Positions 1-64,000 of a stretch of DNA of 64,000 bases are shown here, one piece after another. The notes below the pieces were generated by a model. That model was not told the origin of the DNA and did not search any database. It saw only the letters and a list, made by a program, of their open reading frames with translations. Position 1 is the first letter of the stretch; each line of letters begins with the position of its first letter. The DNA is from Sulfurimonas hongkongensis (GTDB lineage: Bacteria > Campylobacterota > Campylobacteria > Campylobacterales > Sulfurimonadaceae). A program made the translations under genes and the position numbers. The stretch is from the NCBI RefSeq assembly GCF_000445475.1, contig NZ_AUPZ01000009.1:62001-126000 (forward strand). The letters are read 5' to 3'.

Positions 1-846
1 TGTACTACTTGATAAAACAGTCATAGGAAACATCAATATCGCAGATGCAAAGATAACTGGAATAACACCAGCTAAGTTTACTTTTATAGGAATGTAGTTC
101 ATTACTCTTTTGTTTTGATTTTGCATCATGACTTTTTTAGCATATGTAACGGGCACGCGACGCTCACCAAGTTCTACATAGATAATGATGGCAACTGTTG
201 CCATTATAAGAGCCAAAATTGCAATCACAGTTAAAAAGCTCATGGCTCCAGTATTTACCATAGTGATAGTTTGACCTATTGCACTTGGAATTGCCGAGAC
301 TATACCTGCAAAGATGATAAGTGAGATACCATTTCCTATACCACTTTGAGTTATCTGTTCACCAATCCACATAAGTAACATTGTTCCTGCTAACATTGAT
401 ACAGCGGAGAGAATTATAAATGTATTATGATCAGCTAAAATTGCACTGTTTCCATTTGGACCAGTTAAACTTTGAAGACCGACACTTATACCAATTGCTT
501 GAATTATAGTAATAGCAATAGTCGCATAGCGAATGATTTGCATATACTTAACCATTCCATCTCTCTCTTTTTTCATCTGTCCTAGTGGAGCAAAAGTAGC
601 AGCTAAAAGTTCCATGATGATTGAAGCGGTGATGTAAGGCATGATCCCAAGAGCGATAATAGACATTCTCTCAACAGCATTTCCACTAAACATATTAAAT
701 AGTCCTAGTGCATCTGCTTGATGTGAATCGAAAAATGAAGCAATAACGGCAGTATCAACGCCAGGAACTGGCACATAAGCCAGTAGGCGATAGATAAATA
801 AAAACCCGATAGTAATAAGTATCTTATTTACTAGATTTTTATTCAC
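1..846 (-). CDS. secY: Preprotein translocase subunit SecY (3' end outside window)
   Basis: Translating the minus strand from a GTG at 844-846 gives a protein starting MNKNLVNKILITIGFLF, followed by the SecY landmarks PVPGVDTAVIASFF, GLFNMFSGNAVERMSI and MPYITASIIMELL (TM1, plug, TM2). About 282 residues are visible and the frame runs off the window start. SecY is the membrane channel of the Sec translocon. The GTG sits 2 nt after the rplO stop, so it is translationally coupled to the spc operon, its normal position after rplO. The GTG start is preferred because it directly precedes the conserved N-terminus. Confidence 0.95.
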   Translation of the reverse strand, partial: MNKNLVNKILITIGFLFIYRLLAYVPVPGVDTAVIASFFDSHQADALGLFNMFSGNAVERMSIIALGIMPYITASIIMELLAATFAPLGQMKKERDGMVKYMQIIRYATIAITIIQAIGISVGLQSLTGPNGNSAILADHNTFIILSAVSMLAGTMLLMWIGEQITQSGIGNGISLIIFAGIVSAIPSAIGQTITMVNTGAMSFLTVIAILALIMATVAIIIYVELGERRVPVTYAKKVMMQNQNKRVMNYIPIKVNLAGVIPVIFASAILMFPMTVLSSST

Positions 847-848
847 GA

Positions 849-1247
849 CTATTTACCTGTAGTAGTAACGTTGTCGTCTTTGATTTTTGATGCTAAGTCT
901 TTAGCCGTCGCACCAACTAGCTTAACTTTGCTAACACTTGCAGCAATTTTATGAACACCACGGATAGTCTCCATAGTAATCTCTCCTAGCTCTGCAACTG
1001 CTTTGATTTTCTCTACATTAATAACATAAGGTTTTATATTACTAGTGCTAAATCCAATCTTAGGAAGTCTTTTTGCAAGTTGCATCTGACCACCCTCAAA
1101 GTTTCTCTTTCTTTTATTACCTGAACGAGCTTTTTGACCTTTTTGACCACGAGATGCAGTTTTTCCAGTTCCCGAAGCTTGTCCACGACCAACTCTTTTA
1201 CGATTCTTTGTAGAACCTTCTGCTGGTGTTAAATTTTCAATACCCAT
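849..1247 (-). CDS. rplO: 50S ribosomal protein L15
   Basis: This 132-residue protein begins [20 protein letters not shown] and carries the Gly/Arg-rich N-terminal tail ([15 protein letters not shown]) typical of L15, which threads into 23S rRNA. It lies between rpsE (3 nt gap) and secY, its canonical position. Somewhat short compared with many L15 proteins (about 145 residues) but collinear throughout. Confidence 0.97.
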
Positions 1248-1250
1248 TAT

Positions 1251-1694
1251 CTATCCTTTAATACGAGTTAGTGCTTCAACCGTAGCACGAACCACTGTGT
1301 TTGGATTGTTTGAGCCTATTGATTTTGTAAGCATGTCTTGAAAACCTGCAAGTTCAAGAACAGGACGAACTGCTCCACCTGCAATAACACCAGTACCTTC
1401 TGATGCTGGTTTTAAAAGAACACGACTTGCATTATATTTATGCTCAATATCATGTGCAATTGTTGTACCTTTAATGCTCACAGTTGTTAGGTTTTTAAAA
1501 GCGTTATCAACAGCTTTACGTATAGCATCAGGAACTTCTTTTGCTTTACCAGAACCATAACCAACTGTACCATTTTTGTTACCAATAACGATAAGTGCAG
1601 TAAAACGAAATCTTCTACCACCCTTAACAACCTTAGTAACACGACCAATATTTACGATCGCTTCTTCAAATTCTTCTCTATTGATTTCCATCAT
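1251..1694 (-). CDS. rpsE: 30S ribosomal protein S5
   Basis: 147 residues with the S5 N-terminal dsRNA-binding-like domain ([25 protein letters not shown]) and C-terminal motif ([12 protein letters not shown], then [13 protein letters not shown]). S5 lies on the 30S body and contributes to decoding accuracy. Starts M-M-E-I; either ATG is possible, and the difference is one residue. Located between rplR and rplO as in other spc operons. Confidence 0.97.
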
Positions 1695-1699
1695 AGCCC

Positions 1700-2056
1700 C
1701 TAAAACTTAATTTCGTTTGCACGAAGTGCATCACCAAAAGCAGCTATTACACCGTGATATTGGTAACCATTACGATCAAAAACAACCTCAGAGATCTTAG
1801 CAGTTTTAAGTTTAGCAGCAAATGCCTCACCTAGTGACGCTGCACCCTCTTTATTTGATTTGTGACCACTCTCTTTTGAATTTAATGCACAAATTGTTGT
1901 AGCACTAACATCATCGATAGCCTGTACACTCAGATAACGATTTGAACGAAACACAGAAACACGAGGAAGTGTAGCACAACCAGATATTTTCGCACGAATA
2001 CGACGCTTTCGTTTTATACGATTAGCAATTTTGCTTTTTAATACTTTAGCATTCAT
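1700..2056 (-). CDS. rplR: 50S ribosomal protein L18
   Basis: 118 residues with a basic N-terminus ([18 protein letters not shown]) followed by the L18 core motifs [20 protein letters not shown] and [23 protein letters not shown]18 binds 5S rRNA in the central protuberance. It lies 13 nt after rplF and 5 nt before rpsE. Confidence 0.97.
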
Positions 2057-2069
2057 CTATACTCCTCCC

Positions 2070-2606
2070 TTATTTCTTAGCAGTTTTACCGGCTTTACGC
2101 ACGATATGCTCTTGCTTGTATTTGACACCTTTACCTTTGTAAGGCTCTGGTGGTCTAAACGCTCTAATCTCTGCTGCAGCTTGACCAAGAGCTTGCTTGT
2201 CATGGCCTTTAAGAGTTATTAGATTTTTTTCTACATTAGCTTCGATACCTTCTGGAAGATCAAAGTTAATATCGTGTGAAAATCCTAGTTGAAGGTTTAA
2301 TACTCTACCTTTTACAGCAGCACGATAACCAACACCATTGATTTCAAGTTCTTTAGTGTAACCATCAGTTAAACCAGTCACGATATTTTGAGCTAAAGCT
2401 CTATATGTTCCCCAAAAAGCTCTGTGAGCTTTTTCATCTGACTTTGAAGTAAAAGAAAGTGTGCTGCTCTCAACTGAGAAATCAACATTTCCTTTAGTAT
2501 CTAAATCTACACTATTTTTGCCTTTAGCAAAAGTTATAACATCGCCATTTGTACTAACTTTGATATCGCTAGCAAAATTTACAGGTAATTTACCAATTCT
2601 TGACAT
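2070..2606 (-). CDS. rplF: 50S ribosomal protein L6
   Basis: 178 residues, the normal L6 length. It starts MSRIGKLPVNF, contains two L6 alpha/beta repeats, and ends with the diagnostic PPEPYKGKGVKY and HIVRKAGKT. L6 sits near the sarcin-ricin loop and contributes to the elongation-factor binding site. Lies between rpsH (9 nt) and rplR. Confidence 0.97.
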   Translation of the reverse strand: MSRIGKLPVNFASDIKVSTNGDVITFAKGKNSVDLDTKGNVDFSVESSTLSFTSKSDEKAHRAFWGTYRALAQNIVTGLTDGYTKELEINGVGYRAAVKGRVLNLQLGFSHDINFDLPEGIEANVEKNLITLKGHDKQALGQAAAEIRAFRPPEPYKGKGVKYKQEHIVRKAGKTAKK

Positions 2607-2615
2607 GTTATCTCC

Positions 2616-3014
2616 TTACCAAACTGTACACATAACTTCGCCACCAATACCAAGCTCATAAGCTTTGTCATTTGGTAGAACGCCGTGTGATGTACTAACT
2701 ATAATAGTTCCATAGCCATTCTTGAATCTTTTGATATCTTTATTACCTTTATAGACGCGTCTTCCAGGTTTAGATACTCTTTGAAGTTCATTGATTACAG
2801 TTTTACCCTCATCATTGTACTTTAGTACAACTTTGATAGTTTTTTTAACACCATCTTCAATAACATTACAACTCTCGATATAGCCCTTTTCAACTAAGAT
2901 ATTTGCTACAGCTTCAACACTTTTTGAGTGCACCAAAGTTGTAACTGGTAATCTTCTCATACCTGCATTACGAACACGCGTTAACGCATCTGACACTAAG
3001 TCATTTATTGCCAT
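2616..3014 (-). CDS. rpsH: 30S ribosomal protein S8
   Basis: 132 residues: N-terminal [18 protein letters not shown] and the C-terminal S8 signature [21 protein letters not shown]8 binds helix 21 of 16S rRNA and in E. coli is the translational repressor of the spc operon. Here rpsH is separated from rpsN by 144 nt containing two hairpins, whereas neighbouring genes are spaced by less than 15 nt. Confidence 0.97.
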
Positions 3015-3094
3015 TTAATTTTCCTTGTTTGTTGCGAGTTTAAAATATAAAACTTTAAACTGCGAATGAATAGCAGTTTCTACATTGTAACCAC

Positions 3095-3151
3095 CAACAA
3101 CTGCACTAGTGCCGTTGTTGACTTAAAATAAGTGGACTTTTGCTCACTTAT
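3095..3151 (-). promoter_or_regulatory. Two hairpins in the rpsN-rpsH intercistronic gap
   Basis: Arms 3095-3106 and 3109-3120 form a 12-bp inverted repeat with one mismatch (CAACAACTGCAC against GTGCCGTTGTTG). A second stem pairs 3128-3134 with 3145-3151 (ATAAGTG/CACTTAT). Both are in the only large gap (3015-3158) of the spc cluster. A processing site, partial terminator or ribosomal-protein binding site are all possible; a function cannot be assigned from sequence. Confidence 0.6.
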
Positions 3152-3158
3152 CTTAATA

Positions 3159-3344
3159 TTACCATGAAGACTTTCTAACACCTGGGATCAATCCCTCATT
3201 TGCCATTTTTCTAAAACATACACGACAGATTCCAAAGTCTCGAAGTACAGAGTGTGGACGACCACAGATTTGACATCTTGTATATCCACGTACTTTAAAC
3301 TTAGGCTCTCTTTTTGCTTTAGCTATCATTGACTTTTTAGCCAT
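3159..3344 (-). CDS. rpsN: 30S ribosomal protein S14, zinc-binding type
   Basis: Short 61-residue S14 with four zinc ligands C24, C27, C40 and C43 (RCQICGRP and ICRVCFRK), the C+ or type Z form. Ends with the conserved [11 protein letters not shown]. Its stop and the rplE region abut (1 nt overlap at 3344). No zinc-free paralogue is visible in this window. Confidence 0.97.
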
Positions 3345-3889
3345 TAGTTACTCCCTTTAGTAAAAGGCATACCCATTTTCTCTAAAAGAGCAAAACCAGC
3401 CTTATCAGAATCAGCACTTGTTACAACTGTGATATTCATACCATGAACTTGCATGATTGAATCATAACTAATCTCTGGAAAAATAAGTTGCTCATTAAGA
3501 CCAAAGTTATAGTTACCACGACCATCAAAGCCGTTTCTAGGAACACCACGGAAATCTTTCACACGAGGAAGTGCGATAGATACTAGGCGATCTAAGAAGT
3601 TATACATGCTCTCGCCACGAAGTGTTACACGAACACCAACTGGCATACCTTCACGAACTTTAAAACCAGCTACTGATTTTTTAGCTATAACTGTACTTGC
3701 TTTTTGACCAGCAATCCTAGTTATAGTATCTTCTATACTTTGAATAAGTTTGTTATCTTTCATTGCAAAGCCAGCACCAACAGAGATGATAATCTTCTCT
3801 ATTTTAGGAGTTTGCATATAATTTTTAAGACCCAACTCTGATTGCAGATCAGCTCTTAGTGCTAAATATTTATCTTTTAAACGAGCCAT
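3344..3889 (-). CDS. rplE: 50S ribosomal protein L5
   Basis: 181 residues, full length. Contains L5 signatures [34 protein letters not shown] and [19 protein letters not shown]5 binds 5S rRNA and contacts tRNA. It is 2 nt after rplX and overlaps rpsN by one base, in standard spc order. Confidence 0.97.
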
Positions 3890-3891
3890 CC

Positions 3892-4122
3892 TTATGCCTC
3901 CACTTTACGAACATTTGAAACATCTATAGGCATCTCTTTATTGATATGTCCGCCTTTAGTATTGTCTTCAGTTGGTTTGATTGCTTTTTTAGCTACTTTA
4001 CAACCCTCTACAATTACCTTGTTTTTCTTAGGCATTACAGAGAGTACTTTAGCTTTAGTTCCGCGATCATCACCAGCGATAATCTCTACAGTATCGCCTT
4101 TTTTGAATTTAAATTTTGCCAT
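3892..4122 (-). CDS. rplX: 50S ribosomal protein L24
   Basis: 76 residues with the N-terminal KOW motif ([22 protein letters not shown]) characteristic of L24, an assembly-initiator protein of the 50S subunit. It is shorter than the usual 100 or so residues, as seen in other Campylobacterota. Overlaps rplN by one base. Confidence 0.96.
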
Positions 4123-4490
4123 TAAACAACCTCCGGTGCAAGAGATACGATCTTCATAAATCCCGCATAACGAACTTCACGACCAACAGGTCCAAAGATA
4201 CGAGTACCTATTGGCTCTCTCTTGTCATCAAGTATAACAGCTGCATTATCATCAAAACGGATAAGAGAACCATTTTCACGGTGAACCTCTTTAGCAGTTC
4301 TAACAATAACAGCTTTTACAACTTTACCTTTTTTAACTTTAGCAGTTGGAGCCGCTTTTTTAACAGAAGCAACTATAACATCACCTACAGTCGCATAACG
4401 ACGCTTTGAACCGCCAAGTACCTTAATACACATAATCTCTTTAGCACCTGTATTATCAGCTACGTTTAAACGAGTAAAACCTTGGATCAT
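4122..4490 (-). CDS. rplN: 50S ribosomal protein L14
   Basis: 122 residues, the canonical length. Begins [18 protein letters not shown] and contains [12 protein letters not shown] and [12 protein letters not shown]14 lies at the subunit interface and forms bridges to 16S rRNA. One-base overlap with rpsQ upstream and with rplX downstream. Confidence 0.98.
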
Positions 4491-4738
4491 TACTCTGCTC
4501 CTTTTATAACCGATTTAAGTCTAAAAGATTTAGTTTTTGAAAGTGGGCGACACTCTACTGCAACAATCTCATCACCAACTTTTACTTCACTGCGCTCATC
4601 ATGTACTAAGTACTTTTTGAAACGCTTTACAACTTTGTGGTAACGAGGATGCATTACACGACGTTCTACAACGACACTAATCGTTTTTTCGCCTGCAATA
4701 GTTACTACTTTACCTTGAATTTCACGCTTATGTGTCAT
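4490..4738 (-). CDS. rpsQ: 30S ribosomal protein S17
   Basis: 82 residues from the ATG at 4738 ([20 protein letters not shown]), with the S17 OB-fold motifs [26 protein letters not shown] and [18 protein letters not shown] longer frame extends upstream to 4807, but that part overlaps rpmC out of frame and is not S17-like, so the internal ATG is used. Confidence 0.95.
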
Positions 4739-4748
4739 ATTCTGGCCC

Positions 4749-4937
4749 CTAGTTTGCCACTGCATTAATAGCAGTGTTGATTTTAGCAATATCTTTTTTA
4801 GCAACACGAAGTTCGCTAGTATTATTTAATTGCATCATCTTTTGTTTGATCTTAAGAGTAAAGAGTTCTGTCTTTTTCTCTTTAAGCATAGCGTTAAGCT
4901 CTGCTACATTTTTATCTGCTAAATCAATATATTTCAT
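4749..4937 (-). CDS. rpmC: 50S ribosomal protein L29
   Basis: 62 residues forming the two-helix L29 fold: [25 protein letters not shown] then a [19 protein letters not shown] segment containing the conserved R-x-x-K-K-x-I-A. L29 lines the exit tunnel and helps dock SRP and trigger factor. The start overlaps rplP by 14 nt. Confidence 0.95.
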
Positions 4938-5349
4938 TGCTTAACTCCGCAGTAATTATTTTAGTCTTAAATGGTAATTTGTGCATTGCAAGAGTTAACG
5001 CTTCACGCGCGATATCATGCGGAACACCAGCCATTTCAAATATAATACGACCTGGTTTAATGTTCATAACCCATTGATCAACTGAACCTTTACCTTTACC
5101 CATACGAGTTTCAAGAGGTTTAGAAGTTAATGGTTTAGCAGGAAACACGCGGATCCAAATCTTACCATTTCTTTTAATATGACGAGTAGCTGAAATACGA
5201 GCTGCTTCAATCTGACGAGAGTTAATACGACCTGCTTCAACCGCCTTAAAAGCGATATCACCGAAAGCTAGAGTATAACCCGAACGAGCGTAACCACGGT
5301 TACGACCTTTCATTACCTTACGATATTTTGTTCTCTTTGGCATCAACAT
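4924..5349 (-). CDS. rplP: 50S ribosomal protein L16
   Basis: 141 residues starting [19 protein letters not shown], with [31 protein letters not shown] and [13 protein letters not shown]16 organises the A-site region of the peptidyl-transferase centre. The start M-L-M-P matches the usual M-L-x-P N-terminus; an ATG two codons later is a weaker alternative. Confidence 0.97.
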
Positions 5350-5351
5350 AA

Positions 5352-6059
5352 TTATTCAGCCTTTTCTTTTCTTGGAGCGCGTTTTCTTGGACGCTCTTGT
5401 TTTTCTTCTTTAGCTTCTGCTGGGATACCTTTAGTAAGTACTTCACCTTTGAATATCCATACTTTAACACCAATACAACCATATTGAGTATGAGCTTCAG
5501 CAAAACCATAGTCGATTTTAGCACGAAGTGTATGAAGAGGAACACGTCCCTCTAGGTACCACTCAGTACGAGCCATTTCAGCTCCACCTAAACGACCACT
5601 AACAGAAATCTTAATACCTTTAGCACCTGAACGTTGTGCACTTTGCATAACTTTTTTCATAGCTCTTCTAAATGCAACACGACGCTCTAATTGAGTAGCA
5701 ACATTCTCAGCAACTAGTTGTGCTGAAACTTGAGCTTTTTTCTCTTCTTTGATATTTACTGAAACTGATTTGCCAATAAGTTTCTCAAGAGATGTTTTAA
5801 GCTTCTCAATATCCGCACCTTTTTTACCAATAATGATACCAGGACGAGCGGCTACGATAGTTACACGAAGTCTTTTTATAGTTCTTTCTATAATGATGTT
5901 AGCAACACCTGCATAGTAAAGCTCTTTTTTCAAAAATGTACGAATCTTGTGATCTTCACCTAAAGCTGCTGGAGCAGTCTTAAAGTTAGGAAACCATCTG
6001 CTCTCCCAGTTGCGGTTGATACCAAGACGTAAACCTATAGGATTAACTTTTTGACCCAT
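5352..6059 (-). CDS. rpsC: 30S ribosomal protein S3
   Basis: 235 residues: N-terminal [16 protein letters not shown], a KH domain around residues 60-110 ([14 protein letters not shown]), then the S3 C-terminal domain ([21 protein letters not shown]). It ends in a charged Lys/Arg/Glu tail. S3 forms part of the mRNA entry channel helicase. Lies 1 nt from rplV and 2 nt from rplP. Confidence 0.98.
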
Positions 6060-6060
6060 A

Positions 6061-6378
6061 TTATTTACCCTCTACTTCTACTAAGATATGTGCAGTTGGC
6101 TTTCTGATTCCAGATGCCATACCACGCGCACGCGGTCTAAATCTTTTTAGGACTGGACCATTATCAACACGACATGATGTAATAGTACAATCCTCTGCTT
6201 CATTACCGCTGTTTGCAACTGCAGATGCAACAACTTTAGCGATGATTTTAGCTGCCTTATTTGGAGTAAACTCTAAAGATGCAAGTGCAAGCTCTGCATT
6301 CATCCCCTGAATTTCTCTTGCTATAAGACGAGATTTGATTGGTGAAACACGGATAAATTTTAATAATGCTCTAGCCAT
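6061..6378 (-). CDS. rplV: 50S ribosomal protein L22
   Basis: 105 residues. Contains [17 protein letters not shown] and the extended hairpin region [28 protein letters not shown] that lines the exit tunnel and ends in HILVEV. Position between rpsS and rpsC is canonical. Confidence 0.97.
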
Positions 6379-6380
6379 GA

Positions 6381-6656
6381 TTACCCCTTCTTCTGAACAG
6401 AGCCTTTATGGCCCTTAAATGTACGAGTTGGTGCGAATTCACCAAGTTTATATCCAATGTGATTCTCTGTAACATATACAGGAACAAATTGTCTTCCGTT
6501 GTGAACATTTATTGTAAAACCAACCATTTCAGGAAGAACCATAGATCTTCTTGACCATGTTTTAATAGGTTTTTTACTGCCCTCAGCCTTAGCTGCTTGG
6601 ACTTTTTTTACTAAATGGTCATCAACAAATGGACCTTTTTTAACTGAACGAGCCAT
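6381..6656 (-). CDS. rpsS: 30S ribosomal protein S19
   Basis: 91 residues. Begins [19 protein letters not shown] and contains [15 protein letters not shown] and [23 protein letters not shown], the S19 signature. S19 pairs with S13 on the 30S head. Immediate neighbours are rplB (2 nt) and rplV (2 nt). Confidence 0.98.
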
Positions 6657-6658
6657 TG

Positions 6659-7504
6659 TTAACCTTCCCTTCTTGCATTTGGTTTACGACTAGCAATTAT
6701 AAGATTATCACTAGCTTTTTTACGACGAGTTTTAGCACCCTTCGTTGGTTTACCCCATGGAGTAACTGGATGACGACCTGAGTTCGTTTTACCTTCACCA
6801 CCACCATGCGGGTGATCAATAGGGTTCATAGCAGAACCACGAGTTTGAGGACGAATTCCTAAATGTCTTTGACGACCAGCTTTTGCTATAACGATATTAC
6901 CAAACTCTTCGTTACCAACTGAACCAATAGTAGCTAAACACTCACCTAATACTAAACGCATTTCAGATGAAGGCATACGAAGTGATACATACTTGCCATC
7001 ACGACCCATAATTTGAGCAGATGTTCCAGCTGAGCGAACCATTTGTCCACCTTTACCAGTTTTTAGCTCTATATTGTGTATAGATGTACCAATTGGAATA
7101 TTTTTAAGCTTCATTGCATTACCAGGTTTAACATCTAATCCACCTTCGGCAGAAGTTATAGTATCACCAACCTTTAAGCCTTTTGGTTGAAGAATATATC
7201 TCTTTTCACCATCAGCATAAGTAACAAGTGCAATACGACAGTTACGATATGGATCGTACTCTATAGCACTAACTGTAGCGCTAATACCAAACTTGTTTCT
7301 TTTAAAATCAATTATACGATATATTTTTTTAGCACCCGCTTGTCTGTGACGAGACGTGATGCGACCATTGTTATTACGACCTGAATGAGTAGGAAGCTTA
7401 ACAAGTAGTGAACGAACACTTGCTTTAGCAGTAATATCACTGCTATCAACATTAGTGAAAAAACGACGAGATGGAGTTATTGGTCTGTAAGTTTTTATAG
7501 CCAT
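6659..7504 (-). CDS. rplB: 50S ribosomal protein L2
   Basis: 281 residues, full length. Landmarks include the RNA-binding SH3/OB core ([21 protein letters not shown]) and the C-terminal [30 protein letters not shown], which holds the conserved His near the peptidyl-transferase centre. Located between rplW and rpsS. Confidence 0.98.
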
Positions 7505-7505
7505 C

Positions 7506-7787
7506 TTATACCGCCAAACTTTCTATTTGTGCACCCTCTGGTAACTTAACATAGAACTTTTTAAAGTCATTTTGTTTACCAGCAACACCACGGAAACGCT
7601 TAACTTTTCCGCTTTGATTCAGTGAGTTAATATTCGTTGGAATGATTCCAAAATACTCACGAAAAACTTCTTTAAGACCTGTTTTAGTCATGCGTGGAGA
7701 TGTTGATACTACGATCACATTGTCTTCTTGCATAGCTAGAGTCTTTTCTGTATATAGTATAGATTTGATATCTGTAATGTCTGCCAT
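7506..7787 (-). CDS. rplW: 50S ribosomal protein L23
   Basis: 93 residues. Contains [26 protein letters not shown] and [21 protein letters not shown], matching the L23 fold that forms the exit-tunnel docking site for trigger factor and SRP. Overlaps rplD by one base. Confidence 0.96.
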
Positions 7788-8401
7788 TATTTAGCCCCAC
7801 CTATCAGAGTTTCCCATACCGCTTTTTCGATCACTATTGAACGATAATTAGCAGCTAAATAAGCATTTAATTCATTAGCTTCAACAACATAAGTTTGGTG
7901 AAGATTTTCAAACGCCAAATAAGTTTTTTCATCTAATAAAGACTTTACAAAAAGAGCATCTCTTTGGTTAAGTGCTTTAAACATCTCATTTGCATCTTTA
8001 GTTTTACCAGATGCTACTTCAATGCTATCAACGATGAATAGACTACCATTATTTGCATGCTCAGCTAGAGCAAAGTTAAGAGCAAGCTTCTTTTGCTTTT
8101 TATTAACTTTAAGGTCATAGTTACGATTGTTACTAGAACCAAATGCCTTACCACCGCCCACAAATATAGGAGAACGACGAGAACCCGCACGAGCGCGTCC
8201 GCCACCCTTTTGGGCCCATGGCTTTTTACCACCACCTCTAACTTCGCTTCTACCTTTTGTAGTAGCGCTGTTTGCACGCTGTGCAGCTTGAGCTGACTTT
8301 ACATACAGATATAAGTTATGAGGGTTAATACCAGAGAAACTCTCTGGAAGTGCTAACTCAGATGCTTTTTGCATTTTATCATTTAAAACGATTGCGCTCA
8401 T
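7787..8401 (-). CDS. rplD: 50S ribosomal protein L4
   Basis: 204 residues with the L4 loop [36 protein letters not shown] that reaches into the exit tunnel, and a C-terminal Rossmann-like part. In E. coli L4 represses the S10 operon through its leader; a leader hairpin is also present here (9335-9351), but whether it is an L4 target is inference. One-base overlaps with rplW and rplC. Confidence 0.97.
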
Positions 8402-8991
8402 TATTTAGCTACCTTTACACGACCTAAAGAACCATTTGCTCCTGGAACTGAGCCAATTACCGCAATGATATTGTTCTCAGCGTCATAAGAAATGATCTCA
8501 TTTTTAACACTATTTTGTGTGTTTCCGTATTGTCCAGGCATTTTTTTGCCCTTCATAACGCGACCTGGCCACTCTGCATTACCGATTGAACCTGTTCTAC
8601 GACCAAATCTATGACCGTGAGATGCAGGACCACCAGAAAAATTCCAACGCTTCATTGCTCCAGAGAAACCGCGACCTTTAGTAGTGAAAGTAGATTTTAA
8701 AACTTTAGCCTCCGCTAAAGGTGTTAAATCTAACTCACCAGCTTCAGTATTTGCTACTTCTAAAGTAACAAAACGGTTAAACTCAGATGAAAGGTTGTAT
8801 TTCTTTTGCTGACCTTCTATTGCTTTATTCATTTTTTTACCGCTGTTGTAAGCTACAATAGCAGTTGCTACATTTCCGTCTTTTGCATTAACTTCACATA
8901 CCTTAGAATCAAGAACTCTTAAAAGAGTAACTGGTTTACTTGGTACTGTGATTGTTCGGCTCATGCCGACTTTTTCAACAATATATTCCAT
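8401..8991 (-). CDS. rplC: 50S ribosomal protein L3
   Basis: 196 residues. Starts [14 protein letters not shown] and contains the signature [36 protein letters not shown] followed by the MPGQYGNTQ loop. The Gln in MPGQ is the residue methylated in many bacteria. L3 is an early 50S assembly protein. Confidence 0.97.
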
Positions 8992-9001
8992 AACCTACTC
9001 C

Positions 9002-9313
9002 TTACTTATCCATAGAGCGTACTTCTACGTCTACCTCTGGTGCAAGATCAAGCTTCATAAGAGAATCAACTGTCTCAGGTGTAGCTGAAACTATGTCAAT
9101 AACTCTAGCGTGCATACGAATCTCAAATTGCTCACGAGCCTTTTTGTTAACGTGAACCGATTTAAGAACCGTATATTTGCGAATCTTTGTAGGTAAAGGG
9201 ATTGGACCACGAATTGCAGCACCTGTACGCTTTACAGCCTCAACTATTGATGCTACTGATCTATCAAGTACACGATGATCGTAAGCTTTCAATTTTAAAC
9301 GAATTTTTTCCAT
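9002..9313 (-). CDS. rpsJ: 30S ribosomal protein S10
   Basis: 103 residues: [19 protein letters not shown], then [38 protein letters not shown]. First gene of the S10 operon. S10 also acts as NusE in antitermination complexes. Preceded by a good ribosome-binding site and the promoter at 9369-9397. Confidence 0.98.
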
Positions 9314-9334
9314 GTTTTTCCTTCTAAAGAACTC

Positions 9335-9351
9335 GTCAGGTCCTGCCTGAC
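9335..9351 (-). promoter_or_regulatory. Leader hairpin upstream of rpsJ
   Basis: A perfect 6-bp stem (GTCAGG/CCTGAC, loop of 5) lies within the predicted untranslated leader between the -10 box and rpsJ. It could be involved in autoregulation or antitermination, but the sequence alone does not say which. Confidence 0.5.
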
Positions 9352-9368
9352 TATATTAAGGGAGCGGA

Positions 9369-9397
9369 ATTGTACCCAAATGAGTTTGGATATTCAA
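9369..9397 (-). promoter_or_regulatory. Promoter of the S10 operon
   Basis: On the minus strand a TTGAAT -35 box (9392-9397) is separated by exactly 17 nt from a TACAAT -10 box (9369-9374), about 55 nt upstream of the rpsJ ATG. This is the only near-consensus promoter seen upstream of the ribosomal genes and probably drives the whole cluster. Confidence 0.75.
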
Positions 9398-9469
9398 GAG
9401 TTTTAGCATAAAAATCTAATATTTAGTAAAATTTACTTCCTTTAAGAAAGGAAATGATAAAATTTCTTT

Positions 9470-10537
9470 ATGGATATACTACTTCAAGAATTATACAAAA
9501 TTGATATTAGCTCAGACAAATTTCACTCAAGAAAAGTTCACTTAGATAACAAGAGTTATCAGATAAATGGTATCACACAAAGTGGAAAGACAAAACTTGT
9601 AAAAAACTTTCTTTTAAGTCTTAAAAAAACAAGCTATCTATATATAGACTGCTCCGACATCAGAATAGTCATAGATGAACTAAACAACTCACTTGCAAAG
9701 TTTTGTAACCTCAACAAGATAAATACTCTAGTCTTAGATAACTACACAAGTGCCATCAAGATACCAAATGTACCTCAGCTTATTATCTGTTCACAAGTAC
9801 ATCATGATATTACATATTTAGAGAGTGTTTGGCTCTATCCACTTGACTATGAGGAGTTTTTGGCTTTTGAGTATAAGTATGACTCAACCGCACTTAACCA
9901 CTTTATTCAACTAGGTGGGTTTGCATCTATGCACAAAATTTTAAGTGATGAGAGAAATATCTATATACAAAAGACCCTACAATACGCGCTAGATAATGTT
10001 GAGTTTGACATCTTAGTTTTGTGTGCAAAGATGATGGCTCAAAAACTCTCACCATTTTCTATCTATGAGAGACTCAAACAAAGCAGAAAAATATCTAAAG
10101 ACAAACTATATATATCTTTTGACTCACTTGTTGAAAAAAGATATATTCATCTTCTAGCTAAAAATGAACATCCAAAGGCTACTAAGAAGATCTATCTTTG
10201 CGATATCTCTTTAAAGTCAGCTCTCTCATTAGATAAAAACTTCTCAAGACTCTTTGAAAATATGGTCTATTTAGAGCTTTTAAAGTCTGGTATAACTTGT
10301 TTTTACGATGATGGTGTTGATTTTTATATCCCCTCAAGAGATGAGATAATTTTATGCAAGCCCTTTGGAGATGAGAGAAGTTTGTTTAAAAAAATGCAAC
10401 TACTTGAATCTTTTATCTTTAGTTATAAGATAAAAAAAGTAACAACCATCACAATGAACACTGAGGGAAGCTTAAGTCATCCTCTCTCAAAGGTTGAGAT
10501 GCTACCATTTGATATTTGGGCACTAGGAGATTTATGA
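9470..10537 (+). CDS. AAA_14/DUF4143-type ATPase of unknown role
   Basis: 355 residues. A Walker A motif (GITQSGKT, residues 34-41) and a Walker B-like strand (NTLVLDN, about 85-91) are followed by a C-terminal part (FENMVYLELLKSG ... DDGVDFYIP) that resembles the DUF4143 nuclease-like module of AAA_14 ATPases. Its substrate is not known. The final codons overlap rnhB as an ATGA junction, so the two are co-translated. A perfect inverted repeat (TTCCTTT/AAAGGAA, 9437-9453) precedes the start. A -10-like element at 9455-9463 lies so close to the ATG that the mRNA could be nearly leaderless. Confidence 0.75.
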   Translation: MDILLQELYKIDISSDKFHSRKVHLDNKSYQINGITQSGKTKLVKNFLLSLKKTSYLYIDCSDIRIVIDELNNSLAKFCNLNKINTLVLDNYTSAIKIPNVPQLIICSQVHHDITYLESVWLYPLDYEEFLAFEYKYDSTALNHFIQLGGFASMHKILSDERNIYIQKTLQYALDNVEFDILVLCAKMMAQKLSPFSIYERLKQSRKISKDKLYISFDSLVEKRYIHLLAKNEHPKATKKIYLCDISLKSALSLDKNFSRLFENMVYLELLKSGITCFYDDGVDFYIPSRDEIILCKPFGDERSLFKKMQLLESFIFSYKIKKVTTITMNTEGSLSHPLSKVEMLPFDIWALGDL

Positions 10538-11103
10538 GTAATATAAAGGATTGTAGAGTGTTATGTGGGATCGATGAGGCAGGACGTGGACCTCTTGCTG
10601 GAGACTTAGTTATAGCTGGATGTGTTTTAAACTCGCCTGTAGAGGGATTAAATGATTCTAAAAAACTTAGTGCGAAAAAAAGAGAGTTTTTGTTTGAAGA
10701 GATTGTAAAAAACTCAAACTTTCATATAGTAAAAATTTCACCTAAGAGCATAGATGCTGATGGTTTATCTCTTTGCATCAAACGAGGACTTCTAGAGATT
10801 GTAAAAAATATGCCAGATTGTGAGTATCTCTTTGATGGAAACTCTAACTTTGGAGTAAGTCAAATTGAGACTATGATAAAGGCTGATGGTAAGGTAGTCG
10901 AGGTTAGTGCAGCATCTATTTTAGCGAAAGTAACTCATGATAGGGATATTTTGCGTGAAGCTAAAAAATATCCAGAGTATCAGTTTGAAAAACATAAAGG
11001 CTACGGTACAGCTCTGCATGTTGAGATGATTAAAAAGTATGGGTATTGCAAGATCCATAGAAGAAGTTATAAACTAAAAGCACTTGAGGCAAGATTGTTT
11101 TAA
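10534..11103 (+). CDS. rnhB: Ribonuclease HII
   Basis: About 189 residues from the ATG at 10534. CGIDEAGRGPLAGDLVIAG carries the D-E catalytic pair. Further motifs are LNDSKKLSAKKRE, ADGKVVEVSAASILAKVTHDR and KHKGYGTALH. The enzyme cleaves RNA in RNA-DNA hybrids and at single ribonucleotides in DNA. A frame six codons longer exists, but the ATGA overlap with the upstream ATPase fixes the likely start. Confidence 0.96.
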   Translation: MSNIKDCRVLCGIDEAGRGPLAGDLVIAGCVLNSPVEGLNDSKKLSAKKREFLFEEIVKNSNFHIVKISPKSIDADGLSLCIKRGLLEIVKNMPDCEYLFDGNSNFGVSQIETMIKADGKVVEVSAASILAKVTHDRDILREAKKYPEYQFEKHKGYGTALHVEMIKKYGYCKIHRRSYKLKALEARLF

Positions 11104-11117
11104 AAAAGTCTTATTAT

Positions 11118-11669
11118 CTAGTTTGTAGCCGTCGCGTTTAGTGCAAGTATTGCCATATTTTGCATATGTGTTGTGATATCTTTTTTTGCATCAACTGCTT
11201 TTTTTAACTCTTGTATAAAATACTCTTTAGTTTGTTCATCTGCTAGGTTAAATACATATAAGACCCACTCAGTATTTAACTGTATATCCTCTTGTTCTTT
11301 TGTTACTTCGAAAACTCTGTAGAGATTTATGTCGGTTTCTTTTAAAAGCCCTAGCACTTCTGTGTAAAAAGGTGTAACATCATAGTTTAAAAGAGATTGT
11401 AGCTCTTTTTTTGAGATAGTTGCATCTGTATCAAAAACGCCATCTTTACCAACTATAAGAGCATCTCCCACAATAAGCTGTTCACCTAAAAAAAATGCTT
11501 TTTTGCATTTTGATATTGCATTGGCATCTGCGTGTATTGTATGCTTGTTTAGAGTTAGAAGTTCATCCGTTAATATAGAGTCAAAAAAACTATAAACAGT
11601 ATCTGCCTGCATAATAATGTCTATAGATTTTATCTCTTTTGTGTTTGAATCAATAGTATAAGCTTTCAT
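11118..11669 (-). CDS. Hypothetical protein
   Basis: 183 residues, acidic, without signal peptide, membrane segment or a motif I recognise. It has alternating helix-prone stretches (KEYFIQELKKAVDAKKDITTH near the C-terminus). It lies immediately downstream of moeA (stop/start within 1 nt), so it is part of the moaD-moaE-moeA operon, which hints at but does not prove a role linked to molybdopterin metabolism. Confidence 0.7.
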   Translation of the reverse strand: MKAYTIDSNTKEIKSIDIIMQADTVYSFFDSILTDELLTLNKHTIHADANAISKCKKAFFLGEQLIVGDALIVGKDGVFDTDATISKKELQSLLNYDVTPFYTEVLGLLKETDINLYRVFEVTKEQEDIQLNTEWVLYVFNLADEQTKEYFIQELKKAVDAKKDITTHMQNMAILALNATATN

Positions 11670-12887
11670 TTAAAAATTCTCCAATAAGATCACATTTACA
11701 AAAGTACCCTCTTCTAAGTCACCATCTTCTTCGCTAGTTACCATCAAAGCACTGCCGTGTAAAAGGTTAGTTAAAATAGCTGAGCTTCCAACTTTTTTGC
11801 CCTCAAAGTCAACTAAAAATTCTCCATTTTCTACACTTACATTACAAGCACTAAACTCACTAAGATGGCTTCTTTTTTTAAAGCTCTCTTTTAATTTTGC
11901 TTCTACTTTTTTGTAAGGTTTATCGCGTCCTAACATCTTAGCAACTAAAGGAAGTCCATAAAGCACTGCAGTAACAGTTGAAGAGTAGGCAAATCCTGGC
12001 AAGGCTAAGATAAACTTACCATTTTTTTGAGCCACCATAACATGACGACCCGGTTTTATAGCCACTCCTTTAAAAACAACCTCAGCACCAAGGCGGGGAA
12101 CTATATCTTTTACAAAGTCATAATCTCCAACGCTCACACCACCAGTACTTATAACGATATCAGCAGACGCAAGGGCATTTTGAAACATCTTCATGATGGA
12201 GTCTTTATCATCAGGTGCAGTTCCCAGCTGCAAAGACTCTGCTCCAGCTTGAGTAAACATGGCACAAAGTGTATAGTTGTTTGAGCTTCTTATCTGAGCT
12301 GGATTATCGCTTTGTTCTCCAAGATCTAAAATCTCGCTACCAGTAGAGATGACTGCTACTCTAGGTTTTATAGCAACTCTGACCATAACTCGATTTAGTC
12401 CAGCCATTACGCCAATCTCAGCAAAGCCTATCTTGGTTCCCTTTTTTATAAGTACATCACCCACCTTATAACTCTCACCAATGGGGCGAACTGATGAGCC
12501 AAAAGGAACTCTCTCATCTATAAATATCTCATCGCTGTTCTGACTTACACTTACATTTTCTATCTGAATCAGAGTATCACTTCCCTCTGGCATCATTGAG
12601 CCTGTAAAGGTTTTGATACACTCACCAGTTTCTACAACTCTTTTCTCATCACTCCCTGCTGGGTTATCTCCGAGAATCTTTATGCTATCTTTGTCTAAGT
12701 CTGCATATTTTATAGCGTATCCATCCATAGATGCTGTTGGGAACTGAGGATCATTAGCTTGTGCCACTATATCCTCAGCCAAAACTCTTCCCAAAGAAGC
12801 ACTAAGCACTACCTTTTCTTTTTTTATATTTCCAGTATCTAGCAAATCTAGCATATTTAAACTTGTCTCAAAAGATAGTAGCTTCAT
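11670..12887 (-). CDS. moeA: Molybdopterin molybdenumtransferase MoeA
   Basis: 405 residues, the usual length. Motifs: DGYAIKY, the STGSEILDLG segment, the MoCF-binding GGVSVGDYDFVKDIV and the LPGFAYSSTVTAVLYGLPL region. MoeA inserts molybdate into adenylylated molybdopterin to make Moco in the cytoplasm. It overlaps moaE by 4 nt and is followed by a hypothetical gene. The modABC uptake operon at 43204-45885 would supply its substrate. Confidence 0.96.
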   Translation of the reverse strand: MKLLSFETSLNMLDLLDTGNIKKEKVVLSASLGRVLAEDIVAQANDPQFPTASMDGYAIKYADLDKDSIKILGDNPAGSDEKRVVETGECIKTFTGSMMPEGSDTLIQIENVSVSQNSDEIFIDERVPFGSSVRPIGESYKVGDVLIKKGTKIGFAEIGVMAGLNRVMVRVAIKPRVAVISTGSEILDLGEQSDNPAQIRSSNNYTLCAMFTQAGAESLQLGTAPDDKDSIMKMFQNALASADIVISTGGVSVGDYDFVKDIVPRLGAEVVFKGVAIKPGRHVMVAQKNGKFILALPGFAYSSTVTAVLYGLPLVAKMLGRDKPYKKVEAKLKESFKKRSHLSEFSACNVSVENGEFLVDFEGKKVGSSAILTNLLHGSALMVTSEEDGDLEEGTFVNVILLENF

Positions 12888-13348
12888 CTTTTATCTTCCT
12901 TACTTCTCTCATCACTAAGTAGTCCACTTCCCTTTATGGCTGTTGATCTCTCTTTGGCGTAAATTCTCTCACCACCCCTTAGATCATACTTCCAAATAGG
13001 AGCAGAGGCTTTAAAATCTTCTACAAATTCATCTATAAACTCTAAGGCTACTCGTCTCTTTGGAGAAAATACTGCTGCAATATATGAGGACTCATGAAGC
13101 ATTACATCCCCCCTTGAGTGTGCCATCTTTATGATGGCATCTTTTGCTTTTGCCTTTTTTTGCCACTCATCAAACCACTTATTTAGTATGGGTTCATATA
13201 TGTCAAAACTAAGTCCATCTATCTCATCTTCGCTTCTTACAGTTCCCACAAAAGATATAAAAGCACCATAATTACTATGAGCTTCTTCTTCATACCAACC
13301 TTTTAAAATAGATGCAACGCTAAGCGAGCCATCATAAAGCTCTAGCAT
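12884..13348 (-). CDS. moaE: Molybdopterin synthase catalytic subunit MoaE
   Basis: 154 residues. Matches MoaE: NYGAFISFVGTVR near the N-terminus, MAHSRGDVMLHESSYIAAVFSPKRRVALEFIDEFVEDFKASAPIWKYD in the core with the PIWK lysine motif. It works with MoaD to convert cPMP to molybdopterin. Three nt downstream of moaD and overlapping moeA by 4 nt. Confidence 0.95.
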   Translation of the reverse strand: MLELYDGSLSVASILKGWYEEEAHSNYGAFISFVGTVRSEDEIDGLSFDIYEPILNKWFDEWQKKAKAKDAIIKMAHSRGDVMLHESSYIAAVFSPKRRVALEFIDEFVEDFKASAPIWKYDLRGGERIYAKERSTAIKGSGLLSDERSKEDKR

Positions 13349-13351
13349 CTA

Positions 13352-13573
13352 TCAACCTCCACAAACTGGAGGTAAAAGTGAAACCTTATCTCCGCTTTTA
13401 AGTGCAAAATCTCTGCTATTTACAAGAGTATCATTGACTGCAACTGCTGAGTTTTCTAACCACTCTTGCATCTCTTTATCATCTTTTAAAATAACAGCTA
13501 ACTCATTTAAATTAGCTATATTTAACTCCATAGCCTCCCTTTGTATAGGGCCTAAAAATTCGACTCTTACCAT
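13352..13573 (-). CDS. moaD: Molybdopterin synthase sulfur carrier subunit MoaD
   Basis: 73-residue ubiquitin-like protein ending in the diagnostic C-terminal Gly-Gly (LLPPVCGG) that is thiocarboxylated by MoeB. KSGDKVSLLPP precedes the tail as in other MoaD proteins. First gene of the moaD-moaE-moeA operon. Confidence 0.94.
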   Translation of the reverse strand: MVRVEFLGPIQREAMELNIANLNELAVILKDDKEMQEWLENSAVAVNDTLVNSRDFALKSGDKVSLLPPVCGG

Positions 13574-13699
13574 TTTGTGGACTCCAAAACTTTAGTTTAA
13601 GAAGGATTATACCCAAAATATGCAAACCCCACATTTGTATAAGTTAAGTGCTGTATAATTTCGCTAAAACTTTGATAATAAAGAGCAAAGGAGTCTATT

Positions 13700-14347
13700 T
13701 TGGTTTTTGGAAAGATTGAATATTTGAATCTACTTCCCTTTCATATCTTTATGAAACGCTACACAAAAAGCTCTCAACAAAGCATGAGTATGCACTATAA
13801 AAGGGGCGTTCCTGCAAAAATCAACAAAGAGTTTTTAACTCGAAGAGTTGACGCTGCTTTTATCTCTAGTATCAAAGCAAAAAAACACAAACATGTAAAC
13901 CTTGGTATCATCGCAAGAAAAGAGGTACTAAGTGTCTTAATTGTTCCAAATGTAGCAAATGAGAGCGATGCTGAGTCTGCAACTTCAAATGTTTTAGCAA
14001 ATGTTTTAAACATGCGAGGCAAAGTTCTTATAGGCGATAAAGCCTTAAAGTACTACTTAGAGGGCAAGAGTCACATAGATTTGGCGCAAGAGTGGAACAA
14101 GAGACACAACCTCCCGTTTGTTTTTGCACTTTTGTGCTATCATAAAGATAAAAAACTCTACAAAAACATAGAAAAAAACTTCTCAAAAAAAAGATTTAAA
14201 ATCCCACAATATCTTCTAAATGAGGCATCACAAAGAACACAGATTTCAAAAGAAGATATAACAATGTACCTTACTTACATCTCTTACAAGCTAGACTACA
14301 AGGCTAAAAAAGGCTTAAAACTTTTTTACAAGAAAAGTTCTCTCTAA
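13700..14347 (+). CDS. mqnA: Chorismate dehydratase MqnA (menaquinone, futalosine pathway)
   Basis: 215 residues. The N-terminus FGKIEYLNLLPFHIF, the segment RRVDAAFISSIKA and GDKALKYY are characteristic of the MqnA periplasmic-binding-like fold. MqnA converts chorismate to 3-[(1-carboxyvinyl)oxy]benzoate, the first committed step of futalosine-dependent menaquinone synthesis, the route used by Campylobacterota. The start is a TTG at 13700, supported by AAGGAG at 13688-13693 (6-nt spacing); no ATG fits the conserved N-terminus. MqnA is preferred over the related MqnD because of the IEYLNLLPF motif. Confidence 0.85.
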   Translation: MVFGKIEYLNLLPFHIFMKRYTKSSQQSMSMHYKRGVPAKINKEFLTRRVDAAFISSIKAKKHKHVNLGIIARKEVLSVLIVPNVANESDAESATSNVLANVLNMRGKVLIGDKALKYYLEGKSHIDLAQEWNKRHNLPFVFALLCYHKDKKLYKNIEKNFSKKRFKIPQYLLNEASQRTQISKEDITMYLTYISYKLDYKAKKGLKLFYKKSSL

Positions 14348-14371
14348 AGCAAATAATGATACAATTTTGTC

Positions 14372-15295
14372 ATGAAAAAGATATTTTTATTATACCTTGT
14401 TATACTCAATCTCTATGCTACAGAGCCTATTTCTCCGATACCTTTAAATATTAAAATAGATCATTCAAAGGCAAATTTAGGCAAAAAACTATTTTTTGAT
14501 ACAACTCTTTCAAGAGACAACTCCACTTCTTGTTTTAGCTGTCATAATATCTATGAAGGCGGTGCAGATGCAAACATTGTCTCTATCGGCGTTGAAGATA
14601 AAAAAGGTAACATTCAATCCCCAACAGTTTTAAACTCCAGATATAATTTTAGACAATTTTGGAATGGTAGAGCAAGAGATTTAGGCGAGCAGATACACGG
14701 TCCTATAAAAAACCCTGTAGAGCATGATATGGATGCAAAGACTATAGAAGTGCGTATAAATGAGATGGCTGAATATAGAGAGATGTTTAGTGAAGTTTAT
14801 GGTGGTGTATCTATTACTTACGAGCAAGTCATGGATGCTATAGTAGAGTTTGAAAAAGCTCTAGTTACTCCAAATGCGAAGTTTGACAAGTTTTTAAGAG
14901 GCGAGATAGAGCTAAGTAAAAGTGAAAAAGATGGTTATGTACTTTTTAAAAAAAATGGCTGTATAACTTGCCATAATGGCATAAACATTGGAGGAAATTC
15001 TTTTCAAAAAATGGGTACATTTATAGAGTATCACGAGGATAGTGACTACCCTGATAGAAGTAAAATAACTGAAAATCCAGACCATAAAAATGTCTTTAAA
15101 GTTCCAACTCTAAGAAACATAAACAAAACTGCTCCTTACTTTCATGATGGAAGTGCAAAAACACTAAAAGAAGCACTTGAAGTCATGTCAAAACACAATC
15201 TGGGCATTATTTTAAAAGAACATGAAATAGAAGACATAATAGCTTTTTTAAAAACGCTTGATGGCGAATTACCTGAGATACTGGATATAAAATGA
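14372..15295 (+). CDS. Di-heme cytochrome c peroxidase family protein
   Basis: 307 residues with an N-terminal signal peptide (about 1-16) and two c-type heme sites, C54-x-x-C57-H58 and C197-x-x-C200-H201. Other peroxidase/MauG-family motifs are LGKKLFFDTTLSRDNSTSC, SPTVLNSRYNFRQFWNGRARDL and FKVPTLRNINKTAPYFHDGS. It is periplasmic and probably reduces H2O2 with electrons from small cytochromes. It overlaps the following GGDEF-EAL gene by 4 nt (ATGA), an unusual operon partner. Confidence 0.93.
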   Translation: MKKIFLLYLVILNLYATEPISPIPLNIKIDHSKANLGKKLFFDTTLSRDNSTSCFSCHNIYEGGADANIVSIGVEDKKGNIQSPTVLNSRYNFRQFWNGRARDLGEQIHGPIKNPVEHDMDAKTIEVRINEMAEYREMFSEVYGGVSITYEQVMDAIVEFEKALVTPNAKFDKFLRGEIELSKSEKDGYVLFKKNGCITCHNGINIGGNSFQKMGTFIEYHEDSDYPDRSKITENPDHKNVFKVPTLRNINKTAPYFHDGSAKTLKEALEVMSKHNLGIILKEHEIEDIIAFLKTLDGELPEILDIK

Positions 15296-17379
15296 GACTA
15301 AAAAAGCTAATATTTTTAGTTATAGGCTTAGGAGTTCTCTCCTCTGTTGCCATCATATATTTTTATATCATACAAAAAGATTTTACAAAACAGCATAGAG
15401 AATTTCTTCTTAGCCTCAATGCCTTTAAGAGTGCTCACATCGACCTAGAACATCAGATACTCCAAAGCTCCATATACTATTACCATAACCAAGATGAGAT
15501 GGCAAAAAATATAGACTCGCTTGAGGGTGAATATAAAACTCTTCTAGAGTCTCAAATCTTAAAAGATGAAACATACATAGAAGTCAAAACAGAGCTTAAA
15601 AAACTTCAAAAAGGTTTGAAACAACATATAAGAAACACTCAAAACTACCTAATGCTAAATGCTAGTATAAAAAACTCACTTGTTTTTTTGAGCCGTTTTA
15701 TAGAAGAGGCAAACTTTTTACAAGAAGAAGATACCGAACTCTTTAAAAACTCGTGGCAAATCCTAAAAAACTTTAACGATGCAAAACTTATGCAAGATAT
15801 AGACTTCATCAATCACGACAATTTTTTACTAAGTTCAAACTCAAAAGATAAAGAGACACAAGACTTTATCGCTAGCTTCAATATGCACTCAAACTTTCTT
15901 ATAAAAAATTATCCACCCTATATACAAGCAATCAAGAGCATTTTAGGTGATAATACAAGAAATAACCTAGAAGAGATAAAACAAAAGTTCTCACACATTG
16001 CCATGGGTGACTTTAAGGCACTAGATATCTTTGCATCTATCCTCTTTAGTGTCTTTCTTATCTCTTTGTTTTTTATAATCGTGCTTTTTTTAAAGTACCT
16101 AAGAGAGAACAAAAAACTTCAAAAAACGACTACTTCACTAGAGTATTCTCTAACTCACGACCAGTTAACTGGTTTAAGAAGTAGAGCTGCTTTTCAGATT
16201 AAGCTACAAGAGACTGTAAAACCCCATCTACTCCTAGCAAATGTTGACTGCTTTAGATGTATCAATGATATCTATGGGAACGATGTAGGTAATCTTGTCC
16301 TTCAAGAACTAGCCAACATTATAAAAGCTCAATTTAATGACACAAAAAATGCCTCTATCTATCGTTTGGGGGGAGATGAATTTGGAATACTCTTTGATGA
16401 TATAAGAAGCGAGGATGCTTTTGAAGTTGCTATGAAATTGGAAAAAAAGATCTCTGATTATAATTTTTTAGTACATGATCTCTCCTTGCATCTAAGAGTT
16501 AGTGTCGCTAGTAACTCTATAGCACCCATATTAGAAAATGCAGATTTAGCCCTAAAAGAGCTCAAACAAGACTACACAACTAGAGTTTTAGAGTATCGCG
16601 ATGAGCTAAATCTAAAAACTAATGTAGAAGAAAATATGAACATAATTGAGCATATAAAAGTAGCTATAAAAAATGACAATATCATCCCATACTTTCAACC
16701 CATCATAAATCTAAAAACAAAAAAAATAGAGAAGTATGAAGCTCTTGTTAGGTTAAAATTGACTGATGGCACGATTTTAGAGCCTTTTAAATTTTTGGAT
16801 ATCTCTAAAAAGAGCTCTTACTATCAACATATTACAAAATCCATGATAGAAAAAACACTTGAGATGGCAAAAGAGTTCCCTAAGTATAGATTTTCCATAA
16901 ACTTTTCAATGATTGATATCTTGGATGTAAAAATTATAGAGATGCTTTGTGAGATTTTAAAAGCAAACCCTAAAGTAGCCAATAGACTTGATATCGAACT
17001 ACTAGAATCAGAAAATCTGCAAAATATAGAAGCAGTTCAAGACTTTATTAGTAGTATCCAAAAGTACGGTTCAAAAGTACTTTTGGATGATTTTGGTACA
17101 GGATACTCTAACTTTTCATACTTCTCCGATCTTGATATTGATCTCATAAAGATAGATGGCTCTATAGTCCGAGAGATAGAGAGCGATAAGAGAAAACTTC
17201 ATATGTTAAAGAGTATTCATAGCTTCTCAAATGGGATGAATATGAAAAATGTAGCTGAGTTTGTTGAGAGCAAAGAGGTAGCAGATCTACTACATCAAGT
17301 AGGAGTAGAGTATGCTCAAGGATACTACTTTAGCAGGCCTCTTGAACGTCCACTAGATAGTGATGAAATCAATAAATAG
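15292..17379 (+). CDS. DAHL-GGDEF-EAL cyclic-di-GMP protein
   Basis: 695 residues. A membrane anchor (about 5-27) is followed by a helical periplasmic DAHL-like sensor and a second membrane segment (about 240-265). A GGDEF domain has an intact GGDEF motif at residues 360-364. An EAL domain has EAL at 483-485 plus DDFGTGYSNFSY and IDLIKIDGS. Both the cyclase and phosphodiesterase motifs are intact, so it could make or degrade c-di-GMP. It is translationally coupled to the cytochrome c peroxidase gene, suggesting (inference) that the sensor and the peroxidase respond to the same periplasmic condition. Confidence 0.9.
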   Translation: MRLKKLIFLVIGLGVLSSVAIIYFYIIQKDFTKQHREFLLSLNAFKSAHIDLEHQILQSSIYYYHNQDEMAKNIDSLEGEYKTLLESQILKDETYIEVKTELKKLQKGLKQHIRNTQNYLMLNASIKNSLVFLSRFIEEANFLQEEDTELFKNSWQILKNFNDAKLMQDIDFINHDNFLLSSNSKDKETQDFIASFNMHSNFLIKNYPPYIQAIKSILGDNTRNNLEEIKQKFSHIAMGDFKALDIFASILFSVFLISLFFIIVLFLKYLRENKKLQKTTTSLEYSLTHDQLTGLRSRAAFQIKLQETVKPHLLLANVDCFRCINDIYGNDVGNLVLQELANIIKAQFNDTKNASIYRLGGDEFGILFDDIRSEDAFEVAMKLEKKISDYNFLVHDLSLHLRVSVASNSIAPILENADLALKELKQDYTTRVLEYRDELNLKTNVEENMNIIEHIKVAIKNDNIIPYFQPIINLKTKKIEKYEALVRLKLTDGTILEPFKFLDISKKSSYYQHITKSMIEKTLEMAKEFPKYRFSINFSMIDILDVKIIEMLCEILKANPKVANRLDIELLESENLQNIEAVQDFISSIQKYGSKVLLDDFGTGYSNFSYFSDLDIDLIKIDGSIVREIESDKRKLHMLKSIHSFSNGMNMKNVAEFVESKEVADLLHQVGVEYAQGYYFSRPLERPLDSDEINK

Positions 17380-17382
17380 CAA

Positions 17383-17823
17383 CTACTTCTCCTCTAAAGA
17401 AATATATAGATTGTTCTCTTCGAAATCTATCCTTTTAGAAAGAACACTGACTATATTACTAAAAATATCAAAAAATCTCTTATCTAGTTGTGCATCTTCT
17501 TGTGTATACTCTCTTAAAAAATCCAATAATGAAGACTTTGTATCTCTAAAAGTATCTCTAAACTCTCTAATCTTTTCTTCTGTATTTTCTTCTAAATCTT
17601 TATCTTCTCTAAGCAGTTTAAACAACTCTATGTCTTCTAGCATCAGATGCTCTAGGGCTAATTTTCGTAAAGTAATAAGCTCTTTTCGTACACTATCTTT
17701 ATCATCTAAAGAGTAAGCAGCAATAATTTTATGTGCAGAGATAACCATTTCTTCATGTTCAGACTTCCATTTTTTAACAAGTTTTTGATTTTTTGAAGAA
17801 AAGAATGAAAAAAACATAAACAA
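17383..17823 (-). CDS. Hemerythrin-like HHE domain protein
   Basis: 146 residues, mainly helical. KWKSEHEEMVISAHKIIAAY and LALEHLMLEDIELF resemble HHE cation-binding helices, and a C-terminal RIDFEENNLY resembles the last helix of hemerythrin-like domains. Several, but not clearly all, expected His/Glu ligands are visible. It converges with the preceding GGDEF-EAL gene with a 3-nt gap. Confidence 0.6.
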   Translation of the reverse strand: MFMFFSFFSSKNQKLVKKWKSEHEEMVISAHKIIAAYSLDDKDSVRKELITLRKLALEHLMLEDIELFKLLREDKDLEENTEEKIREFRDTFRDTKSSLLDFLREYTQEDAQLDKRFFDIFSNIVSVLSKRIDFEENNLYISLEEK

Positions 17824-17960
17824 CCCTAATGCTGAAATTAAGTTTAGATTTATTATTCAGCCTGATAACATTATATCATATTTTATTTTAAAAAAATCTG
17901 GTTTTATGTGAAGGAGCTACTTTGGCAAACTTTTATAAATGACAAAATAGTTATCTAATT

Positions 17961-18110
17961 AAACCCTCCGATTAATTTATAAACTAGATTCCGTATCAAG
18001 CACGGAATGACGGAACACAAGTCATTCTAAACTCTAAAGAAATATTTTTGCATAGTAAAAAGCGATTCTCTTATTTTGATTCAGGATCAAATTTGATAAT
18101 TGTTTATAGC
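17961..18110. repeat. Mosaic palindromic intergenic repeat, copy 1 (long form)
   Basis: Lies in the otherwise empty gap 17824-18116. It shares its order of blocks with copies at 27141-27310 and 56767-56867: a CTAGATTCCG...CACGGAATGACGG palindrome, then an arm pair TCATTCT...TTCAGGATC that flanks a module of about 46 bp (CTCTAAAGAAATATTTTTGC...GATTCTC). Confidence 0.75.
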
Positions 18111-18116
18111 ACCCAA

Positions 18117-19382
18117 TTATTTTAATATTTCAGATAACTCTTTTTTGTAAGCTTCTATATCAAAGTTTTTTATCTGCGATGAACCGCTATCTATTGCCGC
18201 CTGTGCTACAGCACTAGATATTTCAACTATAAGTCTTTTGTCAAATGGTTTAGGGATGATATAGTCTCTACCAAACTTTATATCTTTACCATAAAGTTCA
18301 CAAATCTCTTTTGGAACTTTTTTGCGTGCTAACTCTGCTAGTGCATGTGCAGCTGCTAGTTTCATCTCATTGTTTATCTTTTTTGCTCTTACATCCATAG
18401 CCCCTCTAAAGATAAAAGGAAAACCTAAAACATTGTTCACTTGGTTATCAAAATCACTTCTTCCAGTTGCGACTATTGCATCTTCTCTAGCTTCAAGTAT
18501 CTCTTGTGGAAAGATTTCAGGCGTAGGGTTTGCAAGTGTAAAAATTATAGGCTCTGGAGCCATTGACATAACATCTTCTATGCTAAATGTTCCAGGTCTT
18601 GAGAGTCCTACTACAACATCAGCGCAAGCAAAAATCTCTGCATGAGTCATATACCCGCTTGCACAAAACTCTCTTTTGTAGTCATTTAAATCACTTCTTC
18701 CGTTGTGAATGACACCCTTAGAGTCAAGCATATAAATCTCTCTTACGCCAAGGAGTCTATATAGTCTCGCACAAGAGATGGCAGCTGCACCTGCACCAAC
18801 TACAACTATCTTTAAATCCTCTATCTTCCTACGAGTTACTTCACAGGCATTGATAATGCCAGCTGATGAGATAACTGCAGTTCCATGTTGGTCATCATGC
18901 ATAACGGGGATATCTAACTCTTCCACAAGGCGTCTCTCTATCTCAAAACACTCTGGGGCCTTTATATCTTCTAAATTTATACCGCCAAAAGTAGGAGATA
19001 TAGCCATCACAACTGAGCAAAATCTATCTACACTCTGGGTATCTACTTCTATATCAAAACAATCAAGTCCAGAAAAGCTCTTAAATAAAACACATTTACC
19101 TTCCATAACAGGTTTAGATGCCAAAGCTTCGATATTTCCAAGTCCTAAAACAGCAGTTCCATTTGTGATAACCCCAACAAGATTTCCTTTTGAAGTGTAT
19201 CTATAAGCATCTTGTGGATTTTTCTCAATCTCAAGGCAAGGAATAGCCACACCCGGAGTATATGCTAGTGAGAGATCTTTTTGATTGAGGATAGATTTTG
19301 TAGATTCAACTGATAACTTTCCAGGCTTTGGAAACTCGTGATAATCAAGCGCTTCTTGATCTTTAGCAGATATTTTAGGCAT
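18117..19382 (-). CDS. maeB: NAD(P)-dependent malic enzyme
   Basis: 421 residues, the short bacterial malic enzyme without the phosphotransacetylase-like C-terminal domain. Motifs: LSLAYTPGVAIPCLEI, GNLVGVITNGTAVLGLGNIG-like segment, HDDQHGTAVISSAGIINA and the nucleotide-binding GAGAAAISCARL. It decarboxylates malate to pyruvate. No operon partner; both flanks are repeat-rich gaps. Confidence 0.94.
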   Translation of the reverse strand: MPKISAKDQEALDYHEFPKPGKLSVESTKSILNQKDLSLAYTPGVAIPCLEIEKNPQDAYRYTSKGNLVGVITNGTAVLGLGNIEALASKPVMEGKCVLFKSFSGLDCFDIEVDTQSVDRFCSVVMAISPTFGGINLEDIKAPECFEIERRLVEELDIPVMHDDQHGTAVISSAGIINACEVTRRKIEDLKIVVVGAGAAAISCARLYRLLGVREIYMLDSKGVIHNGRSDLNDYKREFCASGYMTHAEIFACADVVVGLSRPGTFSIEDVMSMAPEPIIFTLANPTPEIFPQEILEAREDAIVATGRSDFDNQVNNVLGFPFIFRGAMDVRAKKINNEMKLAAAHALAELARKKVPKEICELYGKDIKFGRDYIIPKPFDKRLIVEISSAVAQAAIDSGSSQIKNFDIEAYKKELSEILK

Positions 19383-19486
19383 AAAAATATTCCTTAATTT
19401 TATTTTGCAAGATTATAACTTTATATAAATTTACTTATACTTATTTTTGGGTTTTACTGGAGTTTTGTGAGTTCCTAAATCAAAAC

Positions 19487-19748
19487 AAGAGAATCGCTTT
19501 TTGCTATGCAAAAATGTTTCTTTAGAGTTCAGAATGAAGGTTTTTGTGCTCAACAGGATGATTGTTTTTGTTTAGAATGATACCCTACCTATCGTCATTC
19601 CGTGCTACAACACGGAATCTCATGAGATCCTGAATCAAGTTCAGGATGACGGTTTGGTTGAGGAGGATAGTTTGGTTCAAGATGACGGCTTTTCATTCAG
19701 GATGATGCTCCACCTATCGTCATTCCGTGCTACGACACGGAATCTCAT
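19487..19748. repeat. Inverted and duplicated mosaic repeat blocks (gap 19383-19763)
   Basis: The 381-nt gap between maeB and the cyclase gene has no ORF I can support. It holds the inverse complement of the loop module (19487-19540), two copies of a CCTATCGTCATTCCGTGCTA...ACACGGAATCTCAT block (19587-19622 and 19712-19748), and a perfect-looking GATCCTGAA/TTCAGGATC hairpin (19625-19650). Confidence 0.75.
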
Positions 19749-19763
19749 ATGTTTATGATCTCT

Positions 19764-21980
19764 TTAGCCTTTAGAAGTGTGTACAAATACACCGTTAAAC
19801 TCTTTTGGTGGCTCTTGTATATAGTGTTCACAACGCTCTATATAAACCTTATATATGGCGTTGTTTGTTTTATTTTCCCACTTTTGCATCTGTGCAAATA
19901 TAGCAAGTGCTTTTTCAAACTCTGCTGCTTTATAGAGTTTTATAGCTTCATGATAGAGTTTCAGCTCCTCCATAAGTTGCTCTTTTGAGACATCAAAGAG
20001 ATAAAATTCTTGCTCTTTATCATAGTCATGAATCTGCCAGATCTCTATAGGCTCACTCTTTCCCTTAACGGTTACAAGGTCTAAAAAACGGTAGATATAC
20101 TCACCTTTTAAACGTTCTTTTGTAAAGTTAGAGATGTTAAGCTTAGAGTTGTAGTATTTGCAAAGTGATTCTAGGCGAGCTCCTAGATTTACAGGATCAC
20201 CTATAACCGTATAGTCACTTCTTCCACTTGAGCCCATCTCTCCGACAATGACACTGCCACTGTTTAAACCTATACCTATATCAATAATGGGAATTCCTTT
20301 TGCATCCGACATCTCTACTACGCTTGCAAATTCAGAGTCTTCTCTTAGAGTTTTGTTTAGCTCTCTTAGGCTATGGAGTTGTTCTAGTGAAGCTGTAACT
20401 GCCTTTTCTGCATGGTCTGTAACATTTGTAGGCGCATTCCAGTATGCCATAATAGCATCACCTATAAACTTATCTATCGTACCTCCAGTTTTAATGACGA
20501 TCTCAGTCATTGGATCCATATATATATTCATAAAGCGTATAAGTTTTTTAGGGTCTTTGATGGCTTCAGAGATATTTGTAAAACCACGAACATCAGAAAA
20601 AAACACGGTAACTTCTCTCTCTTTTGCTCCTAAAATATCATCCTCTGATGCAAGAATATCATTCATAACAGCAGGACTTACTTTGCTTGCAAATTTCTCT
20701 TTAATCCTCTCTTTTTGTTTGATTTCTAAAAAGTAGTTAATGGCTTGTCCAATTATAAAAATAGAGTTAATAGCAATAAGAGGTAAAATTGTGTTAAAAA
20801 TAATACCCTTACTAAACATATAAAAGTAGTTACTCCAAACTAAGATAGCATTCAAAATTGCTAGTAAAAGAAATGAACCAATCGCACTTGGCAAAAGAAG
20901 AATCAAAAAGGTAAAAAGCGTACCTGTGATAATAATTATAATATCTACACCAGATGCCCAAATAGGCTTTGATAAAAAATCACCACTTAAGATATTCTCT
21001 AACGCATTTGCATGGACTTCCACTCCTGGAAAAACAGGGTCAAAGGGAGTGCTTCTTAGATCCAAAAGTCCTGCAGCAGAAGTTCCTAAAAAGACTACTT
21101 TTCCTTTTATATCCTCAGTTTTTACTCTTTTTTCATAAATATCTAGCGCTGAAATATAACGATAGCTCCCCTGTGAACCTTTGAAGTTGACATTTAAGCG
21201 ACCATTATAGTCCGTTTCAATATCCAACTCTCCTAGTCTAATATGACTCAGTCCATTATCATCATAAAAAAGTTTAATCTTTCTCTTGTTTTGGATGATT
21301 CGTGCCATCTCTAAAGCAAGTGATGGATAAATAACACCATCATATTCCATAACCAATGGAACGCTTCTTACATTGCCATCACTATCAGGCACAGTGTTGA
21401 AATAACCACTAGAGTATGCCGCTTCATGAATGGAGTCAATATTTAAGATAGGGCGGTAGGGTTTTAGCAAGTATGATTTTTGGGGTCTGTTTTTTTCTAC
21501 TATAATACCGCTTGATTTTGGGTTTTTATCTGCTACTATTGAGTCATTTTGCATAGCAAAAACATAGCCAACAATAGTAGGGGTTTGAGCTATAGTGCGA
21601 GCCAAAACTTCATCATAGTCAACTACTCCATCATAAGGGAGCCCTAGTTTTTGAAATACTTTTTTAGGAGAGCTGTTATCAGGTTCAGCAAATACAATAT
21701 CAAGCCCAATAATGCCTGCTTTATACTCAGAGAGATTTTGCAAAAGAGTGGCAACTACATCTCTGCTCCAAGGCCACTGTCCTAGAGATTTAAGGCTTTT
21801 CTCATCAATATCAACGATAATGATATTTTCATTGCCTTTTATTTCGCCCCTTACTTTAAACATAAGGTCTTTAATCTTGTTCTCAAAAGGCATAAAGAAC
21901 TCCAGCGAGCGCATGGAGAGTGTGACAACGATGCTACCTATAAGCACAGCTAAGATAAAGTGTGCTAAATTTTTGGACAT
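19764..21980 (-). CDS. CHASE2-domain adenylate/guanylate cyclase
   Basis: 738 residues. N-terminal membrane segment (about 9-27), a large extracytoplasmic CHASE2 domain (about 30-330, with IIIVDIDEKSLKSLGQWPWSR and GIIGLDIVFAEPD), three membrane helices (about 345-420), and a class III cyclase domain (about 455-640). Metal-binding Asp residues are D463 (FFSDVRGF) and D508 (FIGDAIMAYW), with Lys before FIGD and the NLGARLE catalytic pair present. The Lys and the YTVIGD segment favour ATP as substrate. Likely makes cAMP in response to an envelope signal. Last gene of the cluster 27104-19764. Confidence 0.92.
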   Translation of the reverse strand: MSKNLAHFILAVLIGSIVVTLSMRSLEFFMPFENKIKDLMFKVRGEIKGNENIIIVDIDEKSLKSLGQWPWSRDVVATLLQNLSEYKAGIIGLDIVFAEPDNSSPKKVFQKLGLPYDGVVDYDEVLARTIAQTPTIVGYVFAMQNDSIVADKNPKSSGIIVEKNRPQKSYLLKPYRPILNIDSIHEAAYSSGYFNTVPDSDGNVRSVPLVMEYDGVIYPSLALEMARIIQNKRKIKLFYDDNGLSHIRLGELDIETDYNGRLNVNFKGSQGSYRYISALDIYEKRVKTEDIKGKVVFLGTSAAGLLDLRSTPFDPVFPGVEVHANALENILSGDFLSKPIWASGVDIIIIITGTLFTFLILLLPSAIGSFLLLAILNAILVWSNYFYMFSKGIIFNTILPLIAINSIFIIGQAINYFLEIKQKERIKEKFASKVSPAVMNDILASEDDILGAKEREVTVFFSDVRGFTNISEAIKDPKKLIRFMNIYMDPMTEIVIKTGGTIDKFIGDAIMAYWNAPTNVTDHAEKAVTASLEQLHSLRELNKTLREDSEFASVVEMSDAKGIPIIDIGIGLNSGSVIVGEMGSSGRSDYTVIGDPVNLGARLESLCKYYNSKLNISNFTKERLKGEYIYRFLDLVTVKGKSEPIEIWQIHDYDKEQEFYLFDVSKEQLMEELKLYHEAIKLYKAAEFEKALAIFAQMQKWENKTNNAIYKVYIERCEHYIQEPPKEFNGVFVHTSKG

Positions 21981-22008
21981 TTTAAAAAGTTTTTGCTCTC
22001 ATAAACCA

Positions 22009-23958
22009 TTACAAAAGTTCACTAATACTAACATCTGCGCCTAAATCAAATACAGTAGTGCCAACAAGCTCTATCACAATATCTTCACTAGCATTTGCTT
22101 GAAACAGATATGTACCCGCTACTGAGTCTATGTCGTATCCAAATGCAACAGTCTCTCCATCTGCTATCTGATTTGAGAGGTACGTAGTTGCTGCACTAAG
22201 AGCATCTGTAGAGTCGATAACTACACCAGCAGTGCCTGATGCGTCTTTGAATGTTACTATACCATTACTTATTGCCATCTCTCCTATAATAACCTGACCC
22301 ACAGTTACATCTTCAAGTGGATCTCCACTGCCCAACGACGCAGCATCACCAGCAATCGTAGTTGATGGTAACATAAGCGTATCTCCATACATACTTATGT
22401 CAAAATTATCAATCTTGTCAGTTGCACTACTCGTAGAGTCTCCGCTCGCAATGATGATAGTATCTGGCCCAAGCTCTTCTAGCAGATAGATTCTATCAGC
22501 GCCAGCACCAGCTTGGATTAAGTTAGGTCCTTGTGTTGAGATATGAAGAACTTGATCACCATCTGAACCACTAAGATGAACACTTCCTTCACCCTCGATA
22601 GTAATACCGTTTAAATCCTCCACACTATCAACTATAGTCTGATCCCTCAAAAGATATATCTTGGTTGTTTCACTCAACTCAACTGTAGTAGTTGCTGTAA
22701 CGCTACCTTTTGTAAATGTAGCTATATTATTGTCAATACTAAGTGAAATATCACCCGCAGCTGTTGCAGTAAATGTGATAATATCATCTTCTACTTTTAC
22801 CTTAAAAACCTCTTCTGCCTCTAAAAAGTAATCACCAACGCTGAGTGTGCCAACTGCACCTAAACCTGATGTATCGAGCATCTTTATAAAAAGATCTTTG
22901 CTCTCATCAAGCTCGGCAACACTGTCATTGGCATATAGATAAGCTCCAGCATAATCACCACTATCAACAACAGTAATCCCTGCTTCATTTGCCCCAAGAT
23001 CTGAGAAATTTGTTGATTTTAATACACCATCTATAAGTTCTTGCTCAGATGTAATAGAACTTCCATCTATATCCTCAAAGCGTTCAAGTGAAGATGCAAC
23101 ACTAATAGAGATGCCAGCTCTACTCAAGGGTGATATCTTATCTGTATCAACGCTAAAGTTTTTTACAGCGTCGTACTTAGTGGTAGTAGAATCAGATTCG
23201 TAATACTCATCTCCAAAGCTGTAGTACAATATATCTGTGCCTTTACCTAGCTCAATAGCATCTGCACCCTTGCCACCTGTAATATGGTTAGTGCCTTTTG
23301 TGTTTACGCTTATCGATGTTGATTCTTCTGCTATGGTTCCTAAGACTACACTACTGCCCTCTCCACTTACATCAGCATCTTCAGCCTGTTTGGCATTTAA
23401 AATAAATGTAGCATCTTGATCTACAGATATAGAGGTATTGAGATCTTTAAGAGGATATAAGTCCTCTTTTAGCATAACCTCTCCCTCCATAACACTGACA
23501 ATACGACCAGTGCTAGGACTACCCAAATCATCTGGATATAAGTAGAATGGTTCACCTGCTGTAGTTCCTAAAATATCTGCCATCACAACTGCAGGAGCAG
23601 TGTAGTTTAGATCTGGATTTCCTGAGTAAGAACTTACATTAACGATTCCACTACCTGTGATATATTTACTATCTAATATTTGAGCATCTGCATTGAGTGT
23701 GATAAAATCTACTACGATACTTGAAACATTCGAAGCTAATACACTTACAGCATCGCCAATATTAGGTGTAAAGGTATAGGTTTCATTCTGACCATCATAT
23801 GTCAGAGTAACATCGCCGTTAGATTTGCCAACAGTATAAGTTCCATATCCATCATCTGTTACACTAAAAACTGGAGGCGTTTCACTTTGACTTAGCTTTT
23901 GGCTTATATAGTTGTTTACTTTAGATTTAAAAAGTACATCTTTACTATTTTGTGCCAT
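22009..23958 (-). CDS. Large secreted or surface protein with RTX-like repeats
   Basis: 649 residues, acidic, rich in Gly, Asp, Ser, Thr and Val and almost free of Cys. No N-terminal signal peptide. Two RTX-like calcium-binding patches: HITGGKGADAIELGKGTDIL (about residues 225-245) and LIQAGAGADRIYLLEELGPD (about 485-505). Such proteins are usually exported by type I secretion or other non-Sec routes. It sits between a FecR protein and a CHASE2 cyclase; exact function unknown. Confidence 0.65.
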   Translation of the reverse strand: MAQNSKDVLFKSKVNNYISQKLSQSETPPVFSVTDDGYGTYTVGKSNGDVTLTYDGQNETYTFTPNIGDAVSVLASNVSSIVVDFITLNADAQILDSKYITGSGIVNVSSYSGNPDLNYTAPAVVMADILGTTAGEPFYLYPDDLGSPSTGRIVSVMEGEVMLKEDLYPLKDLNTSISVDQDATFILNAKQAEDADVSGEGSSVVLGTIAEESTSISVNTKGTNHITGGKGADAIELGKGTDILYYSFGDEYYESDSTTTKYDAVKNFSVDTDKISPLSRAGISISVASSLERFEDIDGSSITSEQELIDGVLKSTNFSDLGANEAGITVVDSGDYAGAYLYANDSVAELDESKDLFIKMLDTSGLGAVGTLSVGDYFLEAEEVFKVKVEDDIITFTATAAGDISLSIDNNIATFTKGSVTATTTVELSETTKIYLLRDQTIVDSVEDLNGITIEGEGSVHLSGSDGDQVLHISTQGPNLIQAGAGADRIYLLEELGPDTIIIASGDSTSSATDKIDNFDISMYGDTLMLPSTTIAGDAASLGSGDPLEDVTVGQVIIGEMAISNGIVTFKDASGTAGVVIDSTDALSAATTYLSNQIADGETVAFGYDIDSVAGTYLFQANASEDIVIELVGTTVFDLGADVSISELL

Positions 23959-23974
23959 TTTATTCTCCTTCTCT

Positions 23975-25792
<1,818 letters not shown>

Positions 25793-25802
25793 GATGTTTA
25801 TC

Positions 25803-27104
25803 CTAAAAAGTCTTTATAACACCAACTAAGAGTGTCTGTTTTTCATAGCTAAATACATCTTGGTCGGAATCAACTCTATCATATCGAGCATTGAGTCTTA
25901 AGAGTAAATTCTCAAGCATTTTAACACTTAGCCCCACACTTATACTTTTGGCAAGGTCATCTCTTCTTGAGTTAAAGAGTGTGCTATAGTCATTATACTC
26001 TCGTTTTCTTATCTGAGCATATAATTCTGCACCGTAAATAGAAGTAAGCTGATTGGCATAAGCTACATCAAATTTATACTCATCATAGTCTACATCCACT
26101 CTTGATCCACGCTTTTTTCTCTCTAGTACTCCGGTAATATTTACCTGAACATAAGAGCGTGGCGACAAAATATTTTGTAATCCATAAGATAACTCATAGT
26201 GGTTTGCATTTAGATCTTTTTGGTCGTTTTGTTTAAAATCTTTTACTTGATATCTAAAGTGCGTCATGCTTCTTAGAGTTTTTGTGTGTTCATACTCAAA
26301 CCTTGGCATCAGGGAGAGCGTTTGCAGATAACTCCTATCTCCAAGAGTCATTGCATCTACTCCACCTACCATTTCAAGTGTGTACTTTGTGTATTTGTAA
26401 AGAAGACTTGGCATGTAAGAGAAGTAGTTTATATCGTACTCATCCTCTTCAAAATGTCTCTTAAGATAGATGGATGCACTGTTTTTGAGTGCAAAACCAT
26501 TCGCTTCCCCTATATCGTAGATGTTAACGATACTAGCAAAAGTTTCAACTGCTCCATCAGACTTCTCTTTAGCCGTTGCATACTCTGTTATACCTATATT
26601 GTAAGTATCATCTATAGGCGCAGAATTTACATTTGAGTCGTATAAAGTGTTTAAATTGAGCGAGACATAGGTAAATGATTTTTTTTGCTCTTTTATCACT
26701 CTAGAGAGATATAGCTCTACATTTTTGCGAACATTTTGGGGGATAAGAGGATTTTTTAGAACTTCTTTAAATGTAAGCTCCGCATTTTCATACATCTTTA
26801 GCATATAAAAGGTTCTTGCCTTTTCAAGCTTATTTCTAAGATTGGCAGGCTCTAGCATCTCTACTCTTTCAAAAGCTGCAAGTGCCATATTGTAGTTTCC
26901 AATCTCATACGCAGAGATACCAAACATAAAGTTCAAGTTAGCATCAGAGAGATTTGTTATGTATAACTTTGAAAAAAGAGTATATGAAGTTTTAAAATCT
27001 TTGGCTTTGTAAGCAGCTGTAGCTTGAGTATAGATCTCTTTTTGCTCTATTGCTAAAAGATGCAGAGGTAAAATTAATACTATGGCAATAAATACTTTTT
27101 TCAT
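25803..27104 (-). CDS. TPR plus outer-membrane beta-barrel protein (Slam-like architecture)
   Basis: 433 residues. Signal peptide (about 1-17). TPR-like repeats to about residue 135 (YTQATAAYKAKDFKTSYTLFSK, GISAYEIGNYNMALAAFERVEM). The C-terminal two thirds alternate aromatic and polar residues in strands and end in ...LVGVIKTF with a terminal Phe, as expected for a barrel. N-terminal TPR plus barrel is the layout of surface lipoprotein assembly modifiers (DUF560), but the match is by architecture only. First gene of the four-gene cluster. Confidence 0.7.
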   Translation of the reverse strand: MKKVFIAIVLILPLHLLAIEQKEIYTQATAAYKAKDFKTSYTLFSKLYITNLSDANLNFMFGISAYEIGNYNMALAAFERVEMLEPANLRNKLEKARTFYMLKMYENAELTFKEVLKNPLIPQNVRKNVELYLSRVIKEQKKSFTYVSLNLNTLYDSNVNSAPIDDTYNIGITEYATAKEKSDGAVETFASIVNIYDIGEANGFALKNSASIYLKRHFEEDEYDINYFSYMPSLLYKYTKYTLEMVGGVDAMTLGDRSYLQTLSLMPRFEYEHTKTLRSMTHFRYQVKDFKQNDQKDLNANHYELSYGLQNILSPRSYVQVNITGVLERKKRGSRVDVDYDEYKFDVAYANQLTSIYGAELYAQIRKREYNDYSTLFNSRRDDLAKSISVGLSVKMLENLLLRLNARYDRVDSDQDVFSYEKQTLLVGVIKTF

Positions 27105-27140
27105 GTTTTCTCTTTATTTAAACTCATATTTTTAATTTAT

Positions 27141-27310
27141 TGAACCCTCTGATTAATGTATAAGCTAGATTTCGTGTCAAGCACACAATGGCGGCACAAA
27201 AACCATCCTAAAATGAGACACGCATTATCCTGAACTCTAAAGAAATATTTTTGCATAGCAAAAAACGATTCTCCTACTTTGATTCAGGATCCAATTTAGT
27301 AACTCTTCAA
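27141..27310. repeat. Mosaic palindromic intergenic repeat, copy 3 (long form)
   Basis: In the 336-nt gap 27105-27440. Same block order as 17961-18110, including the loop module (ACTCTAAAGAAATATTTTTG...GATTCTC), but the first palindrome is degraded (TTCGTGTCAAGCACACAATGG). The rest of the gap is AT-rich promoter-type DNA ahead of the FNT gene. Confidence 0.75.
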
Positions 27311-27440
27311 AGCATTCTATTTATAATAAAGTATTATAATGATAGCTATTAAACTCTTAAATATCAAGTTTATGTTGGGCACTCTTCTTTAAATCAGCAG
27401 TTTTTACATATAATAACAAAATTTTTATCTAGGGATTTTT

Positions 27441-28253
27441 ATGTCTTATCTGCAACCTCATGAGTTTGTAACGAAAATGGTCGACTCTGGAGAATCCAAA
27501 GTCTATATGTCAACTAAAGACACCATCATCAGAGCCTTTATGGCAGGAGCCATACTTGGTCTCGCTGCCGCATTTGCTATTGCAGTCACCATTACAACAG
27601 GCTCAGCTCTTGTTGGAGCTATGCTCTTTCCTGTTGGCTTTATCATGCTCTATCTTATGGGTTTTGATCTTTTAACTGGAGTTTTCGTTCTAGTTCCCCT
27701 TGCTCTTTTAGACAAACGAGAAGGAGTTACTATAAAGCAAGTCTTAAGAAACTGGGGGCTCGTTTTTTTAGGTAACTTTGCGGGTGCACTTGTAGTTGCT
27801 TTTATGCTCTCTTTTGTTCTTACATATGGCTACCAAATAGAGCCAGGCTTAGTTGGTGAGAAGATATCAACTATTGGCGAAGCAAGAACTTTAGGCTACA
27901 AAGAGCATGGCATCTCTGGCTGGTTTACTATCTTTATGCGTGGCATGCTTTGTAACTGGATGGTCTCGATGGGAGTAGTTGGAGCCATGATATCCACAAC
28001 TGTTAGCGGAAAAGCTATCGCTATGTGGATGCCCATCATGCTCTTCTTTTTTATGGGCTTTGAACACTCTATAGTAAATATGTTTTTATTTCCATTTTCT
28101 ATGATTTTAGGTGGAGATTTTACAATCATGGACTACCTCATCTGGAATGAAATCCCAACCGTATTTGGAAACTTAGTAGGCGGTTTAGCTTTTACTGGGC
28201 TTACTCTATACTCAACTCACATTAGAACTGGGGCAAAAAGAGATTTAACATAA
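27441..28253 (+). CDS. Formate/nitrite transporter (FNT) family channel
   Basis: 270 residues with six membrane segments. FNT landmarks: AFMAGAILGLAAAFAIAVTI, MGFDLLTGVFVLVPLALLDKR, NWGLVFLGNFAGALVVAF, LCNWMVSMGVVGA and GFEHSIVNMFLFP. Moves formate, nitrite or a similar monovalent acid anion across the inner membrane; which one cannot be told from sequence. Its 3' end overlaps the convergent ADP-ribosylglycohydrolase gene by 37 nt. Confidence 0.92.
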   Translation: MSYLQPHEFVTKMVDSGESKVYMSTKDTIIRAFMAGAILGLAAAFAIAVTITTGSALVGAMLFPVGFIMLYLMGFDLLTGVFVLVPLALLDKREGVTIKQVLRNWGLVFLGNFAGALVVAFMLSFVLTYGYQIEPGLVGEKISTIGEARTLGYKEHGISGWFTIFMRGMLCNWMVSMGVVGAMISTTVSGKAIAMWMPIMLFFFMGFEHSIVNMFLFPFSMILGGDFTIMDYLIWNEIPTVFGNLVGGLAFTGLTLYSTHIRTGAKRDLT

Positions 28254-29107
28254 GCTTTAATCTTTAACCAAGAGGCCGGAATATCGGAAATGTTCTTACC
28301 TTTTTGTGCCATAAAAATGATAGTTGCAAGCATAGCTCTAGCACTTGAGTCTCCACCTGCTTTTGCGTTAGCAATTAGCATCTCTTTAAGATTCTCGTGT
28401 CTGTATAACAGATGCACAACTCCGACAAATCCACCATCTATATCACAACTTGGTCCAAAATCTCTGATGGCTTGCAGTGTATCATCACTCTTTGAAGCAA
28501 CACCTCTATCCACATACGCTTCTGTTTTTGCATCAAATTTATCTTTAAGAGCCATGATAGACTCTTTTATATCTTTGCCATCTAACACTTCAAGCAGTAA
28601 AGTGGCAAAAAACTTAGCTGTTGTTATAGCCTTATCTGAATTATGAGTACATTTTACAAAACTCTCTACATTTTGCAAAAACTCTTTCTTTGAATTTGAG
28701 ACTAACAAAAGTGGAGCAATCCTTCCAACAATGGATAAATCAGTTGAAGACGCACCACTAGCAGAGATATTGTTTTTGATATTTATCAGAGTATCTTTTG
28801 AAGAGCCATCGATATATCCATCATAACTACTCATTTTATCTGCCCAAAACTCTACATATGCATCTGCATCAAACTTATCTTTATCTTTTAAAAACTCATA
28901 TAACCATAAAGTTTGATCCCCATAGTGGGTAAAATCTCCAGCCATTTTACCTTTGTGCCAAGGAGCTTTTGCATCGTTTAACTCATCCCAATCTATATCA
29001 AGATTTTCAAGCTCTTTTTCATCATAGACCCAATGCGATCCTAAAGAGTAAGCATCAGCCACCAATGAACTAAGCACCAATTCTTTTACTTTTTTCTTAT
29101 CAAACAT
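28217..29107 (-). CDS. ADP-ribosylglycohydrolase family protein with altered metal motifs
   Basis: 296 residues, alpha-helical DraG/ARH fold. The first metal motif, normally TDDT, reads DFTHYGDQTLW (about residues 58-68), and the second, normally GGDTDT, reads GGDSSARAML (about 262-271). Start of the fold (VADAYSLGSHWVYD) is conserved. The altered ligands define a divergent subgroup or a protein acting on another substrate; hydrolysis of ADP-ribosyl-protein should not be assumed. Overlaps the convergent FNT gene by 37 nt. Confidence 0.8.
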   Translation of the reverse strand: MFDKKKVKELVLSSLVADAYSLGSHWVYDEKELENLDIDWDELNDAKAPWHKGKMAGDFTHYGDQTLWLYEFLKDKDKFDADAYVEFWADKMSSYDGYIDGSSKDTLINIKNNISASGASSTDLSIVGRIAPLLLVSNSKKEFLQNVESFVKCTHNSDKAITTAKFFATLLLEVLDGKDIKESIMALKDKFDAKTEAYVDRGVASKSDDTLQAIRDFGPSCDIDGGFVGVVHLLYRHENLKEMLIANAKAGGDSSARAMLATIIFMAQKGKNISDIPASWLKIKAYVKSLFAPVLM

Positions 29108-29313
29108 TTTAGCTCCTTAGTTTTTATTTATATATATTTTAAGCCATATGTATCTTACCATTTTATCAATTTTGTTCCCTATTATTTTTCACAACAATGC
29201 AAATAAGAAAATTAAATAATTTGATTTAACTGCCTAAAAATAAAATATTATTGTACAATAGTGTTATCTGCAATGATAAAACATTTCAGCTCTTTAAAAT
29301 TTAGGAGTTTATC

Positions 29314-29529
29314 ATGGGAAAAGGTTTAGGAATCTCCGTAAGAGTTATCGGTCTCATTTTAGCGGTTGTAGGGGTTGGTTTTGCAGTGTGGGGGTATCAG
29401 TTATCTGGTTCTATCGGATCACAAGTGACACAAGTTGTTACTGGTGCAAATACAGATAGGGTAATGACTTATTATATTATTGGTGCTGTGAGTTTTGTCG
29501 TTGGCATCTATCTTTTACGCAAAAAGTAA
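29314..29529 (+). CDS. Small membrane protein, DUF3185-like
   Basis: 71 residues with two membrane helices (about 9-27 and 50-67) flanking a polar loop (SGSIGSQVTQVVTGANTDR), the pattern of DUF3185. Ends in basic LLRKK. Preceded by TTTAGGAG at about 29300. Function unknown. A second tiny membrane protein follows after 58 nt. Confidence 0.75.
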   Translation: MGKGLGISVRVIGLILAVVGVGFAVWGYQLSGSIGSQVTQVVTGANTDRVMTYYIIGAVSFVVGIYLLRKK

Positions 29530-29587
29530 AGAATTAGTTTTTAATGGGCTATACTCCAAAAAAATTTATTAACAACAGGAGAAAAAA

Positions 29588-29734
29588 ATGCTTGAGACTA
29601 TTGCAATAATCCTGATCATTCTTTGGCTTTTAGGATTTGTCAGCTCATACACTTTGGGAGGATTTATTCATATTCTCTTAGTCATTGCACTCGTAGTTAT
29701 TCTACTTCGTGTTATTCAAGGAAGACGGATATAG
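29588..29734 (+). CDS. 48-residue membrane protein, lmo0937-like
   Basis: Translates as MLETIAIILIILWLLG, then FVSSYTLGGFIHILL, VIALVVILLRVIQGRRI. The length, two helices and terminal RVIQG motif match the small lmo0937/YqaE-like membrane protein type. ACAGGAG precedes the ATG by 8-10 nt. Probably a stress-related membrane peptide, co-transcribed with the preceding 71-residue protein. Confidence 0.7.
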   Translation: MLETIAIILIILWLLGFVSSYTLGGFIHILLVIALVVILLRVIQGRRI

Positions 29735-29763
29735 AGGGTCCAAAAAGGACTCTTTATAAGATT

Positions 29764-30975
29764 CTACTCATGCCTTAGAGCATCTATAGGGTTGAGTCTT
29801 GCCGCTTTTCTCGCTGGAAAATATCCAAAAACAACTCCTACAATTGTTGAGAAGAAAAAGGCTACTAAAATTATAGGTATATTAAAAATAAGTGGCAATT
29901 CAAAAAAGAGTGCAACCCCAATTCCTGCACCTACCCCGACAATAATGCCCAAAATCCCTCCAATAGAAGCAAGAACTATTGACTCTATTAAAAACTGCAA
30001 TAGCACCTCCCTCTCTAACGCTCCAACAGCGAGACGTATACCTATCTCACGTGTTCTCTCTGTAACAGAGACTAGCATAATGTTCATGATGCCGATACCA
30101 CCAACTAAAAGACTGATGGCTGCTACTGCTCCAAGTAAAATAGTGAGTATCTGTGTCGTAGAAGAGAGAGTTTGAACCATCTCTCGCATATCGTGGACAT
30201 TAAAATCATTCTCTTGCCCAACCTGAATCTTACGTCGCTCCTGTAAAAGTGAGATAAGAGATGCTTTTACACCCTCTATTGATGAAGCGCTGTTTGCTGA
30301 AATCATAATTCTTCCTATCTCCTGATTTCCACTTATACGTCTTTGAAACATTTTTATAGGTGTTACAATAATGGCATCTTGATCCATTCCAAACATTGCC
30401 GCACCTTTTGATTCAAGCAGTCCAACAATCTCACATGAGAAGTTCTCAAGTCTTATAAGCTCTCCTACAGGATCAAGTGTGCCAAAGAGTTCTTTTCTAA
30501 CTGTCTCACCGATAACACAAACAGTTTTTCCACCTTGAAGTTCTGATGGTAAAAAATCTCTCCCTGAGGCAAAAACCCAATCTTTAACTATAAAGTAATC
30601 ATTATCACTTCCCTCAACAGTGGTTGCATAGTTTTTATTAGCATATACTGCTTGCATTTGGCTTGAGCTAACAGGAGCGACGCCGCGGATATTGATAATC
30701 CCCCCTTTAAGTGCATCAATATCGCTATGGGTAAACCTTCGAGCCGTAGAGTCAGTGCTTGGAGGACCCTGTCTTTGCTGCCCTGGTATAACCATAAGCA
30801 TGTTTGTACCAAGTTTAGAGATGCTCTGTGTGACATAGGCTGTTGTAGCATCTCCTAGCATTATCATCGCAATAACAGAAGCTATCCCAATAACAATTCC
30901 AAGCGTTGTTAACACCGAACGCATAACACTTCTGCGAATTTCACGAAGAGCAAGTAAAAAAGCATTCCAAATCAT
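29764..30975 (-). CDS. macB: MacB-type ABC transporter permease
   Basis: 403 residues. N-terminal helix in LREIRRSVMRSVLTTLGIVIGIASVIAM, a large periplasmic MacB_PCD domain (about 50-250), then three helices of the FtsX domain (GAVAAISLLVGGIGIMNIMLVSVTERTREIGIRLAVGA). Unlike E. coli MacB, the ATPase is a separate gene (30972-31673, 4-nt overlap). Acts with the MacA-like adaptor and TolC-like channel encoded upstream. Confidence 0.9.
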   Translation of the reverse strand: MIWNAFLLALREIRRSVMRSVLTTLGIVIGIASVIAMIMLGDATTAYVTQSISKLGTNMLMVIPGQQRQGPPSTDSTARRFTHSDIDALKGGIINIRGVAPVSSSQMQAVYANKNYATTVEGSDNDYFIVKDWVFASGRDFLPSELQGGKTVCVIGETVRKELFGTLDPVGELIRLENFSCEIVGLLESKGAAMFGMDQDAIIVTPIKMFQRRISGNQEIGRIMISANSASSIEGVKASLISLLQERRKIQVGQENDFNVHDMREMVQTLSSTTQILTILLGAVAAISLLVGGIGIMNIMLVSVTERTREIGIRLAVGALEREVLLQFLIESIVLASIGGILGIIVGVGAGIGVALFFELPLIFNIPIILVAFFFSTIVGVVFGYFPARKAARLNPIDALRHE

Positions 30976-31673
30976 AAATCTGCTTCCGAATCTTCGATGT
31001 ACTCTATAGCGCCATCTCTAAAATGAACCCTTCTTGAGGCATATTCTGCCATCTCTACCTCATGCGTTACCATCAGTATAGTAATTTTCTTTTTACGATT
31101 AAAAGATTGTAAAAGCTCCATAATCTCTATACTTTTTGCACTGTCAAGGTTTCCGGTTGGCTCGTCTGCTAGTAAAATAAGCGGCTTTGTAGCAATAGCA
31201 CGAGCGATGGCAACACGCTGTTGTTGCCCACCTGAGAGTTCCCCGGGAGTGTGATGTGCGACTTGCTCAAGTCCAACACTCTTTAGGGCGTCCATTGCCA
31301 TCTCATGTCTCTCTTGTGCATTGTAACCACGATAAAGAAGTGGAAGTTCTACATTTTCTATGGCAGTTGTTTTCCCAAGCAGGTTAAAACCTTGAAATAT
31401 AAAGCCAATATAGTTTCTCCTCAGTAGTGCACGCTGATCTCGGGAGAGTGCCTCAACATTGATCCCCTCAAAAATGTACTCTCCGCCACTTAGAGTATCA
31501 AGACATCCTATCATATTCATAGCAGTTGATTTGCCAGATCCACTAGGTCCCATGATGGCTAAAAATTCTCCACGCTTGACTTTTAAATCTACACCGCGCA
31601 TCGCATATGTTTTTGCTTCATTTTCGCCATATGTTTTTGTAGCCCCTCGTAACTCTATGATAAATTCTTTCAT
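30972..31673 (-). CDS. ABC transporter ATP-binding protein (MacB/LolD type)
   Basis: 233 residues. Walker A GPSGSGKST (K48), signature LSGGQQQRVAIARAI, Walker B LILLADEPTGNLDS followed by the H-loop VTHE. Drives the adjacent MacB-like permease by mechanotransmission. Overlaps both neighbours by 4 nt. Confidence 0.95.
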   Translation of the reverse strand: MKEFIIELRGATKTYGENEAKTYAMRGVDLKVKRGEFLAIMGPSGSGKSTAMNMIGCLDTLSGGEYIFEGINVEALSRDQRALLRRNYIGFIFQGFNLLGKTTAIENVELPLLYRGYNAQERHEMAMDALKSVGLEQVAHHTPGELSGGQQQRVAIARAIATKPLILLADEPTGNLDSAKSIEIMELLQSFNRKKKITILMVTHEVEMAEYASRRVHFRDGAIEYIEDSEADL

Positions 31674-32878
31674 GACTCTTTTATTCCGATTAGAACAAGA
31701 TCCTTTTCACTAAGCTTTGATTTTTTTATAACAGTTAAACTACCATCACTCTTACCTACCTCAACCTCAACTCTAACAGGTTTATTCTCTCTTAAAGTCC
31801 AAACATGGTGTTTTAAAGCATCCGCTTTAACATGCCTAGAACTATTTTTCTCTTTTATAGGTGGAGTAAATCGGAGTGCTGCATTTGGTAAAACTAAAAC
31901 ATCTTCTAAAACATCTGTGACAATCTGGGCTGTAACCGTCATTCCCGGTCTTAAAAAAAGCTCAGAATTGTCCACATTTACAACAGCATCATAAGTTACT
32001 ACACCGTTTACTATTTGGGAATTAAGACGCAATTGTGTTAGCGTTCCCTCAAAAACCATCTCTGGATAAGCATCAACGCTAAAGTTTACTCTCTGCTGCT
32101 CTTTTACATCTGCAATATCTGCTTCATCAACACTTACAACTACTTTCATTTTAGTCAAATCTTCTGCCATAGTAAAGAGTACAGGTATCGTCATAGCCGA
32201 GACTACACTCTGCCCTGGTTCAACTTTTCTATCTAATACCACCCCGTTTATAGGAGAGACAACAGCTGCTTTTTTAAGATCATCTTGTGCAGCCTTTAGC
32301 TCAGCACTAGCCTGATCACGCCCAGCTTTTGCAGCTTGCAAAGAAGCCTTTGCTAGTTCATAAGTAGTAAAAGCAGAGTCAACTTCCTGCTTTGATGGAT
32401 AGTTTCCATTAGTTGCCTCAACCATTTTTTTTACTCGAATCCACTCCTTTTTTGCCTTGTTTAACGAGGCAGTGGCTTCTGCGATATTTGCTTCAAGTTT
32501 TGCAAGTCCTGCTTGGTAACTTGTTACTTTTGAGGATAGTTTTACCGTGTCAAGTCGTGCCATCAGCTGCCCTTTTTTGACTCTCTCGTTATAATCTACT
32601 AAGACCTCGCTTATGGTCCCTGAGACTTCTATACCTACATCAACTGTATTTGTCGGCTCCATATTTCCAGTTGCTAAGACCGTTGTAGTAATGGTTTTTC
32701 TCTCTAAAGTAGTTGTATGATAGTTTAACTCTTTATCTTTTGCCCCATATGTAAGATACCAAAAAATAGCTCCAGCGATAAGAAGCACAAAAAGAGAAAT
32801 CCATATATATTTTTTATAGCTGCTCTTTTTGTTTTTACCTATATTTAGAGTCTCTTCTATCGTTTTGTTATTGTCCAT
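31670..32878 (-). CDS. macA: MacA-like periplasmic adaptor (membrane fusion protein)
   Basis: About 402 residues from the third of three consecutive ATGs (32878), which AGAGGA fits best with 6-nt spacing. A membrane anchor (about 25-45) precedes a barrel-sandwich/lipoyl half-motif (TVDVGIEVSGTISEVLVDYNERVKKGQLMARLD), an alpha-hairpin, the second lipoyl half (AAVVSPINGVVLDRKVEPGQSV) and beta-barrel domains. Links the inner-membrane transporter to the TolC-like channel. Confidence 0.92.
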   Translation of the reverse strand: MDNNKTIEETLNIGKNKKSSYKKYIWISLFVLLIAGAIFWYLTYGAKDKELNYHTTTLERKTITTTVLATGNMEPTNTVDVGIEVSGTISEVLVDYNERVKKGQLMARLDTVKLSSKVTSYQAGLAKLEANIAEATASLNKAKKEWIRVKKMVEATNGNYPSKQEVDSAFTTYELAKASLQAAKAGRDQASAELKAAQDDLKKAAVVSPINGVVLDRKVEPGQSVVSAMTIPVLFTMAEDLTKMKVVVSVDEADIADVKEQQRVNFSVDAYPEMVFEGTLTQLRLNSQIVNGVVTYDAVVNVDNSELFLRPGMTVTAQIVTDVLEDVLVLPNAALRFTPPIKEKNSSRHVKADALKHHVWTLRENKPVRVEVEVGKSDGSLTVIKKSKLSEKDLVLIGIKES

Positions 32879-34079
32879 CATCATTCCTCTTAAGTGCAAA
32901 ATGGAGCTTTGCCAGCTCAATTTGTATGTTTATCTCACTTAGTTTTATATTTAGTTCCTCGATCGCTTTTGTATTTTTTATAGTTTGTAAATCATACCCC
33001 GTTTTTTCTCCTGTGTTTACTCCTGCTTCTATAGCTTCAATAAGCTCATCATACAAAGAGAGATTTTTTAAAGTTATCTCATTATAGCTACGATAACTCT
33101 CTATAAGTTCTATCGATTGGGTATAAGAAGCTTTGGTATTTCTATACATATCTGCAACTTGGGCAGCTTGTTTTAAGTAACTAGCTTTTGCTTCTTGCGT
33201 TGTTGCCGTCGCATTGTATGTAAAGGGCACATTAAGCATGACTCTTGCACCATAGTAATTTCCATCATACTTGTTTTCATACTTTTTTGAATCATACTCT
33301 TGATATCCAACATTGGCACTTAGTGTAACGCTGGGCATATAGCTACTCTTTGTCACACTATAAAGAGACTCATAACTTTTTGTTTGCAAGCGAAGGAAGT
33401 TTAGATTCAAATTGTTTTGAAGATAGGTCTCTTTCTCTATAAGAGTAAATTTGGGAAGTAAAAATACAGCTGGATCAACGTCACTTAACTTTGAGACTTC
33501 TTCTCTTAGCTGTGCGAGCATATACTTGTGTGTAACTAAATTTTTCAATTCATCGCTTTGTGCCATCAGTGCATTGTTTAACTCTGTAATATCAGCCTTA
33601 CCTACATCATAGAGTTGTCTTTTTATAAAAATTTCTATCTCTTTGTTTTTAAGTATCAACTCACTCTGCTTTTTTTGGTAGAGCGTTTTTTTGTAGTTTA
33701 AAAGTGCACTAAAAAGCTCTTCATTTATAGCTGCTATCTCTTTTGCAAGTGCAATCTCATCTACTCTTTTTTTGGCATCTGCATACTCTATCTGGTATGT
33801 TATACCTCCAGAGCGAAAGATATCTTGAGAGATGGAGACTGAGATATTTGAGGTTGTGCCATAATCTCCTGTATATACTTTATCATATCCATAAGAAGCT
33901 CCTAAATTAAGAGGTGCTATCCAGTTGTATCTTAGTTTTTCATACTCTGATTCATATCTATTTTGTTCTTGAAGCAAAAGATTTTGCTTCTCTTGAGAAA
34001 GGAGCTCCTTATCATTAGCACTTAGTGATATGAAAGCTAAAAGATGAAATATTATATAAAGAGGAACACTATTTTTCAT
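32868..34079 (-). CDS. TolC-like outer-membrane efflux protein
   Basis: 403 residues with a signal peptide (about 1-20). Two similar halves with long helices and short strands (LNLGASYGYDKVYTGDYG ... LSANVGYQEYDSKKYENKYDGN), the outer membrane factor pattern. First gene of the efflux operon; overlaps the adaptor gene by 11 nt. Confidence 0.88.
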   Translation of the reverse strand: MKNSVPLYIIFHLLAFISLSANDKELLSQEKQNLLLQEQNRYESEYEKLRYNWIAPLNLGASYGYDKVYTGDYGTTSNISVSISQDIFRSGGITYQIEYADAKKRVDEIALAKEIAAINEELFSALLNYKKTLYQKKQSELILKNKEIEIFIKRQLYDVGKADITELNNALMAQSDELKNLVTHKYMLAQLREEVSKLSDVDPAVFLLPKFTLIEKETYLQNNLNLNFLRLQTKSYESLYSVTKSSYMPSVTLSANVGYQEYDSKKYENKYDGNYYGARVMLNVPFTYNATATTQEAKASYLKQAAQVADMYRNTKASYTQSIELIESYRSYNEITLKNLSLYDELIEAIEAGVNTGEKTGYDLQTIKNTKAIEELNIKLSEINIQIELAKLHFALKRNDDGQ

Positions 34080-34114
34080 TCTTATCCTTAAACTTTTTAG
34101 AAATCATGTAATTA

Positions 34115-34438
34115 TACACTTAAAGAAGATAGCTATAGAAAATGAAGAAGAAATGAGTCGCTTAGGCTTTAATAATTTAAAAAGTTGACTTTAAAGGTGT
34201 AACAGTTATACCCATCTCTACAAACATTTTTGGTGAAGACTTAAGAGTTTTTATACTCAAAAGAGACAAACTAAAAAAACAGAGTAAGGTTTGCATCAAT
34301 GAACTTTGCACCTTAGACATAACTAGAATACAACTAGACAATCTCCCAACAACTCTCTTAGAAGATAAGCTTGAAGAAGTAAACATGAAGCTCTTAAGAC
34401 ATTTTAAGACCCCTGCAAACCCCTTTGTGCTAAAATAG
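34115..34438 (+). pseudogene. Remnant of a MazEF-like toxin-antitoxin pair
   Basis: A plus-strand frame ending at 34180 reads KKIAIENEEEMSRLGFNNLKS-stop, like the acidic tail of an antitoxin. From 34181 another open frame, without a start codon, reads KVDFKGVTVIPISTNIFGEDL and continues through SKVCINELCTLDITRIQLDN to LLRHF. This resembles the C-terminal half of MazF/PemK toxins. The last ten codons (KTPANPFVLK-stop) are encoded by the CRISPR anti-repeat. The toxin N-terminus and most of the antitoxin are absent, so the pair cannot work. Family assignment is by pattern and moderately secure. Confidence 0.5.
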
Positions 34439-34517
34439 GGTCTCATACAGCCTTGTATAGTGGGGCGTATGAGAAGATTATGAGTGGTAAAATTTGACTT
34501 TTCATCTTCTTTTTGAG
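34401..34517 (+). ncRNA. Candidate tracrRNA
   Basis: 34401-34436 is an anti-repeat: its last 20 nt (AAACCCCTTTGTGCTAAAAT) are complementary to the first part of the CRISPR repeat at 34530, apart from a terminal G-U. Directly 3' is a perfect 8-bp stem (TCTCATAC 34441-34448 with GTATGAGA 34467-34474), then a weaker stem and a T-rich stretch (34509-34514). Anti-repeat ending in CTAAAAT followed by stem-loops is the arrangement of type II-C tracrRNAs such as that of Campylobacter jejuni. Transcribed opposite to cas2 and cas9. Confidence 0.75.
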
Positions 34518-34529
34518 TACAATATTTAT

Positions 34530-34568
34530 GTTTTAGCACAAAGGGGTTTGTGTAGCGGGACTTAAAAT
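34530..34568 (+). CRISPR. Single CRISPR repeat, no recognisable spacers
   Basis: A 36-39 nt unit beginning GTTTTAGCACAAAGGGG and ending ACTTAAAAT matches type II-C repeat form (GTTTTAG at the 5' end, TAAAAT-like 3' end). No second copy occurs in the window, so there is no repeat-spacer array. A TACAAT box at 34518-34523 could start transcription at the repeat. Orientation relative to the tracrRNA candidate is what base pairing requires. Confidence 0.6.
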
Positions 34569-34607
34569 AATCCTTCGACTTTATTGTCGTTGGAGATTTT
34601 GGAATCA

Positions 34608-34940
34608 TCAAAATAGCAATAGCTGTTTTGGTGCATTCTTTTCATTTTCTTCTTTTGTACCTACGATTATATCCATATTTCCAAACTGCTTATCTGTAAA
34701 CATAATCATCCTTATGCTTCCTTTTGCTATGTTTGAAGCTATAAAATCTTTGAGCCTTTTTTTTCCATTTAAAGTTGATTCGTAAGAGTGAAATGAGCGA
34801 ATGTAGATAGAAAACTGCATCATCATATACCCTTCTTTTAGAAGCTCACCACGTAAATAACGGTACTTCTTTCTTGCTTTTTTTGTATCGGTCGGCATAT
34901 CAAACATTACCATTAGCCACATAAATCTATAAGCACTCAT
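34608..34940 (-). CDS. cas2: CRISPR-associated endonuclease Cas2
   Basis: 110 residues from the ATG at 34940 (MSAYRFMWLMVMFDMPT), with the ferredoxin-like Cas2 core, the conserved first-strand Asp, the R-x-x-LL-KEGYMMMQFSIYIR segment and TDKQFGNMDII. Length is typical for type II Cas2. It overlaps the 3' end of cas9-cas1 by 14 nt, as cas1 and cas2 normally overlap. An upstream start seven codons earlier is possible but less like the family. The gene appears intact. Confidence 0.93.
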   Translation of the reverse strand: MSAYRFMWLMVMFDMPTDTKKARKKYRYLRGELLKEGYMMMQFSIYIRSFHSYESTLNGKKRLKDFIASNIAKGSIRMIMFTDKQFGNMDIIVGTKEENEKNAPKQLLLF

Positions 34941-37900
34941 CTTCATACTTTTCAAAGTCAATGCTTGGGAGCATTAAGTAGAGTATCTTTTTTTGAAGCA
35001 CACATTTTTGTAACGATTGGACTGTCATATCTATTGCAGTTCTTATATTGCTTAGACCTCCGTTTATAGCTACGAATTCTAAATTTAAAATATTGACATA
35101 TTCTTGTTTTATTTGGCTAGTTAAGGCCTCATCATCATATTTTAAAAGAGTTAGTTTTACATGCAGATCCACAAAAGCTCTATATGGTTCTATCATATCA
35201 TCTGCAAGATTAAAAGCGTTGAAATAGTTTTGATGGTGGATTCCAAAAGATGGCATAAGCCCCGCATTTGTGAGTGAACGGACAACAGCACTTCTTACAA
35301 TTGCATAGCAGTAGTTAAGCGAAGCATTTTGCACATCTTCTGCTCCTTTTTGTACTCTTACAAAGTTTTCAAATAATTCGCTCCAGTAGATTCTTGCTGC
35401 TTTTGCTTCTACATTTTCCTCATCATTTGACTTGACACCCTTTGCATACTCGTAGAGAATCTTAGAAGATTTTTTTCTGTTAAAATAGTTTAAAACTGAT
35501 GCTTGATTTTTCACTTTTGTTTTAACTACTTCTTGCCAAAGTTGTTTTTTAAGTGGTTTTGATATATCTATCTGGTTGTGCTTGGATACTTTGTTTTTTA
35601 CATAACTTCTTATGTCAATCCTTTGAAGTTTTAGTTTTTTAGCATCTATAAAACTACATCTAAGACAGACAAGTGAAGGAGCTGTATAAGCCAAGCCTCC
35701 TCTTACTTCTATAGAAGCATCCTCTCCTACTCTTTTTACTCTTCGTATCTCATTACCGTTTACATCGTATAGAGGCTCATTCATAGTATCTCGTACTTTT
35801 ATATCAAGCTCGGCTTTATCATCTTTTGTGATTGCAAAAGCCGATTGGTTCAAGATATTTACGATGGCATCTCTTTTTTTTGCAAATACTTTTGCTGTAA
35901 AATCTTTTGGATTATCTTGAGCAACTTGGATTTTTTTATAAATCTCTTTATTAAATTTTTTATAAAATTCATCGGAACTCATTTTGTGACTCGGTTTGAC
36001 TTTATCTAGCAGAGAACCAATCGGCACATAGTAAGCCAAATTTTTCTTAGATTGAATCGTCTCATTATGTGCCTTTGTTCCTATCGGTTTTTTAGAGACC
36101 CAAAAGGCTGGAGTTTTAAGAGTTCCATCAAGTGCTTTATAAAAAGGACTCTCTTGTATATCTTGCATGTAACTCTCTCTTATATGGGCAATTATATGAT
36201 TAGGGGATGTTCCTTCTATGAGTGGAACAATCTTTTTAAAGTTCTCTTTTGCATTTTGTTCGGTAAGCTCATAATTTTTCTCAAAATTTGTAGAGATATT
36301 TTGTAAGTAAGATTTACTCATTAAACCTAGGAGAATAGCATCCTCGGCATGATGAAAGTTTGTATCACGAGACTTGTTATCGACACTTAGTATGCGTCTT
36401 AGGTAACTTGTAGCACGCCCAGAGATAGACATCACTCTTTGATTCTCTTTGAGTCTGTCTGTAAAAGGGTAGTAGCGTTTTAAAATCTCACCCAAAAGTT
36501 TTTCAGTATAGCTTGTTGCATGGAGCGATACATCATCTTTTACCTCTTTAAAGGTTTTATCTAAGCTCTCGGCTAAGAGATTTATTTTTTTCTTCATATT
36601 TATCTTATAGGTTTTTTTTAACTCTTCTACAAAGTCAATATAAATTTTTCTCTTTTCTCCACTTAAATAATCAAGAGGTAGCTTATTACCTTTTTTAGCA
36701 TTTTCATTTTTTAAATCAAGAGCCTTGTTGTACTCTGCATTGCTTCCGCCACAAGCACGAGGAACAATGTGTTCTATCTCTGTTTTATCACTCAAGACTT
36801 CATCAATACTAAGCGGTTTATGTGAGTAGATTCCTAGTCCTTTTTGTTGCTCCCAAAGCTTAAGTTTTAGAAGATACTCTTTATTATTTTGAAGATTTAA
36901 TCCCTTTGCTTCAAAATGTTTTTTGTATTTTTCAATGAGCTCTTGCCACTCTTTTTCATTTTTTTGGTTTGCTCTTCTAATGTCATTTTTTACATCATCA
37001 GGCTGTGAGAGTTCTCTAGTAGATTCTAGTTTTATGATATCAAAAGGTCCATGTTTGACATGCAAATCAGTTATAACTCGAAGTGCCCATGAGACTAGAG
37101 ATTTTACAGCATGGTTAGATATACGATTCTCATCTATCTCGTACTGTAGTTTTCCATCTTTATTTTGAGATTTTAGATATCTAATGCCTTTTAAAAAATC
37201 GGAATAGTTTTCGCTTTTACTGACTTTTAAAATCCCTTTTGCATCACTCTCATTTTTACCCTCTTGCATTAAAGCAGTTAAATCTTTTAATGCTTTTAGT
37301 GAATAATTTGAAGTTCCTTTTGATTTATGTTTATGAAGTTTAAGAGTAAAATCACAAATCTCATCTTTGGTAAACTCAAAATTGTATTTTTTAAAAAGTA
37401 TTTCAATGTTTATTAAAAGTTTTTCAGGATTTATATTTAGATGTATCTCTGTTGCGATTTCATCAAAGATTTTTGCAGATGACTCTTGTGCTAAGATGGC
37501 ACTTAAAATTTTACGATTCAATTTTTTAAAAGAAGGAAGAAAATTAAATTTAACAAGAGTATTTGCCTCTTTTTTTCCTTTAAGCATTTTATACTCTTGA
37601 AAATTATTGATTTTTACATATTCATTATCAATTCCTAGTATCTTTTTAAAATCTTTTACACTATAAGAGCTTTTGCACTTCAAACTATTTATATCTTCTA
37701 AAAGTGCTTCACGCAACTGCTCTTTTTGCTCTAAAGTTGCATCAGCACCGTCAATCTTCAGATCTCCAAGTAACTTATATAGTTCAAATATATCAAATGA
37801 GTATGAAAAAAGAGGTGCACATATCTCATCTTTATAGATTAGACATTTATTGATATTTTCTGGATTTAGCGTAACAGCTTCTTGCGGGATGATGATGTTT

Positions 37901-38601
37901 ATCACTTCATTGGTAAATTTAGCGGCCAACTCATCACTTTTAAAAAAATCAAACTTTTGCTGAGCTCCTAAGATTTTTTCTATCTCTTTTTTTATGTCTT
38001 CTCTACGTATCATATAGCGGTAGTTACCATGATTTCTAAAAGTAGGATTCTCTTTTTGAGATTCTAGCTCCCAAATAATTTGTGCAGATGTTTTCTCTTT
38101 GTATTTGCACTTTAGAGCATCTAAGTATGCCAGTGTTTCAGAAAACTTCTCCAAATCTTTTGGCATCTGGATTTCATCACTCCCGCAATCACCCATCTTC
38201 TCTTTTGCTTCAAGTTCGGCTATCAAATCTTCTATTTTTAGTGATTTATACCCTCTATGCTTTGCCATAAATCTAAAAATTGCATAGAGCTCATCATTGT
38301 CAAGTTTTCTCTTAAATGCATCTACCGCTCTTAATTTCCAAATATCATATCTCTTTTTTTCTTGATACTTAAGGTGATAAGAGGCAAAGAGCTGCTTTAT
38401 CTCTTTAATCCTCTTTTTTTTCTTATCAAGAAGATTTCGAGATTGTTTTTTCTCTCGTCTTTCTTGTTGGGTACCACTATCATGAGGATTGTCACGCATT
38501 ACTACGCCATAATCTAAAAGAGAGTAGCTATTTTTTTCAAGCTCTTGCATTACAGAATATCCGCAAGAGGTAACGCCTAAGTCTAATGATAAAATATTCA
38601 T
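34927..38601 (-). CDS. cas9-cas1: Fused type II-C Cas9-Cas1 protein
   Basis: 1224 residues in one uninterrupted frame. Residues 1 to about 1005 are Cas9: RuvC-I D7 (LSLDLGVTSCGY), Arg/Lys-rich bridge helix (about 45-75), AKHRGYKS (113-120), RuvC-II E526 (IIKLESTREL), HNH H611 (EIEHIVPRA) with N634 (ENAKKGN), RuvC-III H751 and D754 (FHHAEDA), then the start of the WED region (about 945-980). It resembles Nitratifractor salsuginis Cas9 as I recall it. From about Q1010 (QIDISKPLKKQLWQEVV) to the end it is Cas1, with E1065 (NVEAKAAR), H1123 (GIHHQN) and D1134/D1135/E1138 (LADDMIEPYR). Missing are about 140-150 C-terminal residues of Cas9 (PAM-interacting region) and about 95 N-terminal residues of Cas1. 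RBS AAGGAT precedes the ATG. Confidence 0.9.
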   Translation of the reverse strand: MNILSLDLGVTSCGYSVMQELEKNSYSLLDYGVVMRDNPHDSGTQQERREKKQSRNLLDKKKKRIKEIKQLFASYHLKYQEKKRYDIWKLRAVDAFKRKLDNDELYAIFRFMAKHRGYKSLKIEDLIAELEAKEKMGDCGSDEIQMPKDLEKFSETLAYLDALKCKYKEKTSAQIIWELESQKENPTFRNHGNYRYMIRREDIKKEIEKILGAQQKFDFFKSDELAAKFTNEVINIIIPQEAVTLNPENINKCLIYKDEICAPLFSYSFDIFELYKLLGDLKIDGADATLEQKEQLREALLEDINSLKCKSSYSVKDFKKILGIDNEYVKINNFQEYKMLKGKKEANTLVKFNFLPSFKKLNRKILSAILAQESSAKIFDEIATEIHLNINPEKLLINIEILFKKYNFEFTKDEICDFTLKLHKHKSKGTSNYSLKALKDLTALMQEGKNESDAKGILKVSKSENYSDFLKGIRYLKSQNKDGKLQYEIDENRISNHAVKSLVSWALRVITDLHVKHGPFDIIKLESTRELSQPDDVKNDIRRANQKNEKEWQELIEKYKKHFEAKGLNLQNNKEYLLKLKLWEQQKGLGIYSHKPLSIDEVLSDKTEIEHIVPRACGGSNAEYNKALDLKNENAKKGNKLPLDYLSGEKRKIYIDFVEELKKTYKINMKKKINLLAESLDKTFKEVKDDVSLHATSYTEKLLGEILKRYYPFTDRLKENQRVMSISGRATSYLRRILSVDNKSRDTNFHHAEDAILLGLMSKSYLQNISTNFEKNYELTEQNAKENFKKIVPLIEGTSPNHIIAHIRESYMQDIQESPFYKALDGTLKTPAFWVSKKPIGTKAHNETIQSKKNLAYYVPIGSLLDKVKPSHKMSSDEFYKKFNKEIYKKIQVAQDNPKDFTAKVFAKKRDAIVNILNQSAFAITKDDKAELDIKVRDTMNEPLYDVNGNEIRRVKRVGEDASIEVRGGLAYTAPSLVCLRCSFIDAKKLKLQRIDIRSYVKNKVSKHNQIDISKPLKKQLWQEVVKTKVKNQASVLNYFNRKKSSKILYEYAKGVKSNDEENVEAKAARIYWSELFENFVRVQKGAEDVQNASLNYCYAIVRSAVVRSLTNAGLMPSFGIHHQNYFNAFNLADDMIEPYRAFVDLHVKLTLLKYDDEALTSQIKQEYVNILNLEFVAINGGLSNIRTAIDMTVQSLQKCVLQKKILYLMLPSIDFEKYEDECL

Positions 38602-38674
38602 AAAAGATCCTTATATTTTATTAGATTTAAACATCTTACAATAATTTATTTGTTTAAAAATCACATTATCTTAT

Positions 38675-39523
38675 TTATATTTCTACTAAAACCCCATAAG
38701 ATGTTGGTTGTCTATCTCGCAGAAGTCCCCAATACTCTCTTTGTTTTGCTATCTCCTCTAAATCAAACTCTGCATAAATAATCTCTTCTTTATCTCTTGA
38801 GGCCTCAGCAATTTTTTTGCCCGTGTAGTCTGTGATGAAAGATGAACCGTAAAATGTTAGAGTACAACTCTCCCCTACTTCTTCGCCTATACGGTTTGCA
38901 ACTACTACTGGAACTGTGTTTGTAGCGGCGTGACCCATCTGAACTCTTTGCCAGTGGTCTTTTGAGTCAACATGAATTTCTGGTTCACTCCCAATAGCAG
39001 TAGGATAGAAAATAATCTCAGCACCCATCAGAGTTAGAGCTCTTGCTGTCTCACAAAACCACTGATCCCAACAGATACCAACTCCAATCTTAGCGTACTT
39101 TGTGTTATAGACTTTAAAGCCACTATTTCCCGGTTTGAAGTAAAACTTCTCTTCATATCCAGGTCCACAGGGTATATGAGTTTTTCTATAGTTGTCCATA
39201 ATTTTGCCATCAGCATCTACCACAACTAAAGAGTTAAAATACTCTTTAGCACTTTTTTCAAAATAACTAACAAGCAAAACAACACCTAGCTCTTTTGCAA
39301 GAGTTGCAAATCTCTCTATAAGGCTACTGTCTTTAAGCTCTGAGGCTAAAGAGAAGTACTTATCATCCATATCTTTACAAAAGTACAAAGATGCAAACAA
39401 CTCTGGTAAAAGTATGATTTTTGCACCATTTTTATTTGCTTGTCTTACCAAAACCTCAGCATTTTTTATGTTGGCATCTATATCTTGGCTCATCTGCATC
39501 TGTATAGCTGAGACTTTTATCAT
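38675..39523 (-). CDS. aguB: N-carbamoylputrescine amidase
   Basis: 282 residues, nitrilase superfamily. The catalytic triad is visible: E41 (LLPELFAS), K114 (NYRKTHIP) and C151 (GICWDQWF). Motifs EEKFYFKPG and GSEPEIHVDSKDHWQRVQMGHAATN are diagnostic for AguB, which releases putrescine, CO2 and ammonia in polyamine synthesis. A Cys (119) stands after HIP where related enzymes usually have Asp. No agmatine deiminase gene is adjacent. Confidence 0.93.
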   Translation of the reverse strand: MIKVSAIQMQMSQDIDANIKNAEVLVRQANKNGAKIILLPELFASLYFCKDMDDKYFSLASELKDSSLIERFATLAKELGVVLLVSYFEKSAKEYFNSLVVVDADGKIMDNYRKTHIPCGPGYEEKFYFKPGNSGFKVYNTKYAKIGVGICWDQWFCETARALTLMGAEIIFYPTAIGSEPEIHVDSKDHWQRVQMGHAATNTVPVVVANRIGEEVGESCTLTFYGSSFITDYTGKKIAEASRDKEEIIYAEFDLEEIAKQREYWGLLRDRQPTSYGVLVEI

Positions 39524-39613
39524 TTTTGTATCCTGTGGGGAAATAATAGTGTCATTTTACTATAAATTTTGTATTAATTTCTTATATTTATTATAACTTA
39601 ACTAAATATTGAT

Positions 39614-39619
39614 TATAAT
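39614..39619 (+). promoter_or_regulatory. -10 box upstream of the SLAC1-like gene
   Basis: A consensus TATAAT preceded by GAT, 30 nt upstream of the ATG at 39649. A convincing -35 box is not seen, which is usual for this phylum. Confidence 0.5.
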
Positions 39620-39648
39620 TTTACAAAATTTACAACCAAAGGAATCTG

Positions 39649-40623
39649 ATGCAAACTTCTGTCTGTGTAGATGCAAGATCACTCGAATACTTTCCTGTTC
39701 AGTTGTTTGCTATTATCATGGGATTATCTGGATTTGCTATAGTTTTTGCTAAAGCTTATCATATTTTAGATTTTTCATACTGGTTTTATGCATTCATACT
39801 TTTTATTGACACACTTTTGTTTTTAGTCATATTTACCTCTTATATGTTAAAAATAGCGAGTTACCCAGAGGCTGTTAAAGGGGAGATAAACCATCCTATA
39901 AAAAGCTCTTTTATGGCTAGCATCTCTGTTAGTCTTTTACTTCTAAGCATAGCTTACTATGACTTTGCACCGACTCTATCTATAGTGCTTTGGTTTATAG
40001 CCACACCTCTGCAACTCTTTTTTACGCTTGTTGTTATGAAGTACTGGATTCATAACGACCTAGAAGTAGTTCATAGCAATCCTGCGTGGTTTATCCCCAT
40101 AGTTGGAAATGTTTTAGTTCCTGTTGTTGGAGTCGATGCAGCGCCAATCTTCGTCTCACTCTTTTTCTTCTCGCTTGGGATGTTTTTTTGGATAGTGCTT
40201 TTTACTATTATGATCAACAGAATCATCTTTCACAATCCACTAGCTAAAAAGCTTATACCAACTTTTTTTATCTTTATAGCTCCGCCTGCGGTTGGATTTG
40301 TCAGCTATCTTAAAATCACAAATGGTTCTATAGATATGTTCTCAATTTTTCTATACTCTATCGCGCTCTTTACGCTTTTACTGCTTTTGTTTATGTTGCG
40401 TATGTATGATGTAAAGATGTTTTTCATTTCTTGGTGGGCATACACTTTCCCACTAGCTGCCATCACAATAGCCACACTTTTAATGCACAATATATATCAC
40501 TCAACTTTCACATATATAGCATCTCTATCACTCATCGCTTTTTTAACCCTAGTAGTTGGCTACGTAGCCCTAAAAACCATCCAAGCCTTCAAGGCTCAGA
40601 AAATATGTATATCAGAGGAATAA
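39649..40623 (+). CDS. SLAC1/TehA (TDT) family anion transporter
   Basis: 324 residues with about ten hydrophobic helices. FPVQLFAIIMGLSGFAIVFAKAYH at the N-terminus and NPAWFIPIVGNVLVPVVG in the middle are hallmarks of the tellurite-resistance/dicarboxylate transporter and SLAC1 anion channel family. Substrate not predictable. Followed after 3 nt by a DUF302 gene, which probably shares its transcript. Confidence 0.85.
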   Translation: MQTSVCVDARSLEYFPVQLFAIIMGLSGFAIVFAKAYHILDFSYWFYAFILFIDTLLFLVIFTSYMLKIASYPEAVKGEINHPIKSSFMASISVSLLLLSIAYYDFAPTLSIVLWFIATPLQLFFTLVVMKYWIHNDLEVVHSNPAWFIPIVGNVLVPVVGVDAAPIFVSLFFFSLGMFFWIVLFTIMINRIIFHNPLAKKLIPTFFIFIAPPAVGFVSYLKITNGSIDMFSIFLYSIALFTLLLLLFMLRMYDVKMFFISWWAYTFPLAAITIATLLMHNIYHSTFTYIASLSLIAFLTLVVGYVALKTIQAFKAQKICISEE

Positions 40624-40626
40624 TAA

Positions 40627-41133
40627 ATGAATAAATTATCACTTTTTGTAGGCATCGCTTTAGGTTTAGTCTTTAGCATCTTTGTAGTTGGCATCGCTTT
40701 TAAAGTAGCAGCTCCATCTATTCTTTTAAAAGAGATAACATCGCCTTATGAATTTGACAAAACTCTAAAAATCTTAGAAGATAGACTAAATGCAAAAGAG
40801 GGTTGGCATGTAACAGACATCATCGACCAACAAGAAGAGATTATTACTCACGGTGGAGCAGACACGGGCAAGGTTAAGATCATCAAGTTTTGTAACGCTA
40901 AGTATGCGTCAGAGATGTTGAGTGCAGACGAGGGCAAAGTTATGTCTACAAATATGCCTCTTAGCATCTCCGTTTATGAAAAGAGTGATGGACGAGTTAT
41001 GATAGGTCTGAGCAATGGTTATATGATGGCAAGACTTTTCTCAGGACGAAGAGAGGGTCTCATTATGCAAAAAGTTGTAAGCGAGATGGAAGAGGTTTTA
41101 AACTTCACTCACTTTAGATTTACTATATTTTAG
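40627..41133 (+). CDS. DUF302-domain membrane-anchored protein
   Basis: 168 residues. One N-terminal membrane segment (about 5-28), then a DUF302 domain (YEFDKTLKILEDRLNAKEGWHV, VKIIKFCNAKYASEMLSAD, MPLSISVYEKSDGRVMIGLSN). The domain faces the periplasm. Function of DUF302 is unsettled. Overlaps the convergent histidine kinase gene by 4 nt. Confidence 0.82.
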   Translation: MNKLSLFVGIALGLVFSIFVVGIAFKVAAPSILLKEITSPYEFDKTLKILEDRLNAKEGWHVTDIIDQQEEIITHGGADTGKVKIIKFCNAKYASEMLSADEGKVMSTNMPLSISVYEKSDGRVMIGLSNGYMMARLFSGRREGLIMQKVVSEMEEVLNFTHFRFTIF

Positions 41134-43079
41134 TCTTCTAATGGGAGCTTGATGGTAAATCTAGCTCCTTTATCTATATTTTCAACACTCAGGCTTCCTT
41201 GCATATTTTTTTCTATTATCATTTTTGACATGTAGAGTCCTATGCCAGTTCCTTGGTTTTTGTGCTTTGTGCTAAAGTATGGATCAAAGATTTTGTTCTT
41301 TATCTCTTTTGGTATCCCTCCGCCATTATCACTTACTAAAATATACGCATCTTTAGTATCTTTATAGGCTCTTATCTCTATCTTTTTTTTATCTATTTTA
41401 TTTGCTAAGAGTGCATCTTTTGCATTGTTTAAGATGATAAGCATAACTTGTTGAAGTTCATTTTTAACATTTAAAAGTCTTATATCTTTGTCAATGTCAA
41501 GGCTTACTTTTATGTTAGAGTACTCAAGCGTAGTTCCTATGATGCTTAGCATAGAGTCTATCACCTCATCAAGTAGATAACTCTCTTTTTTCTTGTCACT
41601 CTTATAGTAATTTCTAAAGTCATCAATGGTATCAGACATATATCTGATGTTGTTGTCTATGCCTTCGTGGATGCGGTTAAAGTCGTCATCACTTAGTTTG
41701 CTTAGTTGTTTTTTAAAGTACATATCTTGGTTTAACAGCCCTATGTCATTTAGAGGTTGTCTCCACTGATGGGCGATTTGCTCTATCATCTCACCCATTG
41801 ATGCTAGCCTTGATTGCTCAATGAGTATTTTATCTTTTTGCCTCGCCTTTTTTAGAGCTATCTCTACTTCTAATTTTAGATTTTTGTTATGGTCTTTTAG
41901 CTTGTTAGTGTACTCATCGTGGAGCCGTTTAAGCCTTTCAGCAAGAGCTGCTGAGAGCAAAATCATCTCAACACCTGATGCTGCTTGTTGTACATACTTC
42001 ATAGCAAAATAGCCAGATATAAGATTAAATTTACTAAGTGTAAACAAGAGTGTTCCAAGCAAAAATATCCCCCAACCTAGAACAAAGAGTCTTATAGAGT
42101 AGTAATCTTTTTTCATAACCATCCAACCAGCAACTAAAAGAACTAAAGGAATTATAATAGAAAGAGATGCACCCACTAATATAGTATATTTGTAAGGCAT
42201 GAGTGCTGAGACAACTATGCCAAGGATTGAGAGATAGATAAATGGACCAAGAACATATTTGTCATATTTTGGGATATTATTTTTTGAATTTAAGAGACTT
42301 TGACTAAAGATTAGTTGGAAAAATATACTCGTAGAGATGAAAAACACCGCTCCTTTTTCTCTCATCCAAGCATTTTCTTGCCAAACATAGAGCCACCCTA
42401 AGCCATCAAAAGAGAGTTGCCAAAGAGCATAAGATGCAACAAAAGCTATATATAAAACATAAATCTTCTCTTTTGTATATATATACGCTATAAGATTATA
42501 AAATATCAAAACAAGCAAGATTCCATAGTAGATACCAGAGAGACTTTGATGCAGATGGGTGTGTTCAAGAAGAGCCTTGCTACTTATAATCTCCATGGGA
42601 ACGAGCATAGAACTTGAGGTTTTTACCTTTACATATAGCGTATGAGTCTCTGTAGAATTGTTTGTAAGAGAAAAAACAAGGTTGTGGTGCTTTATATCTC
42701 TTTCATAAAGCGGGTACAAATCTCCACTCTTTTTATGTGAAATAAGTTGATTATTTGCATCAAGCAAATATACATCCACAAAATCAAGCAAAGGATAGTC
42801 TATAGAGAGCCACCACTCTTTTCTTTTCATAGCTTCATTATAATTAAACTTAAGCCTAAACCAGTGTACTTTAGCGAGAAACCCAAAGTTTGGTATACAT
42901 TCAGAGTATTTTTCAAACTCTTTGGTCTGTATATCTTTGAGTGTAGCATCTTCCTTTTCATCTACATAAAACTCAAGTTGGGTACCCAATATATAGGGTT
43001 CTTGCTCTTGAGTAACTCTTAATATTTCGCTCGAAGATAAAAAGCTAGCAAAAAATAATATTAAAAATAGACATCTCAT
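41130..43079 (-). CDS. 7TMR-DISM sensor histidine kinase (orphan)
   Basis: 649 residues. Signal peptide, periplasmic 7TMR-DISMED2 domain (about 20-170, ECIPNFGFLAKVHWFRLKF, WWLSIDYPLLDFVDVYLLD), seven membrane helices (about 180-380), coiled coil, HisKA with the phosphoacceptor H437 (QIAHQWRQPLNDIG) and HATPase motifs (NNAKDALL, DNGGGIP, GTGIGLYM). No response regulator gene is next to it. Confidence 0.93.
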   Translation of the reverse strand: MRCLFLILFFASFLSSSEILRVTQEQEPYILGTQLEFYVDEKEDATLKDIQTKEFEKYSECIPNFGFLAKVHWFRLKFNYNEAMKRKEWWLSIDYPLLDFVDVYLLDANNQLISHKKSGDLYPLYERDIKHHNLVFSLTNNSTETHTLYVKVKTSSSMLVPMEIISSKALLEHTHLHQSLSGIYYGILLVLIFYNLIAYIYTKEKIYVLYIAFVASYALWQLSFDGLGWLYVWQENAWMREKGAVFFISTSIFFQLIFSQSLLNSKNNIPKYDKYVLGPFIYLSILGIVVSALMPYKYTILVGASLSIIIPLVLLVAGWMVMKKDYYSIRLFVLGWGIFLLGTLLFTLSKFNLISGYFAMKYVQQAASGVEMILLSAALAERLKRLHDEYTNKLKDHNKNLKLEVEIALKKARQKDKILIEQSRLASMGEMIEQIAHQWRQPLNDIGLLNQDMYFKKQLSKLSDDDFNRIHEGIDNNIRYMSDTIDDFRNYYKSDKKKESYLLDEVIDSMLSIIGTTLEYSNIKVSLDIDKDIRLLNVKNELQQVMLIILNNAKDALLANKIDKKKIEIRAYKDTKDAYILVSDNGGGIPKEIKNKIFDPYFSTKHKNQGTGIGLYMSKMIIEKNMQGSLSVENIDKGARFTIKLPLED

Positions 43080-43203
43080 AAATTCTCCATAATTTAAGGA
43101 TTATACATTAACTTTATAAAGTTTTTTTCATTATTGACTTCTTTTTTTTAAAATGATAATATTTCGTTATATCTTTAAATACATAAAGCCCAAAAGGAAT
43201 CTT

Positions 43204-43941
43204 ATGAAAAAACTACTTATGTTTTTTATACTCTCAACTGCCTTTGTTAGTGGCAGCACCATAAATATAGCAGTAGCTGCAAATGTTAGTTATGCCATAG
43301 ATGAACTAATCGCTGAATTTAACAAAACTCACAAAGATACAAAAGTAAAAGTTACTTTGGGAAGCAGTGGAAAACTGACTGCACAGATAAAACATGGTGC
43401 TCCTTACCATCTTTTTATGGCTGCAAATATGAAGTTCCCGCAATCACTTTATGATGACAAGATTGCTAAAGGTGCTCCTGTAGTCTACGCTTTAGGTTCT
43501 TTAGCGATTTTGAGCAAAGAGCAAAAAGATATGTCAAAGGGTATTGAGTTGTTAAAGAGCGATAAAATAGATAAAATTGCCATAGCAAATCCAAAAACTG
43601 CCCCCTACGGGACTGCTGCCATGGAGGCATTTGAGAATGCTGGCGTCTACAAGGATATAAAAAATAAACTTATCTTTGCAGAGTCCATATCGCAAACTGT
43701 CTCATTTACTATAACAGCGGCAGACATAGGACTTATTGCAAAGTCATCTCTTTACTCAAAAACCATGCTAAAATACAAACAAAATATAAACTGGGTAGAG
43801 GTAGATGCAAAGCTCTACACTCCAATAGAGCAAGGTATAGTTATGATAGAAAATGACAGAGAGACAAAAGCCTTTTATGAGTTTATCTTAAGCAAGAGTG
43901 CAAAAGATATCTTTAGAAAATATGGTTACCTCGTGCCATGA
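43204..43941 (+). CDS. modA: Molybdate ABC transporter substrate-binding protein
   Basis: 245 residues from the ATG at 43204, which follows AAAGGAATCTT; a frame starting 51 nt earlier adds a non-signal extension. Signal peptide (MKKLLMFFILSTAFVSGS), then ModA motifs AANVSYAIDELIAEF, LGSSGKLTAQIKHGAPYHLFMAAN and NPKTAPYGTAAMEAF. Captures molybdate or tungstate in the periplasm. First gene of modA-TOBE-modB-modC. Confidence 0.94.
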   Translation: MKKLLMFFILSTAFVSGSTINIAVAANVSYAIDELIAEFNKTHKDTKVKVTLGSSGKLTAQIKHGAPYHLFMAANMKFPQSLYDDKIAKGAPVVYALGSLAILSKEQKDMSKGIELLKSDKIDKIAIANPKTAPYGTAAMEAFENAGVYKDIKNKLIFAESISQTVSFTITAADIGLIAKSSLYSKTMLKYKQNINWVEVDAKLYTPIEQGIVMIENDRETKAFYEFILSKSAKDIFRKYGYLVP

Positions 43942-44339
43942 ACAGGTTTGAGTCCACAGTTACAAAGATTCAAACAAAAGAGAACTTAAACATTGTAAAC
44001 TTTGAGTTTGCCTCTTACAAGCTCACTATGATGAGCTTAGATTTAGATGAATCCATAAGTGTCAATAGCCAAGTTTTGCTCAGTGTAAAACCAACCCATA
44101 TAGCCCTTGCAAAGGAATTTAGCGGAGCTATAAGCTACTCAAATCAACTTGATGCAAAGATTGTAGAAGTTGAAAATGGCGAGCTACTAAGCAATATAAA
44201 ACTAAGCGTAGGTGATGCAAAGTTTGAGAGCATTATCACAAAAGATTCATCATCTCGGATGAATCTCGAAGCTGGGGATCTTGTAAAGATTTTTATAAAA
44301 GCTAGTGAACTCTCTATAAGTGAAATTATCATATGCTAG
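43938..44339 (+). CDS. Stand-alone TOBE-domain (molybdate-binding) protein
   Basis: 133 residues with two Mop/TOBE-like halves, KPTHIALAKEFSGAISYSNQLDAKIVEV and a C-terminal LEAGDLVKIFIKASELSIS. No helix-turn-helix, so it is not a full ModE regulator. Probably binds molybdate in the cytoplasm as a storage or regulatory module. Overlaps modA by 4 nt and modB by 7 nt. Confidence 0.8.
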   Translation: MNRFESTVTKIQTKENLNIVNFEFASYKLTMMSLDLDESISVNSQVLLSVKPTHIALAKEFSGAISYSNQLDAKIVEVENGELLSNIKLSVGDAKFESIITKDSSSRMNLEAGDLVKIFIKASELSISEIIIC

Positions 44340-45028
44340 AAACACTAAACGCTCTTGAGCTAACTCCCTTTGTCTTATCATTTAAACTGGCTGGACTTAC
44401 GACTCTTATACTCTTTATACTTTGCTTACCTTTTGCTTGGTGGCTCTCTCAAACAAGATCAAAATCAAAACCTATTTTTGAAGCTATCACTGCACTTCCT
44501 TTAGTTTTGCCTCCTTCAGTTTTGGGTTTTTACATCCTTATCATTCTCTCTCATAACTCGCCTGTTGGTGCTTTTTTTGATGAGTATTTTGGTATAAAGC
44601 TAGTCTTTAACTTTAGCGGTCTTGTAATTGCAAGCTGTTTTTACTCACTTCCGTTTATGGTTCAACCTCTTCAAAATGGATTTTCCTCCATCAACAAAAA
44701 TATGCTCGAGGCTTCATATATAGCAGGAAAGAGCAAAACCCAGACAGTTCTTAGAGTGGCACTTCCAAACATGAAACCTGCTGTAATGACTGCTATCATA
44801 GTCTCTTTTGCTCACACAGTTGGAGAGTTTGGAGTCGTTTTGATGTTAGGAGGAAGTATCCCAGGCGAGACGAAAGTTGCCTCTGTTGCCATCTATGAGA
44901 TGGTTGAGATTATGGACTATACAAACGCTCATATCTACAGTGCCATTATGCTCCTCATCAGCTTCTCAGTGCTTCTTGCTGTCTATATCTTTAACCAAAA
45001 AACTAGAGCCATCGGACAATTTAGATGA
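44333..45028 (+). CDS. modB: Molybdate ABC transporter permease
   Basis: 231 residues with five membrane helices. Motifs LPLVLPPSVLGFY and the permease EAA loop MLEASYIAGKSKTQTVLRVALPNMKPAV, followed by FAHTVGEFGVVLMLGGSIPGET, are diagnostic for ModB. Overlaps modC by 4 nt. Confidence 0.95.
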   Translation: MLETLNALELTPFVLSFKLAGLTTLILFILCLPFAWWLSQTRSKSKPIFEAITALPLVLPPSVLGFYILIILSHNSPVGAFFDEYFGIKLVFNFSGLVIASCFYSLPFMVQPLQNGFSSINKNMLEASYIAGKSKTQTVLRVALPNMKPAVMTAIIVSFAHTVGEFGVVLMLGGSIPGETKVASVAIYEMVEIMDYTNAHIYSAIMLLISFSVLLAVYIFNQKTRAIGQFR

Positions 45029-45885
45029 TAAAGATAGATATAAAAAAAGAGCTCTTTGGCTCAAACAAAGAGATGATGCTCGATGTAGATCTTGAGATAA
45101 AAGAGGGCGAGTTTTTGGCTCTTAGTGGAGTTAGTGGAAGTGGAAAGACTACACTTCTTAGAATCCTTGCAGGTTTTGAGGATGCAAAAGGAGTTATCAG
45201 CGTTGATGATGAGATTTGGCTAGATGCTAAAACTACACTTGCCCCGCAAAAAAGAGCTATCGGGTTTGTTTTTCAAGACTATGCACTCTTTAACAACATG
45301 AGCATTTTACAAAATCTTCTTTATGTAAAAAAAGACGAGGCTTTAGCCTCTCATCTCTTGGGTATTACAGAACTAAGTGAGTTAAAAAATAGACATCCAA
45401 ACACGCTAAGTGGTGGGCAAAAGCAAAGAGTTGCCCTTTGCCGTGCGATGATGGGTGAACCAAAACTTCTTCTGATGGATGAACCACTCTCAGCACTTGA
45501 TTCTAAGATGCGAACAAAACTTCAAAGTGAGATATTAGCCTTGCACAAGGAGTTTAAAACTACCATCATCATGGTTAGTCATGACCCTAGCGAGATCTAT
45601 AGACTAGCTTCAAGAGTTGTAGTTCTAGAGCAAGGTCTTATCATAAATGAGGGCAAACCAAAAGATATACTTTTAAAGACTTCAGGAAGTCAGAAGTTCT
45701 CATTTAGTGGAGAGCTTTTAGATATAAAAAAAGTAGATGTGATTTTTGTAGCCATAGTTGCCATCGGACAGCAACTTGTAGAAGTAGTTATCACCCAAGA
45801 TGAGGCAAAAAACCTCAAAGTCGGTGACACGGTAGAGCTAAGCACAAAAGCCTTTACTCCGATGTTAAGCAGTACGAAGCAATAA
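45025..45885 (+). CDS. modC: Molybdate ABC transporter ATP-binding protein
   Basis: 286 residues. Walker A SGVSGSGKTTLL (K41), Q-loop FVFQDYALF, signature TLSGGQKQRVALCRAM, Walker B LLLMDEPLSALDS and H-loop VSHDP, then a C-terminal TOBE domain (about 225-285). Energises ModB. The stop codon is followed in another frame by what looks like a gene remnant. Confidence 0.94.
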   Translation: MIKIDIKKELFGSNKEMMLDVDLEIKEGEFLALSGVSGSGKTTLLRILAGFEDAKGVISVDDEIWLDAKTTLAPQKRAIGFVFQDYALFNNMSILQNLLYVKKDEALASHLLGITELSELKNRHPNTLSGGQKQRVALCRAMMGEPKLLLMDEPLSALDSKMRTKLQSEILALHKEFKTTIIMVSHDPSEIYRLASRVVVLEQGLIINEGKPKDILLKTSGSQKFSFSGELLDIKKVDVIFVAIVAIGQQLVEVVITQDEAKNLKVGDTVELSTKAFTPMLSSTKQ

Positions 45886-46007
45886 AAAAACTACGAAACC
45901 GCGAAATTGTTCGGGGCTGGTGTTACTTTGAAGCCTTATAGCCTAGAGACATCGTGGAGAATGCCATTGTATTCCTAAAATTCGGAGTTCCTTATATCTT
46001 ACCCTAA
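45864..46007 (+). pseudogene. Possible gene remnant with an in-frame stop
   Basis: In the frame beginning at 45864 the plus strand reads VKQYEAIKKLRNREIVRG, WCYFEAL, a TAG at 45939-45941, then PRDIVENAIVFLKFGVPYILP and a stop. The composition is protein-like and richer in GC than other gaps here. It overlaps the modC end and the convergent cupin gene by a few bases. The family is not recognised, there is no start codon, and it could be chance. Confidence 0.3.
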
Positions 46008-46331
46008 AGGTTGACTATATAGAGCCAGCCAAATAGTCTTGGCATCTGGCTTTGTCCATGAGACTCTATGTCTCTTATGAGCTCTTATATTTATATAATC
46101 CCCAGCCCCAAGCCGTACATCCTCATCACCTTCAAATGCCAAAATAGCCTCACCACAAAGAAGCATAACCCACTCATCTCTATCTTGATCATACCACTCA
46201 CCTTCTGGGGTAGTGTGACCTTGTGAGATGATTCGTTGAAGCTTAAAAGACTCTTTTTTGATGATATCTTCGAAGAGTTCTTCATCTAAGTTTGTAGTTA
46301 TATCTAGAAAAACATTGGACTTTTTTGCCAT
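45999..46331 (-). CDS. Small cupin-domain protein
   Basis: 110 residues with a single cupin fold: EWYDQDRDEWVMLLCGEAILAFEGDEDVRLGAGDYINIRAHKRHRVSWT, in which the two cupin motifs and a His-x-x-His-like element are visible. Substrate unknown. Lies 3 nt downstream of the TIGR01777-like gene and is likely co-transcribed with it. Confidence 0.85.
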   Translation of the reverse strand: MAKKSNVFLDITTNLDEELFEDIIKKESFKLQRIISQGHTTPEGEWYDQDRDEWVMLLCGEAILAFEGDEDVRLGAGDYINIRAHKRHRVSWTKPDAKTIWLALYSQPLG

Positions 46332-46334
46332 AAC

Positions 46335-47201
46335 TTAACTTATTATCTCTCTAAATGCATCTTCAAAGTAAGGGTACTTAAACTCAAACCCACTCTCTAA
46401 GAGTTTTTTAGGATAAACATCTTTTGAGTCAAGCATCACAGTGGCACCATCTGCAAAAGTTAGCCTTAAAATAAATTCAGGAACTCTGAAAAAAGTTGGT
46501 CTGTTTAAAACATCGCCCATTATTTTAGTCTGCTCACTGTTTGAGAGTGAGTGTGCGGTTGTAAAGTTTATAGCACCCTTTAACTCTGGAGTTTTGATGA
46601 TAAACTCATATGCACGGACCAAGTCATCTATATGAATCCATGAGACTATCTGCTTACCGCTCCCTATTTTTCCGCCGATACCCAACTTAAAAGGCAGTAA
46701 CATTTTAGTCATTGCTCCGCCCTCTTTTGCGTAGATAACTCCAAATCTAGTTTGAACATTTCTAACACCAATCTCAGATGCCCTTCTTGCCTCTGCTTCC
46801 CAATCTTTACAGATATTAGCTAGAAAATCATCGCTGAAATCTTTGGAGTCTTCATCATGTTTAAGTTCACTATCATATATGCCAACAGCAGATGCAGACA
46901 TAAAAAGTTTTGGTTTTTCCCTGCATAAGCCCATCGCATCTACAAGTTTTCTAGTAGTATTTATCCTACTGCTATAAAGTCCTTTTTTATACTCATCACT
47001 CCAACGAGCGAGAATTGTAGTACCACTTAAGTTTATCAAAACATCGCAAGCTTCTATCTGTTTTGCTATATCTTCTATTTTTGTATCATCTCGTACTTTA
47101 ATACCAATGACCTCGTTGTGTTTGGATTCAAACACTTCAGAGAGTTTTGAGCCAACAAGCCCACTTTGACCACAAATAACTATCTTAATTTTAAATGACA
47201 T
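46335..47201 (-). CDS. TIGR01777/YfcH-like epimerase family protein
   Basis: 288 residues, extended short-chain dehydrogenase fold. N-terminal nucleotide-binding GQSGLVGSKLSEVF, then INLSGTTILARWSDEYKKGLYSSRINTTRKLVDAM, MSASAVGIY, RFGVIYAKEGGAM, IGSGKQIVSWIHIDDLVRAYEF. These match the YfcH/SulA cell-division-associated family. Physiological substrate unknown. Confidence 0.88.
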   Translation of the reverse strand: MSFKIKIVICGQSGLVGSKLSEVFESKHNEVIGIKVRDDTKIEDIAKQIEACDVLINLSGTTILARWSDEYKKGLYSSRINTTRKLVDAMGLCREKPKLFMSASAVGIYDSELKHDEDSKDFSDDFLANICKDWEAEARRASEIGVRNVQTRFGVIYAKEGGAMTKMLLPFKLGIGGKIGSGKQIVSWIHIDDLVRAYEFIIKTPELKGAINFTTAHSLSNSEQTKIMGDVLNRPTFFRVPEFILRLTFADGATVMLDSKDVYPKKLLESGFEFKYPYFEDAFREIIS

Positions 47202-47264
47202 CTCACTCTCCTAGCTAGGATTATTAAGTGATTATATGTCAAATCATATAAGATTTCGCTTTGT

Positions 47265-50200
47265 TTATAAGTCTAGGAGTGCACTATTTCCTCTTGTTGC
47301 TTCAAAGCTTTTAAAGCTATGTGTTAAATTGTGGCTCAAGCTCTTTATCTCAGCTATAGCTGCTTCTAAATCTTTTAACGTACCTTTATTATATTGTTTG
47401 ATTAAAGTATCTGTTCTCTTGTGCAAATCTTTATGATATTTTTCAACTTCTTTAAAAGAAGAGCTATCTCTGTAGTGCTTCATACCAATATCATAAACCC
47501 ATTCACCAAAACGGCACTCATGATAATCTAGCCTTGGAATTGTTGAGCTTAGTCCCTTAATATAAGCTAAAACACTGCTTAACCACGCTCTATGTTCTAC
47601 TAAAGCATAAAGCAGAGGCAAATCTTCACGACTGATGGAGCTAGTATTTTTCCACTTTTCATTTGAGTCATAGTGGTTTATCCACTCCTCTATCTCTTGC
47701 GGTGGCATCGGATGAGCTATGATGTAGCCCTGAGCTATTTTACATCCAAGCTTAAGTAACATCTCTCCATGCTCAACACTCTCAACTCCCTCAGCAATAA
47801 CATCACGTCTAAAAGCATTAGAGAGGCTAAGTATTCCATCCAATATAGCTAAATCATCAGAGTCTTCAAGCATTCCACAGACAAAACTTTTATCTATCTT
47901 TAACTCTCTTGCTGGGAGTCTCTTTAGGTATGTAAGAGAGGAGTAGCCAGTTCCAAAATCATCAAGTGAAAAAGTGATGCCGATATCTAGACAATCTTGC
48001 ATAACCTGTGATATATGAACGATATCTTCTAAAGCACTAGTCTCTAGGACTTCAAGCACTAACTCATTTGGTTTTACAGTTGGATACTTTTTCAAGAGAT
48101 TTTCTAACTGCTCAACAAAGTCACTCTGTTGAAGTTGCATGGCATCTACATTTACACTAGTTGGTACATTCACCCCCTTGCTTTTCCACTCACTCATCTG
48201 CTCCATTGCACTCTCTAAAACCCACTCTCCAATCCTGACGGATAAAATATGTCCATCTACTATTGGCAAAAATGTAGCAGGTGAGAGTATTCCATGCTTA
48301 GGGTGATTCCATCTTATCAAAGCCTCAGTTCCAACAACCTCTCCACTTTGCATATTTACTTTTGGTTGATAGTAAAGCACAAACTCTTCATTATCAAGCG
48401 CTTTTTGCATCTCATCTAAACTCTCATGGTGCGTTCTTATTTTCTCATCTTTGAGTGCATCAAAGATATGGTAACGATTCTTTCCAAGTATCTTTGCTTG
48501 ATACATAGCTTGGTCTGCTTGACGAAGAAGTTGGTCCGCATCTATCTCATCACCTGCATCAAAAAAGGTCACACCCAAACTTGCAGTAACTTGCATATTA
48601 AGATTGTCTATTACTATTTTTTGAGAACTAGCTTCTAAGAGTCTTCTTATCATAGCAAGGCTATCTTCATGCGTTTTAAGATCGAGCAAAACCACCACAA
48701 ACTCATCTCCACCCAAGCGAGCTATAGTATCGCCCTCGCGGAGAGATTTTTTCATGTTTTTTGCTAAAAGTTCTAAAAACTTATCTCCATAGTTATGTCC
48801 ATAAGTGTCATTGATGGCTTTAAACCCATCAAGATCAAGATAAACAATTGCAAATGAAAACTTATGCCTATTTGATTGTTTTAGCGCTTGGTTGATGCGG
48901 TCTGAGAGTAAAACACGGTTTGGAAGTCCGGTTAATGCATCATAGTGTGCAATATGCTCTAAATGTTTTTCATGATGCTGTCTCTCTGTTATATCTCGTG
49001 AGATTCCTAGTACCCCCATCAAACTTCCATCGCTATGGTGCACTGGGGTCTTTGTAGCTTGAACTATTTCTGAGTGCCCATCACTTGCAAATGTTATTGT
49101 CTCTTCATTTATACAAGTTTTGTTTGTTTGCATCACTTTCTTGTCGTTCATTCTAAATAAATCAGCAAGTTCTTTATCTACAAAGTCATAATCACTCTTA
49201 CCAATTATATCTCTCTCTTTTGCACCAAAAAAATCTTCAAAACGCTTGTTACAAACTAAGTAGATGCCATCTTTATCTTTTAACCAAACTAGGTCTGGGA
49301 TATTTTGTATAAGTGTTTTAAGTAGTGCTCTTTCTCCAGAACGCTCTTTTTGTATCTGTTTTCTATCATTAACATTTACAAGTGTTTTGCCAAATAGGTC
49401 GAGAATATCTATCTCATCTTGAGTAAATTCATGTTTAGTTTTTACAGTATCAAACCCTACAAAACCTCTACACTCATCTTTTTTCATTAGTGGAATAGTT
49501 ACTAAACTTTTTATATCTTGAGATATCAACATATCTCTAAACTCACTTTTTGGCATATGTAAAGTATCTTGAACTAGTTTTATCTTTCCTTGTAGGTGCG
49601 CTTGTGTAAGCTCAGGCACTTTCTCGTTAGGAATATTTTGAAGTCTTTTTATTTGAGATAAAATCTCATCCCCGCACCACTCATAAGTGTTTGATGAAGC
49701 CCCTTTTTGCGTGTCATACTCAAAAATATAAGCCCTATCAGCCCCTACAAAAGTAGCCATACTCTCAAGTGATTTTTGTATAGCAGCATCTACTTTTTCT
49801 ATTGGAAGATTTATAAATTGAGTTGAGATGTTTAGAAGAAGTTGTCTATACTCTTCTTGATATGCCATTTTTTTCTCATAAGCTTGATGTGATTTTAACT
49901 CACGCATCAAACTTAGTGTATTTAAAGATAGACTACCATATATGGAGAGGATTATATCTAGCAAAACACCTCTTGAGTCACTCATTTTATCTTGTGCATA
50001 AGTTTTTGCATCTTTGATGGTGAGCCCATCTTGCAGATTAAAAACGATATAAGCCATATAACGATCTCTATCTAGGATGTGAGATGCTAACCATCTTGTT
50101 AAAAACACAAGCGCTTCGTCTGCTAACTCGCTAAGAGGTTTTGCATTTTGCTCACGTTTAAGACGCTCTACAGTATCTACAAAACTTTGATGTGCTTCTT

Positions 50201-50456
50201 TATGCTCTTTGTTTAAGAGATCATTTGGTAGGTATTTATCCCAAATAGCCTCTTCTGTTTTAAAGTGATAACGCGCGTACTCTTTAAGTTCATCAAAGAT
50301 AGTATGTAGACTTTTTTTATCTGATTTATATGCTACATTTGCTGCTAAATTATTTAGTATTTCAACTAATTTTTTATGTTGAATATCTACCGTATCAAAA
50401 CCAGTTTTAAAATGATCATCCCACGGAAAAATATCAATCGGTTTCATAGCATCCAC
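47265..50456 (-). CDS. Hemerythrin-GAF-PAS-GGDEF-EAL-CZB signalling protein
   Basis: 1063 residues, cytoplasmic. Bacteriohemerythrin (about 10-130; FDTVDIQHKKL, YHFKTEEAIW, HKEAHQSF), GAF (about 200-360), PAS (about 370-490; DLVWLKDKDGIYLVCNKRFEDFFG), GGDEF (GGDEF motif 582-586, intact), EAL (EAL at 711-713, DDFGTGYSSLTYLKRLP), and a C-terminal zinc-binding CZB domain (about 930-1000; EHRAWLSS, ECRFGEWVY with C981). Likely tunes c-di-GMP in response to oxygen or iron and to zinc or hypochlorous acid. Stands alone. Confidence 0.92.
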   Translation of the reverse strand: MDAMKPIDIFPWDDHFKTGFDTVDIQHKKLVEILNNLAANVAYKSDKKSLHTIFDELKEYARYHFKTEEAIWDKYLPNDLLNKEHKEAHQSFVDTVERLKREQNAKPLSELADEALVFLTRWLASHILDRDRYMAYIVFNLQDGLTIKDAKTYAQDKMSDSRGVLLDIILSIYGSLSLNTLSLMRELKSHQAYEKKMAYQEEYRQLLLNISTQFINLPIEKVDAAIQKSLESMATFVGADRAYIFEYDTQKGASSNTYEWCGDEILSQIKRLQNIPNEKVPELTQAHLQGKIKLVQDTLHMPKSEFRDMLISQDIKSLVTIPLMKKDECRGFVGFDTVKTKHEFTQDEIDILDLFGKTLVNVNDRKQIQKERSGERALLKTLIQNIPDLVWLKDKDGIYLVCNKRFEDFFGAKERDIIGKSDYDFVDKELADLFRMNDKKVMQTNKTCINEETITFASDGHSEIVQATKTPVHHSDGSLMGVLGISRDITERQHHEKHLEHIAHYDALTGLPNRVLLSDRINQALKQSNRHKFSFAIVYLDLDGFKAINDTYGHNYGDKFLELLAKNMKKSLREGDTIARLGGDEFVVVLLDLKTHEDSLAMIRRLLEASSQKIVIDNLNMQVTASLGVTFFDAGDEIDADQLLRQADQAMYQAKILGKNRYHIFDALKDEKIRTHHESLDEMQKALDNEEFVLYYQPKVNMQSGEVVGTEALIRWNHPKHGILSPATFLPIVDGHILSVRIGEWVLESAMEQMSEWKSKGVNVPTSVNVDAMQLQQSDFVEQLENLLKKYPTVKPNELVLEVLETSALEDIVHISQVMQDCLDIGITFSLDDFGTGYSSLTYLKRLPARELKIDKSFVCGMLEDSDDLAILDGILSLSNAFRRDVIAEGVESVEHGEMLLKLGCKIAQGYIIAHPMPPQEIEEWINHYDSNEKWKNTSSISREDLPLLYALVEHRAWLSSVLAYIKGLSSTIPRLDYHECRFGEWVYDIGMKHYRDSSSFKEVEKYHKDLHKRTDTLIKQYNKGTLKDLEAAIAEIKSLSHNLTHSFKSFEATRGNSALLDL

Positions 50457-50525
50457 TTCTTTAAAATTATTATTGAGTATCTTAACAAATCTATCTAAAA
50501 ATAGCTCTTAGCTTATACGTTTTTA

Positions 50526-52763
50526 TTATAATTCTAGCAAAACTGTATCCCTTGCAGTTTGCTCAAACTTCTTACAACCACTCTCAAAAGCGGCACCTTC
50601 ACCTATGATGATACACTTATGTTTTGCTCTTGTGATGGCTGTATATATAAGCTTTGTATTGTGCATGATAAAGTGCGAAAATGTCATGGGTATAACAACT
50701 ATATCATACTCCATACCTTGAACTTTGTGAATGGTTAGTGCATATGAGAGCATTAAGTATGCTTTTACCTCCTCATACTCATAAACTACAACTATATCCT
50801 CATTTGGATAAAATACAAACAACTGTTCATCAGCCTCTTCTATCTTAAAAAGTAGTCCACTCATGCCGTTAAAGATACGTCTTTGATTTGAGTCTTCGCC
50901 CGCTTTAAAGCCATCCCCACTCCATGAAGTCATGTTTTCATTTTTTGTGTGAACTACCTTATCCATCAGACGAAACTCAACTCCACCCTTTTTAAAACAC
51001 TTCTTAGGATTTGGATTAAAGTACTCTTGTAAAACCTTGTTAAGATTGTTAGCTCCTAGTGTCCCACCTTTCATGGGAGTGATGACTTGAAAGTAGTTGA
51101 GATACTCTTTTATCTGTTTGTTGTTTAGTCTATATCTTGCTTTTTGCAAGGATTCTACAACCTTATGAATTATCTCTGTTATAACTGCTTGTAAGTTAGA
51201 TTCTCTTAGCTCTTGAAGCTTAGATTGAGAGAGTTGGCTTCTTAGAGCATAGTAATTTTGAATGCTAACTTCTAAAAACTCAAAATCCTCATATTTTTCT
51301 CTATAAGCCGGAACTATTCCCCTTCTAATGTCATTTGCGATAAGCCTGATGGCTTGGTCTTCACTCTGTCTATAAATCTTTGTAAGCTTAACTATGGGAG
51401 CTAACTCTAACGTTAAGACATCACTTAAAACGTTTCCTGCACCTATGGGAGGGAGTTGTGCATCGTCCCCAACAACTACAACTATTGCATCTTTGCGAAC
51501 TTTGTGCATAAGCCTTGCAAAGAGTGAAGAATTTATCATTGAGGCTTCATCTATAAGTATAACTCCAAAAGGGAACTTATCCGCACTCTCATACTTAACT
51601 AAGAGTGACTGTATAGTAGCACTCTCAAAACCTGTTGTATCTGCAATCCTTTGAGAGGCTATGCCACTTAAGGCACAAGCCATTATCTCTTTAGTCTCAT
51701 ATCTTGTGTTTAAAAGTTCTAAAATTGTCTTTGAAGTCGTACTCTTTCCTGTTCCTGCATATCCTACTAAAAAGAGTATAGCTGCACCCTCATTTATCTT
51801 CATAACGGCTTCTCTTTGTTGCTCTGCTAGTCTTAACTCTTTTGATTCTAAAAACTCATCTAAGTTTTTTACAAAGCCCCCGCTATCATTTTTAGCTCTT
51901 GTGGTTATCGTCTCATATAGAAATTTTTCAGCATCATAAAGTCTTGATGGAGAGACTCTATTGTTCTTCATAATCACAATGCTACTCTCTGCCACCCTCT
52001 CAACCAGAGCCGCTTCATAGAGATGATTTTTATCATTAAAGCCTAAAAGTTCATCAAGACCACTAAAGAGTGTATCTTTTGAGATGCAACTATTTCCTTG
52101 TTGCTCACAGTAGTTTAGAAGTGTGAAATCCATAGCTGAGCTTATACGGTTCTCATCTTGAGCTTTTACACCCATCTTTAAAGCTAACTCATCAGCTCTT
52201 TTAAAGCCTATGGAGTTTATAGAAGTCAAGATATAAGGATTCTCTTTTATCTTAGTGCAAGGCTCATCAATCTCTCTCATGGCAGTAGCGATTGTAGTTA
52301 AAAGTGCTTGAGATACATCAAAAGGGCTTAGAAATTCTCCAAGTTTACGCATAGAGCGAAACTTTTTCCATGAGGTCTGAATCTTTTTAAGTCGTTTCTC
52401 TTTAATGCCTTTAAACTCTAAGAGTCTCTCAATATCACTGTCTAAAATCTCTACAAGTCCATCACTACCAAAGTGCTCTATTAATTCGGCTGAGAGTTTT
52501 TTTGTAAAGCCTTTTACTATTTTATTTAAAAAGAAAAAGAGATGATTTTGGTTAACCTTGATGGAGTCAAACTTAAAGGTCTTACCATACTTTTTATGTT
52601 CACTCCACTCACCACTAAGCGTGATTGCTGAGTCTTTTATATGAGAGACTTCGCTCTCTAAGTAGGTCCCGCTAATCTTCTCTTTACTCTTAAGTGTTGC
52701 TATAAAAAATCCATCATCTTCAAAAAGTATACGGTCAATCTGCCCGATAATGGTCTCTCTCAA
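50526..52763 (-). CDS. recD2: RecD2-like SF1B DNA helicase
   Basis: 745 residues. N-terminal OB-like region and helix-hairpin-helix repeats (LLEFKGIKEKRLKKI, ILTSINSIGFKRADELALKMGV), then the helicase motor: Walker A VGYAGTGKST (K340), motif II ILIDEASMINS, GDDAQLPPIGAGNVLSD, and C-terminal MLSYALTIHKVQGMEYD and IYTAITRAKHKCII. RecD2 unwinds 5'-3' outside the RecBCD complex. Ends one base from hemD. Confidence 0.94.
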   Translation of the reverse strand: MRETIIGQIDRILFEDDGFFIATLKSKEKISGTYLESEVSHIKDSAITLSGEWSEHKKYGKTFKFDSIKVNQNHLFFFLNKIVKGFTKKLSAELIEHFGSDGLVEILDSDIERLLEFKGIKEKRLKKIQTSWKKFRSMRKLGEFLSPFDVSQALLTTIATAMREIDEPCTKIKENPYILTSINSIGFKRADELALKMGVKAQDENRISSAMDFTLLNYCEQQGNSCISKDTLFSGLDELLGFNDKNHLYEAALVERVAESSIVIMKNNRVSPSRLYDAEKFLYETITTRAKNDSGGFVKNLDEFLESKELRLAEQQREAVMKINEGAAILFLVGYAGTGKSTTSKTILELLNTRYETKEIMACALSGIASQRIADTTGFESATIQSLLVKYESADKFPFGVILIDEASMINSSLFARLMHKVRKDAIVVVVGDDAQLPPIGAGNVLSDVLTLELAPIVKLTKIYRQSEDQAIRLIANDIRRGIVPAYREKYEDFEFLEVSIQNYYALRSQLSQSKLQELRESNLQAVITEIIHKVVESLQKARYRLNNKQIKEYLNYFQVITPMKGGTLGANNLNKVLQEYFNPNPKKCFKKGGVEFRLMDKVVHTKNENMTSWSGDGFKAGEDSNQRRIFNGMSGLLFKIEEADEQLFVFYPNEDIVVVYEYEEVKAYLMLSYALTIHKVQGMEYDIVVIPMTFSHFIMHNTKLIYTAITRAKHKCIIIGEGAAFESGCKKFEQTARDTVLLEL

Positions 52764-53651
52764 CTAAAGCGTCTCCAAAGCTTTGTTAACACAAGCTTTT
52801 AGAGAGGTTTTATCTGCTATGATGGGGTTTATATGCTTAGGGAAATATTTTGCAGTGGTGCGTCCAATAGATATGGCTCTATAAGAGTCGTCCCATGAAA
52901 AGGCTTTAAAAAAGTATTTTATAGTGGATGGTGAAGAAAAAATTATTTTAGAATTTTTCGGTAGTGTCTTTTTCTCTTTTGGTTCTTTAAAATGGTTTTC
53001 ATAAACAACAACATCATCACACTTTATACCATTCTCTTTTAGTATATCCAACATATTTGAGACAACCTCTTTTGCTCTAAGATATAGGACTCTCTTACCT
53101 TTTAATTCGTCTAGTAACTCATAAGCAAACTCATCACCATGTCTTGTTTTTCCTGCAAATTTAAGATGCCCGCCAACATCCTTAACAAGCTTTGCTGTTT
53201 GCTCTGAGATGGCATATGATGGAATTTTTCTCCACTCTTTATTCATACTATCTATGGCTAAAACGCCATTTTTTGAGCTAAATATAAGTGCATCATAATT
53301 ATAAAAATTTATCTTTTGTTTTATATACTTTATCTCAAAAAGTGGAATATTTTTGGCAAACTTTATCTTCACATCATTTAGTAGGTAGATATTTTGTTTT
53401 TTATGTTCTATGTATTTTAAAAGTTTTTCAAACTTATCTTTTAGAGAAAATTTCTGTTTTGTAAACTCTATGGATTTGTCTTTTAATACTTTAAATTTTA
53501 TATTTTGCTTAGATAGATGGTAAGTTATTTTAAAAAATTCTAGTTCTATAAACCTATTTGAGTAGTCTGTATCATAAAAAAGCGTCTTTGTTTTTCTATC
53601 ATATTCGTAATATATCAAGTCTAGCGGGCTAATTATTTTCTCTATCTTCAA
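52764..53651 (-). CDS. hemD: Uroporphyrinogen-III synthase with N-terminal extension
   Basis: 295 residues. The HemD core starts at about residue 88 (NIYLLNDVKIKFAKNIPLFEIKYI) and continues with ALIFSSKNGVLAID, LKGKRVLYLRAKEVVSNMLDIL, CDDVVVYE and KIIFSSPSTIKYF. The first 85 or so residues (KIISPLDLIYYEYDRKTKTLFYD ...) are not part of a usual HemD and are not recognised. The start is a TTG at 53651 preceded by AGGAG at 6 nt. HemD closes hydroxymethylbilane to uroporphyrinogen III in heme synthesis. Confidence 0.8.
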   Translation of the reverse strand: MKIEKIISPLDLIYYEYDRKTKTLFYDTDYSNRFIELEFFKITYHLSKQNIKFKVLKDKSIEFTKQKFSLKDKFEKLLKYIEHKKQNIYLLNDVKIKFAKNIPLFEIKYIKQKINFYNYDALIFSSKNGVLAIDSMNKEWRKIPSYAISEQTAKLVKDVGGHLKFAGKTRHGDEFAYELLDELKGKRVLYLRAKEVVSNMLDILKENGIKCDDVVVYENHFKEPKEKKTLPKNSKIIFSSPSTIKYFFKAFSWDDSYRAISIGRTTAKYFPKHINPIIADKTSLKACVNKALETL

Positions 53652-53748
53652 AACTTACTCCTAAATAAAATGTTATATTATAACACTTTTAAAGGTAATC
53701 AACCAAAAACTAAATGTTTTTCACCCTACTTGATACCTTCATATAAAA

Positions 53749-54630
53749 CTAACTCTTCACTCTTTGTATTCTCTCATCTTCTTGAGCTTTATATAGCTCA
53801 GCACAGGCTTTTGAGAGTTCTCTTATCTTTAGTATATAGTTTTGTCTCTCAGTTTGTGAGATGGCTTTTCTTGCATCTAGGATGTTAAAAGTGTTAGATG
53901 CCATCATACACAGATCATATGCAGGAAGAGGAAGCCCAGCTTCTATAGCTCTTTGGCACTCCTTACTCTTAGCAGTAAAGTCAGCAAAGAGCATCTCTGT
54001 ATCTGCTACTTCAAAGTTGTATTTTGAAAACTCTATCTCGCTCTCTTTATGAACATCTCTATAGTATGTTTTTCCGTGCTCATTTTCACCCCAAACGATA
54101 TCAAAAACATTATCAACACCTTGAAGATACATCGCAAGTCTTTCTGTTCCATAAGTAAGTTCAACTGCAACAGGTTTGCACTCTATACCGCCAACTTGCT
54201 GAAAGTAAGTAAACTGTGTCACTTCCATGCCATTTAGCCAAACTTCCCAACCAAGTCCCCAAGCACCAAGCGTTGGAGACTCCCAATTATCTTCTACAAA
54301 ACGGATATCATGATTTTTTACATCAAGACCTAAGTACTCTAATGATTTTAAATAGAGTTCTTGAATATTGTCAGGTGATGGTTTAATGAGTGCTTGAAAT
54401 TGATAGTATGAACCTAATCTGTTTGGATTTTCGCCATATCTTCCATCAGTTGGACGACGAGATGGTGCTACATAAGCAACAGACCAAGGTTGTGAATCTA
54501 GTGAGCGTAAAAAAGTGGCTGGATGAAAGGTTCCTGCACCCGCTGGGATGTCATAAGGTTGGACAATATTGCATCCTTGTTTCATCCAAAATTCTTGAAG
54601 TTTTAGTAGCATGGAGCTAAAAGTTATCAT
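53749..54630 (-). CDS. glyQ: Glycyl-tRNA synthetase alpha subunit
   Basis: 293 residues, full length. [42 protein letters not shown] and [27 protein letters not shown] are signatures of the class II alpha subunit. The beta subunit gene glyS is not in the window. The upstream gap (54631-54754) has a weak stem CTCGTT/AACGAG but no feature that can be named. Confidence 0.97.
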
Positions 54631-54754
54631 ATCTATTTACCTTAATTTTATTTTATTTCTCTCGTTGCACACTCTGAGAACTTAAAAACGAGAAGAGTTT
54701 GTCACGCCTTCCGAGAGAGTGTACCAGAGACTCTTATTTCATAAATTTTCGCAA

Positions 54755-55612
54755 TTATATCATTTTACAGATTATATCGCCCACACTTTTACCCAAAGAA
54801 GATGCTACAACCTCGCACTTTACTTTGAGTAAAAAGCAGAGATTTTTTCTGTGAGTATCATTTAGGCACTCATAATTTCCCATGCCTTTAGTTATTACCA
54901 AATCAGCACTGTCAAAAAGCTCTTTTGAGTGGGCATTTGCACGATTATATGAAAATCCGGGAGTGTTAACTCCGCTATCTACTAAAGAGCAAAGCTCGTC
55001 AAACCCAGCCTCTTTTGCCTCTTTTATAGTTACATCATTTATGATGGGATTTCCTCTAACCATATATGAGTAGTGTGCATCTGGATATAACTCTTTTAAT
55101 GTTCTTACAAACATATAATCAAAAATATGCTCACCAACATTGTCGCCAATAATTAAAACACTCTTTGCATCTTTTAGCTTTGCTCGAAGTGACTCAAAGT
55201 CATCATGAGTAAAGTCTGTCTCAAAGACTTTTGAGAGCTCTTCTTCTAGGTCAAACTCAACAACTGCTGCTAAATCTATAACATTTCCAGCTACTGCTAT
55301 TTTTGTTGCAGTTAAGAGTTTATCAGGAGAGCTTAAAAGTTTTTTCTCTAAAAGGGGAACAAACGAGAGTGCTTTTTGTGTTGAGAGTGCTTTTACCTTA
55401 TCATATAAGTCCTCTTTATTTGCTAAGAGAGCCATTTTTTCATAAACATCTGCGGCTATCTCTGGAGGATTTTTCTCATATGAAAACTCTTTGCTCATCT
55501 CCTTGATACTTGAAGTTATCTTCTGTCTTAAATCTTGCGGAGCGTCTATTGCATCGCATACTCTATAACTTTGATTGACTATGCAATCAACACAAGCTTT
55601 ATCTATTGTCAT
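54755..55612 (-). CDS. DUF89-family metal-dependent phosphatase-like protein
   Basis: About 285 residues. A Cys pair near the N-terminus (ACVDCIVNQS) and the metal-site motif IIGDNVGEHIFDYMFV, followed by DSGVNTPG and DLVITKGMGNYECL, identify DUF89/ARMT1, reported to remove damaged phosphometabolites. The ATG at 55612 is chosen because ATAAGG precedes it; a TTG at 55636 would add eight residues. Confidence 0.82.
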   Translation of the reverse strand: MTIDKACVDCIVNQSYRVCDAIDAPQDLRQKITSSIKEMSKEFSYEKNPPEIAADVYEKMALLANKEDLYDKVKALSTQKALSFVPLLEKKLLSSPDKLLTATKIAVAGNVIDLAAVVEFDLEEELSKVFETDFTHDDFESLRAKLKDAKSVLIIGDNVGEHIFDYMFVRTLKELYPDAHYSYMVRGNPIINDVTIKEAKEAGFDELCSLVDSGVNTPGFSYNRANAHSKELFDSADLVITKGMGNYECLNDTHRKNLCFLLKVKCEVVASSLGKSVGDIICKMI

Positions 55613-55668
55613 ATTTGCAAACCTTATATTTCTCAAAAAACTTGTTTTTTGTAGCTTTAGGAGGTTGT

Positions 55669-55712
55669 ATGGACTTTAGTCCATGCCGTTATAGTGAGCT
55701 TTGCTCATTATA
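55669..55712. repeat. Tandem hairpins between the DUF89 and DUF3972-like genes
   Basis: ATGGACT-TT-AGTCCAT (55669-55684) and a 10-bp stem with one G-U pair (55690-55699 with 55703-55712, TATAGTGAGC/GCTCATTATA). They lie in the 3' region of the gene ending at 55718 and may act as RNA-stabilising structures. Confidence 0.55.
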
Positions 55713-55717
55713 GACTA

Positions 55718-56188
55718 TTAAGTAGTATGTTCGTCTATCGCTTTGTTCCACATAAGCTTGTACTTTCTTCTCATAAACTCAACTTCTTGTTGAGAGAGTT
55801 TTAACTGCTCTTGAAGTGTATGAATGGTCTTTCTATCTTCATCATAAAGCTCTTGAAGTGAGCCTAGAGCCTCTCTTAAAAAGGTGTTTTCAGTTCTTAC
55901 GGCTTCTAGGGTTTCATCTTTTGCATCTAGGACTTTTTCATGAAGGTTGATTATGGTGCCTATAGTTTTTTCTACAAACTCAGGTTGGACTAACATCTCT
56001 TTTGTGTTTCTAGCGGAGAGCTCTTTTAGTTTAGCCGGAACCACATTTTGTGAGCCTTTGGATGGATCTATCATTCTGATGCCATCTTTAACTTCTACTG
56101 TTAGTTTTCCACGCGCGCACAAATCATCAATAGCATCCATATCAAGGCCTGTGAGTTCCATATATTCTTCATCGCTCATCCACTTCAT
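55718..56188 (-). CDS. DUF3972-like coiled-coil protein
   Basis: 156 residues. N-terminal winged-helix-like part (MSDEEYMELTGLDMDAIDDLCARGKL) then long heptad-rich helices (about 70-150). This resembles the DUF3972 family restricted to Campylobacterota; assignment from memory. Starts 16 nt after purE and could share its transcript. Function unknown. Confidence 0.6.
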   Translation of the reverse strand: MKWMSDEEYMELTGLDMDAIDDLCARGKLTVEVKDGIRMIDPSKGSQNVVPAKLKELSARNTKEMLVQPEFVEKTIGTIINLHEKVLDAKDETLEAVRTENTFLREALGSLQELYDEDRKTIHTLQEQLKLSQQEVEFMRRKYKLMWNKAIDEHTT

Positions 56189-56203
56189 GAATATTCCTTT
56201 AAT

Positions 56204-56704
56204 TTACGCTTTTATTATTGTCTCTATCTCTAGTGAATCTATCTCAACTTTTTTAGCCTTAGAGATTCTATCTTCTTGTAGCTTTACTGCCAACTCTTCA
56301 TTGTCAAGTGCTAAAATTTGCATCGCTAGATATGCGGAGTTGATGGCTCCAGCTTTACCTATTGCCACAGTAGCAACTGGCATTCCAGCTGGCATTTGAA
56401 CAGTTGAGAGAAGTGCATCTATCCCACTTAGTGCCGATGCTGACATTGGTACACCGATAATGGGTTTAACCGTTTTAGAAGATAACACGCCAGCTAAGTG
56501 TGCAGCCATTCCAGCTGCTGCAATAAAGACTTGAGCGCCTTTTTTCTCCGCTTCTATAATATACTTTGCGGTCCTCTCAGGCGAGCGATGAGCTGAGGAG
56601 ATAATCATCTCATAGTTTACTCCAAAAGCCTCTAGTGTGTCAGAACACGACTTCATTACTTCATAATCACTCTTGCTACCCATTACAATTGATACAAATC
56701 TCAT
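56204..56704 (-). CDS. purE: N5-carboxyaminoimidazole ribonucleotide mutase
   Basis: 166 residues, typical class I PurE. MGSKSDYEVMKSCSDTLEAFGV holds the phosphate-binding SDxxxM motif; ISSAHRSPERT carries the catalytic His; AAAGMAAHLAGVLSSKTVKPIIGVPM follows. Acts in de novo purine synthesis, as does purF at the right window edge. Confidence 0.97.
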   Translation of the reverse strand: MRFVSIVMGSKSDYEVMKSCSDTLEAFGVNYEMIISSAHRSPERTAKYIIEAEKKGAQVFIAAAGMAAHLAGVLSSKTVKPIIGVPMSASALSGIDALLSTVQMPAGMPVATVAIGKAGAINSAYLAMQILALDNEELAVKLQEDRISKAKKVEIDSLEIETIIKA

Positions 56705-56766
56705 CTAATTTTTTCCTTCTATAAAGTTACAGATATAACTTTATCTACATTTATTTTATTTTAAAC

Positions 56767-56867
56767 TGAACCCTCTATTCTATAGACTAGATTCCGTGTC
56801 AAGCACGGAATGACGGAACACGCGTCATCCTGAACTTGATTCAGGATCTAGCTTGACAATTGTTTAA
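56767..56867. repeat. Mosaic palindromic intergenic repeat, copy 4 (short form)
   Basis: In the gap 56705-56886. Contains CTAGATTCCGTGTCAAGCAC then GGAATGACGG, and the hairpin TCCTGAACTTGATTCAGGA with no insertion. Comparing it with copies 1 and 3 shows the loop module is absent exactly within this hairpin loop. Confidence 0.75.
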
Positions 56868-56886
56868 CATTAACTCACACACTTTT

Positions 56887-58179
56887 TTATCTCTTTGGAT
56901 ATGTTCCCATATCTTCATGGGCCTTTATTCTAAAAAAAGTATATGGGGCAAACTTCGTTGGTAATGTTATAGGATTGACATTTCCACTATGAACCTCTTC
57001 CCAGACTTTGCCATTTTTAGCTCTTAACATTTTTAGCTTTAAGTAGACTACGCCATCTCTTTCATATGTTGTGCCTATCTCATTATCAACTAACTCTATT
57101 TTTGAGTTTTTTGGAGCTACTACTTCAAGCTCACCATTTGGAAGAGTTTTATATTTACACATAAAAAACTCTCCACTTTCATCAGCTTGTCCACTTACTT
57201 GATGCGTGCCTAGCTGCATAGTAAAGTCTAAACTTTGTGTATCATGTTTTTCAAAAGGTCTTGAGATTAAGTAAGCATCTGTATAGCCACGATTTTGTAG
57301 ACTCTCTAGCTCGTACTGATATTTTCTAGCCTCATACTTGTCATCATAGTAGTCATCTATGGCATTTCTATATGCTTTTGCAGTTACTGCCGCGTAGTAA
57401 GATGTTTTTGTTCGACCTTCTATCTTTAGAGAATCTACAACTCCGCTATCTAGTATCTCATCTATATGAGAGGCAAGATTTAAGTCCTTTGAGTTCATAA
57501 TATAAGTCCCAACGCCCTCATCTTCTTCTAACTTAAAAAGTGTTCCCGTTTCAGGATTTGCAGCATAGATCTCATAAGGAAATCTACAATCATTAGCACA
57601 ACTTCCACGATTTGGAACTCGCCCACTTTGAAGAGTAGAGATAAGGCATCTTCCACTATATGCAAAACACATAGAACCATGAACAAAAACTTCAAGCTCT
57701 AGATCTGGAAGCTCTTTTTTTATAGCTACAAGGTCTTTTAGCGAAATCTCACGAGCCGTAATAATTCTAGTTGCCCCCATCTCATAAAAGATTTTTGCAT
57801 CTAAAACATTCATAACATTTGCTTGAGTTGATAGATGTATTGGGATTTGTGGAGCTAACTCATGGGCTAATTTTAAAACACCTGGAGTAGCGACTATAAA
57901 AGCATCAGGTTCTAACTCTGCCATAGCTAATATATGTTTTTTTAAAAGTGATAGTTGAGAGTTAAAAGGAAAGCCATTTATAGTTGCATAGACTTTTTTA
58001 CCTCGAGCATGAGCATAGTCGATACCCTCTTTAAACTCTTCCATACTAAACTCTTTTCCAGAGCGTATCCTGAGTGAGAAGTGGCTTACTCCACCATAAA
58101 CAGCATCAGCACCAAAGTCAAGTGCTATTTTTAGTTTCTCTAGAGTCCCTGCAGGGGAGAGTAGTTCAACTCTGCTCAT
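56887..58179 (-). CDS. Peptidase U32 family protein
   Basis: 430 residues. MSRVELLSPAGTLEKLKIALDFGADAVYGG is the U32 N-terminus. The family signature is FVHGSMCFAYSGRCLISTLQSGRVPNRGSCANDCRFPY, with clustered Cys residues. Homologues such as TrhP are needed for 5-hydroxyuridine in tRNA with a possible iron-sulfur cluster, while others degrade collagen. The tRNA-modification role is more likely. One-base overlap with the CheZ-like gene. Confidence 0.9.
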   Translation of the reverse strand: MSRVELLSPAGTLEKLKIALDFGADAVYGGVSHFSLRIRSGKEFSMEEFKEGIDYAHARGKKVYATINGFPFNSQLSLLKKHILAMAELEPDAFIVATPGVLKLAHELAPQIPIHLSTQANVMNVLDAKIFYEMGATRIITAREISLKDLVAIKKELPDLELEVFVHGSMCFAYSGRCLISTLQSGRVPNRGSCANDCRFPYEIYAANPETGTLFKLEEDEGVGTYIMNSKDLNLASHIDEILDSGVVDSLKIEGRTKTSYYAAVTAKAYRNAIDDYYDDKYEARKYQYELESLQNRGYTDAYLISRPFEKHDTQSLDFTMQLGTHQVSGQADESGEFFMCKYKTLPNGELEVVAPKNSKIELVDNEIGTTYERDGVVYLKLKMLRAKNGKVWEEVHSGNVNPITLPTKFAPYTFFRIKAHEDMGTYPKR

Positions 58180-58865
58180 TATTTTCCAAACTGCTCTAGT
58201 AGTGCTTCGATATCATCAGTAGATGCCAACTCATTATGCGTATCGCCTGCGATATGTTGAGCAGATGAGACTCTTTTTTCGTCTTCTATCTTACCTTCAA
58301 AAAGAGTGTTCATATATTTTGAAAGTGCGCGCATTACATTTATAACTCGCTCTATCTTTTGACGGTGAATATCTTGATATTGCATAATATCCATTACATT
58401 CATAATAGAGTCGCCACTATTTTGTAGTGCTTCTAAAGTTTGATTTATATCTTCTTGTGCTGCTTCATTTTTTTCTAACTGAGTCTTAAAAGCTTCAACA
58501 TCAGGAAATTTTGCACTAAGCTTGCTAAAGAGTTCAATATTTGAAACTATAACCTCTAAAGCATTTTGGGTGTTTGATTCTTTTTCCATCAAATCATTAC
58601 TAATAGCCTCAATGATGTCAAAAATCTCACTAGCTTTTTCTTCACCCTCTTTTGTTACATCATCTAGCTGATGCACCATCTTATTTTCATCCGTAGCAGG
58701 TAGTGGCCAATGATGAGATGTTTTTTCACTATATCCAGCAGGAACACCACTATCTGCTAAGCTCTCATCAAGCTCTTTATCATCTGATTCTTTTACATCA
58801 TCTTCAAAATCATCAAAATCATCGATTTCTCCATTCATCATAGCATCTAATTCTTCTTGAGTCAT
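58179..58865 (-). CDS. cheZ: CheZ-like chemotaxis phosphatase
   Basis: 228 residues. Acidic N-terminus, long helices, and the active-site-like helix VMDIMQYQDIHRQKIERVINVMRALS, where Asp and Gln match the D-x-x-x-Q pattern used by CheZ to attack CheY-P. It ends with a short C-terminal peptide (STDDIEALLEQFGK) like the CheY-binding tail. This matches the remote CheZ of Helicobacter and relatives (HP0170 type). Confidence 0.85.
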   Translation of the reverse strand: MTQEELDAMMNGEIDDFDDFEDDVKESDDKELDESLADSGVPAGYSEKTSHHWPLPATDENKMVHQLDDVTKEGEEKASEIFDIIEAISNDLMEKESNTQNALEVIVSNIELFSKLSAKFPDVEAFKTQLEKNEAAQEDINQTLEALQNSGDSIMNVMDIMQYQDIHRQKIERVINVMRALSKYMNTLFEGKIEDEKRVSSAQHIAGDTHNELASTDDIEALLEQFGK

Positions 58866-58944
58866 TTTTGTTTTCCCTAGCCAAATTTATTTATTGTCAC
58901 TATAATAGCATAAAATTCTATAAGTTTTATTTCAGAGGCACAAA

Positions 58945-59724
58945 ATGATAGTCGATTTACACAACCATACTCCGCTTTGCAACCACGCTGAGGGAGAACT
59001 GTTTAAATATGTTGAAAAAGCCCTTGCAACTGGTACAAAACAGTTTGGTTTTGCAGATCATGCACCTATGAAGTTTGATACAAAATATCGTATGAAGTTT
59101 GATGAAATGAAAAGCTATGAAAAAGAAGTTCTAGATTTAAGAGATAAGTACAAAAATAAAATAGATATCCTTTTAGCTTATGAAGTTGATTTTCTTAATG
59201 GTTATATGGATAAAAGAGTATTAGAAGCAGATGTTGACTATCTCATAGGCTCTGTTCATTTTATAGATGAGTGGGGATTTGACAACCCTGAGTTTATCGG
59301 TCATTATGAGCATGAAGACATAGATATTATTTGGCAAAAATATTTTGATGCCGTAAGAGATATGGCAAAGAGTGGACTCTTTGATATAGTAGGACATCTT
59401 GATTTGATAAAAGTGTTTAAATTTATGCCAAAAAAAGATATAAGTCTCATTGCAAAAGAGACACTACAAGCTATAAAAGATGCAGATATGGTTATAGAGT
59501 TAAATATGGCAGGATTTAGAAAACCAGTGGCTGAACAATATCCTTCCATCAGCCTCTTAAAAGATGCTTATAGGCTAAATATTCCTATCACTTTTAGCTC
59601 AGATGCACACAAACCAGAACAGGTCTCTCTCTTTGCTAAAGAACTTGTAAATCTTGCAAGAGATGTGGGTTATCAAGAGTGTGCAACCTTTAAAAAAAGA
59701 AAAAGAGAGATGCTAAAATTTTAG
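58945..59724 (+). CDS. PHP-family histidinol-phosphatase
   Basis: 259 residues, full length. Metal ligands are seen in DLHNHTPLCNHAEG, AYEVDF, IGSVHFID, DIVGHLDLIK and ITFSSDAHKP. These match HisK-type histidinol-phosphate phosphatases, which act in histidine synthesis, though a related PHP hydrolase is possible. Overlaps the convergent truncated haemoglobin gene by 4 nt. Confidence 0.88.
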   Translation: MIVDLHNHTPLCNHAEGELFKYVEKALATGTKQFGFADHAPMKFDTKYRMKFDEMKSYEKEVLDLRDKYKNKIDILLAYEVDFLNGYMDKRVLEADVDYLIGSVHFIDEWGFDNPEFIGHYEHEDIDIIWQKYFDAVRDMAKSGLFDIVGHLDLIKVFKFMPKKDISLIAKETLQAIKDADMVIELNMAGFRKPVAEQYPSISLLKDAYRLNIPITFSSDAHKPEQVSLFAKELVNLARDVGYQECATFKKRKREMLKF

Positions 59725-60164
59725 CTTTTAGTATTTACAAGCCACATAGAAAACACATCTAAATAATTCCAAAAACTCTCTATATACTCCTCCGTAATCC
59801 CTTCATCAACAAGAGCCTCTAGAAGTGGAGCATAGAGAGCCAACCATGTTTTTCTACCATTTTCATCGATTCGAAATGGGGCATGTCTTCCAACCATTCT
59901 AGGTTCGCCACGACTCAGTTCGAAATATCTAGGTCCACCACAAATCTGGATAAGAAAATCAAAAGCATGTTGCTTTGCATCATCAAAATCCTCTTCATCA
60001 TATATAGGAAATAAAAAAGCAATGTCGCTTGTCTTTATAGACTCGTAATGGTCATAAACCAGCTTTTTAAATCTCTCCTCTCCTACCTCATGTAAAAAAC
60101 CAGGATGTGGTTTTGTGACCGGTGGTCTAACACCTATTTGTCCATCGCTTATTGTTAGTTTCAT
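59721..60164 (-). CDS. Group II truncated haemoglobin
   Basis: 147 residues. The core ICGGPRYFELSRGEPRMVGRHAPFRIDENGRKTWLALYAPLL contains the proximal-His region (RHAPF) and the WL motif typical of TrHb group II (TrHbO). An N-terminal extension of about 20 residues precedes the globin. Likely role is oxygen or NO handling. Single gene. Confidence 0.85.
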   Translation of the reverse strand: MKLTISDGQIGVRPPVTKPHPGFLHEVGEERFKKLVYDHYESIKTSDIAFLFPIYDEEDFDDAKQHAFDFLIQICGGPRYFELSRGEPRMVGRHAPFRIDENGRKTWLALYAPLLEALVDEGITEEYIESFWNYLDVFSMWLVNTKS

Positions 60165-60336
60165 AAAAAACCCTTAAAAAATTTGTTAAAATTATACAAA
60201 AAAAAAGAAACAAGGATCGGCGTATCGCTAAACTTTATTTGGCCTACTAAAGCACATAAACCCTATTTTTTTCTTCTTAGCATATTCTATAAAATATTTG
60301 CAAAAATTTATAAAGTCCTTTTAAAGATTAGCTTTG

Positions 60337-60342
60337 TATAAT
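60337..60342 (+). promoter_or_regulatory. -10 box upstream of trxA
   Basis: Consensus TATAAT with a TG two bases upstream-like context (TTTGTATAATAC), 32 nt before the trxA ATG. No clear -35 element. The rest of the gap 60165-60373 is AT-rich with nothing recognised. Confidence 0.55.
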
Positions 60343-60373
60343 ACTTCCATATAAATTTAATAAGGAAATTGTG

Positions 60374-60694
60374 ATGAGTAAATATATAGAATTAACTAGT
60401 GCAGATTTTGAAGCAACTTTAAGTGAAGGTGTATCTTTAGTAGACTTTTGGGCTCCATGGTGTGGACCTTGTCGTATGATTGCACCTGTGATTGAAGAGT
60501 TAGCGGAAGACTTTGATGGTAAGGCTAAAATTTGTAAAGTAAACACTGATGAAGAGCAAGATATCGCTGTTAAATTTGGTATCCGCTCTATTCCAACTAT
60601 CATGTTTTTTAAAGATGGCGAAATGGTAGATCAAGTTGTTGGAGCACAGTCAAAACAAGCTCTAGCTGAAAAAATCAACGCTCTTTTAGCGTAA
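60374..60694 (+). CDS. trxA: Thioredoxin
   Basis: 106 residues from the ATG at 60374; a GTG directly before it (60371) is the alternative. Active site W29-C30-G-P-C33 and the cis-Pro loop SIPTIMFF. Reduced by TrxB, encoded at 61325. RBS TAAGGA precedes. Confidence 0.97.
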   Translation: MSKYIELTSADFEATLSEGVSLVDFWAPWCGPCRMIAPVIEELAEDFDGKAKICKVNTDEEQDIAVKFGIRSIPTIMFFKDGEMVDQVVGAQSKQALAEKINALLA

Positions 60695-60711
60695 CGTAAA
60701 GAGTTTAAGTA

Positions 60712-61200
60712 GTGTCAAGAGTAAGAGGCAAAAGCCTCTTTTCTCTCTCTACTCTTCTAGCTTCGTTTTTTGGTGCCGCTATGATAGCTGGTGCTTTTGC
60801 TTACTTCAACTATAAATTTTCAGAGTACAAGTTCATAGATTTTAAGGAGTTTGTTTTTTATGAAAAAAGCGATGTTTTTCTTCCAGAAGAAGAAAAGTAT
60901 ATAGTTGTCTTTTATAGCTCTAAAGATCCAAACACTATGGACTTACTCTCTCAAACAAAACTTAAGCTCCCAATACTAGCAATCGACTACTACAATGAAG
61001 TTAGACAAAACAGTGAGGGTACTACTTTTTTAAGAAGTGGAACAAAGACTTCACTAAGCTTTATCCAACGCTTTAATATCTACGAATCCCCTTCTATTTT
61101 TTTTATAAAAAAATCACAAGAGCAGATTTATAAACAAGATAGTATGATACGAAAATTAGATAATTTGCAAGAATTGTCAAAAAATGTTGATTTATTATAA
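60712..61200 (+). CDS. Membrane-anchored hypothetical protein, possibly thioredoxin-like
   Basis: 162 residues from a GTG at 60712. One N-terminal membrane helix (about 11-32) and a periplasmic part. The string EEKYIVVFYSSKDPN ... ESPSIFFIKKS has the strand order of a thioredoxin fold but lacks a CxxC. It lies 17 nt after trxA and before trxB, so it may belong to the thioredoxin cluster. Confidence 0.65.
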   Translation: MSRVRGKSLFSLSTLLASFFGAAMIAGAFAYFNYKFSEYKFIDFKEFVFYEKSDVFLPEEEKYIVVFYSSKDPNTMDLLSQTKLKLPILAIDYYNEVRQNSEGTTFLRSGTKTSLSFIQRFNIYESPSIFFIKKSQEQIYKQDSMIRKLDNLQELSKNVDLL

Positions 61201-61275
61201 TTCTAACTCAATAGGTTTAGTGCCACAACGGTTTAGCAATGGTATTTTAGCTTCGTTTTAGTGCTATCATAAGTG

Positions 61276-61320
61276 TAAGATGAAGAGTTTTTTTCATCTT
61301 ATAAAGTAAAATTAAGGAAT
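61276..61320 (+). promoter_or_regulatory. Leader hairpin and RBS block before trxB
   Basis: A 9-bp stem (TAAGATGAA 61276-61284 with TTCATCTTA 61293-61301), then AAGTAAAATTAAGGAAT ending just before the ATG. Positions 61280-61320 are about 85 percent identical by eye to 62445-62485 before dapB. Confidence 0.6.
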
Positions 61321-61324
61321 AAAG

Positions 61325-62266
61325 ATGATTTTAGATTGTGCAATTATAGGTGGTGGACCCGCTGGTCTTACAGCTGGGCTCTATACTACTCGCGGTGGTT
61401 TAGAAAATGTTGTGATGTTTGAAAAAGGAATGCCTGGTGGGCAAATTACTCAAAGTTCAGAGATAGAAAACTATCCAGGTGCAACTGGTGAGATTACTGG
61501 TATGGAACTTATGGAACCATGGCCTAAGCAGTGTCAAAGATTTGGTCTAAAACACGAAATGGTAGAAGTTACAAGAGTACGTAAAGATGGTGACTTGTTT
61601 AAAATACATAAAGGTGATGGAACAGTTACTGATGCACATAGTGTTATCATAGCAACTGGCTCATCTCCAAGACGTGCTGACTTTGCTGGAGAAGATGAAT
61701 TTTTTGGAAAAGGTGTAAGCACTTGTGCAACTTGTGATGGATTTTTCTACAAAGGAAAAGAAGTAGCTGTTATCGGTGGTGGAGACACTGCTCTAGAAGA
61801 AGCACTATATTTGGCAAAAATATGTTCTAAAGTATATCTGATTCATAGAAGAGATACATTTAGAGCATCTCCAAACACTGTAAAGAGAGTTGAAAAATCT
61901 GAAAAGATAGAGCTAGTTTTAAACTCTACTCCTGATGAAGTCTATGGAGATAAGATGGGAGTAACTGGCATTAGAGTTAAAAACAAAGATGGCGAGCTTC
62001 GCGACATCGAGGTTCCAGGTGTATTTACTTTTGTTGGAAATGATGTAAACAACCAAACTCTAAAACAAGAAGATGGTAGCTTTTTATGCGATATGAACGA
62101 CAAGGGTGAAGTTATAGTTGATATTAGCATGAACACTTCTGTAAAAGGTCTCTTTGCGGCAGGAGATATGAGAATAGCAGCTCCAAAGCAAGTTGTAAGT
62201 GCAGCTGGAGATGGTGCAGTAGCAGCTCTTCAAGCTATCTCTTTTGTAGATGAAAAACTAGGCTAA
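61325..62266 (+). CDS. trxB: Thioredoxin reductase
   Basis: 313 residues. FAD-binding [35 protein letters not shown], redox pair C134-A-T-C137-D, NADPH-binding [13 protein letters not shown] and C-terminal [27 protein letters not shown]. Transfers electrons from NADPH to TrxA. Confidence 0.97.
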
Positions 62267-62267
62267 A

Positions 62268-62440
62268 AGAGGCACAAGTGCCGAGGGCTTCCTGCCGAAG
62301 GAATCCAAGCGATAGCGTAGGTAGCGGAATTACTTCCGATACCGTGACAAAATAAGCAGAGGCACAAGTGCCGAGGGCTTCCTGCCGAAGGAATCCAAGC
62401 GATAGCGTAGGTAGCGGAATTACTTCCGATACCGTGACAA
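62268..62440. repeat. Two copies of an 83-bp structured repeat after trxB
   Basis: Units at 62268-62350 and 62358-62440 appear identical, with a 90-bp period. Each can fold into three hairpins: GGCAC-AA-GTGCC; GGCTTCC/GGAATCC; and a longer GGTAGCGGAA-TTAC-TTCCGATACC stem. It starts 2 nt after the trxB stop. No protein is supported. Confidence 0.85.
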
Positions 62441-62442
62441 AT

Positions 62443-62485
62443 AAATGAAGGGTTTCCTTCATTTTACAAAGTAAAATTAAGGAAT
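62443..62485 (+). promoter_or_regulatory. Leader hairpin and RBS block before dapB
   Basis: AAATGAAGG (62443-62451) pairs with CCTTCATTT (62456-62464), followed by AAGTAAAATTAAGGAAT. It parallels the block before trxB; the stem differs in sequence but stays paired. Confidence 0.6.
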
Positions 62486-62491
62486 TTTTGT

Positions 62492-63259
62492 ATGGTAAAA
62501 GTTGGAGTTTTTGGGGCAAATGGTAGAGTTGGGCAACTAGTCATAGATGATTTAAAAAAGACTGATGATATTAGTCTGAGTTCAGTATTTGTTAGAGAGA
62601 AACTAAACTTCTCTATAGACCCATCAATCCTAGTTAGCACGAATGTAAAATCATTTTTAAAAGCTTGTGATATTGTTATAGATTTCTCTCTTCCTAAAGC
62701 TTGTGAAACCTTACTTGAAGCTGCCATAGAGACTCCTACGCCTCTTGTTATTGGCACTACAGGATTAAGTATGCATCAGCTAAATCTAATAAAGCAAGCA
62801 AGTGAAAGCATGCCAGTCCTTTACGCTACAAATATGTCTTTAGGTGTAGCACTTTTAAACAAACTAGTACACCAAGCATCAGCTGCGTTAGAGGGTTTTG
62901 ATATAGAGATAGTTGAGATGCACCATAAACATAAAAAAGATGCACCAAGTGGAACCGCACTAACTCTAGGTGAATCAGCAGCAACTGCCCGTGGACTTGA
63001 CTTAAATAACGTTCGCATAAGTGGAAGAGATGGAAACATTGGCGAGCGCACTAAAGATGAAATATCTGTTATGGCTCTAAGAGGTGGAGATATTGTAGGT
63101 CGTCATACTGTTGGCTTTTACAATGATGGAGAGTTTATAGAGCTAAACCATACTGCAACTTCTAGAAACACCTTTAGTAAGGGAGCTATAAGAGCTGCCT
63201 CGTGGCTTGTAGGAAAAGAAATTGGACTTTACTCCATAAGTGATTGCTTGGAGTTATAA
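62492..63259 (+). CDS. dapB: 4-hydroxy-tetrahydrodipicolinate reductase
   Basis: 255 residues. Nucleotide-binding VFGANGRVGQL, IGTTGLSMHQL, and the catalytic/substrate motif EMHHKHKKDAPSGTALTLGE. Ends with ASRNTFSKGAIRAASWL. Acts in lysine and diaminopimelate synthesis. Confidence 0.97.
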   Translation: MVKVGVFGANGRVGQLVIDDLKKTDDISLSSVFVREKLNFSIDPSILVSTNVKSFLKACDIVIDFSLPKACETLLEAAIETPTPLVIGTTGLSMHQLNLIKQASESMPVLYATNMSLGVALLNKLVHQASAALEGFDIEIVEMHHKHKKDAPSGTALTLGESAATARGLDLNNVRISGRDGNIGERTKDEISVMALRGGDIVGRHTVGFYNDGEFIELNHTATSRNTFSKGAIRAASWLVGKEIGLYSISDCLEL

Positions 63260-63328
63260 GTATTATAAAAAATTTAAGACAATTCAAGTATACTTCCAAA
63301 ATAGTTATACTCTAAACAAGGAAAAATT

Positions 63329-64000
63329 TTGCGAGAAGATGTTAATGAAAAGTGTGCAGTTGTAGGTATTTACGGTCATAAAGAAGCTTCAAGATTAGCT
63401 TATTTTGCACTTCATGCACTTCAACATCGTGGACAAGAAGCGGCAGGAATAAGCTCCGCTGATGGGGAAAAACTCTACACTATTAAAAAGCGTGGATTAG
63501 TTATGCGTGTTTTTGATGAAGCAAAATTAAAAACACTTAGCGGATCTAGTGCTATTGGACATACTCGCTATTCAACCGCTGGAAATGACTCTATTTTAGA
63601 TGCTCAACCAGTATTTGCCAGATATGATTTAGGCGAAATGGCAATAGTTCACAATGGAAATCTTACAAATGCTGATGAGATTAGAAATAGACTTATAGAA
63701 AAAGGTGCGATTTTTCAAACATTTATGGATACAGAAAATCTTATCCACCTTATAGCAAAAAGTGAGCAAAAAAAACTTCTAGCTAGAATTATAGATGCAG
63801 TTCAAAGAATTGAGGGTGCATTTTCACTTGTATTTTTAAGCAGAACAAAAATGTTTGCAATGCGTGATAGACACGGTTTCCGCCCTCTTAGTCTAGGTCT
63901 TCTTCCAAATGGTGGATATATTGTTGCATCTGAGACCTGTGCTTTTGACTTGGTTGGTGCTGAGTTTATAAGAGATGTGGAGCCCGGCGAACTTCTGATT
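63329..64000 (+). CDS. purF: Amidophosphoribosyltransferase (3' end outside window)
   Basis: 224 codons visible from a TTG at 63329, preceded by AAGGA at 5-nt spacing. The product starts MREDVNEKCAVVGIYGHKEA; C9 would be the N-terminal nucleophile after removal of a short propeptide. Class II glutamine amidotransferase motifs follow: ALQHRGQEAAGI, GHTRYSTAG, QPVFARY, AIVHNGNLTN, FMDTENLIHLIA and FAMRDRHGFRPLSLG. First step of purine synthesis. Confidence 0.95.
   Translation, partial: MREDVNEKCAVVGIYGHKEASRLAYFALHALQHRGQEAAGISSADGEKLYTIKKRGLVMRVFDEAKLKTLSGSSAIGHTRYSTAGNDSILDAQPVFARYDLGEMAIVHNGNLTNADEIRNRLIEKGAIFQTFMDTENLIHLIAKSEQKKLLARIIDAVQRIEGAFSLVFLSRTKMFAMRDRHGFRPLSLGLLPNGGYIVASETCAFDLVGAEFIRDVEPGELLI

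What the first reader, a model, noticed from the sequence alone, without database searches (positions are those of the whole stretch)
34927..38601. Cas9 and Cas1 joined in one reading frame
A single 1224-codon frame carries RuvC/HNH residues of a Nitratifractor-like Cas9 (D7, E526, H611, N634, H751, D754) and, after about residue 1010, the catalytic half of Cas1 (E1065, H1123, D1134/D1135). I recall Cas1 fusions with RT, Cas4 or Cas6-RT, and Cas2-Cas3 fusions, but no Cas9-Cas1 fusion. Either an in-frame deletion created a chimera, or a physical link between interference and adaptation is being maintained. The frame has no stops or frameshifts.
Basis: partly seen in the sequence, partly recalled or inferred. 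Interest (0 to 1): 0.92.

Follow-up and report, generated by a model that had tools for sequence, protein, structure and literature searches.

The report
Decayed CRISPR locus with deletion-made chimera
One bacterium (probably Sulfurimonas) carries an open reading frame joining most of Cas9 to two thirds of Cas1, but comparison with relatives shows that a small deletion in a decaying CRISPR system made it, so it is probably an evolutionary accident rather than a new kind of immune protein.

Summary
In detail: window 34927-38601 (-) is one open frame of 1224 codons joining a type II-C Cas9 (to about residue 1010) to the catalytic part of Cas1, with the named catalytic residues present. A maintained link between interference and adaptation is not supported. 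Same-genus genome G005 has the 81% identical locus intact: cas9, cas1 (4-nt overlap), cas2, anti-repeat and 17 repeats. Against it the window lacks one block of about 596 bp, with GATATAT shared at the break. The block holds the last 102 residues of Cas9 (7 of 18 invariant C-terminal columns; six predicted strands of the PAM-interacting domain) and about the first 93 of Cas1. The array is down to one repeat without spacers, and neither another repeat nor the deleted Cas9 end was found elsewhere in the genome, which also holds a type I-F system with 41 spacers. Relative G037 has a clean empty site. No other Cas9-Cas1 frame was found among 71 loci read or 397 genomes of the class. Best reading: a recent microhomology deletion in a decaying type II-C locus; the chimera is probably inactive in both roles (inferred, not tested).

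The parts
34927..38601 (-). chimeric open frame, 1224 aa: truncated Cas9 joined to truncated Cas1
35572..38601 (-). Cas9 part, residues 1 to about 1010; the last 102 residues of the intact homologue are absent
   Evidence: collinear with L035 8230-11269, 80.8% DNA identity; TIGR01865 1e-123
34930..35574 (-). Cas1 part, from about residue 94 of the intact homologue to its C-terminus; the N-terminal part is absent
   Evidence: collinear with L035 from 11853 on, 85.7% DNA identity; TIGR03639 from model position 75
35562..35574 (.). deletion breakpoint zone; the two arms share GATATAT in G005, 596 bp apart there
34608..34961 (-). cas2 (up to 117 aa; overlaps the 3' end of the chimera), open, 91% amino-acid identity to G005
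   Evidence: PF09827 and TIGR01573
34530..34640 (+). probable tracrRNA: anti-repeat 34530-34568 followed by two predicted hairpins and T-rich sequence; strand inferred from the C. jejuni arrangement (recalled)
34401..34436 (+). the only remaining CRISPR repeat (35 of 36 bases as in G005; first base A instead of G); no second repeat, no spacer
34181..34402 (+). fragment resembling the C-terminal two thirds of a PemK/MazF-type toxin, running into the repeat; probable remnant
   Evidence: PF02452 E=1.7e-4, 22.2 bits against a cut-off of 23.1; frame read
34100..38652 (.). whole segment absent from the same site in G037, where the nitrilase gene and the TolC-like gene are neighbours

Best explanation
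A type II-C CRISPR-Cas locus, absent from the same site in the near relative G037, has decayed. One deletion of about 596 bp between two short shared sequences removed the end of cas9 and the start of cas1. Because its length fits the frame shift between the two genes, the remainders read as one frame. Separately the array is down to a single repeat, as recombination between repeats would leave it. Shown: the collinearity, the missing block, the empty site, the lone repeat and the separate type I-F system. Inferred: the chimera cannot read a PAM properly because much of the PAM-interacting domain is gone, cannot form a normal Cas1-Cas2 integrase because the Cas1 N-terminal part is gone, and has no guide to use. 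The locus is therefore inactive, and the frame is still open mainly because the deletion is young.
For: G005 holds the intact form at 81% identity: cas9 1115 aa, cas1 308 aa, cas2, anti-repeat, 17 repeats. Collinearity on both sides of a 596-bp gap, with GATATAT shared at the break. No match to the deleted Cas9 end in the own genome, with G005 ringing as positive control; the only match to G005 Cas1 is the chimera, from residue 70 on. Seven of 18 invariant C-terminal Cas9 columns are deleted, and six strands of the modelled domain, which resembles the C-terminal domains of Nme1Cas9 and CjCas9 (modest scores). The repeat core is found nowhere else in the genome except in the anti-repeat. Type I-F genes with 42 repeats in the same genome. 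No second fused frame among 71 sources or 397 genomes.
Against: The frame has no stop and keeps its catalytic residues. Departures at columns invariant in five outgroup Cas9s are balanced (5 in G000, 6 in G005; majority columns 24 against 15; Cas1 2 against 0), so there is no clear decay signal in the letters. If neutral, about 51-78 substitutions (1.4-2.1%) would give a stop with 95% chance, so the deletion must be young or the frame still constrained. Pairwise dN/dS is low (0.080 Cas9 part, 0.095 Cas1 part, 0.061 cas2), though this mostly reflects time before the deletion. cas2 and tracrRNA look intact. No reads were seen, so a misassembly is not formally excluded.
Confidence: 0.88

Rival explanations
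1. The chimera is a maintained functional protein that couples Cas9 targeting to Cas1 chemistry, or a PAM-relaxed Cas9 carrying a Cas1 tail.
For: Open frame, catalytic residues of both halves kept, cas2 and tracrRNA look intact, no clear excess of changes at conserved sites.
Against: Found in one genome only; no spacers; much of the PAM-interacting domain and the Cas1 N-terminal part are gone, with 7 invariant Cas9 columns.
Confidence: 0.05
2. The joint is an assembly or sequencing artefact and the living strain has separate intact genes.
For: Only one assembly was available; no reads seen.
Against: The sequence shared at the break is about 7-13 nt, far too short to collapse in an assembly (general knowledge of assemblers); the joint is deep inside a 149.6-kb contig; the array is also reduced, a second sign of decay; no leftover pieces found elsewhere in the assembly.
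Confidence: 0.04
3. The truncated Cas9 part keeps a non-interference role, such as tracrRNA-bound regulation or DNA binding, and the Cas1 tail is passive baggage.
For: The RuvC and HNH residues and the tracrRNA are preserved; repeat and anti-repeat still pair well.
Against: PAM-dependent binding needs the domain that is largely deleted (established knowledge); no evidence of expression; no relative read here keeps such a form.
Confidence: 0.03

Closest known systems
Type II-C CRISPR-Cas (Nme/Cje-like cas9-cas1-cas2 with tracrRNA); intact counterpart in G005
   Same: gene content and order, 81% identical Cas9, the same repeat (35 of 36 bases) and anti-repeat, adjacent tracrRNA
   Different: cas9 and cas1 are joined by a deletion, and the array has one repeat and no spacers
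Natural Cas fusions: RT-Cas1, Cas4-Cas1; Cas2-Cas3 of type I-F
   Same: a cas adaptation gene in one frame with another domain
   Different: those recur in many genomes with their domains kept (recalled; the own genome's Cas2-3 is one example); this one is a singleton with both partners truncated at the joint
Engineered casposase(Cas1)-Cas9 fusion (described in PMC9939771, passages read; the original, Lau and Bolt 2021, was not read)
   Same: Cas1-like protein and Cas9 in one chain
   Different: engineered, from the archaeal casposase of A. boonei; not natural

Membership tests
Type II-C CRISPR-Cas locus | cas9 with RuvC and HNH motifs | tested here: met
   TIGR01865 1e-123, catalytic residues present, but C-terminus truncated
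Type II-C CRISPR-Cas locus | full-length cas1 | tested here: not met
   starts at model position 75 of 278; about 93 residues missing; one TIGR03639 match in the genome; the second Cas1 belongs to the type I-F genes
Type II-C CRISPR-Cas locus | cas2 | tested here: met
   TIGR01573 1.3e-15
Type II-C CRISPR-Cas locus | tracrRNA with anti-repeat | tested here: met
   anti-repeat pairs with the repeat, two hairpins predicted in both G000 and G005; transcription not tested
Type II-C CRISPR-Cas locus | array of at least two repeats with spacers | tested here: not met
   a single repeat; the 20-mer core occurs, within 3 mismatches, only there and in the anti-repeat
Type II-C CRISPR-Cas locus | no csn2 or cas4 beside the cas operon | tested here: inconclusive
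   the frames between the nitrilase and TolC-like genes were listed and read by eye only; no profile search for these two families was run
Conserved natural Cas fusion (like RT-Cas1) | recurs in several genomes | tested here: not met
   1 of 71 sources; of the TIGR03639 matches over the cut-off, in 88 of 397 genomes, only the window's lies in a frame above 454 aa; other phyla not surveyed apart from plasmids
Conserved natural Cas fusion (like RT-Cas1) | both domains complete | tested here: not met
   102 residues of Cas9 and about 93 of Cas1 missing
Conserved natural Cas fusion (like RT-Cas1) | both activities shown in one protein | not testable with these tools
   needs biochemistry

The most novel reading that the evidence does not exclude
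The chimera is expressed and active: a guide-RNA-binding Cas9 with a shortened PAM domain carrying a Cas1 catalytic tail, working with the intact Cas2, and the first natural one-chain link of Cas9 and Cas1.
Probability: 0.04. Interest if true: 0.85.

Novelty: new member of a known kind. Interest (0 to 1): 0.15.

Why it matters
As a natural fusion it would have linked interference and adaptation in one chain. As found, it is a clear snapshot of how a type II-C system dies: spacers gone, a small deletion fusing two overlapping genes, a second CRISPR type present in the same cell. It also warns that a long open frame with two Cas domains should be checked against relatives before it is called a fusion protein.

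Tried and rejected
Natural full-length fusions in relatives: one search listed open frames of 1284-1308 aa covering both Cas9 and Cas1 in six same-genus genomes (G016, G067, G072, G095, G099, G106). Reading the DNA showed a TAG (four) or TAA (two) ending cas9, with cas1 starting on its own ATG 3-30 nt further on, in the same frame; the tool's open frame had read through the stop. Rejected as fusions. Of the 14 loci of that Cas9 subfamily, cas1 is in the frame of cas9 in 6 and in another frame in 8 (recount), near the one third expected by chance.

Named organism by direct scan: (P0001 in genome contigs) confirmed no relative; (alignment A1) gave 50 loci. Viral contigs: none confirmed. Plasmids: 13 records, none at 60% identity or more; the one place covering at least 80% of the query lies over separately annotated cas9 and cas1 (10 of 13 records listed).

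For the intact C-terminal domain, pLDDT is 74, TM-scores of the Foldseek matches to Cas9 are at most 0.28 (normalised by the model), and VIA Z is at most 9.0, so the structural statement rests mainly on the deleted conserved columns.

Search for the PemK-like fragment in the held loci used a wrong frame, effectively three residues, and says nothing. Rfam gave only two weak matches far below the gathering scores.

54 of the 71 had a separate Cas1 frame within 3 kb on the same strand.

Full report
OBSERVATION. The window holds one open frame at 34927-38601 on the minus strand, 1224 codons without a stop. NCBIfam and Pfam recognise a type II Cas9 and, from residue 994 or 1018 on, a Cas1 that begins at position 75 of 278 (TIGR03639) or 97 of 283 (PF01867) of the family models. 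The other five frames of the stretch carry 56-154 stops each. The frame is deep inside a 149,565-bp contig of a 28-contig genome of 2.30 Mb listed as 100% complete.

WHERE IT COMES FROM. The genus is probably Sulfurimonas: contigs of the same-genus genomes G051, G049, G019, G107, G029 and G054 have the same lengths as named Sulfurimonas records.

THE INTACT COUNTERPART. Of 199 genomes, the own one included, 68 have some match. G005, in the same genus, has the same locus at 81-82% protein identity with separate genes. In L035 these are cas9 8230-11577 (1115 aa), cas1 11574-12500 (308 aa, four bases of overlap), cas2 12472-12819, an anti-repeat at 12859-12896, and 17 repeats of 36 nt with 16 different spacers of 30-31 nt. 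Window 38601-35562 is collinear with L035 8230-11269 (80.8%), and window 35574-34402 with L035 11853-13025 (85.7%). The shift between the two alignments is 596 bp, which is 2 modulo 3 and what brings cas1 into the frame of cas9. Both arms share GATATAT at the break. The simplest account is one deletion at a short microhomology. Keeping the frame has a one-in-three chance.

WHAT WAS LOST. Cas9 lost its last 102 residues (1014-1115 of G005) and Cas1 about its first 93. In an alignment of 18 Cas9 C-termini of this subfamily, 7 of 18 invariant columns lie in the deleted part. A model of the intact C-terminal 336 residues (mean pLDDT 74) shows six strands there. The model aligns with the C-terminal, PAM-interacting part of Nme1Cas9 (6jdq_A: Foldseek E 1.4e-5, TM 0.27; VIA Z 8.9, rmsd 7.5, 200 aligned) and of CjCas9 (5x2h_A: VIA Z 6.5, rmsd 6.1, 159 aligned). 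These are modest values. That this domain reads the PAM, and that the Cas1 N-terminal domain carries the dimer contact, is recalled knowledge, not tested here. The deleted Cas9 end gave no match in the own genome, while the same query finds G005. The only match to G005 Cas1 is the chimera itself, from residue 70 on. A second Cas1 in the genome belongs to another system.

THE REST OF THE LOCUS. Only one CRISPR repeat remains (34401-34436, 35 of 36 bases as in G005). Its 20-base core, with up to 3 mismatches, occurs at two places in the genome, this repeat and the anti-repeat. The region between repeat and anti-repeat is collinear with G005 and is not a spacer. The tracrRNA looks intact: repeat and anti-repeat pair at about -46 kcal/mol, and two hairpins are predicted after the anti-repeat in both G000 and G005 although their sequences differ. 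cas2 is open and 91% identical. On the other side the repeat abuts a PemK/MazF-like fragment (just below the Pfam cut-off).

EMPTY SITE AND SECOND SYSTEM. G037 is the closest genome by the nitrilase gene (91%) and also close by the TolC-like gene (86-88% in two contig pieces). There the two genes are neighbours and window 34100-38652 is missing with clean edges. G037 (listed as 96% complete) has no match to the chimera, with G005 ringing in the same search. G005 carries its locus between other genes. So the II-C locus sits at different places and may have been gained by transfer; loss in G037 is possible too. The own genome also has type I-F genes, cas1, cas2-3 and csy1-csy4, with 42 repeats and 41 spacers of 32 nt, so the II-C locus is not the only CRISPR system of the cell.

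IS THE CHIMERA KEPT BY SELECTION? Against G005, dN/dS is 0.080 (Cas9 part), 0.095 (Cas1 part) and 0.061 (cas2), with dS 1.23, 0.69 and 0.71; most of that divergence must predate the deletion. At columns invariant in five other Cas9s, G000 departs 5 times and G005 6 times; at majority columns 24 against 15. For Cas1 the counts are 2 against 0 at invariant columns and, at majority columns, 5 against 3 with four outgroups or 3 against 2 with six. The tilt towards G000 is slight and shows no clear acceleration. Under neutrality 51-78 substitutions, or 1.4-2.1% divergence, would bring a stop with 95% chance. The open frame therefore says only that the deletion is young or that constraint remains; it does not separate the two.

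DOES IT RECUR? Of 71 sources read stop to stop, only the window has both domains in one frame; 54 have a separate Cas1 within 3 kb (six sources are duplicates). In 397 genomes of the class, 88 hold a TIGR03639 match over the cut-off, and of those matches only the window's lies in a frame above 454 aa (longer frames of about 500-770 aa there are below the cut-off and are probably RT-Cas1 and the like, not examined). Six apparent long frames were a read-through of a stop. Other phyla were not surveyed beyond the plasmid collection and the few loci, because two searches failed on the handle.

LITERATURE. Two phrase searches for a Cas9-Cas1 fusion gave no paper, and one with six phrasings gave one, whose passages describe an engineered casposase-Cas9 fusion (PMC9939771, passages read). 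Wider searches returned nothing that, by title and start of abstract, bears on this case or no paper at all. The library lacks most subscription papers, so absence there is weak evidence.

VERDICT. The frame is real and the domains are as described, but the most likely cause is a recent deletion in a decaying type II-C locus. It is a new example of a known kind of event. Interest is low unless biochemistry or more strains show otherwise.

Noticed in passing
L105 (G000:C13:194000-213000): Type I-F CRISPR-Cas genes (cas1, cas2-3, csy1-csy4) with 42 repeats and 41 spacers in the own genome.
   Followed up: partly
window 34181-34402 (+): PemK/MazF-like toxin fragment, C-terminal part only, running into the remaining CRISPR repeat; suggests another deletion between array and toxin gene.
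   Followed up: partly
L036, L037, L038, L039, L040, L041: In six related II-C loci cas1 starts in the frame of cas9, 3-30 nt after its stop codon; loss of that one stop would give a full-length Cas9-Cas1 frame.
   Followed up: yes
window 38675-39523; L038 14373-15110; L047 15872-16598: The nitrilase-family gene next to this locus also lies about 3.5 kb from different II-C cas9 genes in G072 and G068; possibly a preferred neighbourhood for CRISPR loci.
   Followed up: no
window 34608-38601 against L035: Synonymous divergence from G005 is 1.23 in the Cas9 part but 0.69-0.71 in Cas1 and cas2; possible recombination within the locus.
   Followed up: no
Genome search output: The column open_frame_aa spanned a stop codon between two matches in six genomes, which gave false fusion frames.
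   Followed up: yes
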